Assembly: GCF_009690625.1 (NCBI RefSeq)
Contig: NZ_CP033878.1
Coordinates: 124,001 to 188,000, forward strand
Reading direction: 5' to 3'
DNA length: 64,000 bases
From: Halorhabdus sp. CBA1104
Lineage (GTDB): Archaea > Halobacteriota > Halobacteria > Halobacteriales > Haloarculaceae
Under the pieces are notes generated by a model. That model ran no database searches and was not told the origin of the DNA. It was given only the letters and a program-made list of their open reading frames with translations. This document shows positions 1-64,000 of the stretch, piece by piece. Every line of letters begins with the position of its first letter. Positions within the stretch are counted from its first letter, which is position 1. The position numbers and the translations under genes are program-made.

Positions 1-1
1 C

Positions 2-385
2 CCGTTCGTTTCGAAGCCCTCTTTCGACGAGGATCTCCGGAACGTTCCGGAGCACTACTTCGAGACTGGCGGGACGTTCCTCGTCGGCTGTCTCGATGAC
101 ACGGTGATCGCGACCGGCGGGATGCGACCCGAAGACGAGAATGCGATCGAACTGCGACGGTTGCGGGTGATGCCCGACCACCAGCAGCAGGGCTACGGGA
201 CTGCATTGCTTGAGGAGTTGGAAGCGTTCGCCCGCCGGGAAGCGTTCGATCGCATCACCCTCCACACTGACGACGTGTTGACCGTCGCCCAATCGTTGTA
301 CGAGGCCCACGGCTACGAGGAGACACATCGAGAGCCCCATCCGGTACTCGATGGGGAGGTTATCTTCTACGAAAAGCCGCTGTGA
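2..385 (+). CDS. GNAT family N-acetyltransferase (5' partial)
   Basis: The reading frame is open from the window edge, so the N-terminus lies outside. It encodes about 127 residues of a GCN5-related acetyltransferase, which transfers acetyl from acetyl-CoA to an unknown amine. The acetyl-CoA loop is visible as RVMPDHQQQGYGTALL (Q/R-x-x-G-x-G), followed by the family's typical C-terminal part with LYEAHGYEE near the end. Its TGA overlaps the GTG start of the next permease, so it may be co-transcribed with the peptide transporter, but the substrate cannot be deduced. Family assignment is secure; function is not. Confidence 0.85.
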   Translation, partial: PFVSKPSFDEDLRNVPEHYFETGGTFLVGCLDDTVIATGGMRPEDENAIELRRLRVMPDHQQQGYGTALLEELEAFARREAFDRITLHTDDVLTVAQSLYEAHGYEETHREPHPVLDGEVIFYEKPL

Positions 386-1374
386 CGGGGTCGACTGCGA
401 AGACAATGGTCGACAACGTGGATCTATCGGGCACTCTCTACGGTGGTCTCTCCCGGCTGTGGTCCGTCACAGTCGTCGCGTTCGGCGCGTCGCTGCTCAC
501 CTACGGCCTGATCTATCTGACACCCGGCGATCCGGCCCATACGATTCTCGCCCAGCAGCTACGGCGTGAACCGACCGCCGCGGAAATGGCTGCCTTTCGC
601 GCCGAGCAAGGACTGGACGAGTCGTTCGTCCAGCAGTACCTCTCCTGGCTCGTGAACGTGGCCCACGGTGACTTCGGGTCGTCGTATTACAGCAGCCAGT
701 CCGTCCGAGAACTGCTGGCGTTGCACCTGCCAAACACGGCCGAGTTGGCCATCGCGGCGATCGTCGTTGCGGTCGTGATCGCGATTCCGCTTGGCATTCT
801 CAGCGCAGTGCATTACGATACGTGGATCGATCATACCGCTCAAGTCGGGGCACTGCTGGGCGTCTCGATCCCCAATTTCTGGCTGGGGTATCTCCTGATT
901 CTCGTCTTTTCGTTGGGGTTGGGACTGACACCTGTCTCGGGGTCGGGAACGGTTGGGCATCTGGTCTTGCCGGCGATCACGCTCGGCACTGCGATGGCCG
1001 GGATCATCACCCGGATCGTCCGCACGTCGGTCCTCGACGAACTGGGCAAAGACTACGTGGTCGTTGCACGCTCGAAGGGCGTCAGCGAGCGCCTCGTCGT
1101 CTACAAACACGCGCTTCGCAACGCGTTCATCCCGGTCGTGACGATCATCGGACTGCAGTTTGGCTTCGTGTTGAACGGGGCCGTCGTCGTCGAAGTCGTC
1201 TTTCAGCGGCCGGGTCTGGGAACGCTACTGGTCGATGCGGTCTTTGCCCGGAACTATCCCGTCGTCCAGGGCGTTGTCCTCGTTACAGCGGTCCTGTTCG
1301 TCCTCATCAACCAGCTGGTCGATCTGGCATACGTCGCCATCGACCCACAGATCGAGCGGGGTGTCCGGTCGTGA
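382..1374 (+). CDS. ABC transporter permease, DppB/OppB type
   Basis: This is the first membrane subunit of a dipeptide/oligopeptide-type importer. It is 330 aa from a GTG overlapping the upstream stop; an in-frame ATG at 406 would give 322 aa. It has about six hydrophobic segments, the N-terminal LTPGDP stretch typical of DppB, and the EAA coupling loop (SKGVSERLVVYKHALRNAF) before the last helices. The ending with EVVFQRPGLGTLLVDAV is diagnostic of the family. The second permease starts with a GTGA overlap, followed by ATPase and binding-protein genes, so this is the head of a transport operon. Confidence 0.93.
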   Translation: MTGSTAKTMVDNVDLSGTLYGGLSRLWSVTVVAFGASLLTYGLIYLTPGDPAHTILAQQLRREPTAAEMAAFRAEQGLDESFVQQYLSWLVNVAHGDFGSSYYSSQSVRELLALHLPNTAELAIAAIVVAVVIAIPLGILSAVHYDTWIDHTAQVGALLGVSIPNFWLGYLLILVFSLGLGLTPVSGSGTVGHLVLPAITLGTAMAGIITRIVRTSVLDELGKDYVVVARSKGVSERLVVYKHALRNAFIPVVTIIGLQFGFVLNGAVVVEVVFQRPGLGTLLVDAVFARNYPVVQGVVLVTAVLFVLINQLVDLAYVAIDPQIERGVRS

Positions 1375-2278
1375 TCGACCAGCTGCTCGCCCGGCAGCCG
1401 ACGATCCGGTCGGTCCGGACCGCGATCGACGCAGGGTTGCGTCGGATCCGGTCGGGCCCGCTGAAAGTCACGCTCGGGGGTGCGATCGTCGCCGTACTGG
1501 GCGTCGTTGCGATCGTGGGGCCGCTGGTGACGCCCTACGATCCGGCGGCCCAGGCCCTTCGTGACCGGCTGGCAGCGCCGTCGCTGGCACACCCGCTGGG
1601 GACCGACGAACTCGGGCGCGACGTCGCAACGCGGCTGGTTTACGGGGCTCGTATTTCGCTTGGAGTCGCCGTCCTCGTGACGGCGATCCGGCTGGTCGTC
1701 GGGACGGTCGTCGGGCTGGTTGCGGGCTTTGCCGGCGGCCTCGTCGACGCCGCCGTCATGCGGCTCGTCGACATCCAATTGGCCTTCCCGGGGCTCATTC
1801 TGGCGCTCGTCGTCGCCGGCATTCTCGGTCCCGGGCTGACAAGTATCGTCCTCGCGATCTCGGTCGTCGGCTGGGCCTCGTATGCCCGGGTCGTTCGGGG
1901 CAGTGTCCTCTCGGTGAAGCACAACGCCTACGTGCAGTCCTCGAAGCTGTATGGAACCCCTCGCTGGCGCATCGCCGGCCGACACCTGCTGCCGAACGTG
2001 ATGCATCCGGTCATCGTCCTGGCGACGCTGGACCTCGGCACGGTCGTCATCTCGGTCGCCAGCCTGTCCTTTCTCGGAGTCGGCGCACAGCCACCGACCG
2101 CGGAGTGGGGATGATGGTCAACGCCGGTCGTGATCACCTCCGGTCGGCGTGGTGGCTCATCACGGCCCCCGGTATCGCGATCATGCTGACCGTCATCGGG
2201 TTCAATCTCCTGGGCGATGGCCTGCGGGATCTGCTGGACCCGGATCAACAGACCCTCGAACAACGGAGACGAACATGA
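1371..2278 (+). pseudogene. ABC transporter permease, DppC/OppC type, frameshifted near its C-terminus
   Basis: This is the second membrane subunit of the peptide-type importer. Frame 1 reads from GTG 1371 through the N-terminal helix, the FLGTDELGRDV-like segment (HPLGTDELGRDVATRL), the EAA loop and LSFLGVGAQPPTAEWG, then hits TGA at 2112-2114. The expected family ending (MMVNAGRDHLRSAWW ... FNLLGDGLRDLLDP) continues without a break in another frame from 2111 to TGA 2276-2278, which overlaps the next ATG. One missing G in the run at 2107-2110 explains this. The stop also overlaps a new ATG (ATGATG), so the last 55 residues could be made separately by re-initiation. Sequencing error, real mutation or split gene are all possible. 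Confidence 0.88.
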
Positions 2279-4548
2279 GTAAACGCCTTACTGTCGACAA
2301 CCTCGACGTTCGATTTCGGACAACCGGTCGTCCCGTCCGTGCGGTCAACGGCGTCTCTTTCGAACTCGACGCCGGTGAGATCCTCGGGCTGGTCGGCGAG
2401 AGTGGCTGTGGGAAATCGGCAACGGCCCGCTCGCTCGTCCGCCTCGAAGAGCCCGGCGAGATCACCAACGGGACGATCACGTTCGACGGGACTGATCTCA
2501 CCGCCGCCGACGAACGTACGCTTCGGCGGCTACGCGGCCAGGAACTGGCGACGATTTTCCAGGACCCGGCGTCCTCGCTCAACCCTGGGTTTCCCGTCGG
2601 TGAGCAGATCGACGAAGCCCTTCGGATCCGCAAGCGGCCACACCAACAGTCCCTGGTCGGCGAGCTCACGTCCCGACTGAGCCGGCGCGGACGGACGGAC
2701 AACCGGGACGCGGTTCGCCAGGCCATGCAGGCGGCGGGCATCCACCAGCCCGGCGACTGGATCGACGCCTACCCACACCAACTGAGCGACGGTCTTCGCC
2801 AGCGCGTGATGATCGCCATCGCGCTGGCACGCCGCCCGTCACTGCTTATCGCTGACGAGCCGACGACGGCTCTGGATACGACGACACAGGCCGCGATCCA
2901 CGAGACGCTCCGGGCGCTCAACCGCGAGTACGGCATGGGACTGCTCTTTATCACGCACGATCTGGGTGTCGTCTCGGAGCTGTGTGATCGTGTCCTCGTC
3001 ATGTACGACGGATCGATCGTCGAGCGCGGCGAGACCGACGCGGTACTGACGGCACCGAGTCACCCCTACACGAAGTCCCTGCTGGATTGTATTCCACGGC
3101 GTTCGGAACCTCAGACCACACTCCCGACGATCGACGGTGACGTCCCCGAGCGGACCACTGGGCCTGCAGGCTGTCCGTTCGCCCACCGCTGTCCGTCCGT
3201 GACGGCGGCCTGCCGTGAGGAGCCACCAGAGACCGTCGCGGTCGCCGCCGGCCATACCGTCGACTGTGTGGTCCCGAGTGCCCGAGCCCCACGGACTGTC
3301 GAACGAACGGGGCAAGCGACTCCGGCGGAACAGCACGCGGCTGATGGTGAATCTGTCTCGACGGACCGACAGCCCGTCGCCAGCAACGCACGGGCGCGTC
3401 CATCGGGGGACACTGGCAGTGGCTCGGCGACCCGCGACAGCGATACCGAGAAGACGCCGGGCGAGTCCGAGCCGATCATCGCCGTCGAGGGCGTGAGCAA
3501 ATCCTTCCAAACGTCGGAGACGCTCACGGATCGCCTCGTCGGGACGGCCGAGCGACGGACCGCACTCCAAGACGTCTCGCTGTCGGTGGATGCGGGGACG
3601 ACGATGGGACTGATCGGCGAGAGCGGCTGTGGGAAATCGACGCTGCTCAAGCTGATCGCCGGCCTGGAGACGCCGACCGAGGGGACCGTTCGCTTACACG
3701 GCGAGGCCGTCGGCAGCGTGGACGGACGAACGATGGACCAGCGATCGGAGATCGGTGTCGTCTTCCAGAACCCACAGCGCAGCATCAACCCGAAACAGAC
3801 CGTCCGGGCGGTCATCGCCGAGCCACTGTACGAGGCCGGCTGGGAGCGACAGCGACGGGACGAACGCGTCGAATCCCTGCTCGATTCGGTCGGGCTGCCG
3901 GTCGAATACGCCGAGCGACAGCCCCGACAACTCTCCGGGGGACAGATCCAGCGGGTGGCCATTGCCCGGGCACTCGCGTTGGGGCCGTCGGTCGTGTTGC
4001 TCGACGAACCCACGGCATCACTGGACGTCTCGGCCCAGGCGACGATCCTCAATCTGCTGGTCTCGCTGCAACGGGACCTCGGACTGACGTATCTCCTGGT
4101 TTCGCACGATCTGGAAGTCGTCCGCCACATGGCCGACCGCGTGGCGGTCATGTACTTCGGCCAGCTCGTCGAGACCGGCCCTGCAACGACGGTCTTCGCT
4201 GACCCCTCCCATCCCTATACGCGGACGTTACTGGACGCGATTCCGGGCATCGATGCCGGGACAGCGGCCTCACGCCCCGGGATGACACAGTCACCCGCCC
4301 CAGAAGCGTCCGGATGTGCCTTTCTCCCGCGATGTCCGGCTGGAACGGACACCTGTCGGCAGCGTGAACCGCCGTTGGAACACGACGGCCAGGTCCGGAC
4401 ACGGTGTCACCATCCGGCTGGTCGAGGGAGCGAGGAGCCGAGAACAGCTGCTATCGAGGAGTCAAACCGACCGACTAGCGGCGAGTCATCGACAGCGAAC
4501 AGCGCGAAATCGAACAGCGACGCGATTACCGACAAACGACGACAATGA
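2275..4548 (+). CDS. Fused dipeptide/oligopeptide ABC transporter ATPase (OppD-OppF fusion)
   Basis: One 757-aa chain contains two complete ATPase domains. Domain 1 has Walker A GESGCGKSATARS, the degenerate signature LSDGLRQRV and Walker B LLIADEPTTALD. Domain 2 has GESGCGKSTLLKL, LSGGQIQRV and VVLLDEPTASLD. Each ends in the Cys-containing C-terminal oligopeptide-transporter motif (GCPFAHRCPS and GCAFLPRCPA). A low-complexity Ser/Thr-rich linker of roughly 70 residues joins them. The ATG at 2275 is chosen because it overlaps the permease stop (ATGA) and begins the conserved MSKRLTVDNL; an upstream ATG in frame (2149) lies inside the permease end. It powers peptide uptake with the flanking subunits. 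Confidence 0.93.
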   Translation: MSKRLTVDNLDVRFRTTGRPVRAVNGVSFELDAGEILGLVGESGCGKSATARSLVRLEEPGEITNGTITFDGTDLTAADERTLRRLRGQELATIFQDPASSLNPGFPVGEQIDEALRIRKRPHQQSLVGELTSRLSRRGRTDNRDAVRQAMQAAGIHQPGDWIDAYPHQLSDGLRQRVMIAIALARRPSLLIADEPTTALDTTTQAAIHETLRALNREYGMGLLFITHDLGVVSELCDRVLVMYDGSIVERGETDAVLTAPSHPYTKSLLDCIPRRSEPQTTLPTIDGDVPERTTGPAGCPFAHRCPSVTAACREEPPETVAVAAGHTVDCVVPSARAPRTVERTGQATPAEQHAADGESVSTDRQPVASNARARPSGDTGSGSATRDSDTEKTPGESEPIIAVEGVSKSFQTSETLTDRLVGTAERRTALQDVSLSVDAGTTMGLIGESGCGKSTLLKLIAGLETPTEGTVRLHGEAVGSVDGRTMDQRSEIGVVFQNPQRSINPKQTVRAVIAEPLYEAGWERQRRDERVESLLDSVGLPVEYAERQPRQLSGGQIQRVAIARALALGPSVVLLDEPTASLDVSAQATILNLLVSLQRDLGLTYLLVSHDLEVVRHMADRVAVMYFGQLVETGPATTVFADPSHPYTRTLLDAIPGIDAGTAASRPGMTQSPAPEASGCAFLPRCPAGTDTCRQREPPLEHDGQVRTRCHHPAGRGSEEPRTAAIEESNRPTSGESSTANSAKSNSDAITDKRRQ

Positions 4549-6101
4549 CGAACGGAAACGACTCACAGCCGATCAGTCGACGAACAGTGTTAGAAGGTGC
4601 CGTTGCAGGCGGGGCAATCGCCCTTACCGGCTGTCTCTCGTCGGATGGAGGCGAGGCCCAGACATTACGCATCGCCTCGACGTGGGAACCCACAATCGAT
4701 CCTCTGGATGCGGGGCTGATCCTCCAGCGATTTGGCATTACTGAATCGCTGGTCGGCGTCAGCCACGACATCGAGCCCGTCCCGGAGCTTTCGACCGACT
4801 GGACGAGCGACAACTCGGCCCGTCACTGGGAGTTCTCACTGCGAGAGGGCGTCACCTTCCACGACGGGACGACGATGGACGCCGATGCAGTCGTTCGGTC
4901 ACTCCGACGGGCGGTCGACTCCCCGGCGTTTGCCGACATCCCGATCGAAGCCGTTCGTGCGACCGACGATCTGACGGTGACCATCGAGACGGCGAGTCCG
5001 CTGGTCTCGTTGCCGGCCCATCTCACCCGTCCAAAGACGGCTATTCTCTCGCCGGCGGCCTACGAGGATGGAACCGTCTCTGAGCTGATCGGTACTGGGC
5101 CGCTGAAAGTCGAGTCTTGGGAGGGTTCGACGATCATCAATGCCGTTCGAAACGAGGACTACTACGGAGAGGTCCCGACTGTCGAGTCCGCCCGTTATGA
5201 GACCATCACCGACGACCAGACCCGGCGACTCAAATTAGAGAACGGAGATCTGGAGATGGCCCGAATTTTGTCGTTGAGCGACGTCGAGCCACTGAGAGAA
5301 TCTGATGATATCGACGTCGAGGCCTATCAGATCCCGCGATGTCGCTTTCTCGTCTTCGATACGACGACGATGCCGTTCGACGAGATTCCCGTCCGCCAGG
5401 CTGTCAACTACGCTATCGACAAGGAAACGATCGTCGAGACCGTCCTCGAAGGCGTCGGGAAAGCGGCGGTCGGGCCGTTCCCCGCATCCGTCGAGCGCTG
5501 GCACAATCCGGACCTCGATGGCTACACGTACGATGTGGACACTGCTCGGACGCTGCTGTCGGAAGCCGGCTGGACGAACGACAGCGAGGGTGACGTGCGC
5601 ACACGAGACGGCACGGAACTCTCGATCGAGATCCTTGCGTACAACGAACGCCCGCGCTTGCCACTCATGGGGGAGATCCTCCAGCGCCAGCTCGGCGCGG
5701 TCGGGATCGATGTCAAGTTGTCGGTCTTCGAATACACGACGATGATGGAACAGACCAAACAGGACGCCTTCGATTGCTATCTCATGTCGCTGTCGATGCT
5801 GTGGTACCCCGATCCCGAGCGGTTGAGCGACATGTATCACTCCGAGCAATCGATGCTCGAACACGGATACGAAAACCAGACTGTCGATACGCTGCTGGAA
5901 ACGGCCAGAGAGACCATGGACTACGAGACCCGGAAGGAAAAATACGACGAGGTCCAGGCGATCACGCTTCGGGACGCACCCACTGCTTTGCTGACCTACT
6001 ACACGAACGTCGTCGGGATGTCGGCGGGACTCGATGGCTATCGCCCCCATCCCACTGAGAGCGACTACGGGGTCGAATCCATAACGCTCTCCGAGGAGTG
6101 A
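4545..6101 (+). CDS. Peptide/nickel-type ABC transporter substrate-binding lipoprotein
   Basis: This 518-aa extracytoplasmic binding protein belongs to the SBP_bac_5 family. The N-terminus has a twin-arginine signal (SRRTVLEG) followed by a lipobox LTGC, giving Tat export and lipid anchoring at Cys about 30, as is usual in haloarchaea. Typical family blocks follow: EPVPELSTDW, HWEFSLREGVTFHDGTTMDA and NYAIDKETIV. The ATG overlaps the ATPase stop (ATGA), completing the importer operon. The ligand cannot be read from sequence; dipeptides, oligopeptides or even oligosaccharides are possible in this family. Confidence 0.93.
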   Translation: MTNGNDSQPISRRTVLEGAVAGGAIALTGCLSSDGGEAQTLRIASTWEPTIDPLDAGLILQRFGITESLVGVSHDIEPVPELSTDWTSDNSARHWEFSLREGVTFHDGTTMDADAVVRSLRRAVDSPAFADIPIEAVRATDDLTVTIETASPLVSLPAHLTRPKTAILSPAAYEDGTVSELIGTGPLKVESWEGSTIINAVRNEDYYGEVPTVESARYETITDDQTRRLKLENGDLEMARILSLSDVEPLRESDDIDVEAYQIPRCRFLVFDTTTMPFDEIPVRQAVNYAIDKETIVETVLEGVGKAAVGPFPASVERWHNPDLDGYTYDVDTARTLLSEAGWTNDSEGDVRTRDGTELSIEILAYNERPRLPLMGEILQRQLGAVGIDVKLSVFEYTTMMEQTKQDAFDCYLMSLSMLWYPDPERLSDMYHSEQSMLEHGYENQTVDTLLETARETMDYETRKEKYDEVQAITLRDAPTALLTYYTNVVGMSAGLDGYRPHPTESDYGVESITLSEE

Positions 6102-6376
6102 CCGCTGTCAGTCTCGGCGGGAACTGACCCCGACACGAACGATCGGAATATCCAATCGAACCGACTCACAGACGACACCCACACAATGGCACATACCACC
6201 GCAGAAACGTATACAATGTCCAACGGCAACACAGTCCGACCGTATTCGATAGTACTCAACAACACTCCTCGAAGGCCAACGATGGAACATCGCGCTACAA
6301 CACGCACACCTCCACCCTCGACGGAACGATGCGAGCCGACATCTCGCAAAGTCGCTTGTCGGGAGGTGTTTGCCTA
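6102..6376 (+). other. Intergenic region before the methyltransferase relic
   Basis: This is a 275-bp gap between the binding-protein gene and the methyltransferase relic. It contains only short open frames of unconvincing composition. The one signal is GGGAGGTG at 6361-6368, a good Shine-Dalgarno sequence 8 nt before the ATG at 6377. No binding-protein gene for the downstream amino-acid transporter is found here. Confidence 0.5.
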
Positions 6377-6648
6377 ATGGACTCGACACAGGACGACCCA
6401 AAAGCGTTCGTCGAACAGTACTGGAACAGGCGCGCCGAGACGTACGAAAACGATAGCCAGCATGCGATTCACAGCGAGGCCCAACACGACGCGTGGCTGT
6501 CGGTTCTGCGAGAGTGGACCGGTGAGTCAAAGCAGACCCTCGATGTCGGCTGTGATCCGGGAGTCGTCTCGTCCTCGTCGCGGGCCATTGGGACTTCGAA
6601 GAGCCCCGGGAGGAATACGAATCGATCCACGAGGGACCGAATCGATGA
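6377..6648 (+). pseudogene. Class I SAM-dependent methyltransferase remnant with internal deletion
   Basis: The N-terminal part reads MDSTQDDPKAFVEQYWNRRAETY and reaches motif I as LDVGCDPGVVS, where the usual form is DxGCGTG. Normal coding then stops and the frame becomes Ser/Arg-rich. In a different frame, 6556-6648 encodes SRLVLVAGHWDFEEPREEYE and then a TGA overlapping the next ATG, which looks like the end of the same kind of protein. Roughly 100 or more central residues appear to be deleted, with a frame change at about 6555-6580. A strong ribosome site at 6361-6368 precedes the ATG. The product should be inactive. That the tail belongs to this gene is inference. Confidence 0.65.
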
Positions 6649-7379
6649 GTCTTCTGGAATTCGAGCACGTCGAGAAATCTTACGAGGAGGAGGACGTACT
6701 GCACGACGTCAGTTTCGCGATGGATCGCGGTGACGTCGAAGTGATCGTCGGGCCCAGCGGGGCCGGCAAGTCCACGCTATTGCGGTGTGTCAATCGCCTT
6801 ACTGAGATCGACGGCGGGCGGATCGTCCTCGACGGCGATCCGATCCACGATCTCGACGTCAATGACCTCCGGCGGCGCGTCGGGATGGTGTTTCAGGATT
6901 TCAATCTCTTTGCCCACCGAACGGCGCGGGGCAACATCACCCTCGGCCTGGAGGAGGTCCTCGAGCTGGATCACGAGACGGCCGTCGAGCGCGCCGACGC
7001 CTATCTCGGTCAGGTGGGACTTTCCGATCAGGTCGATTCGTATCCCGCCGAACTCTCCGGCGGGCAGAAACAGCGCGTCGGGATCGCACGCGCGCTGGTG
7101 ATGGAGCCCGAACTCATGTTGTTCGACGAGCCCACCAGCGCGCTCGATCCGGAACTCGTCGGCGAGGTACTGGACGTGATGGCCGATCTCGCCGCCGAGG
7201 GAATGACGATGCTGTCGGTCACCCACGAGATGGGCTTTGCCCGTTCGGCGGCCGACACGCTCACCGTGCTCGAAGACGGGCAAATCGTCGAGTGCGGCCG
7301 CCCGGAACACCTGTTCGAAACGCCCGAGAACGACCGCACTGCCGAATTTCTCGGACGACTCACCGACCTCGAACAATGA
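6645..7379 (+). CDS. Polar amino acid-type ABC transporter ATP-binding protein (GlnQ-like)
   Basis: This 244-aa ATPase drives an amino-acid type importer. Walker A is GPSGAGKSTLLRCVN, the Q-loop region is VGMVFQDFNLFAHRTARGN, the signature is LSGGQKQRVGIARAL and Walker B is LMLFDEPTSALDPE. These are the GlnQ/HisP hallmarks, including the conserved FNLF. The ATG at 6645 overlaps the stop of the methyltransferase relic, and the gene overlaps the downstream permease (ATGA). No periplasmic-type binding protein is encoded nearby, which is unusual for this class. Confidence 0.93.
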   Translation: MSLLEFEHVEKSYEEEDVLHDVSFAMDRGDVEVIVGPSGAGKSTLLRCVNRLTEIDGGRIVLDGDPIHDLDVNDLRRRVGMVFQDFNLFAHRTARGNITLGLEEVLELDHETAVERADAYLGQVGLSDQVDSYPAELSGGQKQRVGIARALVMEPELMLFDEPTSALDPELVGEVLDVMADLAAEGMTMLSVTHEMGFARSAADTLTVLEDGQIVECGRPEHLFETPENDRTAEFLGRLTDLEQ

Positions 7380-8422
7380 CCGACGGGCCAGCGGAGACGG
7401 AGGCCGATCCCGCCGCGGACCGGGGCTCTCTCGTCGAAGAGTTGCCGGCCCGCCGACGGCTCGTTCTGGGGGCGGTCGGCGTCGTCTTCTGGGGCTGGCT
7501 GGTCGCGCGCTGGGCCTATCACAACGCCGCCCTCGACGCGGCGGCCACGGCGCTCGGGGCCCCGGACCTCGTCCGTTCGGAGGTCACCGTCCAGGCACGC
7601 GAGGGATGGATCCCGGCCGGCCCCTTCGAGGCGGTCGCCGACGCGATCGCGAGCGTTACCGATCCGCTTGGCCCGGCCAGCGTCCTGCTCGATTGGGTGG
7701 TCTGGCTCGCCGATCTGGCTGCGCTCGCGACGACGGCCGCTCCCGCCCTCGCCGAAGGAGCGTTCATTACGGTCTACTTGACGATCTTGTCGATCCTATT
7801 CGGGTTGGTCGTTGCGATCCCGGTCGCCGTGGCCCGCACCTACGGCGGCCTGTTCGTCCGGATGGTCGCTCTGACGTACACCGAACTCATCCGCGGGACG
7901 CCGTTGCTCGCCCAGCTGTTTTTCGTTTACTTTGCGCTTCCCCTCTCGGATGTCGCTCGCTGGGTCGGATTCACCGGGCAACCACCGATCCCACAAGCAG
8001 CGTCGGCCGTCGCCGTTGTCGGGTTCACGGTCAACTCCTCGGCCTACCAGGCTGAGTACATCCGATCGGCGCTGGAGTCGGTTGATGCCGGGCAGATGAC
8101 GGCCGCGCGTGCGGTCGGCCTCTCGAAACGTGGCGCGATCCGTCACGTCGTCCTCCCACAGGGACTACGGCTCGCGATCCCGAGTTGGACAAACGAGTTC
8201 GTCTACCTCGTCAAGTACTCCTCGCTCGCGGCGTTCATCACCGTCCCGGACCTGTTCCAGCGTGCGCGGGACATCGCCTCAGAAACCTTCCAATACACTG
8301 ATATATATGTTGTCGTCGGTCTGTTCTATCTCGCGCTCGTGTTGACGACCGCGCTGGCGATGTCCCGGTTCGAAACCACGGTTTCGATCCCGGGACTCGG
8401 CCAGTCGACTGGGCGTAACTGA
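7376..8422 (+). CDS. Amino acid-type ABC transporter permease (GlnP/HisM family)
   Basis: This 348-aa membrane subunit starts at the ATG overlapping the ATPase stop. After a polar N-terminus and one isolated helix (about residues 25-45), there is a long loop and then the GlnP core. The core shows TVYLTILSILFGLVVAIPVA, the ELIRGTPLLAQLFF motif and the EAA loop AARAVGLSKRGAIRHVVLPQ. All three are diagnostic of polar amino acid permeases. The long N-terminal loop of about 80 residues before the core is larger than in most homologues. It pairs with the preceding ATPase. Confidence 0.92.
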   Translation: MTDGPAETEADPAADRGSLVEELPARRRLVLGAVGVVFWGWLVARWAYHNAALDAAATALGAPDLVRSEVTVQAREGWIPAGPFEAVADAIASVTDPLGPASVLLDWVVWLADLAALATTAAPALAEGAFITVYLTILSILFGLVVAIPVAVARTYGGLFVRMVALTYTELIRGTPLLAQLFFVYFALPLSDVARWVGFTGQPPIPQAASAVAVVGFTVNSSAYQAEYIRSALESVDAGQMTAARAVGLSKRGAIRHVVLPQGLRLAIPSWTNEFVYLVKYSSLAAFITVPDLFQRARDIASETFQYTDIYVVVGLFYLALVLTTALAMSRFETTVSIPGLGQSTGRN

Positions 8423-8436
8423 TCGCTCGGCTCGCG

Positions 8437-9180
8437 TCAGGCTGCCGTCGCGTTGTAGACGACCTGCACGGATGCCGTGACGTCGACCGGCCCGCTCTCG
8501 ATGGCCGTCGATGCAGCGACGTCCCCGGATGCTGTCGTCGTCATCGCTTCTTCGACGCGGTACGGGCGGACGTGTACGTCGTCTGCACTGATCGAAGCCG
8601 CCCCTTCGATCGTCAGGTCGGCGCTCCCGGCGAGGGTCTCGGCCTCGCTCCGGGCCCGCTCCATCGCGCTCTCTAAGGCGTCTTGGCGGAGTTCGTATCG
8701 ACGCTGCTCTGAGACGGTAAACGAGACCCCTTGGACCCGGTTGGCACCGCTGTCCACGACGCCGTCGACTACCGCACCCACACGGGCGGGGTCTTCGAGC
8801 GTGATTTGGAAGGTGTGGACGGCTCGATACTCGACTGTGGCCGTCGTTTCGGCTCGGTCTCGCACTTCGTCGATATCGTAGCGTGCGGTTTCGATGTTGT
8901 CGTCGCTGATTCCGAGTTCCTCGAGCGTCGCTCGGAGTGCGGTGACGTTTTCGGCAACCTGGTTCCGGGCGGTCGTGGCATCGGCCGCCGTCGCAACCAC
9001 ACCGACATGGAGGCGCGCTCGATCGGCTTCGGCCGAAACGTCACCCGAGGCGCCGACTTCGATCTGTCGATCCGGTTGCTCGGTCTGTGCGACTGGCGAG
9101 ACAGCTGTCGCCACGCCGACCGCCGCAAGGAGCATCACGGCGACGGTCGCGACCACGAGGAGTGATTTGTTGGTGTGCAT
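8437..9180 (-). CDS. SIMPL domain (DUF541) secreted protein
   Basis: This 247-aa protein has an N-terminal signal or anchor helix (LLVVATVAVMLLAAVGVATA). The SIMPL/DUF541 body follows: IEVGASGDVSAEADRARLHVGV, then repeated Ala-rich helices and strand segments such as VQGVSFTVSEQRRYELRQDALESAM. Family members are exported and poorly characterised; some relate to oxidative stress or signalling complexes. It is oriented against the transporter operon and shares a divergent/tandem arrangement with the DUF389 gene, with no clear operon partner. Confidence 0.85.
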   Translation of the reverse strand: MHTNKSLLVVATVAVMLLAAVGVATAVSPVAQTEQPDRQIEVGASGDVSAEADRARLHVGVVATAADATTARNQVAENVTALRATLEELGISDDNIETARYDIDEVRDRAETTATVEYRAVHTFQITLEDPARVGAVVDGVVDSGANRVQGVSFTVSEQRRYELRQDALESAMERARSEAETLAGSADLTIEGAASISADDVHVRPYRVEEAMTTTASGDVAASTAIESGPVDVTASVQVVYNATAA

Positions 9181-9240
9181 CGATCCACACTTCGGTCGGC
9201 GCCTACATACGCCTATCTTACGCTCAAACGGCTGTTTGAG

Positions 9241-10524
9241 TCATGCAGCCGCCTCGGTCGGTACGTGTCTGATTTCGGTTGCCACGTCGTCTTCGAGGAG
9301 CGCATCCAGTCGCTCGTCGATCCGGGCGGCAAGATCCGGCGGGGGGTCCGTCGGTGGACTCCCGACAGTGACGACGACCCGCTGTGGTTGCTGGAAGAAC
9401 AGACCGCTCGATCGTTCGATCGAGATGTCCTGAACGGACGCCTCTGGTGTCTGGGTGACGATATCGGCGACTGCCTCGTCGATCTGCCCATCGACGGTTG
9501 CTCTCGTGTACGTATCGTAGGTGACACCTCCGAGGAACACCGACAGGACGGCGATGGCGACCGCAAGTGTCAGCACGCGCTTGAGTGTCCTCGCGCGGGC
9601 CTCATCCTCCCGGAACCAGTGGGTCGGCCGATATCCGAGATACCACAGCACTGCGAGAGCAGCTAGGTTGATCGAGAGGACGTTCACCAGCGTGAGCACG
9701 CCCGCCCCGAGGCTGACCGTCGGCAACCCCCAGGCGATTCCGATACCGACCGTTGCTGCGGGCGGAATCAACGCAACGGCGATCATGACCCCGACGAGGG
9801 CCGTCGAGACGCCCGTCGAGAGGCTCACCACGCCCGCAACACCGGCACCCAGCGCGACTACCAGCGAGAGGAAATCCGGCAGCAACCGCTCGCGGATCGC
9901 CGGGGTCGCCGTCACGTCGAATCCAGGTGGAATCAGGTAGAGGTTACGCACCAGAAAGGCGAAGACAGCAGCGCTGAGCACTGCCAGTCCCAGACCGGCG
10001 ATCTGCAACCCGACCCCGCGTCGAAACAGTTCGTCGTCGTCGACGACGGTCCCGACGCTTGCAGCCATCGCCGGGCCGATCAACGGCGCGATCACCATCG
10101 AGCCGACGATCACCGCCGGCGAATCCAGCAGGAGGCCCGCGGTGGCGATCACCGCCGAGACGACCGTCAAGATGGCGTAACTCCAGGTCGCCGGCGCAAG
10201 ATCACGGGCTTTCGAGGTGAGTTCCTCCCGTGCGATCCGTTCCTCGCTCTTTTCCTCGGCGTAGCGATCCTGCAATTCCTCGAATCGCCGCGAAATAACG
10301 GTGTTGGCTTCGACGACGACTGTTTGGGCCTGTTCGTCGATGCCGGCCTCACGGAGCTGTTCGAGGACGGGTTCGACGGCGTTCCTCGGCAACGGGATGT
10401 ACGCGATGGCCGTATACTCCCGACCGCTGGTCTCGTCGGTCAGGACGTACTCGACATCCTCCTCCAGGGCCTCCTCGATGGCTTCGCGCTTGCCCGCCGG
10501 GATCGTCACCTGGACGAGGCGCAC
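9241..10524 (-). CDS. TIGR00341/DUF389 family membrane protein
   Basis: This 427-aa protein has a soluble N-terminal domain of about 110 residues (MRLVQVTIPAGKREAIEEAL) followed by a DUF389 transmembrane domain. The characteristic line is SPAVIVGSMVIAPLIGPAMA near residue 140, then further helices (about six to seven in total) with GVMIAVALIPPAATVGIGIA. A C-terminal extracytoplasmic segment of about 90 residues follows. Function is unknown for the family, although a transport or sensing role is often guessed. It stands alone between the DUF541 gene and a small gene pair. Confidence 0.88.
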   Translation of the reverse strand: MRLVQVTIPAGKREAIEEALEEDVEYVLTDETSGREYTAIAYIPLPRNAVEPVLEQLREAGIDEQAQTVVVEANTVISRRFEELQDRYAEEKSEERIAREELTSKARDLAPATWSYAILTVVSAVIATAGLLLDSPAVIVGSMVIAPLIGPAMAASVGTVVDDDELFRRGVGLQIAGLGLAVLSAAVFAFLVRNLYLIPPGFDVTATPAIRERLLPDFLSLVVALGAGVAGVVSLSTGVSTALVGVMIAVALIPPAATVGIGIAWGLPTVSLGAGVLTLVNVLSINLAALAVLWYLGYRPTHWFREDEARARTLKRVLTLAVAIAVLSVFLGGVTYDTYTRATVDGQIDEAVADIVTQTPEASVQDISIERSSGLFFQQPQRVVVTVGSPPTDPPPDLAARIDERLDALLEDDVATEIRHVPTEAAA

Positions 10525-10630
10525 ACCGGTTCCGTCGGCCGGTGTGACTATATATCTGTGGTTGCTCGGAGTGAGCGGCCAGCCGGCTCTGTGCCCCGAG
10601 CTACCAGCTATTCCGGGCTCGCGACTGGAC

Positions 10631-10792
10631 TCATCGCTCCTCGCGAATGTCTCGTCTGGCGACCCGTTCGGCCTCGTCGCGGCTCATCGTCTCCCGATGG
10701 CCGTGCTTGGACCGGGCGATCCAAAACAGCGTCAGTGGGACGCCGATCACGAGCAATCCAGGCACTACGACGAGTAGCACGCCGGCAACCAT
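10631..10792 (-). CDS. Small single-helix membrane protein (hypothetical)
   Basis: A 53-aa open frame runs from ATG 10792 to TGA 10631. It has one strong N-terminal membrane segment ([20 protein letters not shown]) followed by a charged cytoplasmic tail rich in Arg, Glu and Asp (MSRDEAERVARRDIREER). The start codon shares one base with the stop of the upstream zinc-ribbon gene (TAATG), indicating translational coupling. Composition matches haloarchaeal coding DNA. I recognise no family; a partner role with the zinc-ribbon protein is inferred from the overlap only. Confidence 0.7.
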   Translation of the reverse strand: MVAGVLLVVVPGLLVIGVPLTLFWIARSKHGHRETMSRDEAERVARRDIREER

Positions 10793-11010
10793 TATCCGAG
10801 GAAGACGTCGACGATATCACTCGTCCCCGCAGTGCTGTCGCGGTACAGTTCCGAGTACCCGCAGTTGGTACAGGAGACAACCGTGAAGCTGTTCGTCTGG
10901 ATATCGAACAGCTTACTCAACCCGCCGCCAGTCGTCGCAATTTCGCCGACTTCGGTTCCTTCGTGTCCACACTTCGGACAGCCGCGTTCGTCGTTCGTTG
11001 CAGGGACCAT
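10792..11010 (-). CDS. Zinc-ribbon protein (COG3478-like predicted nucleic-acid binding)
   Basis: This 72-aa protein carries two Cys pairs, CPKCGHEG and CTNCGYSE, separated by about 35 residues that include [17 protein letters not shown]. This is the layout of the COG3478/YpzJ-type zinc ribbon. Such proteins are presumed nucleic-acid or protein binding. It overlaps the small membrane-protein gene by one base. It is divergent from engB, whose start lies 90 bp away, so the two may share an intergenic promoter region. Confidence 0.82.
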
Positions 11011-11099
11011 ATCAGCACACTGTCGTTCGCTCTCGTATAAACGCTTCTCCTGGCGACGGAAACCGAGGTGTCTTTCCTCCCCGAGTCCCGACGTGTGGT

Positions 11100-11717
11100 A
11101 TGTTCCAGACGCGGCCGGATCGGGATGCCGAGGTCGTCCTCGTGGGACGATCGAACGTCGGGAAGTCGACGCTGATGCGCGAACTCACCGGTCACACCTT
11201 CGACACGGGCCAGCGACCCGGTGTAACGCAAAGCCCCAACCACTACGACTGGACCAGCGAGGACTTCGTTATTTCGGACCTCCCTGGCTTTGGGTACATG
11301 GAAGGCGTGCCCGATGACGTCCGCGAGCAGATCAAGACCGACGTGGTACGCTACGTCGAGCAACACGCCGACAACATCCTCGTGGGCGTGCTCGTCGTCG
11401 ATGGCAAGAGCGTCATCGACATCATCGACCGCCACTCCGGCCCCGAGGAGATTCCCCACGATGTCGAACTGTTTCACTTCCTCCGGGAGGTCGGAATCCC
11501 GACCGTCGTCGCCGTCAACAAGATGGACAAGGTCGACGACCGTGAGGCGCGCCTGAATGCCCTCTGTGACCGCCTTGGCCTGCACCCGCCCTGGAAGCAA
11601 TGGCAACATACTATCGCTCCGATCACCGCCAAACGTGGCTCGATCGATGCACTGACCGAGGCCGTCCGCCACCACCTCCACGAAGCCGAACGCGACGATC
11701 TGTTCAAGTTCTTCTGA
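11100..11717 (+). CDS. engB: EngB family GTP-binding protein
   Basis: This 205-aa GTPase of the TrmE-Era-EngA-EngB class likely assists large ribosomal subunit assembly. Visible motifs are G1 [11 protein letters not shown]2/switch region [14 protein letters not shown]3 [11 protein letters not shown]4 NKMDK and G5-like APITAKRGS. The ATG at 11100 ([18 protein letters not shown]) is chosen because it places G1 at the usual distance; the frame stays open upstream but with non-coding-like composition. Length is as expected for archaeal EngB. Confidence 0.92.
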
Positions 11718-11724
11718 AACGACC

Positions 11725-11759
11725 TTTTTACGTCGGTGGGTCCGCGATGCGAACCCACC
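11725..11759 (+). terminator. T-tract and 7-bp hairpin between convergent genes
   Basis: Just after the engB stop there is a T5 tract (11725-11729), the usual archaeal termination signal. Next comes an inverted repeat, GGTGGGT at 11735-11741 against ACCCACC at 11753-11759. The genes on both sides converge here, so it could end transcripts from both. The loop resembles a tRNA 3' end (GTGGGTCCG ... GAACC), which may link it to the tRNA-derived palindromes described elsewhere in this window. Confidence 0.4.
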
Positions 11760-11856
11760 TCGCAAAAAGCTCGGCCAAAAACATCCGAGCGCCTGCGGCG
11801 CTCGGCGAAACGCGCCGCGGGGCGGCGCGTATGCTCTTCGGCGACGGTTCTCCGAT

Positions 11857-12252
11857 TTACTCCACCGGTTTCGGCCCATCCTCGGCGGCCGGCAGGTCCC
11901 GCGTCGCGACGATGTCGACGCCAGTGTCACAGACGTTCGCGACGATCACGTCGCCGAGTTGGATCGGGGCGTCAACCTCGACGGCCGCGATTTCGACCAT
12001 CGCGTCCTCTAATTTCGGCTTGGGCATCGGTTCGGCGGATTTGACTGGCACACGCGGGAGGACGCCACCGCTGACCCGGGCGGTCGTCGGCAAGATTCGG
12101 GTCGGATTCCGATACTCCTCTTTGGCGTACTCGGCCCCTCTAGGGCAGGTGTTGCCATCGATCGACTGGATCTCGCCGTCCTCGACCGTCAGGGAGACGT
12201 CACACCCAACCGGGCAGGCGATACAGGTTAGCTCGACGGTTTCGGTGCTCAT
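11857..12252 (-). CDS. DUF1667 domain protein, third subunit of a flavoprotein dehydrogenase module
   Basis: This 131-aa protein has four cysteines in the N-terminal part, CIACPVGCDV plus GNTCPRGAEYA, suggesting an iron-sulfur or zinc site. The DUF1667 body continues with NPTRILPTTARVSGG. In bacteria DUF1667 proteins are encoded directly after a GlpA-like and an FAD/NAD oxidoreductase gene, exactly the order here on the minus strand. It is most likely an electron-transfer or assembly partner of those two enzymes. Its start adjoins the stop of the upstream gene. Confidence 0.88.
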   Translation of the reverse strand: MSTETVELTCIACPVGCDVSLTVEDGEIQSIDGNTCPRGAEYAKEEYRNPTRILPTTARVSGGVLPRVPVKSAEPMPKPKLEDAMVEIAAVEVDAPIQLGDVIVANVCDTGVDIVATRDLPAAEDGPKPVE

Positions 12253-13593
12253 TCAGATCTCCTCCTTCGGGACGACATCGACTGTGAGACGATTCTCCGG
12301 GAGCGTGTCCAGCGTGTCGGTATCGAGATCGACCGTGATCATCTCTCCGGGTTCGGCACGACGCTCGAACTCCCGGGCCAGTTGCTCGTCGCCGCTCTCG
12401 ACGGTGATGAAGACCTCGTCCATCGGCGCGTAGACCCGCAAATAGAGTGGAAGTTCCTCGCGCTCGTCGTCGACCTTGCTGATCCGTTCGGGGACGACGT
12501 AGCTCACCGCGCCCGTGGATTCGATCTCGATTGGCTCCTCGCGGACCTCGATGTCACCCTGAAGCTGCTTGGCGACCGATCGACCCGCGATCATACTCTC
12601 CTCGGTCACCCAATCGACCAGATCGTGGACGTGCAGGACGTTCCCGCAGGCATAGATATCATCGACGCTGGTCTCGCGGCCGTCGTCGACGACTGGACCA
12701 CCAGTGACGGGGTGCATGTCCACGCCAGCACCCTCCGAGAGCTCGTTCTCGGGGATCAGACCGACCGACAGCAGCACGGTATCACACTCGATGTCGTACT
12801 CGGTGCCGTCGATTGGCTCGAAGTCGTCGTCGACTTCTTGGACGGTGACGCCCTCGACGCGTTCCTCGCCGTAGATCTCGGTGATGGTCTGTTGAGTCCG
12901 CAGTGGAATGTCGAAGTCTTCGAGACACTGGACGACGTTGCGCGTCAGCCCGCCGGTGTAGGGCAGGATCTCCAGGACGGCCTCGACGTCGGCTCCCTCA
13001 AGGTACATCCGCCGGGCCATGATGAGGCCGATGTCACCCGAGCCGAGGATGACCGCCTTCTCGCCGGGCATCTTCCCCTCCATGTTGATGTAGCGCTGGG
13101 CGGTCCCGGCGCTGAAGACGCCGGCCGGACGGTCCCCCGGAATATCGAGCGCCTCCCGGGTTCGTTCGCGACAACCCATCGCCAGCACGACGGCCTCGGC
13201 GTCGATCTCGGTCAGGCCGCCCTCGGCGCTGACGGCATACACGAGTTTCTCGTCGGTCACTTCCTCGACCATCGTGTTCAACCGGATATCGACACCGCGC
13301 TCGGCGACGTTCTCGATGAACGCCTGGGCGTACTCCGGTCCGGTCAACTCCTCGTCGAAATAGTGCAGGCCAAAGCCGTTGTGGATGCACTGCTGGAGGA
13401 TGCCACCGAGTTCGAAGTCCCGTTCGAGGATCACGATGTCGTCGACCCCGTGATCGTAGGCTTCCTGGGCGGCCGCCAGGCCAGCCGGCCCACCGCCGAC
13501 GACCACGAGATCGTGTTCCTCACGTCGGATCGCACGTTCGGCCGCGGCGGCCGACTGGGTTGATTCGATGGCCTCGGCCTCGGTTTCAGTCAT
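12253..13593 (-). CDS. FAD/NAD-dependent oxidoreductase, GlpB-position subunit
   Basis: This 446-aa flavoprotein has an FAD-binding Rossmann motif (VVVGGGPAGLAAAQEA, about residues 30-45). The family-specific stretch ELGGILQQCIHNGFG follows, then a second nucleotide-binding motif, VILGSGDIGLIMARRM, for NAD(P) near residue 185. It belongs to the NAD(FAD)-dependent dehydrogenases partnered with GlpA-like enzymes and DUF1667. The likely role is to pass electrons from the substrate-oxidising subunit to NAD or an electron carrier. It overlaps the upstream GlpA-like gene by 8 nt. The exact substrate is not established. Confidence 0.9.
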   Translation of the reverse strand: MTETEAEAIESTQSAAAAERAIRREEHDLVVVGGGPAGLAAAQEAYDHGVDDIVILERDFELGGILQQCIHNGFGLHYFDEELTGPEYAQAFIENVAERGVDIRLNTMVEEVTDEKLVYAVSAEGGLTEIDAEAVVLAMGCRERTREALDIPGDRPAGVFSAGTAQRYINMEGKMPGEKAVILGSGDIGLIMARRMYLEGADVEAVLEILPYTGGLTRNVVQCLEDFDIPLRTQQTITEIYGEERVEGVTVQEVDDDFEPIDGTEYDIECDTVLLSVGLIPENELSEGAGVDMHPVTGGPVVDDGRETSVDDIYACGNVLHVHDLVDWVTEESMIAGRSVAKQLQGDIEVREEPIEIESTGAVSYVVPERISKVDDEREELPLYLRVYAPMDEVFITVESGDEQLAREFERRAEPGEMITVDLDTDTLDTLPENRLTVDVVPKEEI

Positions 13594-15076
13594 CCGCGCT
13601 CACCTCCTCGCCGCTCTCGGCCAGCAGTAGTTCTTTGGTCTCGCCGATCAGCAGTTCCGAGCCGTCGTCTTCGAGTTTGATTTCGGTCTCGTCGACGCCG
13701 CGTTCCTCGGCGAGGATCTCGACGACACGGGGTTGACAGAAGCCACCCTGACAGCGCCCGGCCCCGGGCCGGACCCGTCGCTTGACGGCGTTGATCGTTC
13801 GCGCACCGACCGGTTCGTTGATCGCATCCCGGATTTCGCCCTCCGTCACCGACTCACACCGACAGATGATCTGTCCGTACGCGGGGTCCTCTTCGATCAA
13901 GGCCGCGTGTTCGGCATGACTCATGTGCCTGACTTTCGGTGGCCCCGAATAGTGGGGATCGAAGGTCGGGTCTTCTGTGAGGTCGCCACGGAGGTCTCCA
14001 ACGAGGTCCGCGACGTATTCAGCGATCGCCGGCGCAGAGGCTAGTCCCGGCGACTGGATGCCGGCGGCGTTGATGAAGCCGGGGTCCTCGCGTTCGATCT
14101 GAATCCGGAAGTCGCCGGTTTCCTTGATCGCCGGGCGCAGGCCCGCAAACTCCCGGATGACGTCGTCTTTCGAGAGGTCGGGGACGGTCTTTTGGGCGCC
14201 CGACAGAACCTCGTCTAAGCCCTCGCGAGTCGTAGCTTTGTCCGTCGGCTCCGTGACCTCCTCGGCGTTGGGGCCGATAATCACGTTGCCCTCGTCGGTC
14301 GGCGTGACGACGATGCCTTTGCTGACTTCCGAGGGGACGGGGAAGACCGTCCGCTGGACGTCGACGTCCATCTTCTTGTCGTAGAGATAGTACTCGCCCC
14401 GCCGTGGGGTTATTTCGAAGTCATCGACGCCGACCATCGCCGAGACTCGATCGGCGTACAGCCCTGCGGCGTTGATCACGACGTCGGCCTCGATGTCGCC
14501 GTTGACTGTCTCGACACGGAAGGTGTCGCCAGTCTCCGTGACGTCGGTCACTTCGGCGTTCAGTTCGACTGTTGTGCCGTTCTGGACGGCGTTGTTGGCG
14601 AAGGCGGCCGTGAGTTCGAAGGGGTTGACGATACCCGCCGTGGGTGCCCACAGCGCGGCGATGGCGTCGTCGTGCAGCGTCGGCTCCAACTCGTGGAGTT
14701 GCTCGCCCTCGACGATTTCGAGGTCTTCGATGCCGTTGTCCCGGCCCTTTTGTAGCAGTGACTGGAGTTTCGGCCGTTCGGATTCCTCGGTGGCGACGAC
14801 GAGTGCGCCGCGCCACTCGATTGGCACGTCGAATTCGTGTTGAATCCGCTCGTGATACAGCTCGTTTCCCCTGACGTTGAGTCGGCCCTTCAACTTCTCC
14901 GGGTCCGCGTTGAACCCGGCGTGCAACAGTGCCGTATTTGCTTTGCTCGTGCCGGTACAGACATCCGGGGCAGCTTCGAGCAACACGACGTCGACCGTAT
15001 ACTGGGATAGCTCACGGGCGATGGCCGTCCCGATGACGCCACCGCCGATGACTACCACGTCCGTTGCTGCGTGCAT
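13586..15076 (-). CDS. GlpA-like FAD-dependent dehydrogenase with C-terminal BFD-like [2Fe-2S] domain
   Basis: This 496-aa enzyme opens with VIGGGVIGTAIARELSQY, the FAD-binding motif of the DAO family. The catalytic half follows, with GLRPAIKETGDFRIQ near residue 340 and AAGIQSPGLASAPAIAEYV near 365. The C-terminus carries a bacterioferritin-associated-ferredoxin-like cluster site, CRCE ... RCQGGFC (C-x-C and C-x4-C). This is the layout of anaerobic glycerol-3-phosphate dehydrogenase subunit A and related 2-hydroxyacid oxidases. Together with the two downstream genes it forms a bacterial-type three-gene module. Glycerol-3-phosphate oxidation is the leading guess, not proven. Confidence 0.9.
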   Translation of the reverse strand: MHAATDVVVIGGGVIGTAIARELSQYTVDVVLLEAAPDVCTGTSKANTALLHAGFNADPEKLKGRLNVRGNELYHERIQHEFDVPIEWRGALVVATEESERPKLQSLLQKGRDNGIEDLEIVEGEQLHELEPTLHDDAIAALWAPTAGIVNPFELTAAFANNAVQNGTTVELNAEVTDVTETGDTFRVETVNGDIEADVVINAAGLYADRVSAMVGVDDFEITPRRGEYYLYDKKMDVDVQRTVFPVPSEVSKGIVVTPTDEGNVIIGPNAEEVTEPTDKATTREGLDEVLSGAQKTVPDLSKDDVIREFAGLRPAIKETGDFRIQIEREDPGFINAAGIQSPGLASAPAIAEYVADLVGDLRGDLTEDPTFDPHYSGPPKVRHMSHAEHAALIEEDPAYGQIICRCESVTEGEIRDAINEPVGARTINAVKRRVRPGAGRCQGGFCQPRVVEILAEERGVDETEIKLEDDGSELLIGETKELLLAESGEEVSADD

Positions 15077-15166
15077 AGTGAATCTCTTGGCCCGATCGGT
15101 TACGTGTCTGCCTCCGGTCCGGGCGGTGACCGGTGTGTGATCTCCGGTCTAGAATTCGTCGCGACG

Positions 15167-15177
15167 CTATTTATTCG
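15167..15177 (-). promoter_or_regulatory. Candidate TATA box of the flavoprotein operon
   Basis: The minus strand reads CGAATAAATAG here, an AT-rich island in GC-rich DNA about 90-100 bp upstream of the GlpA-like start. It is the only TATA-like element in the 283-bp gap between that gene and aIF1. The rest of the gap shows no gene. Confidence 0.35.
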
Positions 15178-15359
15178 TTGGCAGGATTATCCGGTTCTCG
15201 GGACCATCCGACTCTCTCGTCGGATCGCCCACGGGGACGCCCGCCCGGTCGGATAGTGCCCGTCCGATCTTGTCGTGGTCGCTGTCCCGTCGACGACCGC
15301 TCGATATACACGCAACTGGATGATGGCGACCGCAACTCCAGAACACGCAGGCGGCTCAG

Positions 15360-15653
15360 TTAGGCGACGTTGAATCCCTTCTCACGGAGGAAATCCTCGA
15401 CGCGCCCGGTGTGGTTGCCCTGGAGTTCGATCTGGTCGTCCTCGATAGTTCCCCCACAGGCGAACTTGGACTTGAGATCCGAGGACAGACTGTCCATGTC
15501 GACGTCGTTGGGATCGAACCCTTCGATGATCGTTACCTCTTTCCCGTAACGGCGCTCGTCGATGCGGATGTTGATTTCCTGGGATTCTTTGGCGACGTCT
15601 TCGCAGACGCAAAGTTCCTCAGGAAGCCCACACGTCGAGCAGACTTCCGACAT
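15360..15653 (-). CDS. sui1: Translation initiation factor aIF1 (SUI1)
   Basis: This 97-aa factor promotes accurate start-codon selection on the small ribosomal subunit. The SUI1 core is clear: [40 protein letters not shown] and [20 protein letters not shown]. The N-terminus keeps a small Cys motif ([13 protein letters not shown]), as in many archaeal homologues, probably a zinc site. It is a single gene; in several archaea SUI1 sits inside the ribosomal operon, but here it is apart from it. Confidence 0.96.
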
Positions 15654-15799
15654 TACAGTCCGGAGTTGGGAAGCTTCATATTAAACACTGTCGGGACGTA
15701 CCACGGTGCTGGGCAGACGTCACCGACGCCACTCGATTGCTGGTCGTCGAGATCGGTGGGGCTGACGGCCGATGGCGCACGTCACCGATCCAGCCAACA

Positions 15800-16206
15800 C
15801 TGTCTCACCTGATTCGAGGCGGAGGCCCCACCCTCAAGGAGTCGTTCGAGAATCGAAGATTCTCGTGATCCCGAAAATCGGAGATTTCTGGTGGGCGAAC
15901 GAGACTCTCTGCGTCTCGTCAACGTCGGCAAAACGCAGACGACGGAGGCGCACCTGTAGACGTGCGCTTGAATAGCGAGGGATCGAAGATCCCTCGGACC
16001 ATGCGAACGGCGAAGCCGTGAGCAGATCGCGGGACATTGAACGTGAGTGGGGAGTACAACCCTCCTGCCTCGGTTGAGGCATAGAACGGGAGTCCACGTG
16101 AAAGCCCTAGTGCAGGCTCACAGCCTGCACGTCGTCAGACGTAGTCTGACGGAACCCTCAACGAGCGAGCGGGTCCTTAGACCCCGAGCGAAGTAGGGTA
16201 GGGTAG
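15800..16206 (+). mobile_element. Hairpin-rich relic of an IS200/IS605-like (TnpB/omega-RNA type) 3' end
   Basis: This gap of about 550 bp has no intact gene but holds a chain of short palindromes: CGAGAATCGAAGATTCTCG (15850 region), GAGGGATCGAAGATCCCTC (15980 region), ACGGCGAAGCCGT, CAGGCTCACAGCCTG and CAGACGTAGTCTG. It ends with CCCTCAACGAGCGAGCGGG ... CGAGCGAAGTAGGGTAGGG at 16157-16206. That closing hairpin resembles the right ends of haloarchaeal IS1341/IS605 elements, where the guide RNA scaffold overlaps the tnpB 3' end. No TnpB catalytic motif remains. Identification is from memory of such ends, so moderate. Confidence 0.55.
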
Positions 16207-16207
16207 T

Positions 16208-18415
16208 TTACTCAGTGACGATATCGTCGACCAGTTCGACTGCTTCCTCGGCCAGCGCGTCGTCGATCTCGCCACCGTACCGGACCCGCTCACGGAGCGC
16301 TGCGACACGGCGGACGCGTTCGCTCGCGTCGATGGCCGTCAGATACGCCCGAACGGTTTCCCCGGTCCGTCGCTCGCGGTACTCGCGTGCCAGCACGTAC
16401 TCCAGACGCTCGAAGGCGCGTTCGACGTCCGTTGTGGGATCGGTCCGCGGTTGAAAGCGGAGCCACAGCGCCCGGTAGGCGCGCTGTGTCACGCCACTCC
16501 GCCGGGCCATCCCCGCGACGCCGATCACGGCGAGTGCGCCAAGTGCCGTCTGTTCGGCGGTGGGTATCTCAAACGGTATGCCGGCCGTCTCGTCGTCATC
16601 GTCGCTACCGTCCCGTGGGGCCGTCTGCGTCTGTCCGCCAGTGTCGACCGTCACGGTATTCCCCCGTCCCGGGCCGCCTGGCGGCGTTGGAATGTCGAAA
16701 TCGGGCGGGAGATTCGATTCAGTGCCGTTTTGCTCGATCGGTGTTGGCGTCGGTGTCGGCGTGGGCGTCCACTCGCCGTCGTCGCTGCCCGCCGTATCGA
16801 CGTTCGAGGCGTTGTTCTGGCGTGCTGTCTCGAGCGTCCCCTGCTCTGCCTCCTCGCGTGGGGCTGCCGGCGTCGGGTCGAAACGAACCCAGCCGACATC
16901 CGGGACGTACATCTCGGTCCATGCATGGGCGTTCTGGCCCCGGACGACCCACTCGTTTTGCTCGACGCGCTGGCCCGAGGTGTACCCCACGACCATTCTG
17001 GCGGGGATGCCTTGACTGCGGAGCATGACAGTCATCGTCGTCGCGTAGTAGGTACAGTAGCCTCGTTCCATCTCGAAGAGGAACGCGTCGGCGATCGAGC
17101 CGGATGGCTTCGAGACGTTCAGCGAGTATGCCCGGTTGCGTTCGAGCCACTGCTCGATTACGCGGGCCGTATCGTAGGGATTGTCAGCGTTTCCAGTGAG
17201 TCGGTCCGTCCGATCGACGACTCGCTCCGGGGTACTATCGGGCAACTGCAAGTACATCTCCTCGACGGTCTGTGGGTACGATCGGCCAGCGGTCCGGAGT
17301 TCACGGAGGGTTGCGACCGGTATCGCACTCTCGACCCGGTAGGTTTCGTTGGCTGTGAGTGCTCGCTCGGGCTGGAGACCACCCAGACGCGTCACGCGGG
17401 CCGCGGATGCGGCCGGCCCATCGACGGCCGTTGGCCGCCAGACAGCCGGCATCGCTCGTGTCTGGCTCACCACCGTATACGTCTGGGAAACACTTCGATT
17501 CCGGCCCGGAACGTCGCTGAGACGGCGATCGAGCGGCCCCGTGTTCCCACGTCTGACCCAGCCATCGCCCGTATACACGTTGAACGCATTGACCCGCCAG
17601 TACTCTGGGCTGTCACCCTCGACTCGAAAGCGGACCTTGGGTGACAGCTCCAGGCTGCCGGCGATCGACAGCGAGTTGTCGACGTTCAGGACGTTCCCTT
17701 CGAGGGTGCCCGCGCTCGCGTCTCCGCCACCGGCAGGGCTCTGGAGACCGGTATCCGGCGAGAACGTGTAGGCCAGCCCTGTCGGAACGACGGTGACTGT
17801 GGCCGACACGATGATCGCCAGTGCGATGACGGTCCCAACGACATCTGCGTCCCCGACGCTACCGCCGAATCGATCGAGGTCACCGAGACCGACCAGTGCA
17901 ACGACGCCGACGACACCAAGCAGCGTGAGTGTCGGTGCAGCGTCGCCAGTCAGGACGAAAAACGTGAGTGTTCCGCCGCCGACGACCGCACTCGCGACGT
18001 AGCGTCGGCGGACGGCGAGATACCACGTGAGAAACACGGGCGCAGGCGTCACGGCGAGGACCCAGGCTTCGAGGTTGACGATTCCCAGCACGGACTGGCC
18101 GGTCAGTAGCGCTATCGTGTAGCGGACGTGGGGCCACGGGTCGAGTGAGCCGGTGCCAAGCTGGGTGAGATACCAGCCCATCCCGACCGAAAACAGGCCA
18201 ACCGCGAGCCCGACTGCGTGTCTGAGACGAAGATACCTGGCCAATAGTGTCGCCCCACCAAGTGCTAGCACGACACTCACCAGAACCGTCCCGGGATCGC
18301 TGATCACGTCGATCACGTGATAGAGCACGCCGACGAACGAACTGATGACGACGAGTCCAGCAGCGAGGGCGATCAGTCGAACTGGGGAACGGCCCGCTCG
18401 ATCGGCGATCCTCAC
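16208..18415 (-). CDS. Transglutaminase-like membrane protein (TgpA type, DUF3488/DUF4129)
   Basis: This 735-aa protein has about six to seven N-terminal membrane helices (residues 10-215) and then an exported region. A transglutaminase-like fold follows, with the catalytic Cys in RGYCTYYATTM (about residue 452), His in NAHAWTEMYVP and Asp in WVRFDPTP. A Thr/Pro-rich stretch (TPTPTPTPTP) leads to another helix near 630 and a cytoplasmic DUF4129-like tail. It is coupled (ATGA) to the DUF58 gene and follows a MoxR ATPase, the classic MoxR-DUF58-TgpA set thought to mature or remodel cell-envelope proteins. Confidence 0.9.
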   Translation of the reverse strand: MRIADRAGRSPVRLIALAAGLVVISSFVGVLYHVIDVISDPGTVLVSVVLALGGATLLARYLRLRHAVGLAVGLFSVGMGWYLTQLGTGSLDPWPHVRYTIALLTGQSVLGIVNLEAWVLAVTPAPVFLTWYLAVRRRYVASAVVGGGTLTFFVLTGDAAPTLTLLGVVGVVALVGLGDLDRFGGSVGDADVVGTVIALAIIVSATVTVVPTGLAYTFSPDTGLQSPAGGGDASAGTLEGNVLNVDNSLSIAGSLELSPKVRFRVEGDSPEYWRVNAFNVYTGDGWVRRGNTGPLDRRLSDVPGRNRSVSQTYTVVSQTRAMPAVWRPTAVDGPAASAARVTRLGGLQPERALTANETYRVESAIPVATLRELRTAGRSYPQTVEEMYLQLPDSTPERVVDRTDRLTGNADNPYDTARVIEQWLERNRAYSLNVSKPSGSIADAFLFEMERGYCTYYATTMTVMLRSQGIPARMVVGYTSGQRVEQNEWVVRGQNAHAWTEMYVPDVGWVRFDPTPAAPREEAEQGTLETARQNNASNVDTAGSDDGEWTPTPTPTPTPIEQNGTESNLPPDFDIPTPPGGPGRGNTVTVDTGGQTQTAPRDGSDDDDETAGIPFEIPTAEQTALGALAVIGVAGMARRSGVTQRAYRALWLRFQPRTDPTTDVERAFERLEYVLAREYRERRTGETVRAYLTAIDASERVRRVAALRERVRYGGEIDDALAEEAVELVDDIVTE

Positions 18416-19440
18416 GTCGTCGTCACCTCCCTTTGCGCTGCCTGACTGTGACGATTCCCTAGTGGCGTTCCGCTCAGCGCTTTCCCGCGTACCTGTCCAT
18501 ACGACACCGAGTGGCCCTCGAAGCCGACGCGGACGCCACGCTGCTTTCCGGCGATCTGTACGTCCGCCTGCGTCCAGGCAGTCTCCGGCACGGCACCCGA
18601 ATCGACCTGGGCCAGCGTGGCGAGCACTCGCTCACGATGGCGTGGACCTCGACTCGGCTGAAGCCGATCGCCGGGCAGTGTGAGCCCGACTTCCAGGCCA
18701 GCCTCGAGCAGGAAGACGGCGACGCTGGCAGCTGCGCTCGCCGTCTCGTCTATCGTCGAGTCCGTCCCACTGACTGCGATTTCGACCGTGCCCGCCGTCT
18801 CTTGGCCGGCATATTCAGTGACGACGAACTCCGGGAGCCGCTTGGCACTTGCCTTCCAGGCGATGTCCCTGAGTGGATCGCCGGGGACGTACTCCCGGAG
18901 GTGGTCGATCTCCTGACGTTCCGGCGTCCGGGCCCGGTCGATAATCTCCGTCAGGGCCGTCGAACTGGCGACGTCGTGGAGCGTCGGGTACACCAGCAGT
19001 GACGTCTCGTCTCCGCGTTCGTACGTTTCGCTGAGTAGTCCGAACGGATCACGGACGCGCACGGTCGCTGGCCCGATCTGGTAGTGACCGCGGCAAGTGA
19101 GCCCCAGTTGGTACGGTGTCTCGACGGGGATCACTCCGGTCGTGTCGGTGTCGGTTGCCGTGAGTCCATCCGGGAGGGTGTCGGTTACGTGGACGAGTGT
19201 GCCTCGTGATCCGGTAACCTGGAGTGAGACTGCCCGCTGGTCGCCGGGAAAGCCAGCGCGTGGGTTCGAGCGCTCGACGCTCGGTGGGCCAGCGAGGCGA
19301 AGCTGGACGGCCCCGACGCCGATCGCGATCAGTGCCGTGACGGCAATCGCGTTCAGCGACCGGCTGCCAAACGCCCACCCCATGCCGACGGCAACGATCG
19401 CCACGCAGACTGCCGCCACGCCGCGTCGCGTCAGCTGCAT
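18412..19440 (-). CDS. DUF58 domain-containing protein
   Basis: This 342-aa protein starts with two closely spaced membrane helices (residues 8-48). A beta-rich segment follows (VTGSRGTLVHVTDTLPDGL), then the DUF58 signature YVPGDPLRDIAWKASAKR near residue 190 and a VWA-like tail. DUF58 proteins work with MoxR AAA ATPases, probably as their metal-site-bearing targets or adaptors. It lies between the MoxR gene, 3 bp away, and the transglutaminase gene, with a 4-nt overlap. Confidence 0.9.
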   Translation of the reverse strand: MQLTRRGVAAVCVAIVAVGMGWAFGSRSLNAIAVTALIAIGVGAVQLRLAGPPSVERSNPRAGFPGDQRAVSLQVTGSRGTLVHVTDTLPDGLTATDTDTTGVIPVETPYQLGLTCRGHYQIGPATVRVRDPFGLLSETYERGDETSLLVYPTLHDVASSTALTEIIDRARTPERQEIDHLREYVPGDPLRDIAWKASAKRLPEFVVTEYAGQETAGTVEIAVSGTDSTIDETASAAASVAVFLLEAGLEVGLTLPGDRLQPSRGPRHRERVLATLAQVDSGAVPETAWTQADVQIAGKQRGVRVGFEGHSVSYGQVRGKALSGTPLGNRHSQAAQREVTTT

Positions 19441-19443
19441 CGC

Positions 19444-20406
19444 TCACTCGACGGCTACTGCGTCGAGTGTTTCCTCGAGCAATACCGTAGAGCCAGTGTC
19501 CTCGAAGCCGGTCTTGATGCGGTGGGGGAACACGACCTCGATCTCCGTTTGGACGTCGTCCGGGATGACGTAATCCCGCCCTTCGAGGACAGCCCGGCCT
19601 TGCGCGGCCCGGAGCAACAGGAGCGATGCCCGGGGACTCGCGCCGAGATCGGCGTGTTCGCGTGTGTACCGAGACAGCCGTGTAATGTAGTCCCGAACGG
19701 GCTTCTCGACGGTCACGTTCGCTGTTACCTCCCGGGCGCGTTCGAGGTCTTCGAGCGTCGCGACCGGTTCGAGGTCTTCGATCGGATGATCGCCGACGAC
19801 CTGTTCGAGCATCGCACTCTCCTCGGCCTCGTCAGGATACCCCAACTCGAGTTTCTTCGTGAACCGGTCGAGCTCGGCCATCGGGAGGTCGTAGGTACGG
19901 TCGCGCTCGACGGTGTTTTGGGTCGCAATGACGGTAAACGGCTGGGGGACTGCGTGGGTCTCGCCGTCGGCGGTGACTTGACCTTCCTCCATGGCTTCAA
20001 GCAGCGCGGACTGGGTTTTCGGGGGCGCGCGATTGATTTCGTCACCCAGAACGACGTTGGCAAAGATCGGCCCCGGCCGGAACTCGAAAGCCTGGGTCTG
20101 CTGGTTGTAGACGCTTGCGCCCGTCACGTCGGCGGGCAGTAGATCCGGTGTGAACTGGACGCGCTTGAACGAACTGTCGAACGAGGCGGCGATCGATCGC
20201 GAGAGCATTGTTTTGCCCACGCCAGGGACGTCCTCGAGCAGGACGTGTCCGCCGGCGAACATGGCTGTGAGGATATGCTCGATGACGCCCGGGTGGCCGA
20301 CGATGACGTCCTCGACGCTCTCGACGACGCGTCTCGCAGTCTCGCCCACCGCTTCGACGTCGCGATCTCGTTGTCGACCGGCGGCCGCGGGTTCTGAATC
20401 CGTCAT
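19444..20406 (-). CDS. MoxR family AAA+ ATPase
   Basis: This 320-aa AAA ATPase has Walker A DVPGVGKTMLSRSI, Walker B VVLGDEINRAPPKTQ followed by SALLEAMEEGQVT, sensor 1 VIATQNTVE and the C-terminal lid ASPRASLLLLRAAQ. I take ATG 20406 (MTDSEPAAAGRQ); a start ten codons upstream at 20436 is also open. MoxR proteins act as chaperone-like remodelers of metal or VWA-domain proteins. It heads the MoxR-DUF58-transglutaminase operon. Confidence 0.92.
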   Translation of the reverse strand: MTDSEPAAAGRQRDRDVEAVGETARRVVESVEDVIVGHPGVIEHILTAMFAGGHVLLEDVPGVGKTMLSRSIAASFDSSFKRVQFTPDLLPADVTGASVYNQQTQAFEFRPGPIFANVVLGDEINRAPPKTQSALLEAMEEGQVTADGETHAVPQPFTVIATQNTVERDRTYDLPMAELDRFTKKLELGYPDEAEESAMLEQVVGDHPIEDLEPVATLEDLERAREVTANVTVEKPVRDYITRLSRYTREHADLGASPRASLLLLRAAQGRAVLEGRDYVIPDDVQTEIEVVFPHRIKTGFEDTGSTVLLEETLDAVAVE

Positions 20407-20864
20407 CGCCCACCCTGTCGCCTGCCCACCGTGCACTTGTCTCGATACGACTGCTTGTGGCCGCCTGACTGGACAGCCCCTTCACTGGTATCGCAGGCCG
20501 CCCTTGCCGACGGCGTGATCGATTGTCGACCGTGGACGTGTCCCATGGGTACGTACACCACTTTAGGGGGGTGCCGTACTTGTGGGTCACGGTCGGGGGG
20601 ATCTGGGTTCGGGCTGCTCGCTGAACTCCCCCAGCTAACCGACCGGCAAGGGCATTTTCCGGCTCGAGTCACTCGATTGGCGATGCCATCGCCCGTCGTC
20701 TTGGCGGCCAATCGACTGTTGAGACGGTCGACCGGCCTCCCGACCACTCGATCGAGACCTGATGGGTACCACTACGGATCGACGACGACCACAGGCCGGG
20801 TACGCACTGGCTTGGTGGCCAAAGCGCCGGAGCGTATTTCTCGCTGGCTGGTGACGTTGTATGC
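20407..20864. other. Intergenic region without recognisable gene
   Basis: About 460 bp separate the divergent MoxR and xylose dehydrogenase genes. Open frames here (for example one from 20546 beginning MGTYTTLGGCRTCG) lack support from composition or family motifs. A run of six Gs and several CCCACC/GGGTGG patches occur. It presumably holds the two divergent promoters; no clear TATA box stands out. Confidence 0.5.
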
Positions 20865-21959
20865 GTGACTGTCCTCGATACCCTCGACGACTTCGCCCGC
20901 CGCGACTGGGCGGCCTACGACGGCGACGGCATCGTCCGTATTGCCCTGATCGGGGCCGGCTGGTTCACCCGTGAGTGGGCCTTGCCCGGCTTCGAGCGGG
21001 CCGCCCACACCGACCCGACGGTCGTCGTCGATACGCGCCCCGAGCGGGCCGATCGCCTCGCCGACGAGTACGGATTGACGTCGCTCACACCCGAGCAGTT
21101 CCACGACGGCACGGCCCGGGCCGAGTACGACGCGGTGTACGTCTGTACGCCCAACGCCACCCACTTGGCATACGTCGAACGAGCGGCGGGCTTCGGGAAA
21201 GACATCCTCTGTGAGAAACCGATGGAAGCGAACCGCGACCGGGCGGCCGCACTCGTCGAGACTGCCGCGGCGGCCGGCGTGACGCTGATGATCGGCTACC
21301 GGATGCACACCGATCCCGTCGTCCGGCGTGCCAGAGAGCTGATCGACGGGGGCGCGATCGGCGAGGTCGTCCAGATCCACGGAAACATGTCCCAGCGGAT
21401 GCTCGCCGAACTTGAGGGCGACCCGGCCGACCAGTGGCGACTCGATCCCGACCTGGCTGGCGGCGGCGCGATGATGGACATCGGTATCTACCCGTTGAAC
21501 ACGACCCGGTTCCTGCTTTCGGCCGACCCAGTCCGGGTCTCGGCCTCGACCGCCTCCGTCCACGACGCCTTCGATGCCGTCGAGGAACAGGTCGCCGTCC
21601 GGGCGACCTTCGAGGGCGAGGTGCCCGTCGTCTTTACTGCCAGCCACGCCGCCTACCACGACAGTTTCCTCCGGGTCACGGGAACGGAGGGTGTGATCGT
21701 CCTCGATCCGGCCTTCTTCGAGCGGGAGGATCGCGATATGGCGGTTCGGATCGACGGCGAGGGAGTCGACGTCACCAACGTCCACCAACTCGAAGAAGAA
21801 TTCGCGTACTTCGCGGACTGTTTGCTATCCGGGCGTGAGCCGTACCCCGACGGCGAGCACGGTCTCGTCGATATGCGGGCGATCGAGGCGATCTACGAGT
21901 CGGCCGAGACGGGCGCCGTCGTCGATGTCGACATCGAGTCACGTTTGCCGGGCCGCTGA
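20865..21959 (+). CDS. Gfo/Idh/MocA oxidoreductase, probable D-xylose 1-dehydrogenase (NADP+)
   Basis: This 364-aa enzyme likely oxidises D-xylose to xylonolactone, the first step of the haloarchaeal oxidative pentose pathway. The Rossmann motif is IALIGAGWFTREWALPGF, the catalytic EKP motif is ILCEKPMEAN, and the C-terminal domain has GGGAMMDIGIYPLNTTRF. The FTREWALPGF-type start matches the Haloarcula/Haloferax xylose dehydrogenase group (Gfo6). I choose GTG at 20865, which gives MTVLDTLDDFARRDW. Other aldose substrates such as glucose cannot be excluded. Confidence 0.88.
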   Translation: MTVLDTLDDFARRDWAAYDGDGIVRIALIGAGWFTREWALPGFERAAHTDPTVVVDTRPERADRLADEYGLTSLTPEQFHDGTARAEYDAVYVCTPNATHLAYVERAAGFGKDILCEKPMEANRDRAAALVETAAAAGVTLMIGYRMHTDPVVRRARELIDGGAIGEVVQIHGNMSQRMLAELEGDPADQWRLDPDLAGGGAMMDIGIYPLNTTRFLLSADPVRVSASTASVHDAFDAVEEQVAVRATFEGEVPVVFTASHAAYHDSFLRVTGTEGVIVLDPAFFEREDRDMAVRIDGEGVDVTNVHQLEEEFAYFADCLLSGREPYPDGEHGLVDMRAIEAIYESAETGAVVDVDIESRLPGR

Positions 21960-21999
21960 CGAACAGAACGATTAGGGCGGTGCGAGCACAAACGAGGGC

Positions 22000-24315
22000 G
22001 TGGACGACGTTCTCGACTGGCTCCGAAGTCGGCCCTACTACGAGGGACAGATCGCCGACGAGCGGACGCTCCCGGGACGCGAGGCGGTCTACGGCGATCT
22101 CGCGGTCCCCGATCGCCTCGCCTCGACCCTGGAAGGGGCGGGGATCGAGGATTTCTACCGTCACCAGACCGAGGCGATCGAAGCGGTCCGGGCAGGTGAG
22201 AACGTCGTTCTGGCGTCGCCGACCGCAAGCGGCAAGAGCCTCGCTTACACCGTCCCGGCCTTCGAGCGGGCGATGGACCGCACGGCGACGACGCTGTACA
22301 TCGCCCCGCAGGTTGCGCTGATCAACGATCAGGCCGAGACACTCTCGGAGCTGGCTCACGGCCTGGGCTTTGGCTCGCGCGTGACCGTCGATCGCTATAC
22401 GGGACACCTCTCTCGTTCGGAGAAAGAGACCGTTCGCGAGCGCCAGCCCACGGTCTTGCTGACGACGCCGGACATGCTCCACTACGGGATCATGCCCCAC
22501 GCCCATCGTCTCTGGGAGTGGTTCTTCCAGCGTCTGGAGACGATCGTCATCGACGAAGTACACGCCTATCGGGGCGTCTTCGGCAGTCACGTCTCGCTGG
22601 TCATGCGGCGGCTCAACAGGCTCGCGGAACGATTCGACGCCGACCCGCAGTACGTCTGCTGTTCGGCGACGATCGGCAATCCGGTCGATCACGCCGCGAC
22701 CGTGACGAACCAGCCGGCAGCGTCGTATCGGCTCATCGACGACGACGACAGCGCGACCGGCCCACGCCACTGGCTGGTCTGGAATCCACCCGAGAAACGC
22801 GGCGGTGGCGGCCAGGGGCGACGCAAGTCCCAGCACGTCGAGACCAAGCGGCTGTTCGCCGATCTCGTCCAGCGCGGCCTTCAGACGGCCGTGTTCACCG
22901 GCTCCCGGCAGGTCGCCGAACGCTACGCCACCGAGAGTGCCGACGCACTCCGGGAACGCGGCGAGGGAAAACTGGCGACGGAGATCGCCGCCTACCAGGC
23001 CGCACTGACCGACGACCGGCGACGCGAACTGGAGACGGGGCTGCACGACGGGTCGATCCGTGGCGTCTGGAGCACGAACGCCCTGGAGCTGGGCGTCGAC
23101 GTCGGTGGCCTCGATGCTGTCTTACTGGATGGGTATCCGGGAACGCGCATGGAGACCTTCCAGCGAGCGGGACGGGCGGGGCGTGGCGACGATCCCGCAC
23201 TGGTCGCACTCGTGACCGGTGAGGATCAACTCGACCAGTACGTCGCCCGCCACCCCGAGGCGCTGTTCGATCGCGACCCCGAGCAAGCGCTCACCAACCC
23301 CGACAACGAGCAGATTCTCCCCGATCACGTCCGGTCGGCCGCCCGCGAGAACTGGCTCTCGCCGGGCGACGATCGACACTTCGGGGCGTCGTTCCCGGAC
23401 GTGGTGGCCGATCTGGAGAGCGCGGGCGATCTCGAACGCCGAGCGACCGAGGCGGGGACACGCTGGCTCTACGACGGCGGGGCCAGTCCCCAACACGAGA
23501 CGAGTCTCCGGACGGCCGACGACCGGGAGATCCGCCTGCGCGAGCGTGGGGCAGACGACGTGATCGCCACACTTCCGTTCGGCGACGCGTTGCGGGACGC
23601 CCATCCGGGGGCGATCTACCACCACCAGGGGACCTCCTACGAGGTCGTGGATCTGGACCTGGATCACGACGTGGCAACCTTGTCCCGGACGTACGCCAAC
23701 CAGTACACGCGCGTGCGCCACGAGAAGACGATCACCGTCGAGGAAGACCTGCAGGAGAAACCGTTCCCGGGGCGTCCAGACGTCCCGGTCCGGTTTGCGG
23801 ACGTGACCATGCGCAAGCAGATTACCGGATTCGAACGCCACGACGCCAGCAGCGGCGAGGTCATCGGGCGCGAACCGCTCTCCGTGCCCGAGACGACCCT
23901 CCGGACGCGAGCGCTGTACTACGCCCTGCCCCCCGACTTGGAACAGACATTGCGAGCGAACGGTGACTTCCCTGGCGGGATCCACGCCGCCGAGCATGCC
24001 ATGATCGCTACGATGCCCCTCTCATTTCTGTGTGATCGCCGGGACATCGGTGGCCTCTCGACCCCCCATCACCCTCACACCGACCGGAGTACGATCTTCA
24101 TCTACGACGGCTATCCCGGGGGCGTGGGAATTGCCCGGGCCGGTTACGAGTCCATCGACGACTTGGCGGCGACGACGCAGGAACTCGTCGCCGACTGTGA
24201 CTGTACGGAGGGGTGTCCGGCGTGTGTCCAGTCGCCCCACTGTGGGAACGCCAACGACCCACTCGATAAGCACCTCGCGATCGAGCTGCTCGCTTCGCTG
24301 CTGGAACACGGCTGA
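22000..24315 (+). CDS. DEAD/DEAH-box helicase with DUF1998/MZB domain (Hrq1/MrfA-like)
   Basis: This 771-aa superfamily 2 helicase starts at GTG 22000. Motifs are Q-motif YRHQTEAIEAVRAG, I ASPTASGKSLAYT, II VIDEVHAYRGVFGSH, III CCSATIGNP, IV-like TAVFTGSRQVAE, and VI FQRAGRAGRGDDPA. The C-terminal DUF1998 domain ends in the four-Cys metal site CDCTEGCPACVQSPHC. This matches eukaryotic Hrq1 and bacterial MrfA, 3'-5' helicases in repair of crosslinked or mitomycin-damaged DNA. Length is typical. It stands alone downstream of the xylose dehydrogenase. Confidence 0.93.
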   Translation: MDDVLDWLRSRPYYEGQIADERTLPGREAVYGDLAVPDRLASTLEGAGIEDFYRHQTEAIEAVRAGENVVLASPTASGKSLAYTVPAFERAMDRTATTLYIAPQVALINDQAETLSELAHGLGFGSRVTVDRYTGHLSRSEKETVRERQPTVLLTTPDMLHYGIMPHAHRLWEWFFQRLETIVIDEVHAYRGVFGSHVSLVMRRLNRLAERFDADPQYVCCSATIGNPVDHAATVTNQPAASYRLIDDDDSATGPRHWLVWNPPEKRGGGGQGRRKSQHVETKRLFADLVQRGLQTAVFTGSRQVAERYATESADALRERGEGKLATEIAAYQAALTDDRRRELETGLHDGSIRGVWSTNALELGVDVGGLDAVLLDGYPGTRMETFQRAGRAGRGDDPALVALVTGEDQLDQYVARHPEALFDRDPEQALTNPDNEQILPDHVRSAARENWLSPGDDRHFGASFPDVVADLESAGDLERRATEAGTRWLYDGGASPQHETSLRTADDREIRLRERGADDVIATLPFGDALRDAHPGAIYHHQGTSYEVVDLDLDHDVATLSRTYANQYTRVRHEKTITVEEDLQEKPFPGRPDVPVRFADVTMRKQITGFERHDASSGEVIGREPLSVPETTLRTRALYYALPPDLEQTLRANGDFPGGIHAAEHAMIATMPLSFLCDRRDIGGLSTPHHPHTDRSTIFIYDGYPGGVGIARAGYESIDDLAATTQELVADCDCTEGCPACVQSPHCGNANDPLDKHLAIELLASLLEHG

Positions 24316-24365
24316 TCGTGTGGGGAAGCTATAGTTCCAAGTGGCTGGCTCTCGAAGCTCGTGGT

Positions 24366-24530
24366 ATGTCACAAGGTAACGCACGAAAGGACGTCGAGTG
24401 TCGCTGTACGCGCTGTCAGTACAACAACAACGGGAGCTGTGGCTATCAGGGGCGCATCCTGATCAACCAGAACGGCGAGTGTGAGGTGATGGAGACCGGC
24501 TTTGGCGGCGATCGTGGTCCGTTCGGATAG
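24366..24530 (+). CDS. Small Cys-rich protein (DUF1540-like)
   Basis: This 54-aa protein has five cysteines: VECRCTRCQY, SCGYQG and ECEVM, with N-rich spacing. The pattern resembles DUF1540-type small metal-binding proteins, which have C-x-C-x2-C plus a later Cys. It begins 50 bp after the helicase stop on the same strand and could share its transcript. Function unknown; metal binding is inferred from the Cys pattern. Confidence 0.7.
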   Translation: MSQGNARKDVECRCTRCQYNNNGSCGYQGRILINQNGECEVMETGFGGDRGPFG

Positions 24531-24775
24531 GCCGTACAATCGAGTGAAACGTAGCTTGAGAGACCATGGAATATCGTTTCGGCTGCGTGGGACGATAGCG
24601 TACGTGCTGGAGACGGACGCTCGATACGGGTGTCCACCGCAACTCCGAACGGGCGGCCCTCGTCTCACCCCACCGCTGGACAGTTTCTGACTGTTCAGCC
24701 CACCACCAAGCCGCTGTCCCGCTGTCGTCTGTCGCCCGAAGCGGGTCTCCAGCGTTTTCTTCCCCGAGTGAGTCC

Positions 24776-25433
24776 TCACCCTTCGGTCTCGGCGGCTAAC
24801 AGTGTATTGTCGACGAGTGTCGCGATGCCCCGGCGGAGCCGCTCGGTGGTCGCCTGGTCGGAGATATCGAACTCCGCGGCGAGTTCTTGCGTCGATATCT
24901 CCCGTGGGAGCGAATAGTAGCCCGACTCGACCGCATGTGTGAGGGTTTCTCGCTGTACTGCCGTCAATCCGTACCACGGTCCGGCGTCGGGTTTCGTCGG
25001 ATTGTATATCTTCTCGATAGAGACCGGGATCCCCCGGTCGAGGTAATACTCCTGGAATCCGGACAGCGCATCGTGGGACGGAAACCTGAGTTCGATCGCC
25101 CACCGATCGGCACTCCCGGTCGCGCCGAGCAGTGCCGCACCCATCTCCGTCATCGTCTGGAACAGCGACTCCGCAGGCGGCTCCCACTCTAGGGCGTACA
25201 GCGTTTCCGCGTCGTGGGTGTTGACTAGTTGCATGCTGCCAACGGACGGATGGTCCTGAACCATCTGCTCGAAGCCCTCTTTAGCCCCGTCAGTCAGCCG
25301 GACGAACGGCGTTGGCCGCCCCCCCCAGTGGTACCATCGTCTCGAGCGTGACCTGGGTGCCGCCTTCGACGTTGAGTATCTGCCCCAGTTCGAAGGCGTC
25401 GGAGGGAATCGTCAACTCCACGATGACGCTCAT
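24776..25433 (-). pseudogene. Bat-type HTH-10 transcriptional regulator, frameshifted
   Basis: The N-terminus from ATG 25433 reads MSVIVELTIPSDAFELGQIL and continues to METMVPLGG, the conserved beginning of haloarchaeal bacterio-opsin-activator-like regulators. Reading then leaves frame at a run of eight C (25319-25326). Removing one base restores RPTPFVRLTDGAKEGFEQ and joins it to MVQDHPSVGSMQLVNTHD. The C-terminus holds the HTH_10 domain (LTAVQRETLTHAVESGYYSLPREISTQELA). The intact protein would be about 218 aa. The indel is in a homopolymer, so sequencing error is a real possibility. A TATA-like CTTTTAACC lies near 25464-25472. Confidence 0.85.
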
Positions 25434-25668
25434 GACATAGTTTGCCGTTCAGCGCCGACGGGGTTAAAAGCTCGCCGCACCCGAATGCCGGACTGCTCGG
25501 GAGCCATGATGTACCATGCTTTCCGATACTCCTATCCCCACTGGATCCGTATCTATGACACAGAGGTACACAATTGCGATCCCACCCATTTTTCGTCTCC
25601 AGTGACGGCTCGGTTGCGTCCGCCCCACATCCGATAGTCAGTCCGGGGGCAGTTATCAGGTGCCAAGC

Positions 25669-25860
25669 ATGACATCGTTTCCCGTCGACGACGAGCTGAG
25701 CGATATCGAGGATTTCGAACAGGTGCTTGGGCAGATGCTCCGTACGGCTCTCGAAGGCGATGTCGACCCACGTGGCTCGTGGGTCTACCGCACCGGCGAT
25801 GGTGGCCCGGATTTCGAAGTGCTGGTGCACGAACTACAAAGCCACGACGATGCGGACTGA
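25669..25860 (+). CDS. Small acidic haloarchaeal protein (hypothetical)
   Basis: A 63-aa open frame from ATG 25669 (MTSFPVDDELSDIEDFEQ); an in-frame GTG lies 9 nt upstream. It is strongly acidic (DFEQVLGQMLRTALEGDVD, ending HDDAD) with a central GSWVYRTGDGGPDFEV segment. No cysteine, signal or membrane segment. Composition is that of a real halophilic protein. I do not recognise the family. It lies between the divergent Bat-type gene and a histidine kinase and may belong with that signalling pair. Confidence 0.65.
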   Translation: MTSFPVDDELSDIEDFEQVLGQMLRTALEGDVDPRGSWVYRTGDGGPDFEVLVHELQSHDDAD

Positions 25861-25927
25861 CTCGCCAGCACGGCGACCGCAAGCGCCGACTCACTTTTCC
25901 ACTCGCTGCACGTCGCGGGGGACTTGA

Positions 25928-25962
25928 CTGACATGGTATATCAACCCAAGATACTATGTCAG
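25928..25962 (+). promoter_or_regulatory. Inverted repeat spanning the kinase start codon
   Basis: CTGACATGGTAT (25928-25939) and ATACTATGTCAG (25951-25962) form a 12-bp inverted repeat with one mismatch and an 11-nt spacer. The kinase ATG (25956) is inside the right arm. The site could be an operator or an mRNA hairpin masking the start. A similar sequence occurs at three other intergenic places in this window. Confidence 0.5.
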
Positions 25963-27053
25963 TAGCAGATCGTTCCTCAATAGGGGACTCACTCGTGGGA
26001 AAGACGGCACCATCTCGGACGACGGGCCTGGGGGCGGACGTGGCTCGTCACCTGCTCGGCAGTCTCTCCTCTCATGCGGTGTTCATGCTCGACAGTGAGG
26101 GGACGATAACTGCCTGGCCCGGTCCCGCTGTAGGGCAGTACGGCTACGACGCCGAGACTATCGTCGGCGAGCACGTGAGCGAGCTGTTCGCCGAACGGGG
26201 CGAGTCCGATACTGACGACGCGGCAACGATCATCCCTGCGGAGCCAATTGAGGGGTGTCTCGAAGTCGAACGCTGGCACGAGCGGGCCAACGGGACTGTC
26301 TTCTGGGGGACGTTGACGATCTCACCACTGGTAGGACCGGACGCCGATGGGTTCGCGGCGATCAGCCAAGACGAGACGGCCACAAAAGAGTACGAGCGGA
26401 TGCTCGAACGCCAGAACGACCGTCTCAAGGAGTTTACGGACATTCTCGCACACGATCTCCGCAACCCACTGGAGGTCATCGACGGACGCTTACGGCTCTA
26501 CGCGGAGACGGGCGACGAGGCACACATCGAAACGATCGACGAGACGACCGACCGGATGGCCCGGCTCGTCGACGATCTTCTCCGTGTCGCCCGGCAAGGC
26601 GATGTCGTCACGGACCCGGAACCGACCGATCTCGAGGCGGTCGTCGAGACCGCCTGGCAGGTCGTCGAGACCGCCTGGCAGGTCGTCGGGACATCGCCGA
26701 CGGCGACGCTCGAACATCACGAGATTCCGTCGGTGAGTGCCGACGCCGACCGACTCGTCGAACTCTTCGAGAACCTGTTTCGCAACAGCGTCGAACACGG
26801 CCACCAGCGCGTAACGATCCACGTCGGGCCGCTTGAGACGGGGTTGTATGTCGAAGACGACGGACCTGGCATCCCCACGGAGCATCAGGACGAGGTTTTC
26901 GAACACGGCTTTACCACGAGTTCCGGCGGCAGCGGCTACGGACTCTCCGTCGTCCGGACGATCGCGAATGCCCACGGCTGGGACATTCGCGCGACGGACG
27001 CCGAAAGTCGCGGTGCACGCTTCGAGATTACCGGCATCGACTTTCTAGAGTGA
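25956..27053 (+). CDS. PAS-domain sensor histidine kinase
   Basis: This 365-aa cytoplasmic kinase has no membrane segments. A PAS domain covers about residues 33-145 (AVFMLDSEGTITAW ... GFAAISQDET). HisKA holds phosphoacceptor His166 in DILAHDLRNPLEV. HATPase_c has N-box ENLFRNSVEH (272-281), G1 DDGPGIP (301) and G2 GSGYGLSVV (325). A 7-residue block, VVETAWQ, is repeated in tandem (229-242) between HisKA and HATPase_c, from a 21-bp DNA duplication. The signal and partner regulator are unknown; a broken Bat-type regulator gene lies nearby. Confidence 0.9.
   Translation: MSVADRSSIGDSLVGKTAPSRTTGLGADVARHLLGSLSSHAVFMLDSEGTITAWPGPAVGQYGYDAETIVGEHVSELFAERGESDTDDAATIIPAEPIEGCLEVERWHERANGTVFWGTLTISPLVGPDADGFAAISQDETATKEYERMLERQNDRLKEFTDILAHDLRNPLEVIDGRLRLYAETGDEAHIETIDETTDRMARLVDDLLRVARQGDVVTDPEPTDLEAVVETAWQVVETAWQVVGTSPTATLEHHEIPSVSADADRLVELFENLFRNSVEHGHQRVTIHVGPLETGLYVEDDGPGIPTEHQDEVFEHGFTTSSGGSGYGLSVVRTIANAHGWDIRATDAESRGARFEITGIDFLE
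26640..26681 (+). repeat. 21-bp tandem duplication inside the histidine kinase gene
   Basis: Two perfect copies of a 21-bp unit (26640-26660 and 26661-26681, beginning GTCGTCGAGACC) lie head to tail, adding seven residues in frame. Perfect identity suggests recent origin by slippage. Confidence 0.85.
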
Positions 27054-27174
27054 TCGACTACCCCCGTCCACAGCTTTCTTTCCCGTCTCAAGGTATCTCC
27101 TCGAAGAGCGGCCGACCCTCGCCGATCACCGCGCCCTGGATAGCGGACTGCCGGCGGTCGGTGCCGGCTGCGCC

Positions 27175-27325
27175 TCAGGCGCGGCCGCCGTGGCACTCAC
27201 TCCACCCACACGCCGGACAGACCACACAGCCGCCGTCTGGACGGGCGCGCTCGCTCCTACACTCCGGGACGTCACAGCGACCCCTCAACTGCGGTGAGAG
27301 ACTTTCTTGCCCGTCAATCAGTCAC
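27175..27325 (-). pseudogene. Mini zinc-finger protein gene, frameshifted (third of three)
   Basis: From GTG 27325, which overlaps the stop of the preceding gene (GTGA), the first codons give M-T-D and then a stop. Deleting one T of GATTGAC (27313-27319) restores a smooth 49-aa reading, MTDDGQESLSPQLRGRCDV, followed by PECRSERARPDGG and CVVCPACGWSECHGG. The Cys pattern suggests a zinc-binding mini-protein. Alternatively it starts internally at a TTG. The cluster of three overlapping tiny genes is consistent with one mRNA. Confidence 0.5.
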
Positions 27326-27456
27326 GACGGGCGATCCCGGCTACAGACGCGGCAGTGGTAGCTGACAACCGCTGGGAACGGCGAGCGGTCCTCGATCGGT
27401 ACTGTTCGTTCGGCCCGACGGACCCGACACGTGACCCCCAGGGTCTGTAGCGTCAT
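27322..27456 (-). CDS. Small CxxC protein (second of three), hypothetical
   Basis: A 44-aa open frame reads MTLQTLGVTCRVRRAERTVP and ends PAVVSYHCRVCSRDRPS. A CRVC pair and an upstream Cys remain; in a complete zinc ribbon one would expect CxxC in the first half as well, where CRVR is found. The ATG overlaps the stop of the upstream gene (ATGA), and its TGA overlaps the next GTG. Function unknown. Confidence 0.55.
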   Translation of the reverse strand: MTLQTLGVTCRVRRAERTVPIEDRSPFPAVVSYHCRVCSRDRPS

Positions 27457-27718
27457 CTTTCGCCCCTCCGGTCGAGATCCTTCTCGTCGGGACTGACCTG
27501 ATCGTAGAGGCTCACCCGATCGCGGGCGAGCAGTCGATCGCCGCGGACGTCTCGGAGTTGCTGGAGACGCCGTCGGTGCGATCCATCCGCGCGCAGGTGT
27601 GACACCAGACGTGGTGGGTGGTCGGCTCCCAGGTCGTGTGGCCGTTCGGGCACCTGAAACGCCATCTGTCGGTCCGCTCCTCGATAGTGACCGTCGCAAC
27701 GGCCTTGCCGTCTGGCAT
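27453..27718 (-). pseudogene. Small zinc-ribbon protein, frameshifted (first of three)
   Basis: From ATG 27718 the frame gives MPDGKAVATVTIEERTDRWR and the clear zinc knuckle CPNGHTTWEPTTHHVWCHTC. It then degenerates into SSNSETSAAID and stops at 27512. In another frame the same DNA continues as LQQLRDVRGDRLLARDRV and ends at 27453, overlapping the next gene. A one-base indel near 27565-27575 would join them into about 88 residues. No homopolymer is present there, so this may be true decay. The conserved HHVWC motif suggests a haloarchaeal zinc-ribbon family. Confidence 0.65.
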
Positions 27719-27833
27719 GTCCACTCGGGACTGACGGAGTGGCTACTCACAGATCGAAGCCTGCAGTGGAGTGAAAGTGGACCTGATCTCGAATACAGCA
27801 TCGCTGCTCGCGAATTTGCTCGCAGCAAAATCA

Positions 27834-27907
27834 TGGGCCAACGCGGATTTGAACCGCGAACCTCCCGGTTATCAGCCGAGCGCTCAACCTGATTGAGCTA
27901 TTGGCCC
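27834..27907 (-). tRNA. tRNA-Ile (GAT anticodon)
   Basis: The 74-nt cloverleaf on the minus strand has acceptor GGGCCAA pairing with TTGGCCC, D-arm region TAGCTCAATCAGG, anticodon loop CTGATAA (anticodon GAT), and T-arm GCGGTTCAAATCCGC. The discriminator is A; CCA is not encoded. No intron. It stands between the mini zinc-finger cluster and fxsA. Confidence 0.96.
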
Positions 27908-27940
27908 AAGTGAGCGCATCAGGGCGTACCGGAGGGGTAC

Positions 27941-27950
27941 CATTAAGCGT
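27941..27950 (-). promoter_or_regulatory. TATA box of tRNA-Ile
   Basis: The minus strand reads ACGCTTAATG, centred about 37 bp upstream of the tRNA 5' end, preceded by a purine-rich GAAAAGAAA (BRE-like). Position and sequence fit an archaeal TATA element. Confidence 0.5.
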
Positions 27951-27986
27951 TTCTTTTCGCCGGCGCCGTCCCGCGCTCGCTTGGAC

Positions 27987-28547
27987 TCACTCGCGTCGAT
28001 CGTCGGTCGCGTCGTCGACGTCTTCAGCCGCGCCGATATCGCGCACGCCGTCCGGCCCGGCTCCAGCGGGACCACCTGGGCCGCCGGGACCGCTCGGGCC
28101 GGAAGCGCCGCCGATATTGCCGTCTCCCTCGCCCGGAAACCCGCCGACGTAGACCGAGCCGGTCGCGAAGCCGCCAGTCTTGTTGTCGATGTAGGGCGTG
28201 ACGACCCACTTTTTCAGCGCGACGCGGACGGGGTAGCGCGTCGGTGGGACAACGAAGATGAACCCGAGGACGTCCGTCACGAGCCCCGGCGTGAGCAGGA
28301 ACGCGCCGGCGACGAGCAAGAGTGCGCCATCGAGTACTTCGTCGGTCGGCGCCTCGCCTTCGACGACTTTCCGCTGGATTTTCCGCAGCGTGTGCCGGCC
28401 CTCCGCGCGGACGAGCATGAGTCCGACCAGGCCCGTCAGGACGACCAGCGCAACCGTTTCGAGGACACCGAGGACTCCTGCCACTGCCACGAGCAACAGC
28501 ATGTCCAGCAGCGGGATCAACAGCAAGACCGCGATGAGCCGGAGCAT
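27987..28547 (-). CDS. FxsA family membrane protein
   Basis: This 186-aa protein starts at ATG 28547 (MLRLIAVLLLIPLLDMLLLV). It has three to four membrane helices in the first 120 residues, the FxsA motif GALLLVAGAFLLTPGLVTDV and then a soluble tail. The tail is rich in Gly and Pro (GPSGPGGPGGPAGAGP, about residues 145-170), which looks disordered. FxsA was named for suppressing phage exclusion in E. coli; its cellular role is unclear. A single-gene unit next to tRNA-Ile. Confidence 0.9.
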   Translation of the reverse strand: MLRLIAVLLLIPLLDMLLLVAVAGVLGVLETVALVVLTGLVGLMLVRAEGRHTLRKIQRKVVEGEAPTDEVLDGALLLVAGAFLLTPGLVTDVLGFIFVVPPTRYPVRVALKKWVVTPYIDNKTGGFATGSVYVGGFPGEGDGNIGGASGPSGPGGPGGPAGAGPDGVRDIGAAEDVDDATDDRRE

Positions 28548-28670
28548 GCCCGCCCGTACCGTCCCGGGACCCAAACACTTTTCGAGGTATGTCCTACCCT
28601 GATCGGGCGCTGGCGGTTCTGATCGACTCTTTCGCCGGGCTTAGGTCCCTCCAGCCACGGACCGTGATGT

Positions 28671-29000
28671 ATGGTTCTTGGCTTCGGAGTCAGAACCCAG
28701 GATACGCTACGGGCCGAACTCAGGCAGGGACTCGATCGGGCGCTCGCGCTACAGACGTGGATCGCCGACGCCGAGGACGGCGTGGTCTCGGACGCGTTCG
28801 TTCGGCGGCACACACGCTTCGAGTCGGTGACGGCCTTCTGTGAGGCCTGCCCGTGTGCAGAGGACACGATCGGTGGGGTCCAGCGCCTCGCCGACGCCGA
28901 ACGTGACGCGTTCATCGACCGGACGACCGACTTCGAGACGTGGCCGGCGATGAAAGAGAGTGCGGCCGTCGAGGATCTGGTGACGCTACACAACGTCTAA
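28671..29000 (+). CDS. Conserved haloarchaeal protein, unknown
   Basis: This 109-aa protein contains LRAELRQGLDRALALQTWIA and a small Cys motif, FCEACPCAED, then IDRTTDFETWPAMKESAAVE. No signal or membrane segment. The hydrophobic/acidic pattern suggests an all-helical cytoplasmic protein, perhaps metal-binding via its three cysteines. It converges with the phosphate transporter gene, overlapping its end by 4 nt. Family not recognised. Confidence 0.75.
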   Translation: MVLGFGVRTQDTLRAELRQGLDRALALQTWIADAEDGVVSDAFVRRHTRFESVTAFCEACPCAEDTIGGVQRLADAERDAFIDRTTDFETWPAMKESAAVEDLVTLHNV

Positions 29001-30202
29001 CCTAGTCCCGGGATCGCGGCGAGGGCGTGGTACAGTGCAAAACTGATCACGGCCCCACCGACCATCGAAGCGATCCACGCGCCGACTGTATAGCTCGTCT
29101 TCGTGACTGAGACGCCTTCGGAGCTGGTGCCACCGACGAGGCCGGCCCCGACGATGCTAGAGATCATCACCTTGTTGAACGAGATTGGGTACCCCAGGAC
29201 GATCGCGGCCTGTGCGACGAGGAACGCGGGGACGAACGCAGCGATCGACCGTTTGGGTCCCAGAGAGGCGTACTCCCGAGCGACAGCTTGGATGAGACGT
29301 GGCGATCTGACCCACGCACCAAGGAGGATCCCGACTCCGCCGAGTCCGAGCAGGACGATCGACGGGAGCCCAAGCGTCGCCTCGAAGACGGGCTCTAGGG
29401 GACCGGTCGCCAGTCCGACCTGCGAGCCACCGCTGGTGAACACGACGACCAGTGCGAGGGCGATCAGCATCCGATTGATCCCGGCGGTCACGTCCGCCTG
29501 GAGTTGCCGGTGGGTCACTGCGACTGTGAGGAGGGATAGGGCGAGGGCGACGAGGACGATCCCGTCCACCCCGAACGCCCCCGAGGAGAGTTGGAACTGT
29601 CGGGCGAGAACGCCGGCGATCGAGCCCTGGTCGCCCTGTGGAGTCGGGAGAAATGAGAGTCCGACGTTCGCGAGCGCGTAGCCGACGCCGCCGGCCAACA
29701 GCGGAATGCTCAGCGTGTCCGCGACTCGATCGTCGACCAACAGCCACGCGAGCCCGTACGCGAGGACACCTTCGACGACTGGGATCGCGAACCAGAAACC
29801 CAAGATTCGGGCGTAGGTCCCGGCCGCGAACCCGCCGCCGAGCGCGACCCCGGCACCGACCGCCGCGCCGGTCACCGTGAACGCCGAAGGGATCGGATAG
29901 CCCCGCGAGTTCCCAATGGTGATCAGCGTCGCCGCGGTGAGGAGCGTCGCGGTAGCGGCAAGCGGGGTGATCGTCACGCCCGTCACCAGGCCGTGCCCGA
30001 TCGTCTCCGAGATGCTCCCGCCTTGGGAGATGGCCCCGAGCCCGGCGACGAGACCGACGAGCAACGCGCCACGGAGGGTCGACAGCGCGTTCGCACCGAC
30101 GGCCGGCGCGATCGGCGCGGAGTTGCTGTTGGCTCCGACGGTGAAAGACATGAAAAGCGACGCGACCAGCGCCACGGCGACGATCCCGATGACAGAGGAC
30201 AT
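28997..30202 (-). CDS. Inorganic phosphate transporter (PiT family)
   Basis: This 401-aa integral membrane protein has about eleven helices and the duplicated PiT signature. N-terminal copy: FTVGANSNSAPIAPAVGANA. C-terminal copy: GTSSEGVSVTKTSYTVGAWI. The family imports phosphate (or sulfate-like anions) with a cation. In the usual signature the sequence is GANDVANA; here the Asp/Asn pattern is replaced by GANSNSAPI, as in the archaeal branch. A TATA-like GGTTTACCACTC lies near 30234-30245 upstream of the start. Confidence 0.87.
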   Translation of the reverse strand: MSSVIGIVAVALVASLFMSFTVGANSNSAPIAPAVGANALSTLRGALLVGLVAGLGAISQGGSISETIGHGLVTGVTITPLAATATLLTAATLITIGNSRGYPIPSAFTVTGAAVGAGVALGGGFAAGTYARILGFWFAIPVVEGVLAYGLAWLLVDDRVADTLSIPLLAGGVGYALANVGLSFLPTPQGDQGSIAGVLARQFQLSSGAFGVDGIVLVALALSLLTVAVTHRQLQADVTAGINRMLIALALVVVFTSGGSQVGLATGPLEPVFEATLGLPSIVLLGLGGVGILLGAWVRSPRLIQAVAREYASLGPKRSIAAFVPAFLVAQAAIVLGYPISFNKVMISSIVGAGLVGGTSSEGVSVTKTSYTVGAWIASMVGGAVISFALYHALAAIPGLG

Positions 30203-30376
30203 CGATGACTTGCCCGTCCGGTCCGTCTCCGGAGTGGTAAACCGTCCGATCGTGCTCCATCGAGTCGGATTTCGGCCCGGAATCTGAATGGTCTCGCGGC
30301 CGTGGCCTGGGTAACGCGACCGACGACCGATCGGTGATTTCGGAGGGGTCGAAGAAGGCCGGGACGACGAACTGCG

Positions 30377-31360
30377 TTACAGCCCACCTGCGCCGTTGGT
30401 CCGCGGATCGGTACTTTCGGGCGAGCCACTGCCGTTGCCGTCGATTTCGGCCTTCAGATCGGCAAAGTGGGCGCGCCGTTCGGCGTGGGCGTTGTGCTGG
30501 TGGATCGATTCGTCGTTGGATTGTTCCATCCGGACAACGGCGTCGTCGTCGATTTCGGGGAAGCGCTCGACGACGCCCTCGGCCATCGAGCGGACACAAT
30601 CCTCGACGAACTTGGCGTCGCTGTGAGCCTCGTAGGTCATGTGGTCCTCGTCCGGTCGCTTCGCGAGGTTGTAGATGCGCGCACTCATCGACTCGCGGGC
30701 GACCTCGATGAGAGCCCGGAGGTCGACACCGGGCGAGCCCTCGCATTCGACAGTCAACGTGGCGTGGCCCCGCTGGGAGTGACCGGCCTGTGGCACTTCA
30801 TCAAGAAAGTCCTCGACGGTTGTCTCGTCGACGCCGAGGTCGGCCAACGTCTCGCGGGCTCGCTGCTCGGACATGCCCTGCGAGCACGGACAGACGGTCA
30901 TGCCGGTGACGCGAGCCCCGATTTCCTCGCGGGTGCCCTCTTCGGTCGCCGTCGCAGAGGCAACGATGTCGGCGGTACTCTGGGTGGGCTTGTCCGTGGC
31001 GGGTGTCTGCCCGTGTGTCACGTACTCGGCTTCCATGCGCACTTCCGCCTTCTCGGTGTAGTCGTGTTTGTCGAGGAGTCGCTCTGCGGCGTCGCCACAG
31101 ACGTCCTCGACGCGATAGTTCGTGCGATCGACGGCGGCCTCCAGCGTCTCGTCGATGACCTCCATGTTCCGACTCATGTCTGCCCCCTTTCGCCAGGTCG
31201 GCAGGTCGACGAACACGTCGAACTCGGCCATCAAAACGATCGGGCGGCGATCCTCACGGTCGATCTGCAATAACTTCTCGACGCCGGTGACACCGACGCG
31301 ATTCAGCCCTACGGTGACGTCCGGACTGTTTGCCTGTACGTCCGGGAGTTGCTCGCTCAT
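30377..31360 (-). CDS. mptA: GTP cyclohydrolase MptA (GTP cyclohydrolase I type IB)
   Basis: This 327-aa enzyme converts GTP to 7,8-dihydroneopterin 2',3'-cyclic phosphate, opening the archaeal pterin pathway. The FolE2/DUF198 fold is recognised from [17 protein letters not shown], the metal-site region [17 protein letters not shown], and [16 protein letters not shown]. The C-terminus is Ser/Gly-rich. mptD and mch, both in the same C1/pterin network, lie within 18 kb. Start [15 protein letters not shown] is standard. Confidence 0.94.
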
Positions 31361-31444
31361 TCGCCTCTGTGTACGGCTGAATTGCGGTTAGGGCTTTCGG
31401 AAGGGGTGGCCTTGACCGCCCTCGAAACGGGCCGCGGTGGGCTA

Positions 31445-32125
31445 TCAGGGGACGACCCCGACCGTCAACAGCGTGCCGTGTTCACGGAAGTGTTCGACCA
31501 TCGCCTCGCGTGTCTCCCAGTCTTCGGTCGGGAACGACTCGGCGGGAGGAATCGTGACTTCTTCGTCGGGAATGCGGTCCTGTTCGGCGACGTGAAACCC
31601 GGCTTCCCGGAAGGCCTCGCGGTACTCTCCTCGGGTCCAGCGCGTCATTGGAATGTCGACGTACTCGTCCCATTCGGCAGTATGGGGGTTGTTGGCGACG
31701 TAATCGACCGCACAGTAGAAGGTCCCGCCTGGCCGGAGGATGCGACGGAGTTCTTCGAGGGCGGCGACGGGATCGCTCGCGTAGTAGATCGCTTCCATCG
31801 AGAAAGCGTGATCGATGCTATCGGCCTCGAAGGGCAGTGACTCGAAGTCACCGACCAGAAAGCCCACGCGAGCGTCGTCGGTGTAGGCCCGGGCGTTGCG
31901 GGCCATCTGTGCGGCCCCGTCGAGCCCGTAGGCGCGGCCGGCACCGCCCGCTTCTCGCAGCGCCCGGGCGGCGTAGCCGCTGCCACAACCCAAATCCAGC
32001 ACGACGTCGCCGTCCGCGACGGGCATGCGTTCGAGCGCGTGCTTGGCGGTGTGCCAGTGGCGCTCTTCCATGCCTTGGTCGCGGCCATCTTCGGCCCACT
32101 CGTCGAATGCGTCGCTGACGCTCAT
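31445..32125 (-). CDS. Class I SAM-dependent methyltransferase
   Basis: This 226-aa protein from ATG 32125 (MSVSDAFDEWAEDGRDQGME) has motif I VVLDLGCGSGYAARALRE, motif II-like DSIDHAFSMEAIYYAS and post-motif ELRRILRPGGTFYCAVDY. It is a Methyltransf_11 type small-molecule methyltransferase; the substrate is unknown. The open frame extends far upstream, but only as shadow sequence, since the conserved start is at 32125. It is divergent from the membrane-protein gene at 32207. Confidence 0.9.
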   Translation of the reverse strand: MSVSDAFDEWAEDGRDQGMEERHWHTAKHALERMPVADGDVVLDLGCGSGYAARALREAGGAGRAYGLDGAAQMARNARAYTDDARVGFLVGDFESLPFEADSIDHAFSMEAIYYASDPVAALEELRRILRPGGTFYCAVDYVANNPHTAEWDEYVDIPMTRWTRGEYREAFREAGFHVAEQDRIPDEEVTIPPAESFPTEDWETREAMVEHFREHGTLLTVGVVP

Positions 32126-32206
32126 AGTTTCCCTCTGGACGGGACGGCCAAAACCGGTTCGTCTCGGTCCGGAAAGATTCAACCGCCTCGCCCGCGGAGG
32201 GTGGCT

Positions 32207-32629
32207 ATGGCACTGCGGAACCGCTACCAGTTTGCGGATACTGCCCAGCAGGTTGTGGGTGGCTTCTTGCTGGCGGGGCCGTTCGTCGTCACCGAGGAAG
32301 TCTGGATGCTGGCTCGTCAGATGAGCGCCTGGCATGCACTCACGACTGCGCTGCTGGTGGCGGTGATCGGCTACGGCGCGCTCTATCAAGCTGACGACGA
32401 CCGCGATCCTGGTGCCGAGGCGGAGGTCGCGGGACTCCCGCTCCGATTTCTCTCGTTGATGGCGGTTGCATTCGGCTCGGTCACGTTGTTGGCCCTGTTG
32501 TTGAACGCCCCGGCGTCGTTCCTTGGCGACGTCTCGATGGCTCGACACGTCGAAGTGACGCTCAAAGTGGTGAGTGTGGGCGCGATTTTCAGCGTCGTCG
32601 GTGCGGCGACGGCCGACAGCGTCTTCTGA
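32207..32629 (+). CDS. DUF2391/TIGR02587-like integral membrane protein
   Basis: This 140-aa protein has four predicted helices: VVGGFLLAGPFVVTEEVWML, LTTALLVAVIGYGALYQ, LSLMAVAFGSVTLLALLL and VSVGAIFSVVGAATADSV. An acidic cytoplasmic loop (ADDDRDPGAEAE) follows helix 2. The pattern matches the DUF2391 membrane family; function unknown. It starts 82 bp from the divergent methyltransferase start. Confidence 0.78.
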   Translation: MALRNRYQFADTAQQVVGGFLLAGPFVVTEEVWMLARQMSAWHALTTALLVAVIGYGALYQADDDRDPGAEAEVAGLPLRFLSLMAVAFGSVTLLALLLNAPASFLGDVSMARHVEVTLKVVSVGAIFSVVGAATADSVF

Positions 32630-32682
32630 GATAACCCGAGCCAGCACGTTTAAGAGCCCGCCAGCCCCGTCTCCGGGCAGAG

Positions 32683-33261
32683 ATGGACTACGCCCTGGCG
32701 ATCGACGACGCACCGACGACGATCCCGGCCGGGACGGGTATCCTACTGGTCCACCCGAGCACCGCGGAGACAGACCGGATCGACACCGATTTCCTCAAGA
32801 CCGACACCGAGCAGTTTCTGGTCATCTCGACGCGCACGTCCGCTCGCGAGGTGACCCAGAAACTCGAACACTACGAAGTCGATGAAGACACAGCGACGAT
32901 TCTCGACGCGCTGTCCGTCGAACGTGGCTACACTCGCCGACAGAGCGACGACGTCCGGTACGTCTCCGCTCCCGAGGACTTAGACGGGATCGTCGCCGAA
33001 ACCCGCCGCTTTCTCGACGAGACCGATGGCAAACGCCGGATCAGCCTCGATTCGCTCACCGAACTGATCTACTACACTGACGAGCAACGCACGCGGGAGG
33101 CAGCCCACCGACTCCTCGCGCTTCTCGAGGAAGAAGACGCTGTCGGGTTGTTCCACCTGGCTGGCGGTGTCCACGACGAGAGCGTCGTCGACGAATTTCG
33201 GGCGCTGTTCGATGCCGTCGTCGAACTCGACCGAGATGGGACGGTCAGGACGACGTTTTGA
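32683..33261 (+). CDS. RecA/KaiC-like haloarchaeal protein without P-loop
   Basis: This 192-aa acidic protein reads MDYALAIDDAPTTIPAGTGI then LLVHPS, a layout like the start of RecA/KaiC domains. The P-loop Gly-Lys-Thr is missing. Downstream are VISTRTSAREVTQKLEHYEV and LTELIYYTDEQRTREAAHRL, similar to KaiC-fold proteins. This resembles haloarchaeal DUF7090/DUF835-like proteins thought to be regulators that lost ATP hydrolysis. Family call is tentative. It follows the DUF2391 gene by 53 bp. Confidence 0.6.
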   Translation: MDYALAIDDAPTTIPAGTGILLVHPSTAETDRIDTDFLKTDTEQFLVISTRTSAREVTQKLEHYEVDEDTATILDALSVERGYTRRQSDDVRYVSAPEDLDGIVAETRRFLDETDGKRRISLDSLTELIYYTDEQRTREAAHRLLALLEEEDAVGLFHLAGGVHDESVVDEFRALFDAVVELDRDGTVRTTF

Positions 33262-33361
33262 GGCCGCCGGCGTCGACTCTCGCCACCGATCTATGGTGTG
33301 TGATGACTTCCCATTGCATATCACCAATAGTTAAGGTTCGGGACAATCACAACGTAAACGT

Positions 33362-33520
33362 ATGCCGGAATGCCAAAACTGCGGTTCATTCGTAACCGCT
33401 GCATACGCGCGTGTTTTCACGCCCAACGGTGTGGACCAGCCGCGGGTCTGTCCCCAATGTGAGGACAAGATCCGAGACGGCGCGGACGTGCGAGAGGCAC
33501 GCTCGACACGACGTGGGTAA
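33362..33520 (+). CDS. Small zinc-finger protein (DUF7563 type)
   Basis: This 52-aa protein reads MPECQNCGSFVTAAYARVFT and then CPQCEDKI, giving two CxxC knuckles about 26 residues apart with the conserved ARVF between them. A paralogue with the same plan is at 37009-37158. Such zinc micro-proteins are abundant in haloarchaea and are presumed nucleic-acid or protein binding. It begins about 100 bp after the preceding gene with its own AT-rich upstream region (GCATATCACCAATAGTTAAG). Confidence 0.82.
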   Translation: MPECQNCGSFVTAAYARVFTPNGVDQPRVCPQCEDKIRDGADVREARSTRRG

Positions 33521-33549
33521 CCGCCCCACCGCCGGACGCCCGTCCCCGC

Positions 33550-34854
33550 TTAGGAACAAACCGCTGTAACAATCCCTTCGGCCTCTTTGAATATCCGCCG
33601 AGCGCGCTCTTTGCCTCGGGCTTCGGCCGTGATCCGAACCAGCGGCTGTGTGCCACTGGCCCGAATGAGAAACCAGCCGTCACCGAGATCGACGCGGACG
33701 CCATCGAGCGTCGTGACGGTTTCGTAGGTGGGCCGAACCCGCTCGCGGACCCGCTCCATCACGGCCGATTTGGCGTCGACTTCGACGCTGTCTCGATGGA
33801 TCGGGTATTCGTCGATTTCGGCCGCCCGCTCTGTAAGCGGTCGCTCGCTTGCGAGCTCGACCAGCTTCGCGGCTGCGAGTGGCCCGTCGGGACAGAGCGC
33901 TTCGTCCGGCCAGATCCAGGCCCCGCTGGGCTCGCCGCCAAAGACGACGTCCGGGTCGCTGGCTCGTTCGGCGACCGAGACGTCACCGACGCGGGTTCGA
34001 GCGACGTCGATGTCGTTGCGAGCGAGGTAATCGTCGACCGCCAGACTCGTGTTCAGTGGCGCAGCGATCGTCTCTCCCGGCTGGGCCGTCTCCCGTGCCA
34101 GGATCGCCAGCAGCGTGTCGCCGCTGAGGAACTCGCCGTCCTCCGTGGCAGCGCGCATCCGGTCGGCGTCACCGTCGTGGGCGATCCCGACGGCACTGTT
34201 TTCACCGGCCAATGCCGCCAACGATTGGCAATGTTCGGCGGTGGGCTCACTCAACCGTCCCGGAAACGACCCGTCGGGCTGGGCGTTCAGTGTCTCGAAA
34301 TCACAGCCGAGCTCAGAGAGCGCTGTCGCAGTGACGCCGCCTGCGCCGTTGCCCAGGTCCAAAACGACCTCCGGGGGAGTCTCGATATCGGCCGTGTCCA
34401 GAATCGCTTCGACGTGTTCGGCCCTCGCGTTGCGTCGTTCGTACTCGCCGATCCCGTCCCAGGCTTGTAGATCCGTCCGGTCTTCGTCGATTCGGCGGGC
34501 AATCGTTTCCCGGCGTGGCGCGTCGAACGCCTGGGTCGTCGGCTGCCAGAGCTTGATCCCGTTGTCCGGCGGCGGATTGTGCGAGGCCGTGATCGCGACC
34601 CCGGCGTCGGCACCGTCCCACTTGGTCGTCCGGGCGACTGTCGGGGTCGCCGCCTGTCCGAGATCGATCACGTCGGTCCCGGATTCCCGGAGGCCAGCCG
34701 ACAGTGCCTCAGAAAGAAATTCTCCGCTCTCCCGTGGATCGCGGCCGACGACGACACGATCCGCCTCGACGCCGAGTGCACGACCCACGCGGAGGGCAAG
34801 CGCCGCCGTCACGGTCTCGCCGACCGGCCCGCGGATGCCGCTCGTCCCGAACAT
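33550..34854 (-). CDS. glmM: Phosphoglucosamine mutase / phosphomannomutase family (GlmM-like)
   Basis: This 434-aa alpha-D-phosphohexomutase interconverts hexose 1- and 6-phosphates for nucleotide-sugar synthesis. Start motif MFGTSGIRGPVG; the active-site phosphoserine is Ser91 in ITASHNPPPDNGIK; the metal loop is HDGDADRMRA; the sugar loop is GGEPSGAWI; the phosphate-binding loop is IRASGTQPLVRI. All four domains are complete. The FGTSGIRG start favours GlmM over phosphomannomutase, but archaeal members can be promiscuous. Confidence 0.92.
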   Translation of the reverse strand: MFGTSGIRGPVGETVTAALALRVGRALGVEADRVVVGRDPRESGEFLSEALSAGLRESGTDVIDLGQAATPTVARTTKWDGADAGVAITASHNPPPDNGIKLWQPTTQAFDAPRRETIARRIDEDRTDLQAWDGIGEYERRNARAEHVEAILDTADIETPPEVVLDLGNGAGGVTATALSELGCDFETLNAQPDGSFPGRLSEPTAEHCQSLAALAGENSAVGIAHDGDADRMRAATEDGEFLSGDTLLAILARETAQPGETIAAPLNTSLAVDDYLARNDIDVARTRVGDVSVAERASDPDVVFGGEPSGAWIWPDEALCPDGPLAAAKLVELASERPLTERAAEIDEYPIHRDSVEVDAKSAVMERVRERVRPTYETVTTLDGVRVDLGDGWFLIRASGTQPLVRITAEARGKERARRIFKEAEGIVTAVCS

Positions 34855-34917
34855 ACGTTTTCCTCGACGACCGGGTACAAAAAATCGTCCGTCGAGATGG
34901 TTCTGGGTCGCTGCTGG

Positions 34918-35625
34918 TCACCGCCACTCGCCGGTGTCGTCTTCCTCGTGGAGTTCGCCTTTCGCCTGCCGTGAGGACGGCCAGAACGCCAGGATGGTGA
35001 CGGCGGTGTAACAGACGCCCACGGTCCCGAGGACGACCGCCCCCGGAACACCCCCGACTGCCGCCGTTCCGACGACTCCTGTCGGCGGCTCGGCGAAGAC
35101 GGTCAGTCGGATCAGCCAGGCCGCGAGCAACACGTACAACAGCGGGGCATACACACGCCACAGCCGCCGAGAGATCGCTTCCCTGAGCGGCGTCTTGATC
35201 GTCGGTTCTCGCAAGTCGTCACTCAACAATTCCCGCCAGTTGGGCTGTTCTGCCCCCTCCGGATCGAGCGCGTTCGCGAAGACGTTCTCCTCTAACAGGC
35301 GGACGCGGGAGCGCCAGATGTCGTAGACTCGGTACCGGCGCGCTTCGATCCCCAGGAAGACGATCATCATTCCCATCCCGACCAGGAGGACGTAGTGGGG
35401 CCGGGACTCGCCGGAGAACGCCCACGTAAGCAGCGTTGCCGTCAAGACGACGGCCCAGTTTGTCGTCCGGTCGATGCGCGTCCGCCAGGACGTCGTGCGC
35501 CCGAGTTCGCCCCGATACGCGTGGCCCATCAACGAGAGGAAATCAGAGCGTTCGGTTGCGGCCTCACCCGCCACCTCGCGCTCCGCCGGCGATTCCGGGT
35601 CGAAATCCTCCGGTGGCACTGCCAT
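34918..35625 (-). CDS. DUF2270 membrane protein
   Basis: This 235-aa protein starts at ATG 35625 (MAVPPEDFDPESPAEREV). Its acidic N-terminal 60 residues lead to DFLSLMGHAYRGELGRTTSW, the DUF2270 signature. Helix pairs at about residues 75-115 (WAVVLTATLLTWAFSG, YVLLVGMGMMIVFLG) and 165-215 surround a charged middle (YRVYDIWRSRVRLLEENVFA). Function unknown. It is separated from the phosphomutase by 63 bp on the same strand. Confidence 0.87.
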   Translation of the reverse strand: MAVPPEDFDPESPAEREVAGEAATERSDFLSLMGHAYRGELGRTTSWRTRIDRTTNWAVVLTATLLTWAFSGESRPHYVLLVGMGMMIVFLGIEARRYRVYDIWRSRVRLLEENVFANALDPEGAEQPNWRELLSDDLREPTIKTPLREAISRRLWRVYAPLLYVLLAAWLIRLTVFAEPPTGVVGTAAVGGVPGAVVLGTVGVCYTAVTILAFWPSSRQAKGELHEEDDTGEWR

Positions 35626-35816
35626 GAGCGGCAGTTCGGTCGCGGGACGGGTAAAACCGTGCCCGAGGACGCGCGACTGCTCGTCGATTCGGCGGGTGCC
35701 CTCGACGGCGGCTGTGGACGATGGCACTCGAAGCATCCGTGGCCCCAGAAACCGGCGATACAGTGCTGTTGCTATCGAATTTGCGTCAAAAGAATCGGAA
35801 GAGGAGACCCCGCGAC

Positions 35817-35984
35817 TTACAGGTCGCGCGGCTGCACGGTCTTCCGGTCGTTCTCCTCGGCACGGCGTGCGGCGTCCTCGAGCAGTTCCTCGACTTCCTC
35901 GTCGAGGGCACCGTAGAAGTCCGAGGCGACGTTCATATCATCGAGCGCTTCCTTGACCGCGGCTTTGACGATTAGGTCTGCCAT
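35817..35984 (-). CDS. DUF1931 histone-fold-like protein
   Basis: This 55-aa protein reads MADLIVKAAVKEALDDMNVA and continues with FYGALDEEVEELLEDAARRA, ending ENDRKTVQPRDL. The helix-short loop-long helix plan and the TVQPRDL ending match the DUF1931 family, which has a histone-like fold and is conserved throughout haloarchaea. It may bind DNA or regulate chromatin proteins, but is much more acidic than a histone. The start 35984 follows an AT-rich patch. Confidence 0.88.
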   Translation of the reverse strand: MADLIVKAAVKEALDDMNVASDFYGALDEEVEELLEDAARRAEENDRKTVQPRDL

Positions 35985-36168
35985 ACACCGTTTTCTTTCC
36001 AAGGGTCGTTTAAAAACGTTCCCAATTCTATCCGCTCTCGGCGGGGTTGACGGGGGTTTGAGGCGGGACTGAGCCGTCACGTCGATCCGAATGACCTGTC
36101 GATCGGCGTTGGCGTCTCGACGCCGACAAACCAACGGGTAAGAGTGGCTTCGGCCCGGAGCAGGTGGC

Positions 36169-36942
36169 ATGCGCGATATCCTCGAAGCGCTCGCAGCGGG
36201 CGAGTTGAGTGTCGAGGCCGCCCAGGCCGAGTTGCAGGGATACGCTCGGAACGCGGGCGGTCGATTCGACGCGGCCCGCCAGACCCGGGCCGGCGTCCCC
36301 GAAGCGATCCTCGGAGACGGCAAGACGCCAGCTGAAGTCGCCTCGCTCGCGGCGACCGCACTCGAAACCACTGGGCGGGCCATCGCAACCCGCCTCACGC
36401 AAGCCCAGACGACGGCCGTCCGTCTGCGACTCGCAGACGAACACCCGGACGCCACGTTGCGCTGGGACGAACGCTCGGCCGTCCTCGTCGCGACGGCTCC
36501 CGACTTCGAACGCCCCCGGCTGGAGGCGACTGTTGGCGTCGTGACCGCTGGCACTTCTGATGCCGTTCCGGCCGGCGAGGCCGCCGCGATCGCGGGCGAG
36601 ATGGGCGCTCGCGTCTACCGCGTCGACGACGTCGGCGTCGCCTCGATCGCTCGCCTCCTCGATAAGCTCGATGCACTCCGGGCCGTCGACGTCCTGATCG
36701 TCGCCGCCGGGCGGGAGGGCGCGCTGCCGACGGTGACTGCCGGTCTCGTCGACGTCCCACTCATCGGCCTCCCGGTCTCGACCGGCTACGGTCACGGTGG
36801 TGACGGTGAAGCCGCGCTATCCGGGATGTTACAGTCCTGTACCGCACTCTCGGTGGTCAACGTCGACGCCGGATTCACGGCCGGCGCACAGGCTGGACTG
36901 ATCGCTCGGCGCATCGATGCTGCTGGCGGCAAGCGTGCATAG
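36169..36942 (+). CDS. larB: Nickel pincer cofactor biosynthesis protein LarB
   Basis: This 257-aa enzyme carboxylates and hydrolyses nicotinic acid adenine dinucleotide, the first step to the nickel-pincer cofactor of lactate racemase. The AIRC/PurE-like core is visible: VGVVTAGTSDAVPAGEAAAI, ARVYRVDDVGVASIARLL, LIVAAGREGALPTVTAGL and GLPVSTGYGHGGDGEAALSG. The N-terminal helix domain begins MRDILEALAAGELSVEAAQ. larC and larE are not in this window. Length is typical. Confidence 0.94.
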   Translation: MRDILEALAAGELSVEAAQAELQGYARNAGGRFDAARQTRAGVPEAILGDGKTPAEVASLAATALETTGRAIATRLTQAQTTAVRLRLADEHPDATLRWDERSAVLVATAPDFERPRLEATVGVVTAGTSDAVPAGEAAAIAGEMGARVYRVDDVGVASIARLLDKLDALRAVDVLIVAAGREGALPTVTAGLVDVPLIGLPVSTGYGHGGDGEAALSGMLQSCTALSVVNVDAGFTAGAQAGLIARRIDAAGGKRA

Positions 36943-37008
36943 ATTCCCACTGTTCATGTGGGTGTATGACATAGTAGGCGTGTCGGCTGGCGAGGCCGAC
37001 GGTGCCCA

Positions 37009-37158
37009 ATGCCCGACTGTAATCACTGCGGCGCGCACGTTTCCGAACAGTTCGCTCGCGTCTTCGCGGACGAACGCGGACAGCTACACGCCTGCCCCGA
37101 CTGCGCTGCCAATGCCGGCATCGCCGAGACGGCGCGGCGACGGGCCGTCAACGCTTGA
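37009..37158 (+). CDS. Small zinc-finger protein (DUF7563 type), second copy
   Basis: This 49-aa protein reads MPDCNHCGAHVSEQFARVFA, then CPDCAANA, the same two-knuckle layout and central ARVF as the gene at 33362. The C-terminus is Arg-rich (ETARRRAVNA). A TGACATAGTA sequence lies 33 bp upstream (36967-36976), one of several occurrences of that motif in the window. It precedes the GIY-YIG gene by 15 bp and may be co-transcribed with it. Confidence 0.82.
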   Translation: MPDCNHCGAHVSEQFARVFADERGQLHACPDCAANAGIAETARRRAVNA

Positions 37159-37173
37159 CGGGGCCGTCCCACC

Positions 37174-37461
37174 ATGAGTACGGACGCTCACTTCGTGTAC
37201 GTCCTCCGCTGTGAGGACGACACGCTGTACACCGGCTACACGACCGATCCAGAACGGCGACTCGCCGAGCACCAGGCCGGCGAGGGAGCGAAATACACGC
37301 GCGGCCGAACACCGGTCGAACTCGTTCACCTCGAACGGTTCGAGAGTCGTTCGGCTGCTCAGTCTCGCGAATACGAGATCAAACAACACTCCCGTGACCG
37401 CAAAGCGTCCCTGATCGAGGGTGCGAAGCTGGCCCGCAGGAAACTGCCCGACGACGACTGA
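37174..37461 (+). CDS. GIY-YIG nuclease superfamily protein (UPF0213/YhbQ type)
   Basis: This 95-aa single-domain protein carries the catalytic landmarks of the GIY-YIG fold. They are FVYVLRCEDDTLYTGYTTDP (the GIY...YIG equivalents V-Y-V and Y-T-G), Arg in ERRLAEHQ and the Glu-bearing helix QSREYEIKQHSRDRK. UPF0213 proteins of this size are structure-selective or single-strand-acting nucleases of unclear biological role. It is close behind a zinc-finger gene. Confidence 0.9.
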   Translation: MSTDAHFVYVLRCEDDTLYTGYTTDPERRLAEHQAGEGAKYTRGRTPVELVHLERFESRSAAQSREYEIKQHSRDRKASLIEGAKLARRKLPDDD

Positions 37462-37490
37462 CCGACTGGCCGGACACACAGCCCCGACGC

Positions 37491-37865
37491 TCACGTGACG
37501 TTGAGGTCGTCCCAGAGCTTTCCGAACCGATCGGGCAAGTTCTCAGACCGGTATATCCGGACGTGATACTCGTCGTCTTCGAGTCTGATAACTGTACTTT
37601 CGAAGTTGGACTGATAGACGTTGAAGTGGTTCCCGTCTTCGGCGACTTCGGTCCGCTCGGTGACTAACTCGTGTTCTTCGAGGATCTCCAGGCGGCGATA
37701 GACTGTCGGTAAGGACAGGTCCAACTCCTCGCTCAGTTGTTTCGCCGACTTGGAATCTTCACTGATGGCGGCCAGTACACGCCTGGCGTGCTGGTCGCCG
37801 ATCGTATCGAGTACTTCTTCGATCGGGCGCTCGTCGTCCACTGAGTCGAAATTTTCCACCGACAC
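37491..37865 (-). CDS. ArsR-like winged-helix transcriptional regulator
   Basis: This 124-aa regulator contains IEEVLDTIGDQHARRVLAAI, then SAKQLSEELDLSLPTVYRRL (recognition helix) and EILEEHELVTERTEVAEDGN, the wing. The C-terminal 35 residues (YQSNFESTVIRLEDDEYHV) probably form a dimer or ligand part. No metal-binding Cys is evident. It is preceded by a zinc-finger gene on the same strand, 61 bp away. Target unknown. Confidence 0.87.
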   Translation of the reverse strand: MSVENFDSVDDERPIEEVLDTIGDQHARRVLAAISEDSKSAKQLSEELDLSLPTVYRRLEILEEHELVTERTEVAEDGNHFNVYQSNFESTVIRLEDDEYHVRIYRSENLPDRFGKLWDDLNVT

Positions 37866-37926
37866 TCAAAAACGTTGTGAGAATCCAATACCGGGCGAGC
37901 GATCCGCTCGTGTCTCTTCGCCCTCG

Positions 37927-38112
37927 CTAACTTGGTCGCGACGGTGTCCACCCACATACCGAACACTTTGTCGCTGTCGACTCGTGCAATCCGCCACAGT
38001 CCGGGCACTGCTTTTTGTTGTAGTTTTCGTTCCAGCCGACAGCCTCGGTTTCGTGCCCGCGCTGGGCGAGGAATTCGTCGATGACTTCGTCGGTGCTCGG
38101 TGCGGTCGCCAT
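37927..38112 (-). CDS. Small zinc-finger protein (HVO_0416-like)
   Basis: This 61-aa protein reads MATAPSTDEVIDEFLAQRGH, a helical acidic front, then WNENYNKKQCPDCGGLHE and CSVCGWTP, two CxxC knuckles. The plan matches a conserved haloarchaeal zinc-finger family including HVO_0416. The start at 38112 follows a perfect palindrome TGGTATACCA (38121-38130) embedded in TACCATGTCA. Function unknown; regulatory or adaptor role is presumed. Confidence 0.78.
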   Translation of the reverse strand: MATAPSTDEVIDEFLAQRGHETEAVGWNENYNKKQCPDCGGLHESTATKCSVCGWTPSRPS

Positions 38113-38113
38113 A

Positions 38114-38130
38114 CATGACATGGTATACCA
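38114..38130 (-). promoter_or_regulatory. Palindrome and shared motif upstream of the zinc-finger gene
   Basis: The minus strand reads TGGTATACCATGTCATG directly upstream of the start. It combines a 10-bp perfect palindrome with the TACYATGTCA motif seen at 25433, 25956 and 36967. A candidate operator; function is inferred from recurrence only. Confidence 0.4.
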
Positions 38131-38273
38131 CACCAGCATATAGGTTTGTTGGTTGTGGTACGAGTTGCCAACCTAGCGTTTGACTCTCGGCCTCGCCCAA
38201 CACGCGGGTGAGGTTCCCTCACGCCGGACTGAGAACGGGACACTTTTGCCAGCCACGCGTCGTACGTGACGGT

Positions 38274-38621
38274 ATGTCATCCCGCGAGCTGGGGCCAGTC
38301 GATGGCGGGTCGGGGCGGGGCGGGCACCTGGCTGACGTGTTACCTATCGATCGGGCGGCAATCGAATCGCTCAGCTGGACGCTTGGGTCTCGCGTCACTG
38401 GTGGCGATGCGACGTGTCTCCTGGAACTGCGTGATCGATCGACCCCGAGTGCGCTCGCCGTCTTCGAAGCGACTGAGTACACGTACGTCGTTCGGTTCCG
38501 AACGCCTGTCGGCCGTGAGAAGTTCTTCGGCGTCGCAGCTGTCGATCTGCGTTCGATGCTCGCCGATCTCGTGGCCCAGGATGGGTGGGAACTGGATCGG
38601 GGCGGGCTCGACGCTATTTGA
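38274..38621 (+). CDS. Haloarchaeal protein of unknown function
   Basis: This 115-aa protein from ATG 38274 (MSSRELGPVDGGSGRGGH) has a core DATCLLELRDRSTPSALAVF, EATEYTYVVRFRTPVGREKF and ending AAVDLRSMLADLVAQDGWEL. Secondary-structure impression is a small alpha/beta fold with no cysteine or membrane segment. Family not recognised. It is followed by a 250-bp repeat zone ahead of tRNA-Val. Confidence 0.7.
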   Translation: MSSRELGPVDGGSGRGGHLADVLPIDRAAIESLSWTLGSRVTGGDATCLLELRDRSTPSALAVFEATEYTYVVRFRTPVGREKFFGVAAVDLRSMLADLVAQDGWELDRGGLDAI

Positions 38622-38647
38622 GGGTCCGGTTCGCTCTTTCCGAGCGT

Positions 38648-38695
38648 ATTTGAACCAAAGAAAGACTCACTTCGTTCGTCTTTCAGGGTTCAAAT
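38648..38695 (+). repeat. tRNA T-arm-derived palindrome A1
   Basis: ATTTGAACC (38648-38656) pairs perfectly with GGTTCAAAT (38687-38695). Inside, GAAAGAC (38660-38666) pairs with GTCTTTC (38678-38684). The right arm extends as GGTTCAAATCCGCC, matching the T-arm of the nearby tRNA-Val but in opposite orientation. It therefore looks like a head-to-head copy of a tRNA 3' end. Confidence 0.7.
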
Positions 38696-38748
38696 CCGCC
38701 GGACGCTTCGCAGACGCGGCGCTCGTCAATGAGCGCCAGGAAAACTCA

Positions 38749-38820
38749 GTGGGTCCGGGCGGATTTGAACCACGAGGACTTCGCTTTGCTCGTCCTCCAG
38801 CCCAAATCCTCGGTACCCAC
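38749..38820 (-). repeat. Partial tRNA-Val 3' end in an imperfect palindrome (A2)
   Basis: The first 25 nt (38749-38773) are identical to the 3' end of tRNA-Val (its acceptor and T-arm), spaced exactly 120 bp from it. The sequence then runs into a mirrored copy ending CCCAAATCC ... ACCCAC at 38820, with GAGGAC/GTCCTC pairing in the middle. At 72 nt it is close to tRNA length but has no D-arm or anticodon loop. Likely a pseudo-tRNA or an old attachment-site copy. Confidence 0.75.
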
Positions 38821-38869
38821 ACAGCCGGCGCTGGCTCCTCGTTTCACTCGTCGCAGTCGCCGGAAGAAG

Positions 38870-38944
38870 TGGGTCCGGGCGGATTTGAACCACCGACCTC
38901 GGCCTTGTAAAGGCCACGTCATAACCAACCTAGACCACGGACCC
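38870..38944 (-). tRNA. tRNA-Val (TAC anticodon)
   Basis: A 75-nt tRNA: acceptor GGGTCCG pairs with CGGACCC, D-arm TGGTCTAGGTTGGTTATGA, anticodon stem-loop with TTTACAA (anticodon TAC, reading GTA), and T-arm GGTGGTTCAAATCCGCC. The discriminator is A; CCA not encoded. Downstream lie two T-arm-derived palindromes. Confidence 0.96.
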
Positions 38945-38970
38945 GACACCACCACGTTCCCTACCTGTCG

Positions 38971-38976
38971 AAATAA
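38971..38976 (-). promoter_or_regulatory. TATA box of tRNA-Val
   Basis: The minus strand shows TTATTT 27-32 bp upstream of the tRNA 5' end, preceded by GAAAGTAAGGG as a possible BRE. The spacing fits an archaeal promoter. Confidence 0.45.
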
Positions 38977-39027
38977 CCCTTACTTTCTCACCCGAACGCT
39001 TTCACCCCACCCGTCCATCCACACTGT

Positions 39028-39537
39028 GTGGACCGAACCCGGCTCGTCAACGTCATCGTCGTCGCCCTGCTACTCGTCGCGGCGGCGATGGTCCTCGCCA
39101 GCCCGACTGGCCCGCTTGCCCCATGGCTGTACCCGCTCGATTACGGTGAGGCGACGCTGACGATCCACGACGAGAACAGGACGGCACTTGGCACCGTCGA
39201 TGTCCGGATCGCCGATACCGAACGCGAGCGCCACATCGGACTCAGCAAGACAGATGCTCTCGAAGCCGGCGCTGGGATGCTGTTCCTTCACCCTGAATCC
39301 GGCAGCTACGCCTACGTGATGCGAAACATGTCCTTCCCGATCGACATCCTCTTTATCGACACTGAGGGGCAGATCACGGAGATTCACCACGCTCCAGTCC
39401 CGGCAGATCCTCGCAACCCGGACCGACGCTATCGTGGCCACGGTCAGTACGTCCTCGAAGTTCCGTACGGGTGGACCAACGAGACGGGAATCGCCGTCGG
39501 TGATCGGGTCGATATTCCCGATTCAGTCCACGACTGA
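39028..39537 (+). CDS. DUF192 family exported protein
   Basis: This 169-aa protein starts at GTG 39028. It has an N-terminal anchor helix (LVNVIVVALLLVAAAMVLA). The DUF192 domain follows: VDVRIADTERERHIGLSKTD, GAGMLFLHPESGSYAYVMRN, MSFPIDILFIDTEGQI and the ending YVLEVPYGWTNETGIAVGDR. DUF192 proteins are small beta-barrel extracytoplasmic proteins of unknown function. It ends 45 bp before the ABC exporter gene. Confidence 0.92.
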   Translation: MDRTRLVNVIVVALLLVAAAMVLASPTGPLAPWLYPLDYGEATLTIHDENRTALGTVDVRIADTERERHIGLSKTDALEAGAGMLFLHPESGSYAYVMRNMSFPIDILFIDTEGQITEIHHAPVPADPRNPDRRYRGHGQYVLEVPYGWTNETGIAVGDRVDIPDSVHD

Positions 39538-39581
39538 GGCCTTCGACGGGCTTTTTAGCGATAGACTCTTCAAAATCCTCG

Positions 39582-41579
39582 ATGGGTGTCTCCGACCTCG
39601 ACGACGATGACGTCTTCGAGGACGTCCGCGATCGTGTCGACCGGCCGATGCGGCGGCTGTTTCGATCCTACGGCTGGGAGTACCGCTTCCAGTTTGCCAT
39701 CGGCTTCGTCAGTAGCGTCGCCGCTCGCATCCTGGATCTTCTGCCGCCACTCCTGCTGACCGTCGCCATCGACTCGATCTTCGGCGACCAGGCCTACAGC
39801 CTCTGGCTGGTTCCCGACGCCTGGCTGCCGACTAATCAGGGTCCACAGCTGTGGCTCACCGTCGGTATCATCGGCGCGGCGTTCCTGATCGGCGCTGTCT
39901 TCCACTGGACGCGCAACTGGGGCTGGAATTCCTTCTCCCAGCACATCCAGCACGACGTCCGGACTGATACGTACGACAAGATGCAGCGGCTGAACATGAA
40001 CTTCTTTGCCGACAAACAGACCGGCGAGTTGATGTCGATTCTCTCGAACGACGTCAACCGCCTCGAACGGTTTCTCAACGACGGCATGAACTCCTTTTTC
40101 CGCCTGTCGATCATGGTGCTGGGCATCGCCGGCATCCTCTTCTACTGGAACTGGCAGCTCGCGCTGGTGACGCTCGTCGTCGTGCCGCTGATCGCGCTGT
40201 TCACTTACAAGTTCGTCCAGATCATCCAGCCACAGTACGCCGAGGTCCGATCGTCGGTCGGACAGCTCAACTCCCGGCTGGAGAACAATCTCGGGGGCAT
40301 CCAGGTCATCAAAACCGCCAACACCGAGACCTTCGAGTCGGGTCGGGTCGACGATGTTTCTGCGGACTACTTCGACGCAAACTGGGAGGCTATCAACACT
40401 CGGATCAAGTTCTTCCCTGGCCTGCGACTGCTGTCGGGTGTGGGCTTTGTCGTCACCTTCCTCGTCGGCGGCCTCTGGGTGTTCACGTCCCAGACGACTG
40501 GAAGCGGGCCGTGGTTTTTCACGGGCACGCTCTCCGAGGGGGAGTTCGTCGGGTTCATCCTGCTGTCCCAGCGGTTCATCTGGCCGATGGCACAGTTCGG
40601 ACAGATCATCAACATGTACCAGCGGGCCTACGCCTCCAGTGAGCGCATCTTCGGGTTGATGGACACGCCAAGCCGGATCGTCGAGGATCCCGACGCCGAT
40701 CCCCTGGACGTGACCGAGGGCCAGGTCGAATTCGAGGACGTCACCTTCGGGTACGACGTGAGCGAGGCGCGAAGCGCCTCGGAAGCGACCGGGGAGGATG
40801 ACGACCAGGGAGCGTACATCATCGAAGACATCTCCTTCGAGGTCGAAGGCGGCGATACCGTCGCTCTCGTCGGCCCGACCGGGGCTGGCAAGTCCACCGT
40901 GATGAAACTCCTCCTCCGGATGTACGACGTCGACGAGGGAGCGATCACGATCGACGGAACGGATCTCCGAGATGCGACGATTCCGAGCCTTCGTCAGGCT
41001 CTTGGGTACGTCAGCCAGGAGACGTTCCTCTTCTACGGGACCGTCCGTGAGAACATCGAGTACGGCACCTTCGACGCCGAGAAAGATGCTGTCGTCGAGG
41101 CCGCGAAGATGGCCGAAGCCCATCGGTTCATCCAGAATCTGCCAGAGGGCTACGACACAAAGGTCGGCGAGCGCGGCGTGAAGCTCTCGGGTGGTCAACG
41201 CCAGCGGATCGCCCTTTCGCGGGCGATCCTCAAGGATCCGGAGATCCTCGTCCTCGACGAGGCGACCTCTGACGTGGACACGGAAACAGAGATGTTGATC
41301 CAGCGATCCCTGGACAAACTGACCGCCGATCGGACCACCTTCGCCATCGCGCATCGACTCTCGACGATCAAAGACGCCGACCGGATCGTCGTCATCGAGG
41401 ACGGCCGGATCGTCGAGCGTGGATCCCACGAGGAGTTGCTCACTGCAGACGGTCTCTATGCGAAACTCTGGGCGGTCCAGGCCGGCGAAATCGACGAACT
41501 GCCCCAGGAGTTCATCGAACGGGCGGCCGAACGGCGCTCACACGTCGACGCCGACGACGTGGAAGCCGACGACGACTGA
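39582..41579 (+). CDS. ABC exporter with fused membrane and ATPase domains (ABCB/MsbA type)
   Basis: This 665-aa half-transporter has six membrane helices (about residues 35-330) with the FFADKQTGELMSILSNDVNR coupling region. The nucleotide-binding domain has Walker A LVGPTGAGKSTVMKLLL, Q-loop LGYVSQETFLFYGTVREN, signature LSGGQRQRIALSRAIL, Walker B ILVLDEATSDVDTETE and H-loop AIAHRLSTI. An insertion (SEARSASEATGEDDDQGA) sits just before Walker A. It exports lipids, peptides or drugs as a homodimer; the substrate is unknown. Confidence 0.94.
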   Translation: MGVSDLDDDDVFEDVRDRVDRPMRRLFRSYGWEYRFQFAIGFVSSVAARILDLLPPLLLTVAIDSIFGDQAYSLWLVPDAWLPTNQGPQLWLTVGIIGAAFLIGAVFHWTRNWGWNSFSQHIQHDVRTDTYDKMQRLNMNFFADKQTGELMSILSNDVNRLERFLNDGMNSFFRLSIMVLGIAGILFYWNWQLALVTLVVVPLIALFTYKFVQIIQPQYAEVRSSVGQLNSRLENNLGGIQVIKTANTETFESGRVDDVSADYFDANWEAINTRIKFFPGLRLLSGVGFVVTFLVGGLWVFTSQTTGSGPWFFTGTLSEGEFVGFILLSQRFIWPMAQFGQIINMYQRAYASSERIFGLMDTPSRIVEDPDADPLDVTEGQVEFEDVTFGYDVSEARSASEATGEDDDQGAYIIEDISFEVEGGDTVALVGPTGAGKSTVMKLLLRMYDVDEGAITIDGTDLRDATIPSLRQALGYVSQETFLFYGTVRENIEYGTFDAEKDAVVEAAKMAEAHRFIQNLPEGYDTKVGERGVKLSGGQRQRIALSRAILKDPEILVLDEATSDVDTETEMLIQRSLDKLTADRTTFAIAHRLSTIKDADRIVVIEDGRIVERGSHEELLTADGLYAKLWAVQAGEIDELPQEFIERAAERRSHVDADDVEADDD

Positions 41580-41654
41580 CGATGGAGTGTTAACGGATCG
41601 TTTTGTCTTCCCGTTCGCAGAAACGTTTTGCCAATCGGACCATCCTCTTGAGCT

Positions 41655-42377
41655 ATGCAACTCACTGACTGTACGTGGACTGACGTCGAATCCGCTGACA
41701 CCGATCTTGCTGTCCTGCCGGTCGGCAGTACCGAACAGCACGGGCCACACGCACCGCTGGGAACCGACGCACTCGCCGCAGAAGCGGTCGCGGCGGCCGG
41801 TGTCGATGCCGTCGATCGCGATGTCGCCGTTGGGCCACCGATCCCCGTCGGTGTGAGCGAAGAACACCGTGCCTTCGCGGGCTCACTCTGGGTTAGCGAA
41901 GACACGTTTCGCGCGTACGTCCGCGAGACGATCGAGAGCCTCACCCACCACGGCTTCGATCGAATCGTGGTCGTCAACGGCCACGGCGGCAACGTCCCGG
42001 CGCTCCGGGAAGTCTGTGCGCATATTTCCCGGGACGGCGACGCGTATGCCGTCCCGTTTACGTGGTTCGAGGCGGTCGATCCCGCAGACGTCGAGATGGG
42101 CCACGCTGGCCCGCTCGAAACTGCCCTACTCGAACACGTCGCCCCCGAGTCAATCGACACTGAAGCGAAAGCGACGGCCGGCAAGAATGCCGCCGACCGC
42201 TGGGGCGAGTGGGAGGGCAGTGTCAATCTCGCCTACGATACGAACGAATTCAGTGACAATGGGGTCGTCGGCGATCCCGCCGACGGGAGCGCCAAGCTGG
42301 GCGAACGACTGCTCGCCGAAGCGACTGACGCGCTGGCGGCGCTGCTCGAACGGGTCGCCGAGCGGTCACGGGACTGA
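41655..42377 (+). CDS. Creatininase family protein (ArfB-like candidate)
   Basis: This 240-aa metal-dependent amidohydrolase-like enzyme has LPVGSTEQHGPHAPLGTDAL, whose His and Asp bind metal, and VVNGHGGNVPALREV. A later Glu/His segment is DPADVEMGHAGPLETALL. In archaea one branch (ArfB) deformylates 2-amino-5-formylamino-6-ribosylaminopyrimidinone phosphate for F420/riboflavin synthesis; other branches act on creatinine-like amides or mycofactocin. ArfB is the likeliest role in a haloarchaeon, but is inferred. Confidence 0.88.
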   Translation: MQLTDCTWTDVESADTDLAVLPVGSTEQHGPHAPLGTDALAAEAVAAAGVDAVDRDVAVGPPIPVGVSEEHRAFAGSLWVSEDTFRAYVRETIESLTHHGFDRIVVVNGHGGNVPALREVCAHISRDGDAYAVPFTWFEAVDPADVEMGHAGPLETALLEHVAPESIDTEAKATAGKNAADRWGEWEGSVNLAYDTNEFSDNGVVGDPADGSAKLGERLLAEATDALAALLERVAERSRD

Positions 42378-42387
42378 GACGGGACGG

Positions 42388-42801
42388 TTACTCCTCGTCC
42401 TCGGTGGCGGCCGCTCCAGCGGACTCGAGTGCGCTTTTCAGTTCCGGGATCGTACTCGTCAACTCGCCGATCTGCTCGCGTGCCTCGGTCAAGTCGTCGA
42501 CAATCTCTGTTAGTGCTTCGAGTTCGGCTTCGAGATCCTCAGCATCCTCGAAGGCGTCGGCGCGCTTGCCCATCGTGTACCACTTCTTTGCGTCTCTGAG
42601 GTGTTCCTCGGCGTCGCCGGGATCGACGCCCGAACGCAGGGCGTTGAGGACGCCAAGCGTGTTGTCGGCCTCGACGTCCCAGATGTCAGCCACATCGGGT
42701 AACTCATCTCGGGTCGCCGCGAGGTGCTGTTCGACATCCTCGCGCATCTCGCTGGCTGCTTCGCCAAAGAGGTCGTCGTCGTCCAGTGTCGCCTGACTCA
42801 T
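42388..42801 (-). CDS. DUF5790 family acidic protein
   Basis: This 137-aa, very acidic, all-helical protein starts MSQATLDDDDLFGEAASEMR. It contains WDVEADNTLGVLNALRSGVD, KKWYTMGKRADAFEDAEDLE and a coiled-coil-like LEALTEIVDDLTEAREQIGE. No motif for catalysis. The family is restricted to haloarchaea and its role is unknown. It converges on the creatininase gene with a 10-bp gap. Confidence 0.85.
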   Translation of the reverse strand: MSQATLDDDDLFGEAASEMREDVEQHLAATRDELPDVADIWDVEADNTLGVLNALRSGVDPGDAEEHLRDAKKWYTMGKRADAFEDAEDLEAELEALTEIVDDLTEAREQIGELTSTIPELKSALESAGAAATEDEE

Positions 42802-42876
42802 GTACTGGGATTCACTCCCACACCTGTTAAAAGGTTGCCCACAACTGAACGTGAATGCACTGCTCGGACGCGATCG

Positions 42877-43917
42877 CTACGTCGCCGACGGCCGTCGATC
42901 ACCGAGCACGTCGAACGTCTCGTTGGTGTCACCAAGGACGAGTAACGCGAACTGACGGTGAAACACCTTGATCGGGACGTACACTGCTGCCGCCACGAGC
43001 AAGACGACAAGCAGGTACAGCCCCAACAGGACGACCAACAGCACGAGTGCCCCGGCGGTCATCGTCCCGCCCTGGATGGCCCCCAGACCGACGGGAACAG
43101 CGACGATCGCGAACGGAATTGCCAGCGCGACAGCAGCGACTCCGATGACGATACTCCCGGCGATCTCCGTGACGACGTGCAGGCCAAAGGCGACCAAAAC
43201 GTAGGTGCCGTACTGTTTCCACTGTTCGACCAGTGTCGGCCAGAAGCGCCGCCAGGCGTCGACTAACCCACGGTCTTCCTGGAGCATGATCGGCACGACG
43301 AATTCCGTCGTGAATCCGTTGGCCAGCGCCACGATGGCACCCACCGCGAGCCCCACTGGGACGAGGACGAACGCGCCGACGAGCAACCGCGAGGCCGAGG
43401 GGACGACGAGTTCACCCGACAGGAGAGTTGCGACGACATCGCCAAACAACAGTAGCGTGGCTCCGCCCAGGACCAATAGTGTCGCGAGTCCGAGCACGAG
43501 TCGGAAGGCGAACAACCGTAGCCCCTTCCCCGCATAGCGGCGGAGATATTGCCGGACGTGAATCTCGTCGGTCGCGAGCGACTCGACGAAGACGAACTCC
43601 ATGACCGCGCCGACCGCACCGACGAGGAGCCCGACCACTACGAGGGCGGCGACGAGGCCGAGAACGACGGCCATCGCCGTCGCCGAGAGTTCGGGCAGCG
43701 CGACCGATAGCTCGGGGAGTTCCTCGCCGGGAACGGACCCGGCGGTTGCGGGCAGGTTGCTCACACTCGATATTGCCCCGCTTCCGCCGCCTGCTCCGCC
43801 GAGCAAGAGGGCAGCGATCACTGCCAGTCGGCCCCACCGCCCCGCCGTGACGGGCGTGAGAAACGACCGTGTCATGTCGACCGCGTCGTCGATCCGTTCG
43901 ACCGCAGCCAAGGCCAT
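42877..43917 (-). CDS. Haloarchaeal multi-pass membrane protein (DUF7544-like)
   Basis: This 346-aa protein has a cytoplasmic start (MALAAVERIDDAVDMTRSFL) and a Gly-rich segment (LLLGGAGGGSGAISS). About six long hydrophobic helices follow, including VVLGLVAALVVVGLLVGAVG and LLVVLLGLYLLVVLLVAA. Repeated blocks such as WRRFWPTLVEQWKQYGTY resemble integral glycerophosphodiester-like or DUF7544 membrane proteins. Function unknown, perhaps membrane homeostasis. Confidence 0.78.
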   Translation of the reverse strand: MALAAVERIDDAVDMTRSFLTPVTAGRWGRLAVIAALLLGGAGGGSGAISSVSNLPATAGSVPGEELPELSVALPELSATAMAVVLGLVAALVVVGLLVGAVGAVMEFVFVESLATDEIHVRQYLRRYAGKGLRLFAFRLVLGLATLLVLGGATLLLFGDVVATLLSGELVVPSASRLLVGAFVLVPVGLAVGAIVALANGFTTEFVVPIMLQEDRGLVDAWRRFWPTLVEQWKQYGTYVLVAFGLHVVTEIAGSIVIGVAAVALAIPFAIVAVPVGLGAIQGGTMTAGALVLLVVLLGLYLLVVLLVAAAVYVPIKVFHRQFALLVLGDTNETFDVLGDRRPSAT

Positions 43918-43983
43918 ACTGGTCTCTCAACGTCGGTGGGCTTAGCTTTGGGCCACAGCTTCAGGTTCTGAAGCAGTCCGTGA

Positions 43984-44325
43984 TCACTCGACTTCGAGCA
44001 GTTCCATCCGTGGATACCCCTCGTCCATCGCCATGCTGGCCGTCGCTTCGATGCCGTCGTACTCGACGACGATCTCGACTTCGGCGAACTCGCCGGTGAA
44101 CTCCGTGTACCCGACGTCCGGCTCGATTGCGTCCCGAATGGCGTCTCTTTGCATCTCGACGGTCACCTCTCGGCAGTGGGGCTGGTTCTCGATCGCACTT
44201 TCGATGGCTGCCGCGAGGTCGGGCGCACTTTCTGGACTAATCGGCGTCCCGGCGAACTGATGGTACAGCGAGCCGAATTTGATCCCGAGTTCGAACGTCG
44301 CCTTCTGGGCGTCAGTCGGAGCCAT
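43984..44325 (-). CDS. mptD: Archaeal dihydroneopterin aldolase MptD
   Basis: This 113-aa enzyme cleaves dihydroneopterin to 6-hydroxymethyl-dihydropterin. Family marks: FELGIKFGSLYHQFAGTPIS, the central YTEFTGEFAEVEIVVEYDGI and the ending GYPRMELLEVE. These match the archaeal DUF372/MptD proteins, not the bacterial FolB fold. It sits in the same region as mptA, the enzyme opening the pathway, and mch. Length is typical. Confidence 0.87.
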   Translation of the reverse strand: MAPTDAQKATFELGIKFGSLYHQFAGTPISPESAPDLAAAIESAIENQPHCREVTVEMQRDAIRDAIEPDVGYTEFTGEFAEVEIVVEYDGIEATASMAMDEGYPRMELLEVE

Positions 44326-44475
44326 ATCGCTTCTGTGCGGGCGACCGTCAAAACGCCTTGGTAGCGGACGACGGCGAGATGGGATGTGGCGGTTAGGAGG
44401 GGAAGCTCCCTCTCGCTCTGGATAGACCCAAAGCTCACGACGGAAAGTCGTCCGCTATTGTTGGTGGCCAGTCGA

Positions 44476-44706
44476 CTATTCCCCGGCAAGTCCCGTCATC
44501 GGCGATGCGCCGGCGACGATCGCGCCAGTTGAGAGAATCGCGGCCGAAAGCGTCACGAAGTTGCCACTGGGCGAGAAGCCCGCTAGATTCGCCCCCACGT
44601 CGACGATAAACACGGTGACGAAGAAACTCAGCACCGCGAACACCAACAGTACCAGGGCCGCGATGACGCTCGCGACCAAGCCTCCGAACGAGTTGAGTAT
44701 ACTCAT
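44476..44706 (-). CDS. Small two-helix membrane protein
   Basis: This 76-aa, almost entirely hydrophobic protein has helix 1 SVIAALVLLVFAVLSFFVTV and helix 2 FVTLSAAILSTGAIVAGASP. A Gly/Asn-rich loop (GANLAGFSPSGN) connects them. Start ATG 44706. Unknown family; the loop could face outside. It stands alone between mptD and the GTPase gene, whose promoter region is divergent to it. Confidence 0.7.
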   Translation of the reverse strand: MSILNSFGGLVASVIAALVLLVFAVLSFFVTVFIVDVGANLAGFSPSGNFVTLSAAILSTGAIVAGASPMTGLAGE

Positions 44707-44862
44707 GTTTTCCTCACGTCATCCCCGCAGGGCAATTGTATAAAACCACACGACGGTCTCGATCTCCCTCGACAGGTGTGCTGGTAGCGTGAACGCGGCG
44801 CTTGCCCACTGACGAACCGGATTCGGCGAAGGTTTTTGGTGGCACCACCGTTACCGACTCGC

Positions 44863-46500
44863 ATGCATTCCGACCGGGCCGTCCTCGAAGGCGCGATCGA
44901 GCGTGGCGAGCGGGAGGGCGGCAGCGTCGAGTTCAAAGAACGGCTCACGCGGGATCTCCACTCGACCGACGGCCGATTGGAAAGTCTGGCCGCACAACTC
45001 CGCCATCGCGTACTCTCTGGTGATGGCGAAGCAACCTACGTCGTCGGTGTCACCGACGAGGGGACTATCGCAGGCATCGACCCCGACGCCTTTTCGGAGT
45101 CGATGGACGTGCTCTCTCTGTTGGCCGAAGAGGCCGGCGCCCACATCGCGGACGTCGAGACCTGGGGGGTCGACAGCGCGGGCAACGCGATCCGGGGCCA
45201 GACCGGCCAGCGGGGCATCGTCGGGGTCGCGACGATCCGTGAGGGCGCGGTCTTAGAAGACGACGAGCACATCGTCATCGGGACGGCCGGCCACGTCGAC
45301 CACGGCAAGTCGACGCTCGTCGGCTCGCTCGTCACCGGCCAGCCGGACGACGGCCAGGGCGGGACGCGATCCTTCCTGGATGTCCAGCCCCACGAGGTCG
45401 AACGCGGCCTTTCGGCAGACCTCTCGTATGGCGTCTACGGATTCGACGACGACGGCCCGGTCCGGATGGACAACCCGGACCGGAAAACGGATCGTGCCCG
45501 TGTCGTCGAGGAGGCCGATCGCCTCGTGAGCTTCGTCGACACTGTCGGCCACGAGCCGTGGCTCCGGACGACCATCCGCGGGCTCGTCGGCCAGAAACTC
45601 GACTACGGACTTTTGACTGTCGCCGCGGACGACGGGCCGACGAAGACGACCCGTGAACACCTGGGTATCCTGCTGGCGACCGATCTCCCGACGATCGTCG
45701 CGATCACGAAGGCCGATCTGGTCGATGACAAACGCGTCGCTGCGGTCGAACGCGAGGTCGAGGGACTACTGCGGGACGTCGAGAAGACGCCTCTGGTAAT
45801 CGACCGCCACGGGGTCGAGGCCGCCGTCGAAGAGATTTCCGAGACCGTCGTGCCGGTGGTCCGGACCAGCGCCGTCACGCTGGACGGACTCGACACGCTG
45901 GACGAACTCTTCGAGCGCTTGCCAAAGACCGGCGGCGACGAGACCGCCCAGTTCCGGATGTACGTCGACCGCTCTTACAACGTCACCGGCGTCGGTGCGG
46001 TCGCCTCGGGGACCATCAACGCCGGGCGCGTCGAGGCCGGTGAGGAACTCCTGCTCGGCCCGATGGCCGACGGCTCGTTCCGGGAGGTCGAGGCCCGGAG
46101 TATCGAAATGCACTATCATCGCGTCGAGGAAGCACGGGCCGGCCGCATCGTCGGGATCGCACTGAAAGGTGTCGAACAGCAGGACGTTGAGCGTGGGACG
46201 GTGCTCCTCCCACGCGAGGCCGACCCCCAGCCGGTCCGGGAGTTCGAGGCCGAAGTGATGGTGCTCAATCACCCGACGCGGATCGGCGAGGGCTACGAGC
46301 CCGTGGTGCATCTGGAGACCATCAGCGAGGCCGCCGCGTTCTACCCCGAGGGCGGGCAACTCCTGCCGGGCGACAGCGGGCGTGCGCGCGTTCGGTTCAA
46401 GTTCCGGCCGTATCTCGTCGAGGAAGGCCAGCGGTTCGTCTTCCGGGAAGGGCGCTCGAAGGGCGTCGGGACGGTAACGGACGTGACCGGCGTGGAGTGA
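44863..46500 (+). CDS. GTPBP1-like translational GTPase (EF-Tu superfamily)
   Basis: This 545-aa GTPase starts at ATG 44863 (MHSDRAVLEGAIERGERE). An N-terminal domain of about 140 residues precedes the G domain: G1 GTAGHVDHGKSTLVGSL, G3 DTVGHEPWLRT, and G4 as ITKADL (the usual N replaced by T). An EF-Tu domain II (NVTGVGAVASGTINAGRVEA) and domain III (YPEGGQLLPGDSGRARVRF) follow. This matches the archaeal GTPBP1/GTPBP2-related family, linked in eukaryotes to mRNA decay and ribosome rescue. Confidence 0.9.
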   Translation: MHSDRAVLEGAIERGEREGGSVEFKERLTRDLHSTDGRLESLAAQLRHRVLSGDGEATYVVGVTDEGTIAGIDPDAFSESMDVLSLLAEEAGAHIADVETWGVDSAGNAIRGQTGQRGIVGVATIREGAVLEDDEHIVIGTAGHVDHGKSTLVGSLVTGQPDDGQGGTRSFLDVQPHEVERGLSADLSYGVYGFDDDGPVRMDNPDRKTDRARVVEEADRLVSFVDTVGHEPWLRTTIRGLVGQKLDYGLLTVAADDGPTKTTREHLGILLATDLPTIVAITKADLVDDKRVAAVEREVEGLLRDVEKTPLVIDRHGVEAAVEEISETVVPVVRTSAVTLDGLDTLDELFERLPKTGGDETAQFRMYVDRSYNVTGVGAVASGTINAGRVEAGEELLLGPMADGSFREVEARSIEMHYHRVEEARAGRIVGIALKGVEQQDVERGTVLLPREADPQPVREFEAEVMVLNHPTRIGEGYEPVVHLETISEAAAFYPEGGQLLPGDSGRARVRFKFRPYLVEEGQRFVFREGRSKGVGTVTDVTGVE

Positions 46501-46644
46501 TACGGGGCCCAGTGACTGCTTGAGATGATGGTCGAATGCGATTGAGTGTGACAAAGCGAGACCGGTTGAATCGACTGCGTTCGCTTTTGATCGTCACGAA
46601 ACTAGAACCGATGGTATTTTGCCCCCGGTCTTTCACCCTCGCGT

Positions 46645-46878
46645 ATGGTCGTCTTCGCTGACCTTTTCGCCGGCCTGCTGCTCATGTTCGGCGGCGGGGT
46701 GTTGATCGCCGGGGCCCGCTCGATCGCGGACGCCACAGAGCAAGTGGACGCGATCGGGAGTACCCATTCGGCCGCCGAGACCGAGGCGGCGGGGTGGAAA
46801 GTCGCCCTGTACAGAGTCGTCGCCGCGTTCATCGTACTCCTTGGTCTGGTGCTCTTTCTGGGTAGTCTCTTTCGCTGA
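46645..46878 (+). CDS. Small two-helix membrane protein (hypothetical)
   Basis: This 77-aa protein has helix 1 MVVFADLFAGLLLMFGGGVL and helix 2 LYRVVAAFIVLLGLVLFLGS, separated by a polar, acidic loop (STHSAAETEAAG). Composition matches surrounding genes. No family recognised. It converges with the HAD phosphatase gene 29 bp downstream. Confidence 0.72.
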   Translation: MVVFADLFAGLLLMFGGGVLIAGARSIADATEQVDAIGSTHSAAETEAAGWKVALYRVVAAFIVLLGLVLFLGSLFR

Positions 46879-46906
46879 CTCGTGATCTCGTGCCCGCCGT
46901 AAGTCC

Positions 46907-47578
46907 TTACTTCCAGGGTTCGTCGGCAACTTCGTGCATCGATTCGACGCGATAGTCCGGCACTGGATCCGGTTCGCTGTCGCTGTCGCCGTCGAGCCAC
47001 ACCGACGTGATGCCGGCGTTGTGTGCGCCCGCCACGTCACTCTCCAGGGAGTTCCCGACATGGACGGTCCGGTCGTGATCGATGCCGAGTGCATCCAGTG
47101 CGACGTCGAACGGCTCGGGATCGGGCTTGTACGGGGCGTCGTGGCCGCCGTGGACGACCGTCTCCACCCGGTCGTCGAGCCCCAGGCCGGCGAGTTTCTG
47201 GGACTGCATCCACGGGTCGCCGTTGGTGACGATCCCGACCGGATAGCGGTCGATCATCCGCTCGAAGGCGGTTTCCGCACCCGGGAGAAATCGGACGTTC
47301 GTCTGGTCGCGCTCCGCTGTGAAGGCCTCGGCGATGGCCCGGCCCACGTCGTCATCCAGTCCCGATTCCTCGGCGAAGGTGCTGAAACATCGTTGGCGGA
47401 CGTCCTGGATGTCGTCGCCAGTGACGACGAACTCCCCGAAGCGCTGGTAGTAGTCTTCGACTGCGAACAACGGCTCGACGCCCACTCGCTCGAAGGCTGC
47501 AGTCAGTACATCACTGGCGGGGCGGGCGTATTCACAGAGCGTGTCGTCCAGATCGAACAGGACGGCATCGACAGTCAT
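46907..47578 (-). CDS. HAD superfamily hydrolase
   Basis: This 223-aa phosphatase-like enzyme from ATG 47578 has motif I VLFDLDDTLCEYARP, motif II IVTNGDPWMQSQ, motif III Lys in KPDPEPFDVALDAL and motif IV HVGNSLESDVAGA. The small helical cap lies between motifs I and II. It fits the HAD-IA branch (phosphoglycolate or pyrimidine nucleotidase-like). The substrate is not predictable. Confidence 0.92.
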   Translation of the reverse strand: MTVDAVLFDLDDTLCEYARPASDVLTAAFERVGVEPLFAVEDYYQRFGEFVVTGDDIQDVRQRCFSTFAEESGLDDDVGRAIAEAFTAERDQTNVRFLPGAETAFERMIDRYPVGIVTNGDPWMQSQKLAGLGLDDRVETVVHGGHDAPYKPDPEPFDVALDALGIDHDRTVHVGNSLESDVAGAHNAGITSVWLDGDSDSEPDPVPDYRVESMHEVADEPWK

Positions 47579-47646
47579 TGATCGATGACAGGGCTGGGGA
47601 ACTGAAAACGACTCCGGAACAGTACCTCTGTCCGCCCAACGGCGTG

Positions 47647-48579
47647 TTACACGCCGAAACTCTCGACGAGTAGCTCTTCGTTCGTCTCGCCGTAGGTCGT
47701 CGTTTCGCCGCCGATCACGTCGATCGTTACCTGTGCCGGGCCGAAGACAGTCGCCGGCAACTCCTCGAAGTCCCACTCGGCCGTCTCGAAGATTTCCTCG
47801 AACGGTTGCCCGTAGTCGTCGTTCGCCGTCGAGGGTACCTCCTCGAAGCGGTCGAACGTCGACTCGACGGTCACGTGGACCTCGCTGCCGTAGGCCAGCG
47901 CGTCGTTCGTGCGGGCCATCGCGGCCGACTCGCTGTCGGCGACAGGTGCGACTGGTGCGAATCCAGATACCGAGTGGATGTCTGCCGGATCGTATCCCAG
48001 CTCGAACAACCGATAGACGGCGAGTTCGCCTGCGCGGGCAGCCGCCGAGACGCTGCCCGTGATCGACGCCGTCGCGTAGGTCGGCAGAAAGACGCTACTC
48101 TCGCCGATCCCGGCGTACTCGGCTACCTGCGTGGCTGCCGCCTCAGTCGGTGTCGAATCGGATTCGACAGCCAACACGCCAAAGTCGAACGCCTCGGCGT
48201 ACCCGAGCCGGTCGAAGACGTCTTCCTCGGCGACCAGCGCGCGTGCGGGACCACTGCCCAGCCCCTCGAAGTCCTCGGTGGCGAGTTCCCAGCCACTCTT
48301 CTGTGAACAGAGCAGCGCCAGCGATGGGTGGTCGGTTGTTACTTCAACATGGGGCAACGTCGCGTCGCCGACCGCCTGTAGTCGCGAGGTGACAGAGGCC
48401 AGCCCCCCTGTCTGGATCTCCGAAAGCATCAGTCCCGCTTCGACGCCGCCCGGGTGGGTAACGCCGAAATCCAGCACAGTCGTGTCGTTGTCCAGGCGAT
48501 ACTCCACGATGCCGAGTTCGTCGGCGAAGTCGATGGCCTCGTCGACCAGTTCCGTGGCCATCCGGTTGAGCTGGTCCAT
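47647..48579 (-). CDS. mch: Methenyltetrahydromethanopterin cyclohydrolase
   Basis: This 310-aa enzyme interconverts 5,10-methenyl- and 5-formyl-tetrahydropterin, a C1 step. ATG 48579 gives MDQLNRMATELVDEAIDFAD. Family blocks: FGVTHPGGVEAGLMLSEIQT, DHPSLALLCSQKSGWEL, LGSGPARAL, FLPTYATASITGSVSAAARA and the end TIDVIGGETTTYGETNEEL. Haloarchaea keep Mch for tetrahydrofolate-type C1 transfers though they are not methanogens. Length is normal. Confidence 0.93.
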   Translation of the reverse strand: MDQLNRMATELVDEAIDFADELGIVEYRLDNDTTVLDFGVTHPGGVEAGLMLSEIQTGGLASVTSRLQAVGDATLPHVEVTTDHPSLALLCSQKSGWELATEDFEGLGSGPARALVAEEDVFDRLGYAEAFDFGVLAVESDSTPTEAAATQVAEYAGIGESSVFLPTYATASITGSVSAAARAGELAVYRLFELGYDPADIHSVSGFAPVAPVADSESAAMARTNDALAYGSEVHVTVESTFDRFEEVPSTANDDYGQPFEEIFETAEWDFEELPATVFGPAQVTIDVIGGETTTYGETNEELLVESFGV

Positions 48580-48629
48580 GCCGTCCGTTCGCTCCGGGGG
48601 TTGAAAACCCACGTGCAACCGGCGGCCCG

Positions 48630-48947
48630 TCAGGCCTCGAAATCCTGCTCTGGCTCGTGACCCAGTTCCTCGGCGACGGACTCGACTTTCTGCCCGGCAG
48701 CCTGTTCGACCGCGCGCTTGTCGTCGATCTTGAGAAACGTCTCGACGCGGTCGGCATCGACTGCGGCGTGAGCATCCGCCGCGGCCGCAAAGAGATCAGC
48801 CGGATCTTCGGCCTCGATGATCGTGCCCATCGGCGTCGTCTGGTAGCCGACGTCGTGCTCTTCGATCGCTGCGACCGCCTTGGCGACTTCGCCGGACATG
48901 CTCTCCTCGATGACCGGTGCCACGCTCAGGAATCCGAACGCTGTCAT
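48630..48947 (-). CDS. MTH1187 family thiamine-binding protein
   Basis: This 105-aa ferredoxin-fold protein starts at ATG 48947: MTAFGFLSVAPVIEESMSGE. Conserved segments are EEHDVGYQTTPMGTIIEAED and VETFLKIDDKRA. Homologues (YkoF/MTH1187) bind thiamine or its precursors and form dimers or tetramers. The reading frame is open upstream of 48947, but the conserved start is clear. It is next to mch on the same strand (50-bp gap). Confidence 0.88.
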   Translation of the reverse strand: MTAFGFLSVAPVIEESMSGEVAKAVAAIEEHDVGYQTTPMGTIIEAEDPADLFAAAADAHAAVDADRVETFLKIDDKRAVEQAAGQKVESVAEELGHEPEQDFEA

Positions 48948-49064
48948 GCGTGTCCGATCGACCGCATCCAGTATAGAACCAGCGGATCTCCTCCCGAACG
49001 GCAACTCACTCGAGCTGCTCACCGTCTTCACCGCGTCCGGCACCGCCAATCGACCGCTCGTGTC

Positions 49065-49763
49065 TCACACCGCATGTATCCATCCTGCTGTCACGTCGAT
49101 GCCCGGACTGTACCGCAGGTGTGGATCCCCGGCGGGCGCTTCGAATCCCGACGCTTCGAAGAGGGTGTTCTCCCGGATCGCCGCGTCAGCGTTCTGGAGT
49201 GGCCAAGGTTCGTGAGTGATTTCGCCGACGGCGATCGAGTCACGCCGTTCGGTGAAAAAGCGGTATCGTTCGACGAGAAAGGCTTCGAGGGTCACAGAAT
49301 CGACCGTTCCGGGCTCGCCCTGTGGGTCGAACGTGGCGTCGAATGCGGCGGGCGGGGCTTCAGGGTGAGCGCGCTCGCTGCGAAACCGGGTTTCACCGTT
49401 ACGTTCGCGGGCGGTCATCTTCGCGCGATAGTACGGCAGGGCGAACAACCGACGGGCGATCTTCACTCCGAGACGGTCGTCGGCGTCGAGGGTGTAGAAG
49501 TACACGCCCGGGCTGTCCTCGTGGCGGACGTACGTCCGAAGGTTGAGTTCGTGAAACGAGCGACCGATCGGCGCAAACCGGGGCCGGATATCGGCCATCC
49601 GGAAGCCGACGATCCCCAGCCAGGCCTGCTCGTCGAAGGTGTCCACTGTCAGGCCGTCCGGGATCGTCGGTTCCACGACGGCCGGGTCGACTGGCCAGTG
49701 GGCGAAGTACACGTCACGCCATCGCATCGTAAGCAGGTCAGGCAAGCTCTGTCCGGGTGCCAT
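49065..49763 (-). CDS. DUF2071 (YqjF-like) family protein
   Basis: This 232-aa protein starts at ATG 49763 (MAPGQSLPDLLTMRWRDVYF). The DUF2071 signature follows: VEPTIPDGLTVDTFDEQAW, LGIVGFRMADIRPRFAPI and FHELNLRTYVRHEDSPGVYF. It ends with APAGDPHLRYSPGIDVTAGW. This is the acetoacetate-decarboxylase-like fold; function unknown. It is the last protein gene before the repeat zone and tRNA-Gly. Confidence 0.9.
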   Translation of the reverse strand: MAPGQSLPDLLTMRWRDVYFAHWPVDPAVVEPTIPDGLTVDTFDEQAWLGIVGFRMADIRPRFAPIGRSFHELNLRTYVRHEDSPGVYFYTLDADDRLGVKIARRLFALPYYRAKMTARERNGETRFRSERAHPEAPPAAFDATFDPQGEPGTVDSVTLEAFLVERYRFFTERRDSIAVGEITHEPWPLQNADAAIRENTLFEASGFEAPAGDPHLRYSPGIDVTAGWIHAV

Positions 49764-49832
49764 GCGCTCCCTACGGTCGCCAGTCACTTTGTCGGTCGGA
49801 TCTGGTCTCCTTGCGGGTGGATTCTATGAAGC

Positions 49833-49911
49833 GAGATTTGAACTGCTGTCAGACATTCCTGCTCGCTCCCGTCGGTCGCTGCGCGGGCTGGGACTCGCTT
49901 GCTCAAATCAC
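49833..49911 (+). repeat. tRNA T-arm-derived palindrome B2
   Basis: The left arm GAGATTTGAAC (49833-49843) resembles the 3' T-arm of tRNA-Gly, and the right part has TCAAATC (49903-49909) in opposite orientation. The left flank shares CTGTCAGAC-A-TTCC with the B1 element, marking one repeat family. GC-rich small hairpins fill the middle. No coding capacity. Confidence 0.55.
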
Positions 49912-49984
49912 GCTTCACGCACTACACAACATCAGGAATCGCGACGCGATGAAACGCGTCGCTCGTGAATTTGAGTTGAAGAAG

Positions 49985-50132
49985 GTGCGACGGCCGAGAT
50001 TTGAACAGGTGTCAGACGTTCCGGGCGTGCGCCCTCGCTGCCTCACGGCTTTGCCGTTCGGCTAACCGAGGTCGCTTCGCGACCTCGCACCGCTCGGGCG
50101 TTCCGGGGCTGCGACTGACGTGTTCAAATCTC
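49985..50132 (+). repeat. Partial tRNA-Gly 3' end in a palindrome (B1)
   Basis: The first 22 nt (49985-50006) are identical to the 3' end of the tRNA-Gly gene at 50206-50227. The element then carries GTGTCAGACGTTCC and hairpins (GGGCGTGCGCCC, CGAGGTCGCTTCGCGACCTCG-like), and closes with a mirrored GTTCAAATCTC at 50122-50132 preceded by CTGACG. Arms 49996-50015 and 50115-50132 pair along most of their length. Confidence 0.72.
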
Positions 50133-50206
50133 TCTTACGCATTCACCCTCGCGCTGAGGCGAGCGACACGCACAGCGGTCGCTCGCGGTTTTGCGCTCGG
50201 GAGAAG

Positions 50207-50277
50207 TGCGACGGCCGAGATTTGAACTCGGGTTAGGACCGTGGCAGGGTCCTGTGATACCACTACACCACCGTCGC
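50207..50277 (-). tRNA. tRNA-Gly (GCC anticodon)
   Basis: A 71-nt tRNA: acceptor GCGACGG pairs with CCGTCGC, D-arm TGGTGTAGTGGTATCA, anticodon loop CTGCCAC (anticodon GCC), T-arm CCGAGTTCAAATCTCGG, discriminator A, no encoded CCA. Two partial 3'-end copies in palindromes lie downstream of it. Confidence 0.96.
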
Positions 50278-50308
50278 ACGGTGCATCTCAAAGTCGGGCG
50301 TGAGAAGA

Positions 50309-50314
50309 ATATAA
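50309..50314 (-). promoter_or_regulatory. TATA box of tRNA-Gly
   Basis: The minus strand has TTATAT 32-37 bp upstream of the tRNA 5' end, within GCCTTATATTCTTC. Strong match to an archaeal TATA box. Confidence 0.6.
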
Positions 50315-50415
50315 GGCTTCCGAATCGGATGCCCGATGGCGGATGATCCACGACACCTACTCCCACGGCTCGTGATCCCCTGAGAGAGCGTCTCACGACC
50401 GGGACAAAGCGGCAT

Positions 50416-50425
50416 CCTTTTAGGA
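50416..50425 (+). promoter_or_regulatory. Candidate promoter of the ribosomal operon
   Basis: CCTTTTAGGA is an AT-rich TATA-like element 56-65 bp before the first gene of the ribosomal operon. No other such element lies between the tRNA-Gly promoter and 50481, so the transcript likely carries a leader of about 30-40 nt. Confidence 0.4.
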
Positions 50426-50458
50426 CTTGGGCCGGGAGTAATCGGCACAGTCTAGTGG

Positions 50459-50478
50459 CGTGACGTAGAAGCGTCACG
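50459..50478 (+). promoter_or_regulatory. Perfect hairpin in the leader of the ribosomal operon
   Basis: CGTGACG (50459-50465) and CGTCACG (50472-50478) form a 7-bp stem with a TAGAAG loop, ending two bases before the ATG at 50481. It could sit over the ribosome entry site of the first gene. Whether a protein binds it is unknown. Confidence 0.5.
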
Positions 50479-50480
50479 GC

Positions 50481-51388
50481 ATGACGACCAACGCACTCGT
50501 GCCGTCGTCCCTCTGCCGGGAGGCCGAGGACAAACGCGAGGCAACTCGCAAAATCGGATACGTGGCCCGCGCGGCCACGATATTCCGGGTCGATCGGCTC
50601 ACCATCTTCCCCGACCCAGATGGGGCGGGGAAGTGGGGCGACGGGTTCGTCGAAACCGTGTTGCGGTACGCCGCCACACCCCCTACCTCCGAAAGGCGGT
50701 ATGGGATAGGCGGGACGAACTGGAGTGTGTCGGCGTCTTGCCGCCGCTCCGCGTTGCGACACGGACCGGCTCCGGATCGGACGATTCGGGGTCGTTGAGA
50801 CAGGGAATCGTGACCGAGGTCGGACCTGATGGGCGCGTCCGGGTCAATTGCGGCCTGCAACACCCGATCTCTCTCCCCGTTCCGGACGACCGGAATCTCA
50901 GGGAGGGAGAGCGTGTCACCGTCAGGGTCTCTTCGAGACGACCGGTCCGCGCGAAACTCACCGACGAGCCCCCAGCGGGCTTCCAGGTGGATCGGGCGGA
51001 CCTCGATACGGCGCTCGCACGCTCCAATGTCGGCATCACCATCGCCGCATCCCGTCACGGCCAACCGCTCACGTCTGGGCGAATTGGCCAGTTGATCGGG
51101 ACGATCGATGGGGCCGGCGGCGACCTGACAGTCGTCTTCGGGGCACCCGAGCGCGGTTTGCCGGCTATCCTCGGCGTCGATGCGGAGTCCGCTGGCTCGG
51201 CCACCGTGGCGGAGCTGGCGGCTGCCGACGACACGGAGGACGGAACTGGCGATGCGGTCACCGGATCTCGGCCGGACGGAACCCGGTTCGACCTCTGGCT
51301 GAACACGGTTCCTAACCAGGGAAGCGAGGTCGTGCGAACGGAAGAAGCGATGTTCGCCACCCTCGCACCCCTGACGCTCACGGAGTGA
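50481..51388 (+). pseudogene. SPOUT RNA methyltransferase (putative RNA uridine N3 methyltransferase), frameshifted
   Basis: From ATG 50481 the protein reads MTTNALVPSSLCREAEDKRE, RKIGYVARAATIFRVDRLTI and FVETVLRYAATPP, the conserved start of the SPOUT-class methyltransferase that heads haloarchaeal L3 operons. At a run of five C (50679-50683) the frame shifts; one extra C restores YLRKAVWDRRDELECVGVLP and the rest (GQPLTSGRIGQLIGTIDGAG, FGAPERGLPAIL, LWLNTVPNQGSEVVRTEEAM). The intact protein would be about 302 aa. The C-terminal knot motifs are intact. The break lies in a homopolymer, so sequencing error is likely. Confidence 0.88.
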
Positions 51389-51395
51389 GAATCCG

Positions 51396-52409
51396 ATGCC
51401 ACAACCAAACAGACCACGCAAAGGCTCGCTGGCCTACAGTCCGCGCAAGCGCGCGACCAGTGAGACGCCGCGGTTCAACAGTTGGCCCGACGACGAGGGG
51501 CAACCGGGAACGCAGGGCTTTGCCGGCTACAAGGCCGGCATGAGCCACGTCGTCCTCATCAACGACGAACCCGACTCACCGCGGGAGGGCATGGAAGAAA
51601 CCGTGCCCGTCACGGTCGTCGAGACGCCGCCAATGCGGGCGGTGGCTCTGCGAGCCTACGAGGATACGCCGTACGGCCTGCGTCCGCTGACGGAGGTCTG
51701 GACCGACGAGTTCCATCCGGATCTCGATCGGGCCATCGACCTTCCCGAGGACCAGGACGGCGACGCCACAGAAGAACAGATTCGCGAGGCACTCGACGCG
51801 GGACGCCTCGGGGACGTGCGCCTCATTACGCACACGGTCCCGGGCGAACTGTCGAGCGTGCCAAAGAACGAACCGGACGTCATGGAGACGCGCGTCGGCG
51901 GTGGCAGTCTCGAAGACCGCCTCGACCACGGGCTCGAGCTCGTTGGCGAGAGCGGCGAGCACGCCCTGACCGACGTCTTCCGCGCCGGCGAGTACGCCGA
52001 CGTCGCGGGCGTCACCAAGGGCAAGGGCACCCAGGGTCCCGTCAAGCGCTGGGGCGTCCAAAAACGGAAGGGCAAACACGCCCGCCAGGGCTGGCGCCGA
52101 CGCATCGGCAACCTGGGTCCGTGGAACCCATCGCGGGTTCGCTCGACGGTGCCCCAGCAGGGCCAGACTGGCTACCACCAGCGTACGGAGCTGAACAAGC
52201 GCCTCATCGACATCGGCGACGACGAGGTCACCCCCGACGGTGGCTTCGTCAACTACGGCGAGGTCGACGGGGACTACGCGCTGGTGAAAGGGTCGGTTCC
52301 CGGCCCCGAGGGTCGCCTCGTTCGCCTGCGCCCGGCCGTCCGGCCGAACGACCAGCCGCGTCTCGACCCCGAGGTGCGGTACGTCTCTACGGAGTCTAAT
52401 CAGGGGTGA
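51396..52409 (+). CDS. rpl3: Ribosomal protein uL3
   Basis: This 337-aa protein of the large subunit starts at ATG 51396, 7 nt after the methyltransferase. It has the archaeal L3 opening MPQPNRPRKGSLAYSPRKRA, KGFAGYKAGM-like GFAGYKAGMSHVVLINDE, the tip loop GVTKGKGTQGPVKRWGVQKR and GQTGYHQRTELNKRLIDIGD. It is first of the S10-like gene string and binds 23S rRNA near the peptidyl-transferase centre. Confidence 0.98.
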   Translation: MPQPNRPRKGSLAYSPRKRATSETPRFNSWPDDEGQPGTQGFAGYKAGMSHVVLINDEPDSPREGMEETVPVTVVETPPMRAVALRAYEDTPYGLRPLTEVWTDEFHPDLDRAIDLPEDQDGDATEEQIREALDAGRLGDVRLITHTVPGELSSVPKNEPDVMETRVGGGSLEDRLDHGLELVGESGEHALTDVFRAGEYADVAGVTKGKGTQGPVKRWGVQKRKGKHARQGWRRRIGNLGPWNPSRVRSTVPQQGQTGYHQRTELNKRLIDIGDDEVTPDGGFVNYGEVDGDYALVKGSVPGPEGRLVRLRPAVRPNDQPRLDPEVRYVSTESNQG

Positions 52410-52414
52410 GATGA

Positions 52415-53158
52415 ATGCAGGCAACACTACACGACCTGGACGGCGACGCTGACGGCGAGGTCGAGCTGCCGGACGTCTTCGAGACGCCCTACCGGCCCGA
52501 TCTCATCAAGTCGGCGGTGCTTGCCGCCCAGGCCAACCGGAAACAGGCATACGGTGCAGACGACTACGCGGGGATGCGAACGCCCGCAGAATCGCAAGGG
52601 AGCGGCCGCGGTATGGCACACGTCCCACAGCAGGACGGCCGTGCCAGGCGCGTCCCCCAGACCGTCGGTGGTCGCCCCGCACACCCGCCCAAAGAAGAGA
52701 AAGATCAGGCGCCCGCGATCAACGACAAGGAGCGCAAGCAGGCCGTTCGGTCGGCGATCGCGGCGACTACTGACGCGGATCTCGTCGCCGAGCGCGGTCA
52801 CGAATTCGACGACGAGGCCGACTTGCCGCTGATCGTCAGTGACGCCTTCGAGGACCTCCAGAAGACCCAGGCGGTCGTCGACGTCCTCGAAAGCCTCGGT
52901 GTTCACGCGGACATCGAGCGAGCCGACGACGCGACCGTCCGGGCCGGCCAGGGGACGACCCGCGGCCGGAAGTACCGACGGCCGACGTCGATTCTGTTCG
53001 TCACGAGCGAGGAACCGTCGAAGGCCGCCCGCAATCTCGCGGGCGCGGACGTCACGACCGCACGCGAGGTCAACGCTGAAGACCTCGCGCCCGGCGCGAC
53101 GGCCGGTCGCCTCACAGTTTGGACCGAGAGTGCCCTCGCGGAGGTGGCCGACCGATGA
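52415..53158 (+). CDS. rpl4: Ribosomal protein uL4
   Basis: This 247-aa protein reads MQATLHDLDGDADGEVELPD and contains the exit-tunnel extension GMRTPAESQGSGRGMAHVPQ and PQTVGGRPAHPPKEEKDQAP. The ATG at 52415 is preferred over 52411, which is out of frame. It overlaps rpl23 by 4 nt. L4 lines the nascent-chain tunnel; in some organisms it also autoregulates its operon. Confidence 0.98.
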   Translation: MQATLHDLDGDADGEVELPDVFETPYRPDLIKSAVLAAQANRKQAYGADDYAGMRTPAESQGSGRGMAHVPQQDGRARRVPQTVGGRPAHPPKEEKDQAPAINDKERKQAVRSAIAATTDADLVAERGHEFDDEADLPLIVSDAFEDLQKTQAVVDVLESLGVHADIERADDATVRAGQGTTRGRKYRRPTSILFVTSEEPSKAARNLAGADVTTAREVNAEDLAPGATAGRLTVWTESALAEVADR

Positions 53159-53418
53159 CTGATCCGATCAACGTCATCGAGCACCCACACGTCACCGAGA
53201 AGGCGATGGACAAGATGGACTTCGAGAACGCCTTGCAGTTCATCGTCGCACTCGACGCCACCAAAGACGACGTGACCGAGGCGGTCGAAACGCAGTTCGA
53301 CGTGACCGTCGAGAACGTGAACACACAGGTCACCATGAACGGCAACAAGAAGGCAGAGGTTCGGCTTTCCGAGGCGGACGACGCCGAGGAAGTCGCCTCT
53401 CGAATTGGGGTGTTCTAA
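53155..53418 (+). CDS. rpl23: Ribosomal protein uL23
   Basis: This 87-aa protein starts at ATG 53155, overlapping the L4 stop: MTDPINVIEHPHVTEKAMDK, FIVALDATKDDVTEAVETQF, VTVENVNTQVTMNGNKKAEV. It binds domain III of 23S rRNA at the tunnel exit, the dock for SRP. Two bases separate it from rpl2. Confidence 0.97.
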   Translation: MTDPINVIEHPHVTEKAMDKMDFENALQFIVALDATKDDVTEAVETQFDVTVENVNTQVTMNGNKKAEVRLSEADDAEEVASRIGVF

Positions 53419-53420
53419 CA

Positions 53421-54149
53421 ATGGGACGACGCATTCAGGGACAACGACGCGGTCGCGGGACGCCCACGTTCCGGGCACCCTCTCACCGCTACAAGGCGGA
53501 ACTCTCGCATCGGAGCACCGAAGCCACCGAGGGCGACCTCGTCGCGGGCACGGTCGTCGACATCGAACACGACCCCGCCCGCTCGGCGCCGCTTGCGGCC
53601 GTCGAGTTCGAGGACGGCGACCAGCGACTCGTCCTCGCGCCGGAAGGCGTCGGCGTCGGTGACGAGATCCAGGTCGGCGTCTCGGCTTCGATCGAGCCTG
53701 GCAACACGCTCCCGCTGGCTGAGATCCCGGAGGGTATTCAGATCTGCAACGTCGAGGCACAGCCGGGCGACGGCGGCAAGTTCGCCCGTGCCTCCGGTGT
53801 CTCGGCACAACTGATGGCACACGACCGTTCGGTTGCGGTTGTCCAGTTGCCAAGCGACGAGGTTCGACGGCTGGATCCGGATTGTCGGGCGACGATCGGC
53901 GTGGTGGCCGGCGGTGGCCGCACGGAGAAGCCGATGGTCAAGGCCGGCAACAAATATCACAAGATGAAGTCTCGCGGGACGAAGTGGCCGCGGGTTCGCG
54001 GGGTCGCGATGAACGCCGTCGACCACCCGTTCGGTGGTGGCGGCCGCCAGCACCCCGGGAAACCGAAGTCCATCTCGCGGGACGCCCCGCCGGGCCGGAA
54101 GGTGGGCGACATCTCCTCGCGACGCACCGGCCGAGGTGGTGACGAATGA
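53421..54149 (+). CDS. rpl2: Ribosomal protein uL2
   Basis: This 242-aa protein reads MGRRIQGQRRGRGTPTFRAP and contains the conserved VKAGNKYHKMKSRGTKWPRV, RGVAMNAVDHPFGGGGRQHP with the essential His, and PPGRKVGDISSRRTGRG. The TGA overlaps the ATG of a 21-codon mini-ORF (ATGA). L2 is a core peptidyl-transferase-region protein. Confidence 0.98.
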   Translation: MGRRIQGQRRGRGTPTFRAPSHRYKAELSHRSTEATEGDLVAGTVVDIEHDPARSAPLAAVEFEDGDQRLVLAPEGVGVGDEIQVGVSASIEPGNTLPLAEIPEGIQICNVEAQPGDGGKFARASGVSAQLMAHDRSVAVVQLPSDEVRRLDPDCRATIGVVAGGGRTEKPMVKAGNKYHKMKSRGTKWPRVRGVAMNAVDHPFGGGGRQHPGKPKSISRDAPPGRKVGDISSRRTGRGGDE

Positions 54150-54211
54150 GTTCTGTCGCACGCTTCGCGCGCGACAACCTCATGAGTCTCACCGGAGGTG
54201 AGAACGCATGA
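54146..54211 (+). CDS. 21-codon mini-ORF coupling L2 to S19
   Basis: ATG 54146 overlaps the L2 stop, and the TGA at 54209-54211 overlaps the S19 ATG (ATGA at both ends). The peptide would be [21 protein letters not shown]. The first nine bases equal those of S19 (ATGAGTTCT). It also contains TGTCGC/GCGACA pairing (hairpin) and a GGAGGTGA ribosome site 7-14 nt before S19. Could be a leader peptide, a coupling device or a false start of S19 after a small insertion. Confidence 0.4.
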
Positions 54212-54633
54212 GTTCTAGTGATTACCAGATCGGCCACGAAGGCGAGTTTACCTACCGTGGTCATACGCTCGAGGAGTTGCAGGAGATGGACGTTGAGGAA
54301 GTCGCGGAACTGTTGCCCGCACGCCAGCGGCGAAGTATCAAACGCGGCCTGTCCTACGAGAAAGAACAGCTGCTCGAAGCGGCCCGTGAGGCCGGCGAGG
54401 AGGAGACGGCAAACAACCCGATCAGGACCCACCTGCGGGATATGCCGATTCTCCCCGAGTTCGTCGGGATCACGTTCGCGGTCCACAACGGCGAGAGCTT
54501 CGAGCGCGTGAACGTCGAGCCGGAGATGCTCGGCCACTACCTGGGCGAGTTCCAGCTCACGCGCACGAGCGTCGAGCACGGACAGGCCGGGATCGGGGCG
54601 ACCCGTTCCTCGAAGTTCGTGCCCCTCAAGTAA
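54208..54633 (+). CDS. rps19: Ribosomal protein uS19
   Basis: This 141-aa protein starts at ATG 54208 after GGAGGTGA. Segments: [60 protein letters not shown] and [20 protein letters not shown]. It binds 16S rRNA in the small-subunit head. A mini-ORF lies upstream. Four bases separate it from rpl22. Confidence 0.98.
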
Positions 54634-54636
54634 CAC

Positions 54637-55110
54637 ATGGGAATCAGCTACTCAGTCGACGCGGATCCGGAGCGGACGGCGAAAGCGATGCTCCGGGAGC
54701 GTCAGATGAGCCACAAGCACAGCAAGGCCATCGCCCGGGAGATCAAGGGCATGACCGCAGAGGACGCGGTCGCCTACCTCGAGGACGTCATCGAGGGCGC
54801 CCAATCAGTGCCGTTTAAATCCCACAACTCGGGCGTCGGCCACCGGAAGGACATCGAGGGTTGGGACGCCGGCCGCTTTCCCGAGAAAGCCAGCGAGGCG
54901 TTCCTCGATCTGCTCGAGAACGCCATCGGCAACGCCGAATACGCGGGTATGGACGGCGACTCGATGGAGATCATGCACGTCGCCGCCCACAAGGTCGGCG
55001 AACAGCGTGGTCGCCAGCCCCGTGCGATGGGCCGAGCCAACGAGTGGAACACGCCGGAGGTCGACGTCGAGTTGATCCTGGTCGAACCCGACGCGGAGGG
55101 TGATGCCTGA
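54637..55110 (+). CDS. rpl22: Ribosomal protein uL22
   Basis: This 157-aa protein reads MGISYSVDADPERTAKAMLR, MSHKHSKAIAREIKGMTAED, SHNSGVGHRKDIEGWDAGRF and AHKVGEQRGRQPRAMGRANE, the long beta-hairpin that reaches the exit tunnel. Its TGA shares a base with the S3 ATG (TGATG). Confidence 0.98.
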   Translation: MGISYSVDADPERTAKAMLRERQMSHKHSKAIAREIKGMTAEDAVAYLEDVIEGAQSVPFKSHNSGVGHRKDIEGWDAGRFPEKASEAFLDLLENAIGNAEYAGMDGDSMEIMHVAAHKVGEQRGRQPRAMGRANEWNTPEVDVELILVEPDAEGDA

Positions 55111-56039
55111 TGGCCGACGAACTGCAGTTCATCGAGGATGGCCTCCAGCGCACCCAGATCGACGAGTTCTTCGAAGACGAACTCGGTCGGGCCGGCTACG
55201 GCGGCATGGAAGTCGCCAAGACGCCGATGGGGACTCAGATCGTCCTCAAGGCCGAGAAACCCGGTATGGTGATCGGCAAGGGTGGGAAGAACATCCGCAA
55301 GATCACCACGACCTTAGAAGAGGAGTTCGGTCTCGAAGATCCGCAGGTCGACGTTCAGGAAGTCGAGGAACCCGACCTCAACGCCCGGATCGTCGCCGAC
55401 CGCCTGGCTAACGCCCTCGAACGCGGTTGGTACTTCCGGAAGGCCGGTCACACCACGATCGACCGGATCATGGAGGCCGGCGCGAAGGGTGCCGAGATCG
55501 TCCTCTCGGGGAAGGTCACGGGTGCACGCTCACGCGTGGAGAAGTTCAACCGTGGCTACATCAAGCACAACGGCGAACCTGCCGAGGACATTGTCGACCA
55601 CGGCCAGGGTGTCGCCGTCATGAAGCTTGGCACCATCGGTGTGGATGTCAAGATCATTCCGCCGGAGGCCGAGCTGCCCGACGACTTCGAGATCTACGAG
55701 GACGTCGACGTCAGCGAGTACGTCGAGGATGTCGAGGGCGACTCCGTCGAGGAGTTGCTGTCCGGCGAGCCCGAGGAGGGCGAGGACGACGCGTCGGCGA
55801 CCGCAGCGGACGCCGAGGCGACGGCCGAGGAAGCGACGCCTGACGAGGAGATCGTCGAAGAAGCCGACGAGGCCGAGGAATTCGACGACGTCGATGTCCC
55901 GGACGATTCGGGTGTCGAGGAAGACCTCGACGAACTCGAGTCGGCCGTCGACGAGGAACTCGACGAGGAGACCGAACAAGAAGCCGAGGAACTCCTCGAC
56001 GAAATGGACGACGAAGACACGGAGGGTGATGCCGAATGA
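55110..56039 (+). CDS. rps3: Ribosomal protein uS3
   Basis: This 309-aa protein has an N-terminal KH domain ([20 protein letters not shown]) and C-terminal fold ([40 protein letters not shown]). A tail of about 100 residues (from about 205) is almost entirely Asp/Glu/Ala ([19 protein letters not shown]), typical of haloarchaeal S3 and an adaptation to high salt. It overlaps rpl29 by 4 nt. Confidence 0.98.
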
Positions 56040-56263
56040 CGATCCTCCATCCCGAGGAGATCCGCGACATGACGGCGGCCGAGCGAGAGGCCGAACTCGA
56101 GGACCTCCAGACGGAACTGCTGAATGCCCGCGCCGTCCAGGCGGCGGGTGGTGCCCCGGAGAACCCGGGCCGCATCAAGGAGATCCGCAAGGCAATAGCG
56201 CGGATCAAGACGATCGAAAACGAAGACAGTGAGGCCGAGACGGCCTCAGAAGGAACAGCGTAA
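56036..56263 (+). CDS. rpl29: Ribosomal protein uL29
   Basis: This 75-aa helical protein reads [60 protein letters not shown] and an acidic end. It sits near the tunnel exit beside L23. The last base of the stop is shared with the rnp1 ATG. Confidence 0.97.
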
Positions 56264-56580
56264 TGCCACGCACACCCGCCACCCTGGCTCGCCACGAACT
56301 GCTCGGGCTCGCCGCTCGCGTCAGCGATGCGGCCGATCCTGGGCTCGTGGGTATCGACGGTACGGTCGTCGCCGAGTCGACCAACACCGTCTCGATCGAG
56401 CACGGTGGGCGGACGTGGCAGGTTCCCAAGGCCGGCGCGACGTTCGCGTTCGACCTGCCCGGCGACGCGGGGGCCAGCCCAGATGCGGGCGAACCCGTTA
56501 CCGTCGCCGTCGATGGGGAGCGATTGATCGCTCGCCCGGCCAGACGGACCGAACGCAGAGGTGAATCCACATGGCGCTAG
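56263..56580 (+). CDS. rnp1: RNase P protein component 1 (Rpp29/Pop4)
   Basis: This 105-aa protein contributes to RNase P, which matures tRNA 5' ends. Features: [40 protein letters not shown] and [15 protein letters not shown], an Sm-like barrel. The ending ([11 protein letters not shown]) overlaps S17 by 10 nt. Its position between L29 and S17 is conserved in archaea. Confidence 0.95.
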
Positions 56581-56897
56581 GACTGAACGTACGACAACCG
56601 GATGCGACCTGCGACGATCAAAACTGCCCGTTCCACGGAACCCTTTCCGTGCGGGGACAGACGATCGAAGGCACCGTCGCGTCCACAGATATGGACAAGA
56701 CCGTCGTCGTCGAGCGCGAGTACGACGTACCCGTGCCGAAGTATGACCGCCTGATGAAACGGCGGAGTCGGATTCCAGCCCACGCACCCCCGTGCGTGGA
56801 CCTGGCGGAAGGCGACACGGTCACGATTGCAGAGACCCGACCACTCTCGAAGACGAAGTCTCACGTAGTGGTCGAGAAACACGGAGGTGCGGACTGA
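56571..56897 (+). CDS. rps17: Ribosomal protein uS17
   Basis: This 108-aa protein reads [20 protein letters not shown] (with two Cys), [20 protein letters not shown] and [20 protein letters not shown], the OB-fold S17 core. It starts inside the rnp1 frame (10-nt overlap). Its last base is the first base of the L14 ATG. Confidence 0.97.
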
Positions 56898-57295
56898 TGG
56901 AAGCCCTCAATGCCGACGTCACCCAGGGCTTAGAGAAAGGCTCGCTGATCACGTGTGCCGACAACACGGGCGCACGTGAACTCAAAGTCATCAGCGTTGC
57001 TGGCTACTCCGGGACCAAAAACCGCCACCCGAAGGCGGGAATCGGTGAAAAGATCACTGTTTCGGTGACCAAGGGCACGCCGGAGATGCGCCGCCAGGTC
57101 CTCGAAGCAGTGGTCGTTCGTCAGCGCAAGCCGATCCGGCGACCGGACGGCCAGCGCGTGAAGTTCGAAGACAACGCGGCGGTCATCGTCGACGAGAACG
57201 AAGACCCCCGCGGCACCGAGATCAAGGGCCCGATTGCCCGCGAGGTGGCCGAACGCTTTGGCTCCATCGCCTCGACTGCTACGATGATCGTCTAG
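56897..57295 (+). CDS. rpl14: Ribosomal protein uL14
   Basis: This 132-aa protein starts at ATG 56897, 8 nt after [87 protein letters not shown]. It contacts the small subunit in the 70S bridge B8 region. Confidence 0.98.
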
Positions 57296-57297
57296 CT

Positions 57298-57651
57298 ATG
57301 AGTGAACAACCAACCAAACAGCGCAATCAGACCGAGCGCGCTCCGTTGCACGAGCGACACAAGCAGGTCCGTTCGACGCTTTCGACGGACCTCCGTGAGG
57401 AGTACGGACAGCGTCGTGTCCGCGTCAACGCGGGCGATACGGTCGAGGTCATGCGCGGCGACTTCGCCGGCGAGGAAGGCGAGGTTACCGATGTCGACCT
57501 CCGAGACGCGACGATTAGCGTCGAAGAGGTCACTGTCGAGACTGCCGACGGCGAGGAAACCCCCCGCCGGTTGGAGGCTAGTAACGTTCGCGTGACGGAC
57601 CTCGACCTGTCTGATGACGTGCGACGGCAGCGACTCGAGGAGGACGAATAA
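57298..57651 (+). CDS. rpl24: Ribosomal protein uL24
   Basis: This 117-aa protein includes RHKQVRSTLSTDLREEYGQR, RVNAGDTVEVMRGDFAGEEG and EVTDVDLRDATISVEEVTVE (KOW domain), with the YGQRRVRVNAGD stretch typical of L24/L26. It is an early assembly factor. Its TAA directly abuts the S4e ATG. Confidence 0.97.
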   Translation: MSEQPTKQRNQTERAPLHERHKQVRSTLSTDLREEYGQRRVRVNAGDTVEVMRGDFAGEEGEVTDVDLRDATISVEEVTVETADGEETPRRLEASNVRVTDLDLSDDVRRQRLEEDE

Positions 57652-58452
57652 ATGAGTAACCACCAGAAACGACTCTCGGTACCGGAACGCTGGCCCGTCG
57701 AGCGCAAGACCGAGACCTTCACCGTGTCGGCCGACGCCGGCCCACACGGCGAGGCGGGCGTACCCCTGTTGATCGTCCTTCGGGACGTTCTGGGGTACGT
57801 CGACAGCCGCAAGGAGGCCCGGTTCGCACTCGATCAGGACCAGGTGTTGATCAACGGCGAGCCCGAAAGTGACGAAACGCGTCCGGTGGGAATGTTCGAC
57901 ATTCTCGCCTTCAGGGAACGCGAGGAGTTTTACCGGATCTTCCCCGGCGATGGTGGTCGGCTCGCGCTGACTCCCATCGACGAGGAATCCGCCCAATCCA
58001 AACTGGGCAAGATCGTCGAGAAACGCAACGTCCCTGGCGGCGACGTGCAGCTGACCCTACACGACGGTGAGACGCTGCTGGTCGGCGAGGACGACCCTTA
58101 CACGCCTAACGACTCGATCGTCGTGGCCAACGAAGACGAGGAGATCGTCGCCCACTTCACCTACGAGGAGGGCGCACTCGTCACCGCCGTCGACGGCCAG
58201 CACGCCGGCGAGATCGGCGAGATCGAGACGATCCAAGTCACGGCAAGCAGTGCCGACAACAACGTCATCGTCGAACGGACGGACGGCTCGACCTTCGAAA
58301 CCGTCGAGGAGTACGTCGTCGTCATCGACGAGAACTTCACGAGCGACGACGAGAGCAGCGATGACGATTCGGCAGCCGACGAGGAAACCGAAGACGTCGT
58401 TGACGAAGACGCTGTGGCTGCCGACGACGAAGACGGAGGTGACGACGAATGA
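57652..58452 (+). CDS. rps4e: Ribosomal protein eS4
   Basis: This 266-aa archaeal/eukaryotic-type protein has an S4 domain ([40 protein letters not shown]) and a KOW-like domain ([20 protein letters not shown]). An acidic tail of about 40 residues ([19 protein letters not shown]) follows. It overlaps rpl5 by 4 nt. Unrelated to bacterial uS4. Confidence 0.97.
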
Positions 58453-58976
58453 GCTCCGAGACCGAGGCCGGGTTCCACCCGATGCGTGAACCGTCGGTCG
58501 AGAAGGTCGTCGTCCACATGGGTATCGGCCGCGGTGGCCAGGAACTCGCCGACGCAGAGGAGATTTTGGCTGAGATTGCGGGCCAACAGCCGGTCCGGAC
58601 GACTGCCAGAGAGACTGTCGGCGAGTTCGACATCCGCGAGGGTGATCCGGTCGGGACGAAAGTCACGCTTCGTGACGAGGCCGCCGAGTCGTTCCTCGAG
58701 ACAGCCCTCGAATTGGCTGATCTCGAGGCTACACAGTTCGACGAGACTGGCAACTTCAGCTTCGGGATCGAGGAACACACCGATTTCCCGAGCCAGGAGT
58801 ACGATCCGACGATCGGAATCTACGGATTTGACGTGACGGTCAACCTGACGCGCCCGGGCTACCGGGTCAGCAAACGGGATAAGGCCTCACGCCCGATTCC
58901 GTCGAATCATCGACTCGACCCTGCAGACGCCGTCGCATTCGTCGAGTCGACCTTCGACGTGGAGGTGAGCGAATGA
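58449..58976 (+). CDS. rpl5: Ribosomal protein uL5
   Basis: This 175-aa protein binds 5S r[83 protein letters not shown]. It starts after AGGTGACG on overlapping ATGA and overlaps the S14 start. Confidence 0.98.
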
Positions 58977-59164
58977 GCGAGAGTGAAACTGACGCCGACG
59001 CGGGCGAACAAACCGGCGAGCAGGCCGCCAAACGGACCGGCCAGCTCGAAGCCTGCCAGCGGTGCGGTCGCAAGCAGGGTCTGGTCGGCAAATACGATAT
59101 GTACCTGTGTCGGCAATGTTTCCGGGAGATTGCCCGCGACATGGGATTCAAGAAGTACAGCTAA
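58973..59164 (+). CDS. rps14: Ribosomal protein uS14 (zinc-finger type)
   Basis: This 63-aa protein reads [20 protein letters not shown] and then the zinc site [12 protein letters not shown] ... [18 protein letters not shown]. The acidic N-terminus of about 25 residues is a halophilic addition to the zinc core. It overlaps rpl5 by 4 nt. Confidence 0.97.
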
Positions 59165-59166
59165 CG

Positions 59167-59559
59167 ATGACGGGTAACGATCCACTCAGTGCCGCTCTCT
59201 CCGGCGTCGATAACGCCGAGAGCGTTGGCAAACTGACGTACACAGTCGAGCCCGCCTCGAACGAGATCGGCAGTGTCCTCGAAGTGTTCTACGATCGAGG
59301 ATACATCGACGGCTTCGAGCGCGTCGAGGACGGCAAAGCCGGGCAGTTCGAGGTCGAATTGAAAGGTGCGATCAACGAGTGTGGCTCGGTCAAGCCCCGC
59401 TATACCGCGGGCGCCGATGAGTTCGAGCAGTGGGAGAAGCGATTCCTCCCGGCCCGTGACTACGGGACACTCATCGTGACCACGAGCCACGGGATCATGA
59501 GCCACTACGAGGCCCGCGAGGCGGGCATCGGTGGCCAGGTGATCGCGTACGTATACTGA
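59167..59559 (+). CDS. rps8: Ribosomal protein uS8
   Basis: This 130-aa protein starts at ATG 59167: MTGNDPLSAALSGVDNAESV, KPRYTAGADEFEQWEKRFLP, ARDYGTLIVTTSHGIMSHYE and the end GGQVIAYVY. It binds helix 21 of 16S rRNA; in bacteria the homologue represses the spc operon. Start chosen by S14 spacing. Confidence 0.98.
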   Translation: MTGNDPLSAALSGVDNAESVGKLTYTVEPASNEIGSVLEVFYDRGYIDGFERVEDGKAGQFEVELKGAINECGSVKPRYTAGADEFEQWEKRFLPARDYGTLIVTTSHGIMSHYEAREAGIGGQVIAYVY

Positions 59560-59561
59560 CA

Positions 59562-60098
59562 ATGCCACGCACAGAACTACAGCTACCTGACGAAGTCAGT
59601 GCCGAGGTCGACCACCTCGAACTCACTGTCGAGGGACCCGAAGGCAGCGTGACGCGTCGACTCTGGTATCCGGATGTCACTGTCGATGTCGAAGACGAGA
59701 CGATCGTCATCGAATCGACCGAGGACGACGCCGAGACGATGTCCACGTTGGGGACCTTCGAGAGCCACGTGCGCAACATGTTCCACGGCGTCACCGAGGG
59801 ATGGACCTACGAGATGGAGGTCTTCTACTCACACTTCCCGATGCAGGTGCGCGCCGAGAGCGAGGAAGTCGTCATCGAGAACTTCCTCGGTGAGAAGGCT
59901 CCCCGCCGGACGCCGATCCACGGCGAGACCGACGTCGAGATCGACGAAGAACAGATCACGCTCCGTGGTCCCAGTATCGAAGACGTCGGCCAGACGGCCG
60001 CGGATATCGAACAGCTCACCCGTGTCACCGACAAAGACGTCCGGGTGTTCCAGGACGGCGTCTACATCACGGACAAACCGAATCGAGGTGAGGTCTGA
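59562..60098 (+). CDS. rpl6: Ribosomal protein uL6
   Basis: This 178-aa two-domain protein: [80 protein letters not shown]. It lies at the factor-binding centre with 23S rRNA domain VI. The TGA shares a base with the L32e ATG. Confidence 0.98.
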
Positions 60099-61066
60099 TG
60101 GCTGAGGAAGAACCTACGGAACTTACGGACGTCGGCGGCATTGGCGACCAGACGGCCGACGCATTGGCCGAGGCCGGATTCGAAACTGTCGACGATCTGC
60201 GAGCAGCAGACGAATCGGCACTCACGGAGGTCGAGGGAATCGGTAACGCCCTGGCGGCCCGGATCAAGGCCGACGTCGGCGACGTCGAGGTTGCAGACGA
60301 CGCCGATGCCGAGGTCGAAGACGCTTCGACCGACGAGGACGAGTCCGCAGGCGACACGGAGACACTCGCGGACTACGAGGGGCTGACGGATATCAGCGGC
60401 GTCAGCGAGGAGACGGCAGATGCCTTGAGCGAAGCTGGCTTCGAGACTGTCGAAGCCGTCGCACGCGCCGATCAGGACGCCCTTACCGAGGTCGAGAGCG
60501 TCGGAAACGCTCTGGCGGCCCGGATCCAGGCTGACGTCGGCGAACTCGACGTCTCGGAGGCCGAAGCTGCCGACGTCGAGGAGGCAGGAGAGGCCGCTGA
60601 GGAAGCCGAGGATGTCGAGACTGAACTGCAGCCTCGTGGGCTGGTCGACAAGCAGCCGGATCTCTCCGACGAGGAGGCCCGGCTGCTGGTCCAGCGCCGC
60701 CGCGAAGGCAAGCCGCAGTTCAATCGACAGGACTACCACAAGAAAAAGCGCGTGCCGACGTCTTGGCGACGACCGCGGGGCACCCTCTCGAAGCAGCGCC
60801 GCGGCATCAAGGGCAAAGGCGACACGGTCGAGGCCGGGTTCCGCACTCCCAAGGCGACTCGCGGATTGCACCCCTCCGGCTTCGAGGAAGTTCGCGTCCA
60901 CAACGTCGACGATCTCGACGGTGTCGACGGGGATACCCAAGCGGTGCGCATCGCCTCGAAAGTCGGGGCACGCAAGCGCGAACGGATCGAAGAGCGCGCC
61001 GAGAGCGAGGAGATTCGCGTACTCAATCCCACCTACGTCGAAGTCGAGGTGAGCGACGATGAGTGA
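60098..61066 (+). CDS. rpl32e: Ribosomal protein eL32 with duplicated N-terminal helix-hairpin-helix domain
   Basis: This 322-aa protein is far longer than the usual haloarchaeal L32e (about 240 aa). Two closely similar helix-hairpin-helix units, about residues 8-61 ([20 protein letters not shown] ... [17 protein letters not shown]) and 96-148 ([20 protein letters not shown] ... [17 protein letters not shown]), lie in tandem with acidic linkers. The L32e core follows from about 185 ([39 protein letters not shown]). In Haloarcula one such unit is found. Overlaps rpl19e by 8 nt. Confidence 0.97.
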
Positions 61067-61508
61067 TCTCAGCGCACAGAAGCGACTGGCGGCAGACGTT
61101 CTGGACGTCGGGCAGAACCGCGTCTGGTTCGACCCCGAGGCACAGGGCGAAATCGCGGATGCGATCACCCGCGAGGACGTCCGTGACCTGATCGACCAGG
61201 GCATCATCCGCACGAAAGAAAAGAGTGGGAACTCCCGCGGTCGGGCCAAAGAGCGCCAAGAGAAGCGCGCCTACGGCCACCAGAAGGGACACGGGTCCCG
61301 GAAGGGTTCCGCGGGAGCCCGACAGAACGAGAAAGACGACTGGGTGTCCCGCATTCGGGCCCAGCGCGAGCGGCTGCGAGAACTCCGGGACAGTGGCGAA
61401 CTGTCGCCGACGGAGTATCGCAAACTGTACGATCAGGCCAGCGGCGGCGAATTCGACGACGTCGGTGACCTGAACCGATATATCGACGACCAACACGGTG
61501 ATCAGTGA
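61059..61508 (+). CDS. rpl19e: Ribosomal protein eL19
   Basis: This 149-aa protein reads [60 protein letters not shown] and [20 protein letters not shown]. It reaches from 23S rRNA to the small subunit. Its stop overlaps the L18 ATG by one base. Confidence 0.98.
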
Positions 61509-62071
61509 TGGCGACAGGACCACGCTACAAGGTGCCGATGCGTCGGCGCCGCGAATCTCGGACGGACTACCATCAGCGGTTGCGCCTGCTGAAATCCGGC
61601 AAGCCACGCCTCGTGGCGCGGCTCTCGAACAGCCAGGCCAGGGCGCAGCTGGTGACAACGGGTCCCAACGGTGACGAGACTGTTGCAGCGGCCACGGCCA
61701 ACGACCTCGCCGAGTACGGCTGGGAGGCGCCGACGGGCAACCTGCCCGCCGCGTACCTGACCGGACTGCTCGCGGGGCTGCGGGCGATCGAGGCCGGCTA
61801 CGAGGAGGCAGTGCTGGACATTGGGCTCAACACGCCGACGCCAGGAAGTAAAGTATTCGCGATCCAGGAAGGAGCGATCGACGCCGGCCTGGAGATTCCC
61901 CACAACGACGATGTCCTGGCCGAGTGGCCACGGACGCGCGGCGAGCACATCGCCGAGTACGCCGAGTCCCTCGATGAGGGGCTCTATAGTGGGGAATTCG
62001 ACGCGACAGAACTGCCCGCACACTTTGACGCAGTGCGGGAGACGCTACTCGAAGGTGACATCGAACTATGA
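61508..62071 (+). CDS. rpl18: Ribosomal protein uL18
   Basis: This 187-aa protein binds 5S rRNA with L5: [60 protein letters not shown] and [23 protein letters not shown] 61508 is chosen over the GTG one codon upstream because of the TGATG coupling. It overlaps rps5 by 4 nt. Confidence 0.97.
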
Positions 62072-62703
62072 GCGCTGACGGATGGGAACCACGAACGCGG
62101 CTCGGCCGGCAGGTCGCCGACGGCGAGATCGACTCGATGCGCGACGCCCTGAACGCCGGGCTGCCGCTGAAGGAATCGGAAATCGTCGATCAGCTCGTTC
62201 CTGGGCTGGAAGACGAAGTGCTGGACATCAACATGGTCCAGCGGATGACCGACTCGGGTCGCCGGGTGAAGTTCCGCTGTGTCGTCGTCGTGGGTAACCG
62301 CGACGGGCTCGTCGGCTACGCCGAGGGCCGAGACGATCAGGTCGGCGGCGCAATCCAGAAGGCCATCGACATCGCCAAGCTGAACATGATCGACGTTTCC
62401 CGCGGGTGTGGCTCGTGGGAATGTGGTTGCGGGCGACCGCACACGGTCGCGCTGCGTACCACCGGCAAGGCCGGCAGCGTCGAGGTCGAGCTCCAGCCTG
62501 CCCCGCGCGGGCTCGGGCTGGCCGGCGGAGAGACCGTTCGGCACGTCCTCGAACTGGCTGGTATCGAAGACATCTGGACCCGCTCGTCGGGGAACACCCG
62601 GACGACGGTCAACTTCGCGAAGGCGACGTTCAACGCCCTGCGCAACACGGCCGAAGCGCGGGTCCCCGAGCGAGCCTTCCAAGAGCGTGAGGTGATCGAG
62701 TGA
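62068..62703 (+). CDS. rps5: Ribosomal protein uS5
   Basis: This 211-aa protein contains the double-stranded-RNA-binding-like S5 N domain ([20 protein letters not shown]) and the C domain ([40 protein letters not shown]). It stands at the mRNA entry site and affects decoding accuracy. Its stop overlaps the L30 ATG by one base. Confidence 0.98.
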
Positions 62704-63179
62704 TGCAAGCGATCGTCCAACTGCGCGGCGAGGTCGACGTCAGCCAGGACGTCGTCGATACTCTGGAGATGCTCAACCTCGGTCGCGTCAATCACGCGAC
62801 GCTCGTCCCCGAGACCGACACGTATCGGGGCATGATCACGAAGGTCAACGACGTTGTCGCCTACGGCGAACCGTCAGTCGAGACGGTCGAACTCTTGCTC
62901 GAACGGCGAGCGGAACCGGCCGCCGATGCCGACGGTGAGAAAGCGTCCGTCGACGACGAGTGGGTCGGCTGGAACACCAACTACGACGACATCGCGGATC
63001 TGGCTTCGGCGCTGGTCGACGAAGAGACCACGCTGCAGGAGGCCAACCTCTCACCGACGCTTCGTCTGCACCCGCCCCGGAAGGGCCACGACGGGATCAA
63101 ACATCCCGTCAAGGAGGGTGGCGAGCTGGGCAAACACGACACCGACGGCATCGACGGACTACTGGAGGCGATGCGATAA
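62703..63179 (+). CDS. rpl30: Ribosomal protein uL30
   Basis: This 158-aa archaeal-type L30 starts at ATG 62703 ([20 protein letters not shown]) and includes LEMLNLGRVNHATLVPETDT, DTYRGMITKVNDVVAYGEPS, and the C-terminal LRLHPPRKGHDGIKHPVKEG. The archaeal form is much longer than the bacterial one of about 60 aa. Shares a base with rpl15. Confidence 0.97.
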   Translation: MQAIVQLRGEVDVSQDVVDTLEMLNLGRVNHATLVPETDTYRGMITKVNDVVAYGEPSVETVELLLERRAEPAADADGEKASVDDEWVGWNTNYDDIADLASALVDEETTLQEANLSPTLRLHPPRKGHDGIKHPVKEGGELGKHDTDGIDGLLEAMR

Positions 63180-63664
63180 TGACAGATAAGAGCAAACGCC
63201 AGCGCGGCTCTCGAACGCACGGCGGCGGCACGCACAAGAACCGTCGCGGGGCCGGTCACCGCGGTGGGCGCGGCGACGCTGGCCGCGACAAACACGAGCA
63301 GCATCTCCACCCGCCGATCGGCAAGAGCGGCTTCACGCGGCCAGAGAAGACCAAAGAGGATATTGCCGAGGTCGACATCCGGCGACTCGATGAGGACGCC
63401 GCCTTACTGGCTGCCGACGGCATTGCAGAAGAAGACGGCGACGGCTACCGGATCGACGCCCGCGAGGTCGTCGAGGATGGTTTCGACGCCGACGCGGTGA
63501 AGGTACTCGGTGCCGGGCAGGTTCGCAACGAACTGACCGTCGTCGCCGATGCCTTCTCGGCCGGTGCCCGCGAGAAGATCGAGGCTGCCGGTGGAAACGC
63601 TGAATTGAGCGAGCGAGGCGAACAGCGACAGGCTGACAAGGACGACGCCGACGATAACGAGTAA
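63179..63664 (+). CDS. rpl15: Ribosomal protein uL15
   Basis: This 161-aa protein starts at ATG 63179: MTDKSKRQRGSRTHGGGTHK, NRRGAGHRGGRGDAGRDKHE, then the acidic core VEDGFDADAVKVLGAGQVRN. The basic Gly-rich front threads into 23S rRNA. TAA is followed by secY two bases later. Confidence 0.97.
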   Translation: MTDKSKRQRGSRTHGGGTHKNRRGAGHRGGRGDAGRDKHEQHLHPPIGKSGFTRPEKTKEDIAEVDIRRLDEDAALLAADGIAEEDGDGYRIDAREVVEDGFDADAVKVLGAGQVRNELTVVADAFSAGAREKIEAAGGNAELSERGEQRQADKDDADDNE

Positions 63665-63666
63665 GG

Positions 63667-64000
63667 ATGAGCTGGAAGGACACCGCCGAACCACTGCTAA
63701 CGCGGATGCCGTCAGTCGCTCGACCGGACCGCCACGTCCCCTTCAAGCGGAAACTCGGCTGGACGGCCGGCGTCTTGGTCTTGTTTTTCTTCTTGAGAAA
63801 CATCAACCTGTACGGCCTTGGTACCGGTGGATCGAACGCATTCGGCCGGTTCTCGTCGATCCTTGCCACTCAGCAGGGCTCGATCATGCAGCTGGGGATC
63901 GGGCCGATCGTCACCGCGAGCATTGTCTTGCAGTTGCTCGGCGGGGCGGACTTACTCGGGTTGGATACCCAGAACAATCCGCGCGATCAGATCCTCTATC
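63667..64000 (+). CDS. secY: Preprotein translocase subunit SecY (3' partial)
   Basis: The first 111 residues of the Sec channel: MSWKDTAEPLLTRMPSVARP, KLGWTAGVLVLFFFLRNINL (first membrane helix), FGRFSSILATQQGSIMQLGI and VTASIVLQLLGGADLLGLDT (plug region and helix 2). It ends at the window edge. Its location after L15 is universal in archaea and bacteria. Confidence 0.97.
   Translation, partial: MSWKDTAEPLLTRMPSVARPDRHVPFKRKLGWTAGVLVLFFFLRNINLYGLGTGGSNAFGRFSSILATQQGSIMQLGIGPIVTASIVLQLLGGADLLGLDTQNNPRDQILY

Follow-up and report, generated by a model that had tools for sequence, protein, structure and literature searches.

Palindrome-associated transposable elements (PATEs) are known from Haloquadratum walsbyi, and some of them derive from IS605-type elements by repeat-mediated deletion of the core, as described in the accessible text of PMC3119063. 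The locus reported here, a chain of palindromes at 15800-16206 of a 64-kb stretch of DNA (the window, meaning the whole stretch analysed), resembles the PATEs of that account in its lack of inverted terminal repeats, its palindromes near the ends, its lack of target duplication, a length too short for a transposase and its short targeting sequence; it differs from them in retaining an almost unchanged omega-RNA region, in carrying four added modules and in having lost half of its left-end palindrome (PMC3119063). Taken feature by feature, the locus is transposase-free, has IS605-like borders without target duplication, and keeps the near-end palindrome on the right and half of that on the left; as regards mobility, the same derivative occurs at a second site in another genus (locus L017), where it may have arrived by movement or arisen by an independent deletion. 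Of the traits of the IS200/IS605 family, insertion 3' of a fixed short target without duplication was found, and a tnpA or tnpB gene was absent. The region is, with a probability of roughly 93%, a tnpB-less, non-autonomous derivative of a haloarchaeal IS200/IS605 (IS1341-type) element, that is, a PATE as that class is described in PMC3119063.

The omega-RNAs of haloarchaeal IS1341-type tnpB elements (sotRNAs) are expressed in Halobacterium salinarum, according to the available portion of PMC12558985. The window element is like them in having a structured RNA at the tnpB 3' end and a right-end hairpin, and unlike them in that it has no tnpB, has extra modules within the RNA and is known from sequence alone (PMC12558985). 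SMR-A repeats of Haloquadratum, which enter near-terminal palindromes of IS605-type elements and PATEs, are described in the accessible text as about 110 bp long, with inverted terminal repeats and alike within a type (PMC3119063), whereas the modules of the window element are twin hairpins of about 45-58 bp (about 49 bp for type B) with stems that vary, and are not SMR-A in this sense. GTAG- and CGTC-tagged REP palindromes and Rickettsia palindromic elements have also been described (PMC3733652, available portion); these too are short palindromes, paired or arrayed, that occur inside genes as well, and CGTC often precedes module B (CGTCC stands ahead of it in many of the loci compared, though not all). 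Here the modules differ in consisting of two different hairpins with fixed linkers, and the REP account, in its available portion, names no archaeal genome (PMC3733652). Among the papers listed by a literature search that covered few subscription papers, there was no other report on orphan omega-RNAs or palindromic repeats of haloarchaea. The remnant is of an ordinary haloarchaeal kind, set apart by its intact RNA and its modules, and is of moderate interest; it links degenerate IS605 remnants, TnpB guide RNAs and small palindromic repeats, which are usually treated apart.

Borders, insertion site and convergent stop codon

In intact relatives of the element a tnpB gene lies between the left and right ends; the TnpB of one of them, L018, has 427 aa and matches Pfam PF07282 above and PF01385 below the cut-off. 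The window keeps the left end, two scraps of tnpB (15923-15977 and 16026-16084) and the right end (Table 1), and, judged against these relatives, the region derives by deletion from a tnpB element of the IS200/IS605 family and now measures 403 bp. A preliminary description of the stretch had proposed an IS605/TnpB-like relic from which the protein gene is gone. Both points held: the left end, the tnpB scrap and the right end are common to intact relatives, the empty site is found in a congener, and only 49 residues similar to TnpB remain. Its limits of 15800-16206 were roughly right but a few bases off, the element spanning 15809-16211. The CCCTCAACGAGCGAG...AGTAGGGTAGGG structure in which it saw the chain ending is present, starting at 16155, and corresponds to the right end found in intact tnpB elements. 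A search of a plasmid collection found similar DNA in 86 records, with a transposase or TnpB annotated under the match in 11 of the 20 listed.

The empty site is that of congener L047, in which GTGTCTCAC adjoins TCGTTGATGATATCG directly; the window has CTGTCTCAC, then the element, then TCAGTGACGATATCG, and the two flanks of L047 are 92% and 84% identical to those of the window. It follows from this site that the element measures 403 bp and was inserted after TCAC without duplication. All six other genomes of the genus have a SUI1 gene to the left and a transglutaminase-like gene to the right (Pfam names), with the element absent between them, and TCAC stands ahead of the left end in each of the 13 relatives compared there. 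The subterminal palindrome of the right end is kept and folds well as DNA (Table 1). That of the left end is half kept: in related elements the left end runs on into a 3' palindrome arm that is missing in the window, and the DNA fold of what remains is no better than shuffles (z -0.53; the left end of L033 gives z -4.84). A change from GTGTGC to GTGGGC, present in the window and L017 and also in L030, allows CCCACC/GGTGGG pairing; the fold weakly favours this pairing, which might be a stand-in for the lost left-end stem.

Table 1. Features of the window element and its flanks, in window positions.
Feature	Position	Strand	Basis
Target tetranucleotide TCAC (transposon-adjacent motif), host sequence	15805..15808	+	Empty site in congener L047
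Whole inserted element, 403 bp, without target duplication	15809..16211	+	L047 empty site; ends CTAATTCGAGG...GTAGTTTAC common to relatives
Left end, only the 5' arm of the left-end palindrome	15809..15841	+	85-100% identity to related left ends
Module type A remainder; first hairpin 15847-15865, second chimeric with module B	15842..15891	+	Comparison with relatives
Module type B; chimeric left hairpin 15871-15891, right hairpin 15899-15919	15871..15919	+	Model R2, 52.4 bits, E 7.5e-13
tnpB C-terminal codons, also the 5' part of the omega-RNA scaffold	15923..15977	+	84-98% identity to relatives; R1 alignment
Module type C; hairpins 15976-15996 and 16007-16019	15978..16025	+	Presence/absence among relatives
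omega-RNA core: final tnpB codons to stop TAG 16082-16084, then conserved non-coding stretch	16026..16108	+	Alignments A1, A2
Module type D, within the right-end stem; hairpins 16110-16130 and 16133-16151	16109..16154	+	Presence/absence among relatives
Right end: terminal palindrome, last bases TTTAC	16155..16211	+	Match to relatives; DNA fold 16104-16211 z -4.96
TAA stop of the transglutaminase-like gene 16208-18415, now from the element's right end	16208..16210	-	Pfam PF01841
Presumed TnpB guide position, host DNA running antisense to the last part of the transglutaminase gene	16212..16231	+	Layout of TnpB systems
Starts of the ten perfect hairpins	15847, 15875, 15899, 15948, 15976, 16007, 16066, 16110, 16133, 16171		

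On the complementary strand TCAC reads GTGA, and the TGA within it terminates the convergent gene in L047; TTTAC, the final bases of the element, gives GTAAA on that strand and yields TAA with the frame unchanged. The element lies 3' of TCAC at the convergent gene's stop codon, in a site that congeners have empty, and its right end provides that gene with a new in-frame TAA. Related elements were surveyed for the same arrangement (105 matches, 93 distinct, 86 with a recognised right end and 7 without), in a set picked by similarity to the window element, which it includes, and not at random, and which contains some related insertions, such as L018 and L032 at one site; 76 elements served for the test of frames and 85 for a test of tnpB content, one having too little sequence upstream. 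The TTTAC terminus occurs in 78 of the 86 with a recognised right end. Among the 76 with enough flank, 47 adjoin an antisense open frame of at least 60 codons, and the longest frame is the TAA frame in 33 of these, the other frames accounting for 9 and 5. In 10 of the 33, another frame likewise stayed open to the end of the stretch, and removal of such cases leaves 23 of 37. By the same rule the background, taken from sites of one genome, is 13 of 64 at the TTCAC sites of the window and 78 of 467 at its TCAC sites (Fisher P 4e-5 and 5e-9, respectively); with ambiguous rows included, the comparison is 33 of 47 with 13 of 65 (P 1e-7). Purging of gene-breaking insertions would explain the excess at stop codons, and placement exactly at a stop codon, which the element's right end then restores, would account simply for how such elements can be harmless to their carriers.

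The palindrome chain and its twin-hairpin modules

Ten non-overlapping perfect hairpins (stem of at least 5, loop 3-8) lie within the 407 bp of 15800-16206, against 2.9 on average and never more than 8 in 300 first-order-Markov sequences of 407 bp each, which confirms the chain of palindromes first noted in the preliminary description. Of the 13 strong hairpins (stem of at least 8, 3-nt loop) in the 64-kb window, 4 fall in the region, and simulation never gave more than 2 per 407 bp (60 simulated windows). With a stem of at least 6 and a loop of 3-7 the region has 6, as does a stretch from 14335, simulated maxima being 3-5 (20 windows), and with a stem of at least 7 its 5 hairpins are equalled by a stretch from 60271. 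The number of hairpins is therefore striking only under the strong-triloop and the laxest rules, the other counting rules making it less unusual. Clustering by chance was excluded by the simulated sequences and windows for the stem-of-at-least-5 and strong-triloop counts. The region has no match to an Rfam family at the gathering threshold, and a protein-coding role was excluded since it carries short frames only.

The view that all of the palindromes are IS ends was dropped after relatives with and without inserts had been compared. Three stretches of palindromes, 15842-15919, 15978-16025 and 16109-16154, proved to be added sequence, in units of about 45-58 bp with two hairpins each and mostly 3-nt loops. 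The four strongest hairpins (15847, 15976, 16110 and 16133) belong to these twin-hairpin modules, which are inserted at fixed places, and are outside the conserved RNA core. The type C module is absent from L005, L023, L030, L032 and others and present in L017, L018, L020, L026 and L029; type D is lacking in L005 and L017 and present in L004, L006, L019 and L023; and L018 carries a type B module in frame within tnpB. The omega-RNA part has the basic length in 29 of 44 type I elements and extra sequence in the other 15 (at least 225 nt vs about 190), and extra sequence occurs in 12 of 39 type II elements (at least 211 nt vs about 157). Modules have entered at the left end, the tnpB 3' end and the right end, one class lying in the loop of the right-end hairpin. 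The window element has gained four of them, A at the left end, B and C in the tnpB 3' end and D at the right end.

The type B consensus is CCAGAAxxx-NNN-xxxTTCTGG tgtgcga ACGAxxxx-NNN-xxxxTCGT. A pattern fixing the outer stem bases retrieved 22 sequences, of which the 19 with a tgtgcga-like linker were aligned; 98.2% of cells in the stems pair, the outer stem bases being fixed by the pattern. Among these 19 copies, 21 cells are changed on both sides, compared with 4.7 in shuffles, and the covariation score is 0.194, compared with 0.075 in shuffles (reached by 0 of 500) and 0.091 in the best slid control. Weaker measures gave 6 pairs in which both partners had changed (shuffles 3.4, reached by 8 of 500) and 8 further pair types (shuffles 7.4, reached by 228 of 500); none of these shuffle figures is a probability, because the copies are related. 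One module type, B, has covarying stems. For type A, the alignment (A4) is too gappy for a pair count.

The type B model has 1-12 matches (E of at most 0.001) in 18 of 20 genomes, this one included, in counts that take in weak and overlapping matches, with 150 of several hundred to four thousand candidates per genome scored. Its matches in this genome are the window, an inverted copy in a TnpB at 2518720 and a weak one near the TnpB at 1745659; the last (28.9 bits), at the right end beside that TnpB, reads as type A. With eight queries, a TnpA or TnpB match was found within 1.5 kb in 11 of 30 type B loci and in none of the other 19, a number that is an upper bound since a TnpB-like C-terminus can be read in L178 and several others show end-like motifs. 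A type C copy also stands between genes at 1685086 in this genome (L003), a locus in which no tnpB was recognised. Because they occur in varied elements and away from tnpB, the modules look like separate entities that enter tnpB elements.

Those 19 loci, and the intergenic position of the window element, would also suit an unrelated REP/BIME-like or terminator array that merely lies near an IS remnant. Such an array is very improbable here: the left end, the tnpB C-terminus, the omega-RNA core and the right end interleave with the modules, and an exact insertion site bounds the whole, so that both the empty site and the match to R1, the model of 29 relatives discussed below, contradict it.

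Several further palindromic loci came to light. In reverse orientation and with the reading frame kept, a type B module occupies G000:C1:2519033-2519081 (L012, L159), within the C-terminal part of a very different TnpB of this genome that has tnpA upstream. Two related genomes, G177 (L018) and G257 (L032), carry the tnpB element at one common site, but only one of the two copies contains the type C module, a pair that would date the gain or loss of that module. A different palindromic repeat lies between convergent genes at 11713-11840 of the window and has 6 matches in the genome, itself included; a type C module adjoins its copy at 1685151. About 100 bp from a tRNA gene, at 50000-50110 of the window, is a palindrome chain in the style of the modules (ACGGC TTT GCCGT; GAGGTCGC TTC GCGACCTC).

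Loss of tnpB and the second deleted copy

The left ends of L033 and L018 carry the type A module hairpin CGAAAATC-GGA-GATTTTCG, and the tnpB of L018 carries the type B module hairpin CAGAAATC-TTC-GATTTCTG. The hairpin of the window, CGAAAATC-GGA-GATTTCTG, is a chimera, with its left arm as in module A and its right arm as in module B of L018, which implies that a deletion joined the two hairpins. It was probably in this way, through recombination between two module hairpins, that tnpB was lost; some 1.2 kb would have been removed by recombination or slippage between the hairpins of modules A and B, leaving the chimeric one.

Among the matches listed, with the best two candidates per genome scored in the searches for related elements and for the junction, the left end and the chimeric junction are contiguous in 2 of 391 genomes, G000 and G069. 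A scan of a contig collection for the exact chimeric junction gave no match, this genome included, and records very near the window are possibly absent there. The G069 copy (L017) lies in another genus at an unrelated site, with flanks that do not match those of the window, and has one base in common with the window that was not seen in six other sequences compared. The window is identical to L017 at 225 of 241 positions and to the intact L018 at 224 of 241; of the columns that separate these three, 7 (4 in the chimeric arm) unite the window with L017, 6 unite it with L018, and 7 set it apart from the other two. Independent deletions at the same short repeat could have produced both deleted copies; a single deletion followed by movement to a second site is also possible. 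The lack of the 3' arm of the left-end palindrome makes transposase-driven movement of the deleted form doubtful, and the lost left-end hairpin and the substitution counts weakened an earlier view that such movement was certain.

These observations bear on whether the locus is a dead relic, that is, an intact element that inserted, lost its tnpB in place and retains an RNA too young to have decayed. We consider this fairly probable; it agrees with the PATE reading on the identity of the locus and differs over the activity of the RNA and of the deleted form. The broken left-end hairpin is in keeping with it, as is a short deletion repeat that could recombine repeatedly, with substitution counts that do not group the deleted copies, while the occurrence in L017, at another site and in another genus, of the same chimeric junction and of the one base absent from the six other sequences argues the other way.

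The omega-RNA region and RNA-only loci

In an alignment of the 29 type I relatives that lack inserts, spanning 190 nt, mean column identity is 94%, and the non-coding stretch 3' of the stop codon is likewise highly conserved; their consensus fold has 56 pairs, 10 of them with double changes, and a small covariation term (-1.11). Of the scaffold columns, 93 of the 94 invariant ones and 157 of the 158 near-invariant ones are unchanged in the window, the single invariant change (C123T) turning a G-C pair into G-U, and R1 matches it with 123.6 bits (E 2.5e-40). The preliminary description had held that the RNA part may remain expressed, as an orphan omega-RNA; similarity to TnpB 3' ends was found, at the E value just given, and the sequence of the RNA part is almost unaltered. 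The scaffold of the TnpB omega-RNA family, including the right-end hairpin, is conserved in the window element, and the predicted fold of the relic RNA (z -5.0) leaves the added modules as separate hairpins. A TnpB relic with an orphan omega-RNA is thus supported at the level of sequence, although the near-perfect conservation of the scaffold may reflect merely a young deletion. Less certainly, transcription would yield a 289-nt RNA that takes the fold of an omega-RNA, the modules projecting as side hairpins, and that might be loaded by a TnpB in trans.

Among the 85 elements tested for tnpB, 61 match the TnpB of L018 over at least 330 residues (56 of them with an open frame of at least 330), 5 match partly and 19 over fewer than 150 residues. 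These 19 are called TnpB-less by similarity to that one TnpB, so that diverged TnpB genes are possibly miscounted; L066, L109 and L024 have long open frames upstream. Ten of the 19, including the window and L017, have 0-2 mismatches at the well conserved columns of an 81-nt core, the remaining TnpB-less elements have 4-14, and elements with tnpB have medians of 0 and maxima of 8 and 4. With 19 of 85 elements lacking tnpB and 10 of those 19 having a clean core, RNA-only loci are not rare, which also counts against a dead relic.

TnpB guides sit directly 3' of the right end, and TnpB can retain its element through cleavage of empty sites. In a polyploid cell, cutting of empty alleles would retain a remnant. 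The preliminary description had advised looking for a TnpB elsewhere that could use the RNA, and a whole-genome search with R1 gave one other clear match (49 bits, E 1e-13; the third match has E 0.8), which overlaps and follows the 3' end of a 410-aa TnpB at 1745659 (conserved domain at G000:C1:1745659-1745862). This protein is 43% identical to the TnpB of L018, and the right end of its RNA differs from that of the relic; it is a possible partner because its RNA is related, though diverged. A functional orphan omega-RNA, transcribed, loaded by such a TnpB in trans and cutting empty alleles of TCAC plus flank so that the remnant is kept, is a possibility that we regard as doubtful. It would fit the conservation of the scaffold, the candidate partner with its related RNA and the omega-RNA expression published for H. 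salinarum (PMC12558985, available portion), and it sits poorly with the different right end of the partner's RNA. The divergence of that partner (43% protein identity, 49 bits for the RNA) is in turn what a dead relic would lead one to expect.

A broader proposal, which we hold to be unlikely, is that haloarchaea have many RNA-only TnpB loci, that this one is a live orphan omega-RNA served in trans by a borrowed nuclease, another TnpB, which maintains the protein-less element, and that the modules, spreading by some route, enter guide-RNA scaffolds and TnpB C-termini where they are tolerated and seed the deletions that free the RNA. If TnpB proteins encoded elsewhere do use RNA-only remnants, guide repertoires would exceed the number of tnpB genes. 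Elsewhere in the window, positions 50826-50925 match Rfam RF03135 (L4-Archaeoglobi leader) with 73.4 bits, a leader named for another archaeal class.

Follow-up and report, generated by a model that had tools for sequence, protein, structure and literature searches.

An old duplication of the N-terminal (HhH)2 domain of ribosomal protein eL32 in Halorhabdus and its patchy distribution among haloarchaea

The described protein closest to the one considered here is ribosomal protein L32e of Haloarcula marismortui (NF009401/PRK12766; PDB 1JJ2, 1S72, 4V9F). The two proteins share the core, the place in the ribosomal gene cluster and, at the N-terminus, a similar (HhH)2 domain with an acidic linker. 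In crystals of the H. marismortui 50S subunit, 142-144 of the 240 residues of the eL32 chain have coordinates, so the N-terminal arm is not seen in these structures. A sequence-only reading of the locus had described the H. marismortui protein as about 240 aa long with one HhH unit. The length (240-241 aa) and the single unit are correct, but that unit holds two HhH motifs. The usual haloarchaeal eL32 is about 235-245 aa long and has one unit, whereas the protein described here has two units and 322 aa. A literature search found no paper describing the eL32 HhH domain, which is weak evidence, since most subscription journals were beyond its reach.

Other proteins carry related domains. The acidic repeats AR1 and AR2 of bacterial NusA (TIGR01954) resemble the eL32 arm: both consist of acidic dual-HhH domains in tandem, joined by flexible linkers. 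AR1 and AR2 have near-identical structures and 31.5% mutual identity, are flexibly linked and recruit proteins (PMC7171158, PMC6614801), and AR2 binds its partner via its last helix (PMC7171158). The NusA repeats sit on a transcription factor, whereas the eL32 units sit on a ribosomal protein. NAD-dependent DNA ligase LigA uses an (HhH)4 region on DNA. This region resembles the eL32 arm in having two (HhH)2 domains per chain, and both eL32 units align with it, more weakly than with NusA (E 6e-3). Unlike those of LigA, the eL32 units lie on a disordered acidic linker without a predicted fixed arrangement. The N-terminal domain of RadA/Rad51 has the single (HhH)2 fold of an eL32 unit and is equally acidic in this genome (-10), but it occurs as a single copy fused to a recombinase.

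The window is the whole 64,000-nt stretch of DNA that was analysed (G000:C1:124001-188000), part of the 2.63 Mb single-contig genome of Halorhabdus sp. CBA1104. Of the named relatives found, Halorhabdus salina is closest, with 88% identity in the best segment. The eL32 gene (60098..61066, +) encodes 322 aa and was recognised by gene order, Pfam and NCBIfam NF009401/PRK12766. Residues 205-310 match PF01655 with 127 bits (cut-off 25; 4e-37), and the protein scores 499 bits with NF009401/PRK12766, for which the curated cut-off is 239. Its upstream neighbour in the ribosomal gene cluster is uL6 (59562..60098, +), whose stop codon overlaps the eL32 ATG in the sequence TGATG. The downstream neighbour, eL19 (61059..61508, +), overlaps the end of eL32. 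Genome-wide, eL32 has one full match, this gene between uL6 and eL19, and one lesser match, at 39%, which covers an HhH stretch alone and lies in an 888-aa frame. The ribosome-binding core (residues 174-322; 60617..61063, +) includes the Pfam match and is 86% identical, over the aligned part, to the H. marismortui eL32 that has coordinates. From this identity we infer that the window's eL32 is incorporated into the 50S subunit.

Between the start codon and the core lie two related units, each followed by a linker. Unit 1, the extra N-terminal (HhH)2 domain (residues 8-61; 60119..60280, +), is followed by linker 1 (residues 62-94; 60281..60379, +), in which 16 of 33 residues are acidic and none is Lys or Arg. 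Unit 2, the core-proximal (HhH)2 domain (residues 95-149; 60380..60544, +), is followed by linker 2 (residues 150-173; 60545..60616, +), with 11 acidic residues among 24. Membership of the (HhH)2 group was tested with PF14520 (HHH_5), a 57-position model with a cut-off of 27 bits; unit 1 scores 57 bits and unit 2 scores 47 bits. Each unit thus has the layout of this group, in which a short helix joins two HhH motifs within about 55 residues. In local alignment, residues 9-75 and 96-162 are identical at 40 of 67 positions (60%). The BLOSUM62 score of this alignment is 213, compared with a mean of 47 (sd 7.2, maximum 78) in 1000 shuffles, which bears out the tandem duplication proposed by the sequence-only reading. 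The duplicated segment spans an HHH_5 domain, which has two HhH motifs, and runs on into the beginning of the acidic tail. Unit 1 has two hairpins, each recorded as a 13-residue segment, with intact hairpin glycines (GIG and GIG). In unit 2 the hairpins are reduced to GVS and SVG, with loss of two glycines found in most relatives.

The duplication is old, as judged from the 71% identity of the repeat at the DNA level and from the identities at the three codon positions (76/88/48%). Identity at third positions between unit 1 and unit 2 of the window gene is 0.51 against a background of 0.52, which rules out a recent duplication or gene conversion in this gene. Third-position identity is higher in a few genes elsewhere (0.72 in L113 and 0.76 in L154). 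The extra unit was found in all seven sampled genomes of the window's genus, which rules out an assembly artefact. In this genus, the arm gained its second (HhH)2 domain when the 5' portion of the gene was duplicated in tandem and in frame, an old event.

An AlphaFold2 model of the whole protein packs the five helices of each unit into a compact domain with pLDDT above 90, the helices of unit 1 spanning residues 9-11, 17-25, 31-36, 39-43 and 50-60. Residues 64-85 in linker 1 and 153-174 in linker 2 have pLDDT below 50, and the whole-protein pTM is 0.31. When the N-terminal part was predicted alone, the units reached mostly pLDDT 85-95, residues 63-86 of the linker again fell below 50, and the pTM was 0.39. 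Since the linker is predicted to be disordered and the pTM is 0.31-0.39, no fixed mutual arrangement of the units is predicted. In structure comparisons, a single unit matches, along its full length, the C-terminus of Hel308/Hjm (Z 10.1, rmsd 1.2, 55 residues), the N-terminal domain of RadA (Z 9.3-9.9, rmsd 1.3-1.8, 57-61 residues) and AR2 of NusA (Z 8.5-8.8). These are modest Z values, and (HhH)2 is a common fold. The models thus describe two separate (HhH)2 domains on a disordered acidic linker, without predicted packing against each other. The sequence-only reading had assigned one HhH motif to each unit and had the two units pair into a single DNA-binding (HhH)2 domain. The tandem layout and the hairpin signatures agree with such pairing. 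The fold prediction nevertheless contradicts it, and it is very improbable, given that each unit has two hairpins and alone superposes on complete (HhH)2 domains, that the linker is disordered and the pTM low, and that single-unit orthologues already have the full domain. Modelling of the N-terminus, which that reading had proposed as a check on (HhH)2 packing, gave two domains in place of one.

A comparison of HhH count across haloarchaea, which the sequence-only reading had called for, shows that the two-unit form is not universal. In the family of the window's genus, 143 of 146 genomes gave an eL32 match; about half were scanned with an HMM of the unit and the rest were judged by alignment ranges. 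Two or more units are present in about 49 of the 143, with the contig-end and range-judged cases less certain. The clean counts exclude genes with runs of N, at contig ends or with broken frames (L135, L143, L148, L150, L167). Outside the family, a class sample of 391 genomes contains at least 13 two-unit genomes, of which 10 belong to family f8, two to f10 and the remainder to one genus of f4. Those genomes of f2, f3, f5, f6, f7, f9 and f11 that were examined showed no two-unit form; part of the class-sample genes was scanned, which makes the outcome a lower bound. Overall the two-unit form is patchy and accounts for about one in seven of the haloarchaeal species sampled. Among named genera, it occurs in Halorhabdus, Halorientalis (with one exception), Halovenus and Salinarchaeum; all named genomes examined from Haloarcula, Haloferax, Halorubrum, Natrialba, Halorussus and Halobacterium have a single unit.

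Two genomes of one genus encode eL32 with four units (L165:998-2458, -, 487 aa; L152:998-2431, -, 478 aa). In both, three almost abutting units are followed by a long acidic linker and the core-proximal unit. Extra units that had been suspected in very long frames (L146, L167, L241 and others) were rejected; these frames hold single units with acidic tails or upstream read-through. In Halovenus salina, eL32 is also matched in part a second time, close to the opposite end of the contig (G100:C1:19149-20099 and G100:C1:3316560-3317336), probably because the contig is an unclosed circle with overlapping ends. In one 90% complete genome, eL32 is split over two frames (G030:C1:1119216-1119921), probably by a sequencing frameshift.

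A single N-terminal unit is also found on eL32 outside the class, where several of the phylum's families have it (L203-L210, L213, L214, L217 and L219, and weakly L212). Other non-haloarchaeal families of the phylum have eL32 without an N-terminal unit. Since single units occur on eL32 outside the class, the single-unit arm predates the haloarchaea, and on this sequence evidence the single-unit form is ancestral. The core-proximal unit is nearer to single units than the N-terminal unit is in 53 of 55 two-unit genes, with identities to single units of 64-78% for the core-proximal unit and mostly 50-68% for the N-terminal unit. Because this holds in all but two genes, the N-terminal unit is taken as the addition, and unit 2 is, by sequence similarity, the orthologue of the single unit of other haloarchaea.

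The number of times that a unit was added is less easily read. A tree of uL6, the eL32 core and eL19 (470 columns) calls for 13 changes between one and two or more units, and at least 12 when weak forks are opened, which requires repeated gains, repeated losses or both. The tree of the units themselves (54 columns) groups the N-terminal units by lineage, and a single clade of N-terminal units appears in none of 200 bootstrap trees; that short alignment cannot decide for or against a single origin, and the AU test does not reject such a clade (p 0.17). Recurrent duplication with some losses is the favoured reading, although gains and losses are not separable in these data.

Is the second copy of any consequence to the cell? 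It could be a matter of nearly neutral length variation, in which the arm is a tolerated solubility or assembly tail whose copy number drifts by slippage and recombination, and the second copy has no specific role. The patchy distribution with its many changes agrees with such drift, as do the length of linker 1 in relatives (13-106 aa, with 55% acidic residues and 0.4% Lys/Arg), the presence in other genera of N-terminal tails that are long and acidic but lack a second unit, and the degenerate hairpin glycines of unit 2. However, the fold and sequence of unit 1 are kept throughout the genus. Mean pairwise dN within the genus is 0.140 for unit 1, 0.090 for unit 2, 0.055 for the core and 0.386 for linker 1; divided by median dS, the values are 0.146, 0.153, 0.087 and 0.51, respectively. 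Both units are under purifying selection (dN/dS of about 0.15), with linker 1 far less constrained; its non-synonymous change is about three times faster than that of unit 1. The copy has also been kept long enough for its third positions to reach background. Drift of a tail without a role seems somewhat unlikely, and the extra eL32 unit is a real, old and selectively kept duplication within a known protein family.

A kept domain could instead hold nucleic acid. The arm would then grip rRNA, mRNA or DNA near the ribosome, as an assembly aid or a link to the nucleoid, with a firmer grip from the second copy. The fold is shared with the nucleic-acid binders RadA, Hel308/Hjm, LigA and Pol iota, and most relatives of the unit keep the hairpin glycines, but unit 2 in the window has lost two of them. 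Unit 1 has a net charge of -10 with 3 Lys/Arg and unit 2 a net charge of -11 with 2 Lys/Arg, and neither has the basic phosphate-contacting surface of DNA-binding (HhH)2 domains, which speaks against the non-specific DNA binding that the duplication had first suggested. Across genes, unit 1 averages -10.2, unit 2 -7.1 and single haloarchaeal units -7.0, so the average added unit is more acidic than the average core-proximal one. Haloarchaeal proteins are acidic in general, and for this reason charge alone says little. HhH stretches elsewhere in the window's genome range from -15 to +3; those of the DNA-acting proteins RadA (-10) and a Hef-like helicase (-8) are acidic, but those of a UvrC-like protein at -1 and one helicase-like ORF at +3 are less so. 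Units outside the class have a mean charge of -0.2 with 7.9 Lys/Arg, and some have a Lys-rich linker; with such nearly neutral units, RNA binding could have been the ancestral role. Taken together, the charge of the units argues against strong nucleic-acid binding, although such binding may still occur, and a nucleic-acid arm seems an unlikely role for the haloarchaeal protein.

By analogy, the eL32 arm looks more like an arm for docking proteins than like a DNA binder, and docking is the leading mechanism, with a probability of roughly 0.4. Among the observations behind it are the likeness to NusA, the conservation of the second hairpin and last helix, and the co-isolation of ribosomal proteins with RNA polymerase. 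The closest analogue of the two-unit arm is the AR1-AR2 tandem. The only PDB chain matched by the arm with E below 0.001 is E. coli NusA in the transcription-translation coupling complex 8y5l (E 3e-4, 139 columns). The likeness is one of fold and linker layout; the NusA-repeat model TIGR01954 gives 32.0 bits on eL32, under its cut-off of 48.15, and W490 and F491, the aromatic residues of AR2 recognition, are absent from the eL32 units. The most conserved stretch of the eL32 unit is a 13-residue segment formed by the second hairpin and the last helix. A study of Haloferax volcanii isolated 21 ribosomal proteins together with tagged RNA polymerase subunits; it did not find NusA or NusG with the polymerase, and the text consulted names no link to eL32 (PMC8576121). 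The physical coupling of transcription and translation in Haloferax makes the transcription machinery one candidate partner.

Haloarchaeal eL32 consists of the ribosomal core and a flexible acidic N-terminal arm ending in an (HhH)2 domain. We infer the steps from fold to partner as follows. The arm would extend outward from the large subunit, much like a fishing line, and its acidic HhH domains would dock weakly onto protein partners via the second hairpin and last helix, and a second copy would raise avidity or add a partner. In doing so, the arm would act like AR1-AR2 of bacterial NusA. The recurrent change in copy number is of more interest than DNA binding. Whole-domain gain is seldom seen in ribosomal proteins. 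In eL32, a core ribosomal protein, the number of folded, tethered domains shifts repeatedly within one archaeal class (one, two or four), with signs of selection, making this protein a natural experiment on the role of flexible ribosomal arms.

A second ribosomal protein carries a unit of the eL32 type. The uS3 protein of genus g43 (family f8) carries a long acidic tail followed by a C-terminal HHH_5 domain (L253:950-2077 in G272; L254 in G335, read directly; G184 and G206, judged by match range). Among the uS3 matches listed for the class sample, only those of G272, G184 and G206 extend to the end of the HHH_5 region. The best score of the G272 uS3 unit, 186, is with eL32 unit 1 of other g43 members; the HhH stretches tested from the window's genome score 58-95. 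This similarity suggests copying between the eL32 and uS3 genes, which are about 5 kb apart. The uS3 unit is consistent with a module that is portable and of use on the ribosome. A broader reading would have the acidic HhH modules on eL32 (one, two or four) and on uS3 (in one genus) be a ribosome-borne archaeal counterpart of the NusA repeats. In this role they would tie RNA polymerase or other factors to ribosomes during translation, and evolution would have adjusted their copy number again and again; as a whole, this broader reading is quite improbable. Acidic linkers with C-terminal HhH units occur on other proteins as well. Two large P-loop ATPase-like proteins of family f8 (L255 in G335:C15 and L256 in G313:C25) have two C-terminal HhH units after acidic linkers, so that tandem HhH tails occur a second time among the f8 genomes. 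In the window's own genome, a 173-aa frame (L230; G000:C1:1539333-1539497, -) combines a short N-terminal part, a long acidic linker and a C-terminal HhH domain.
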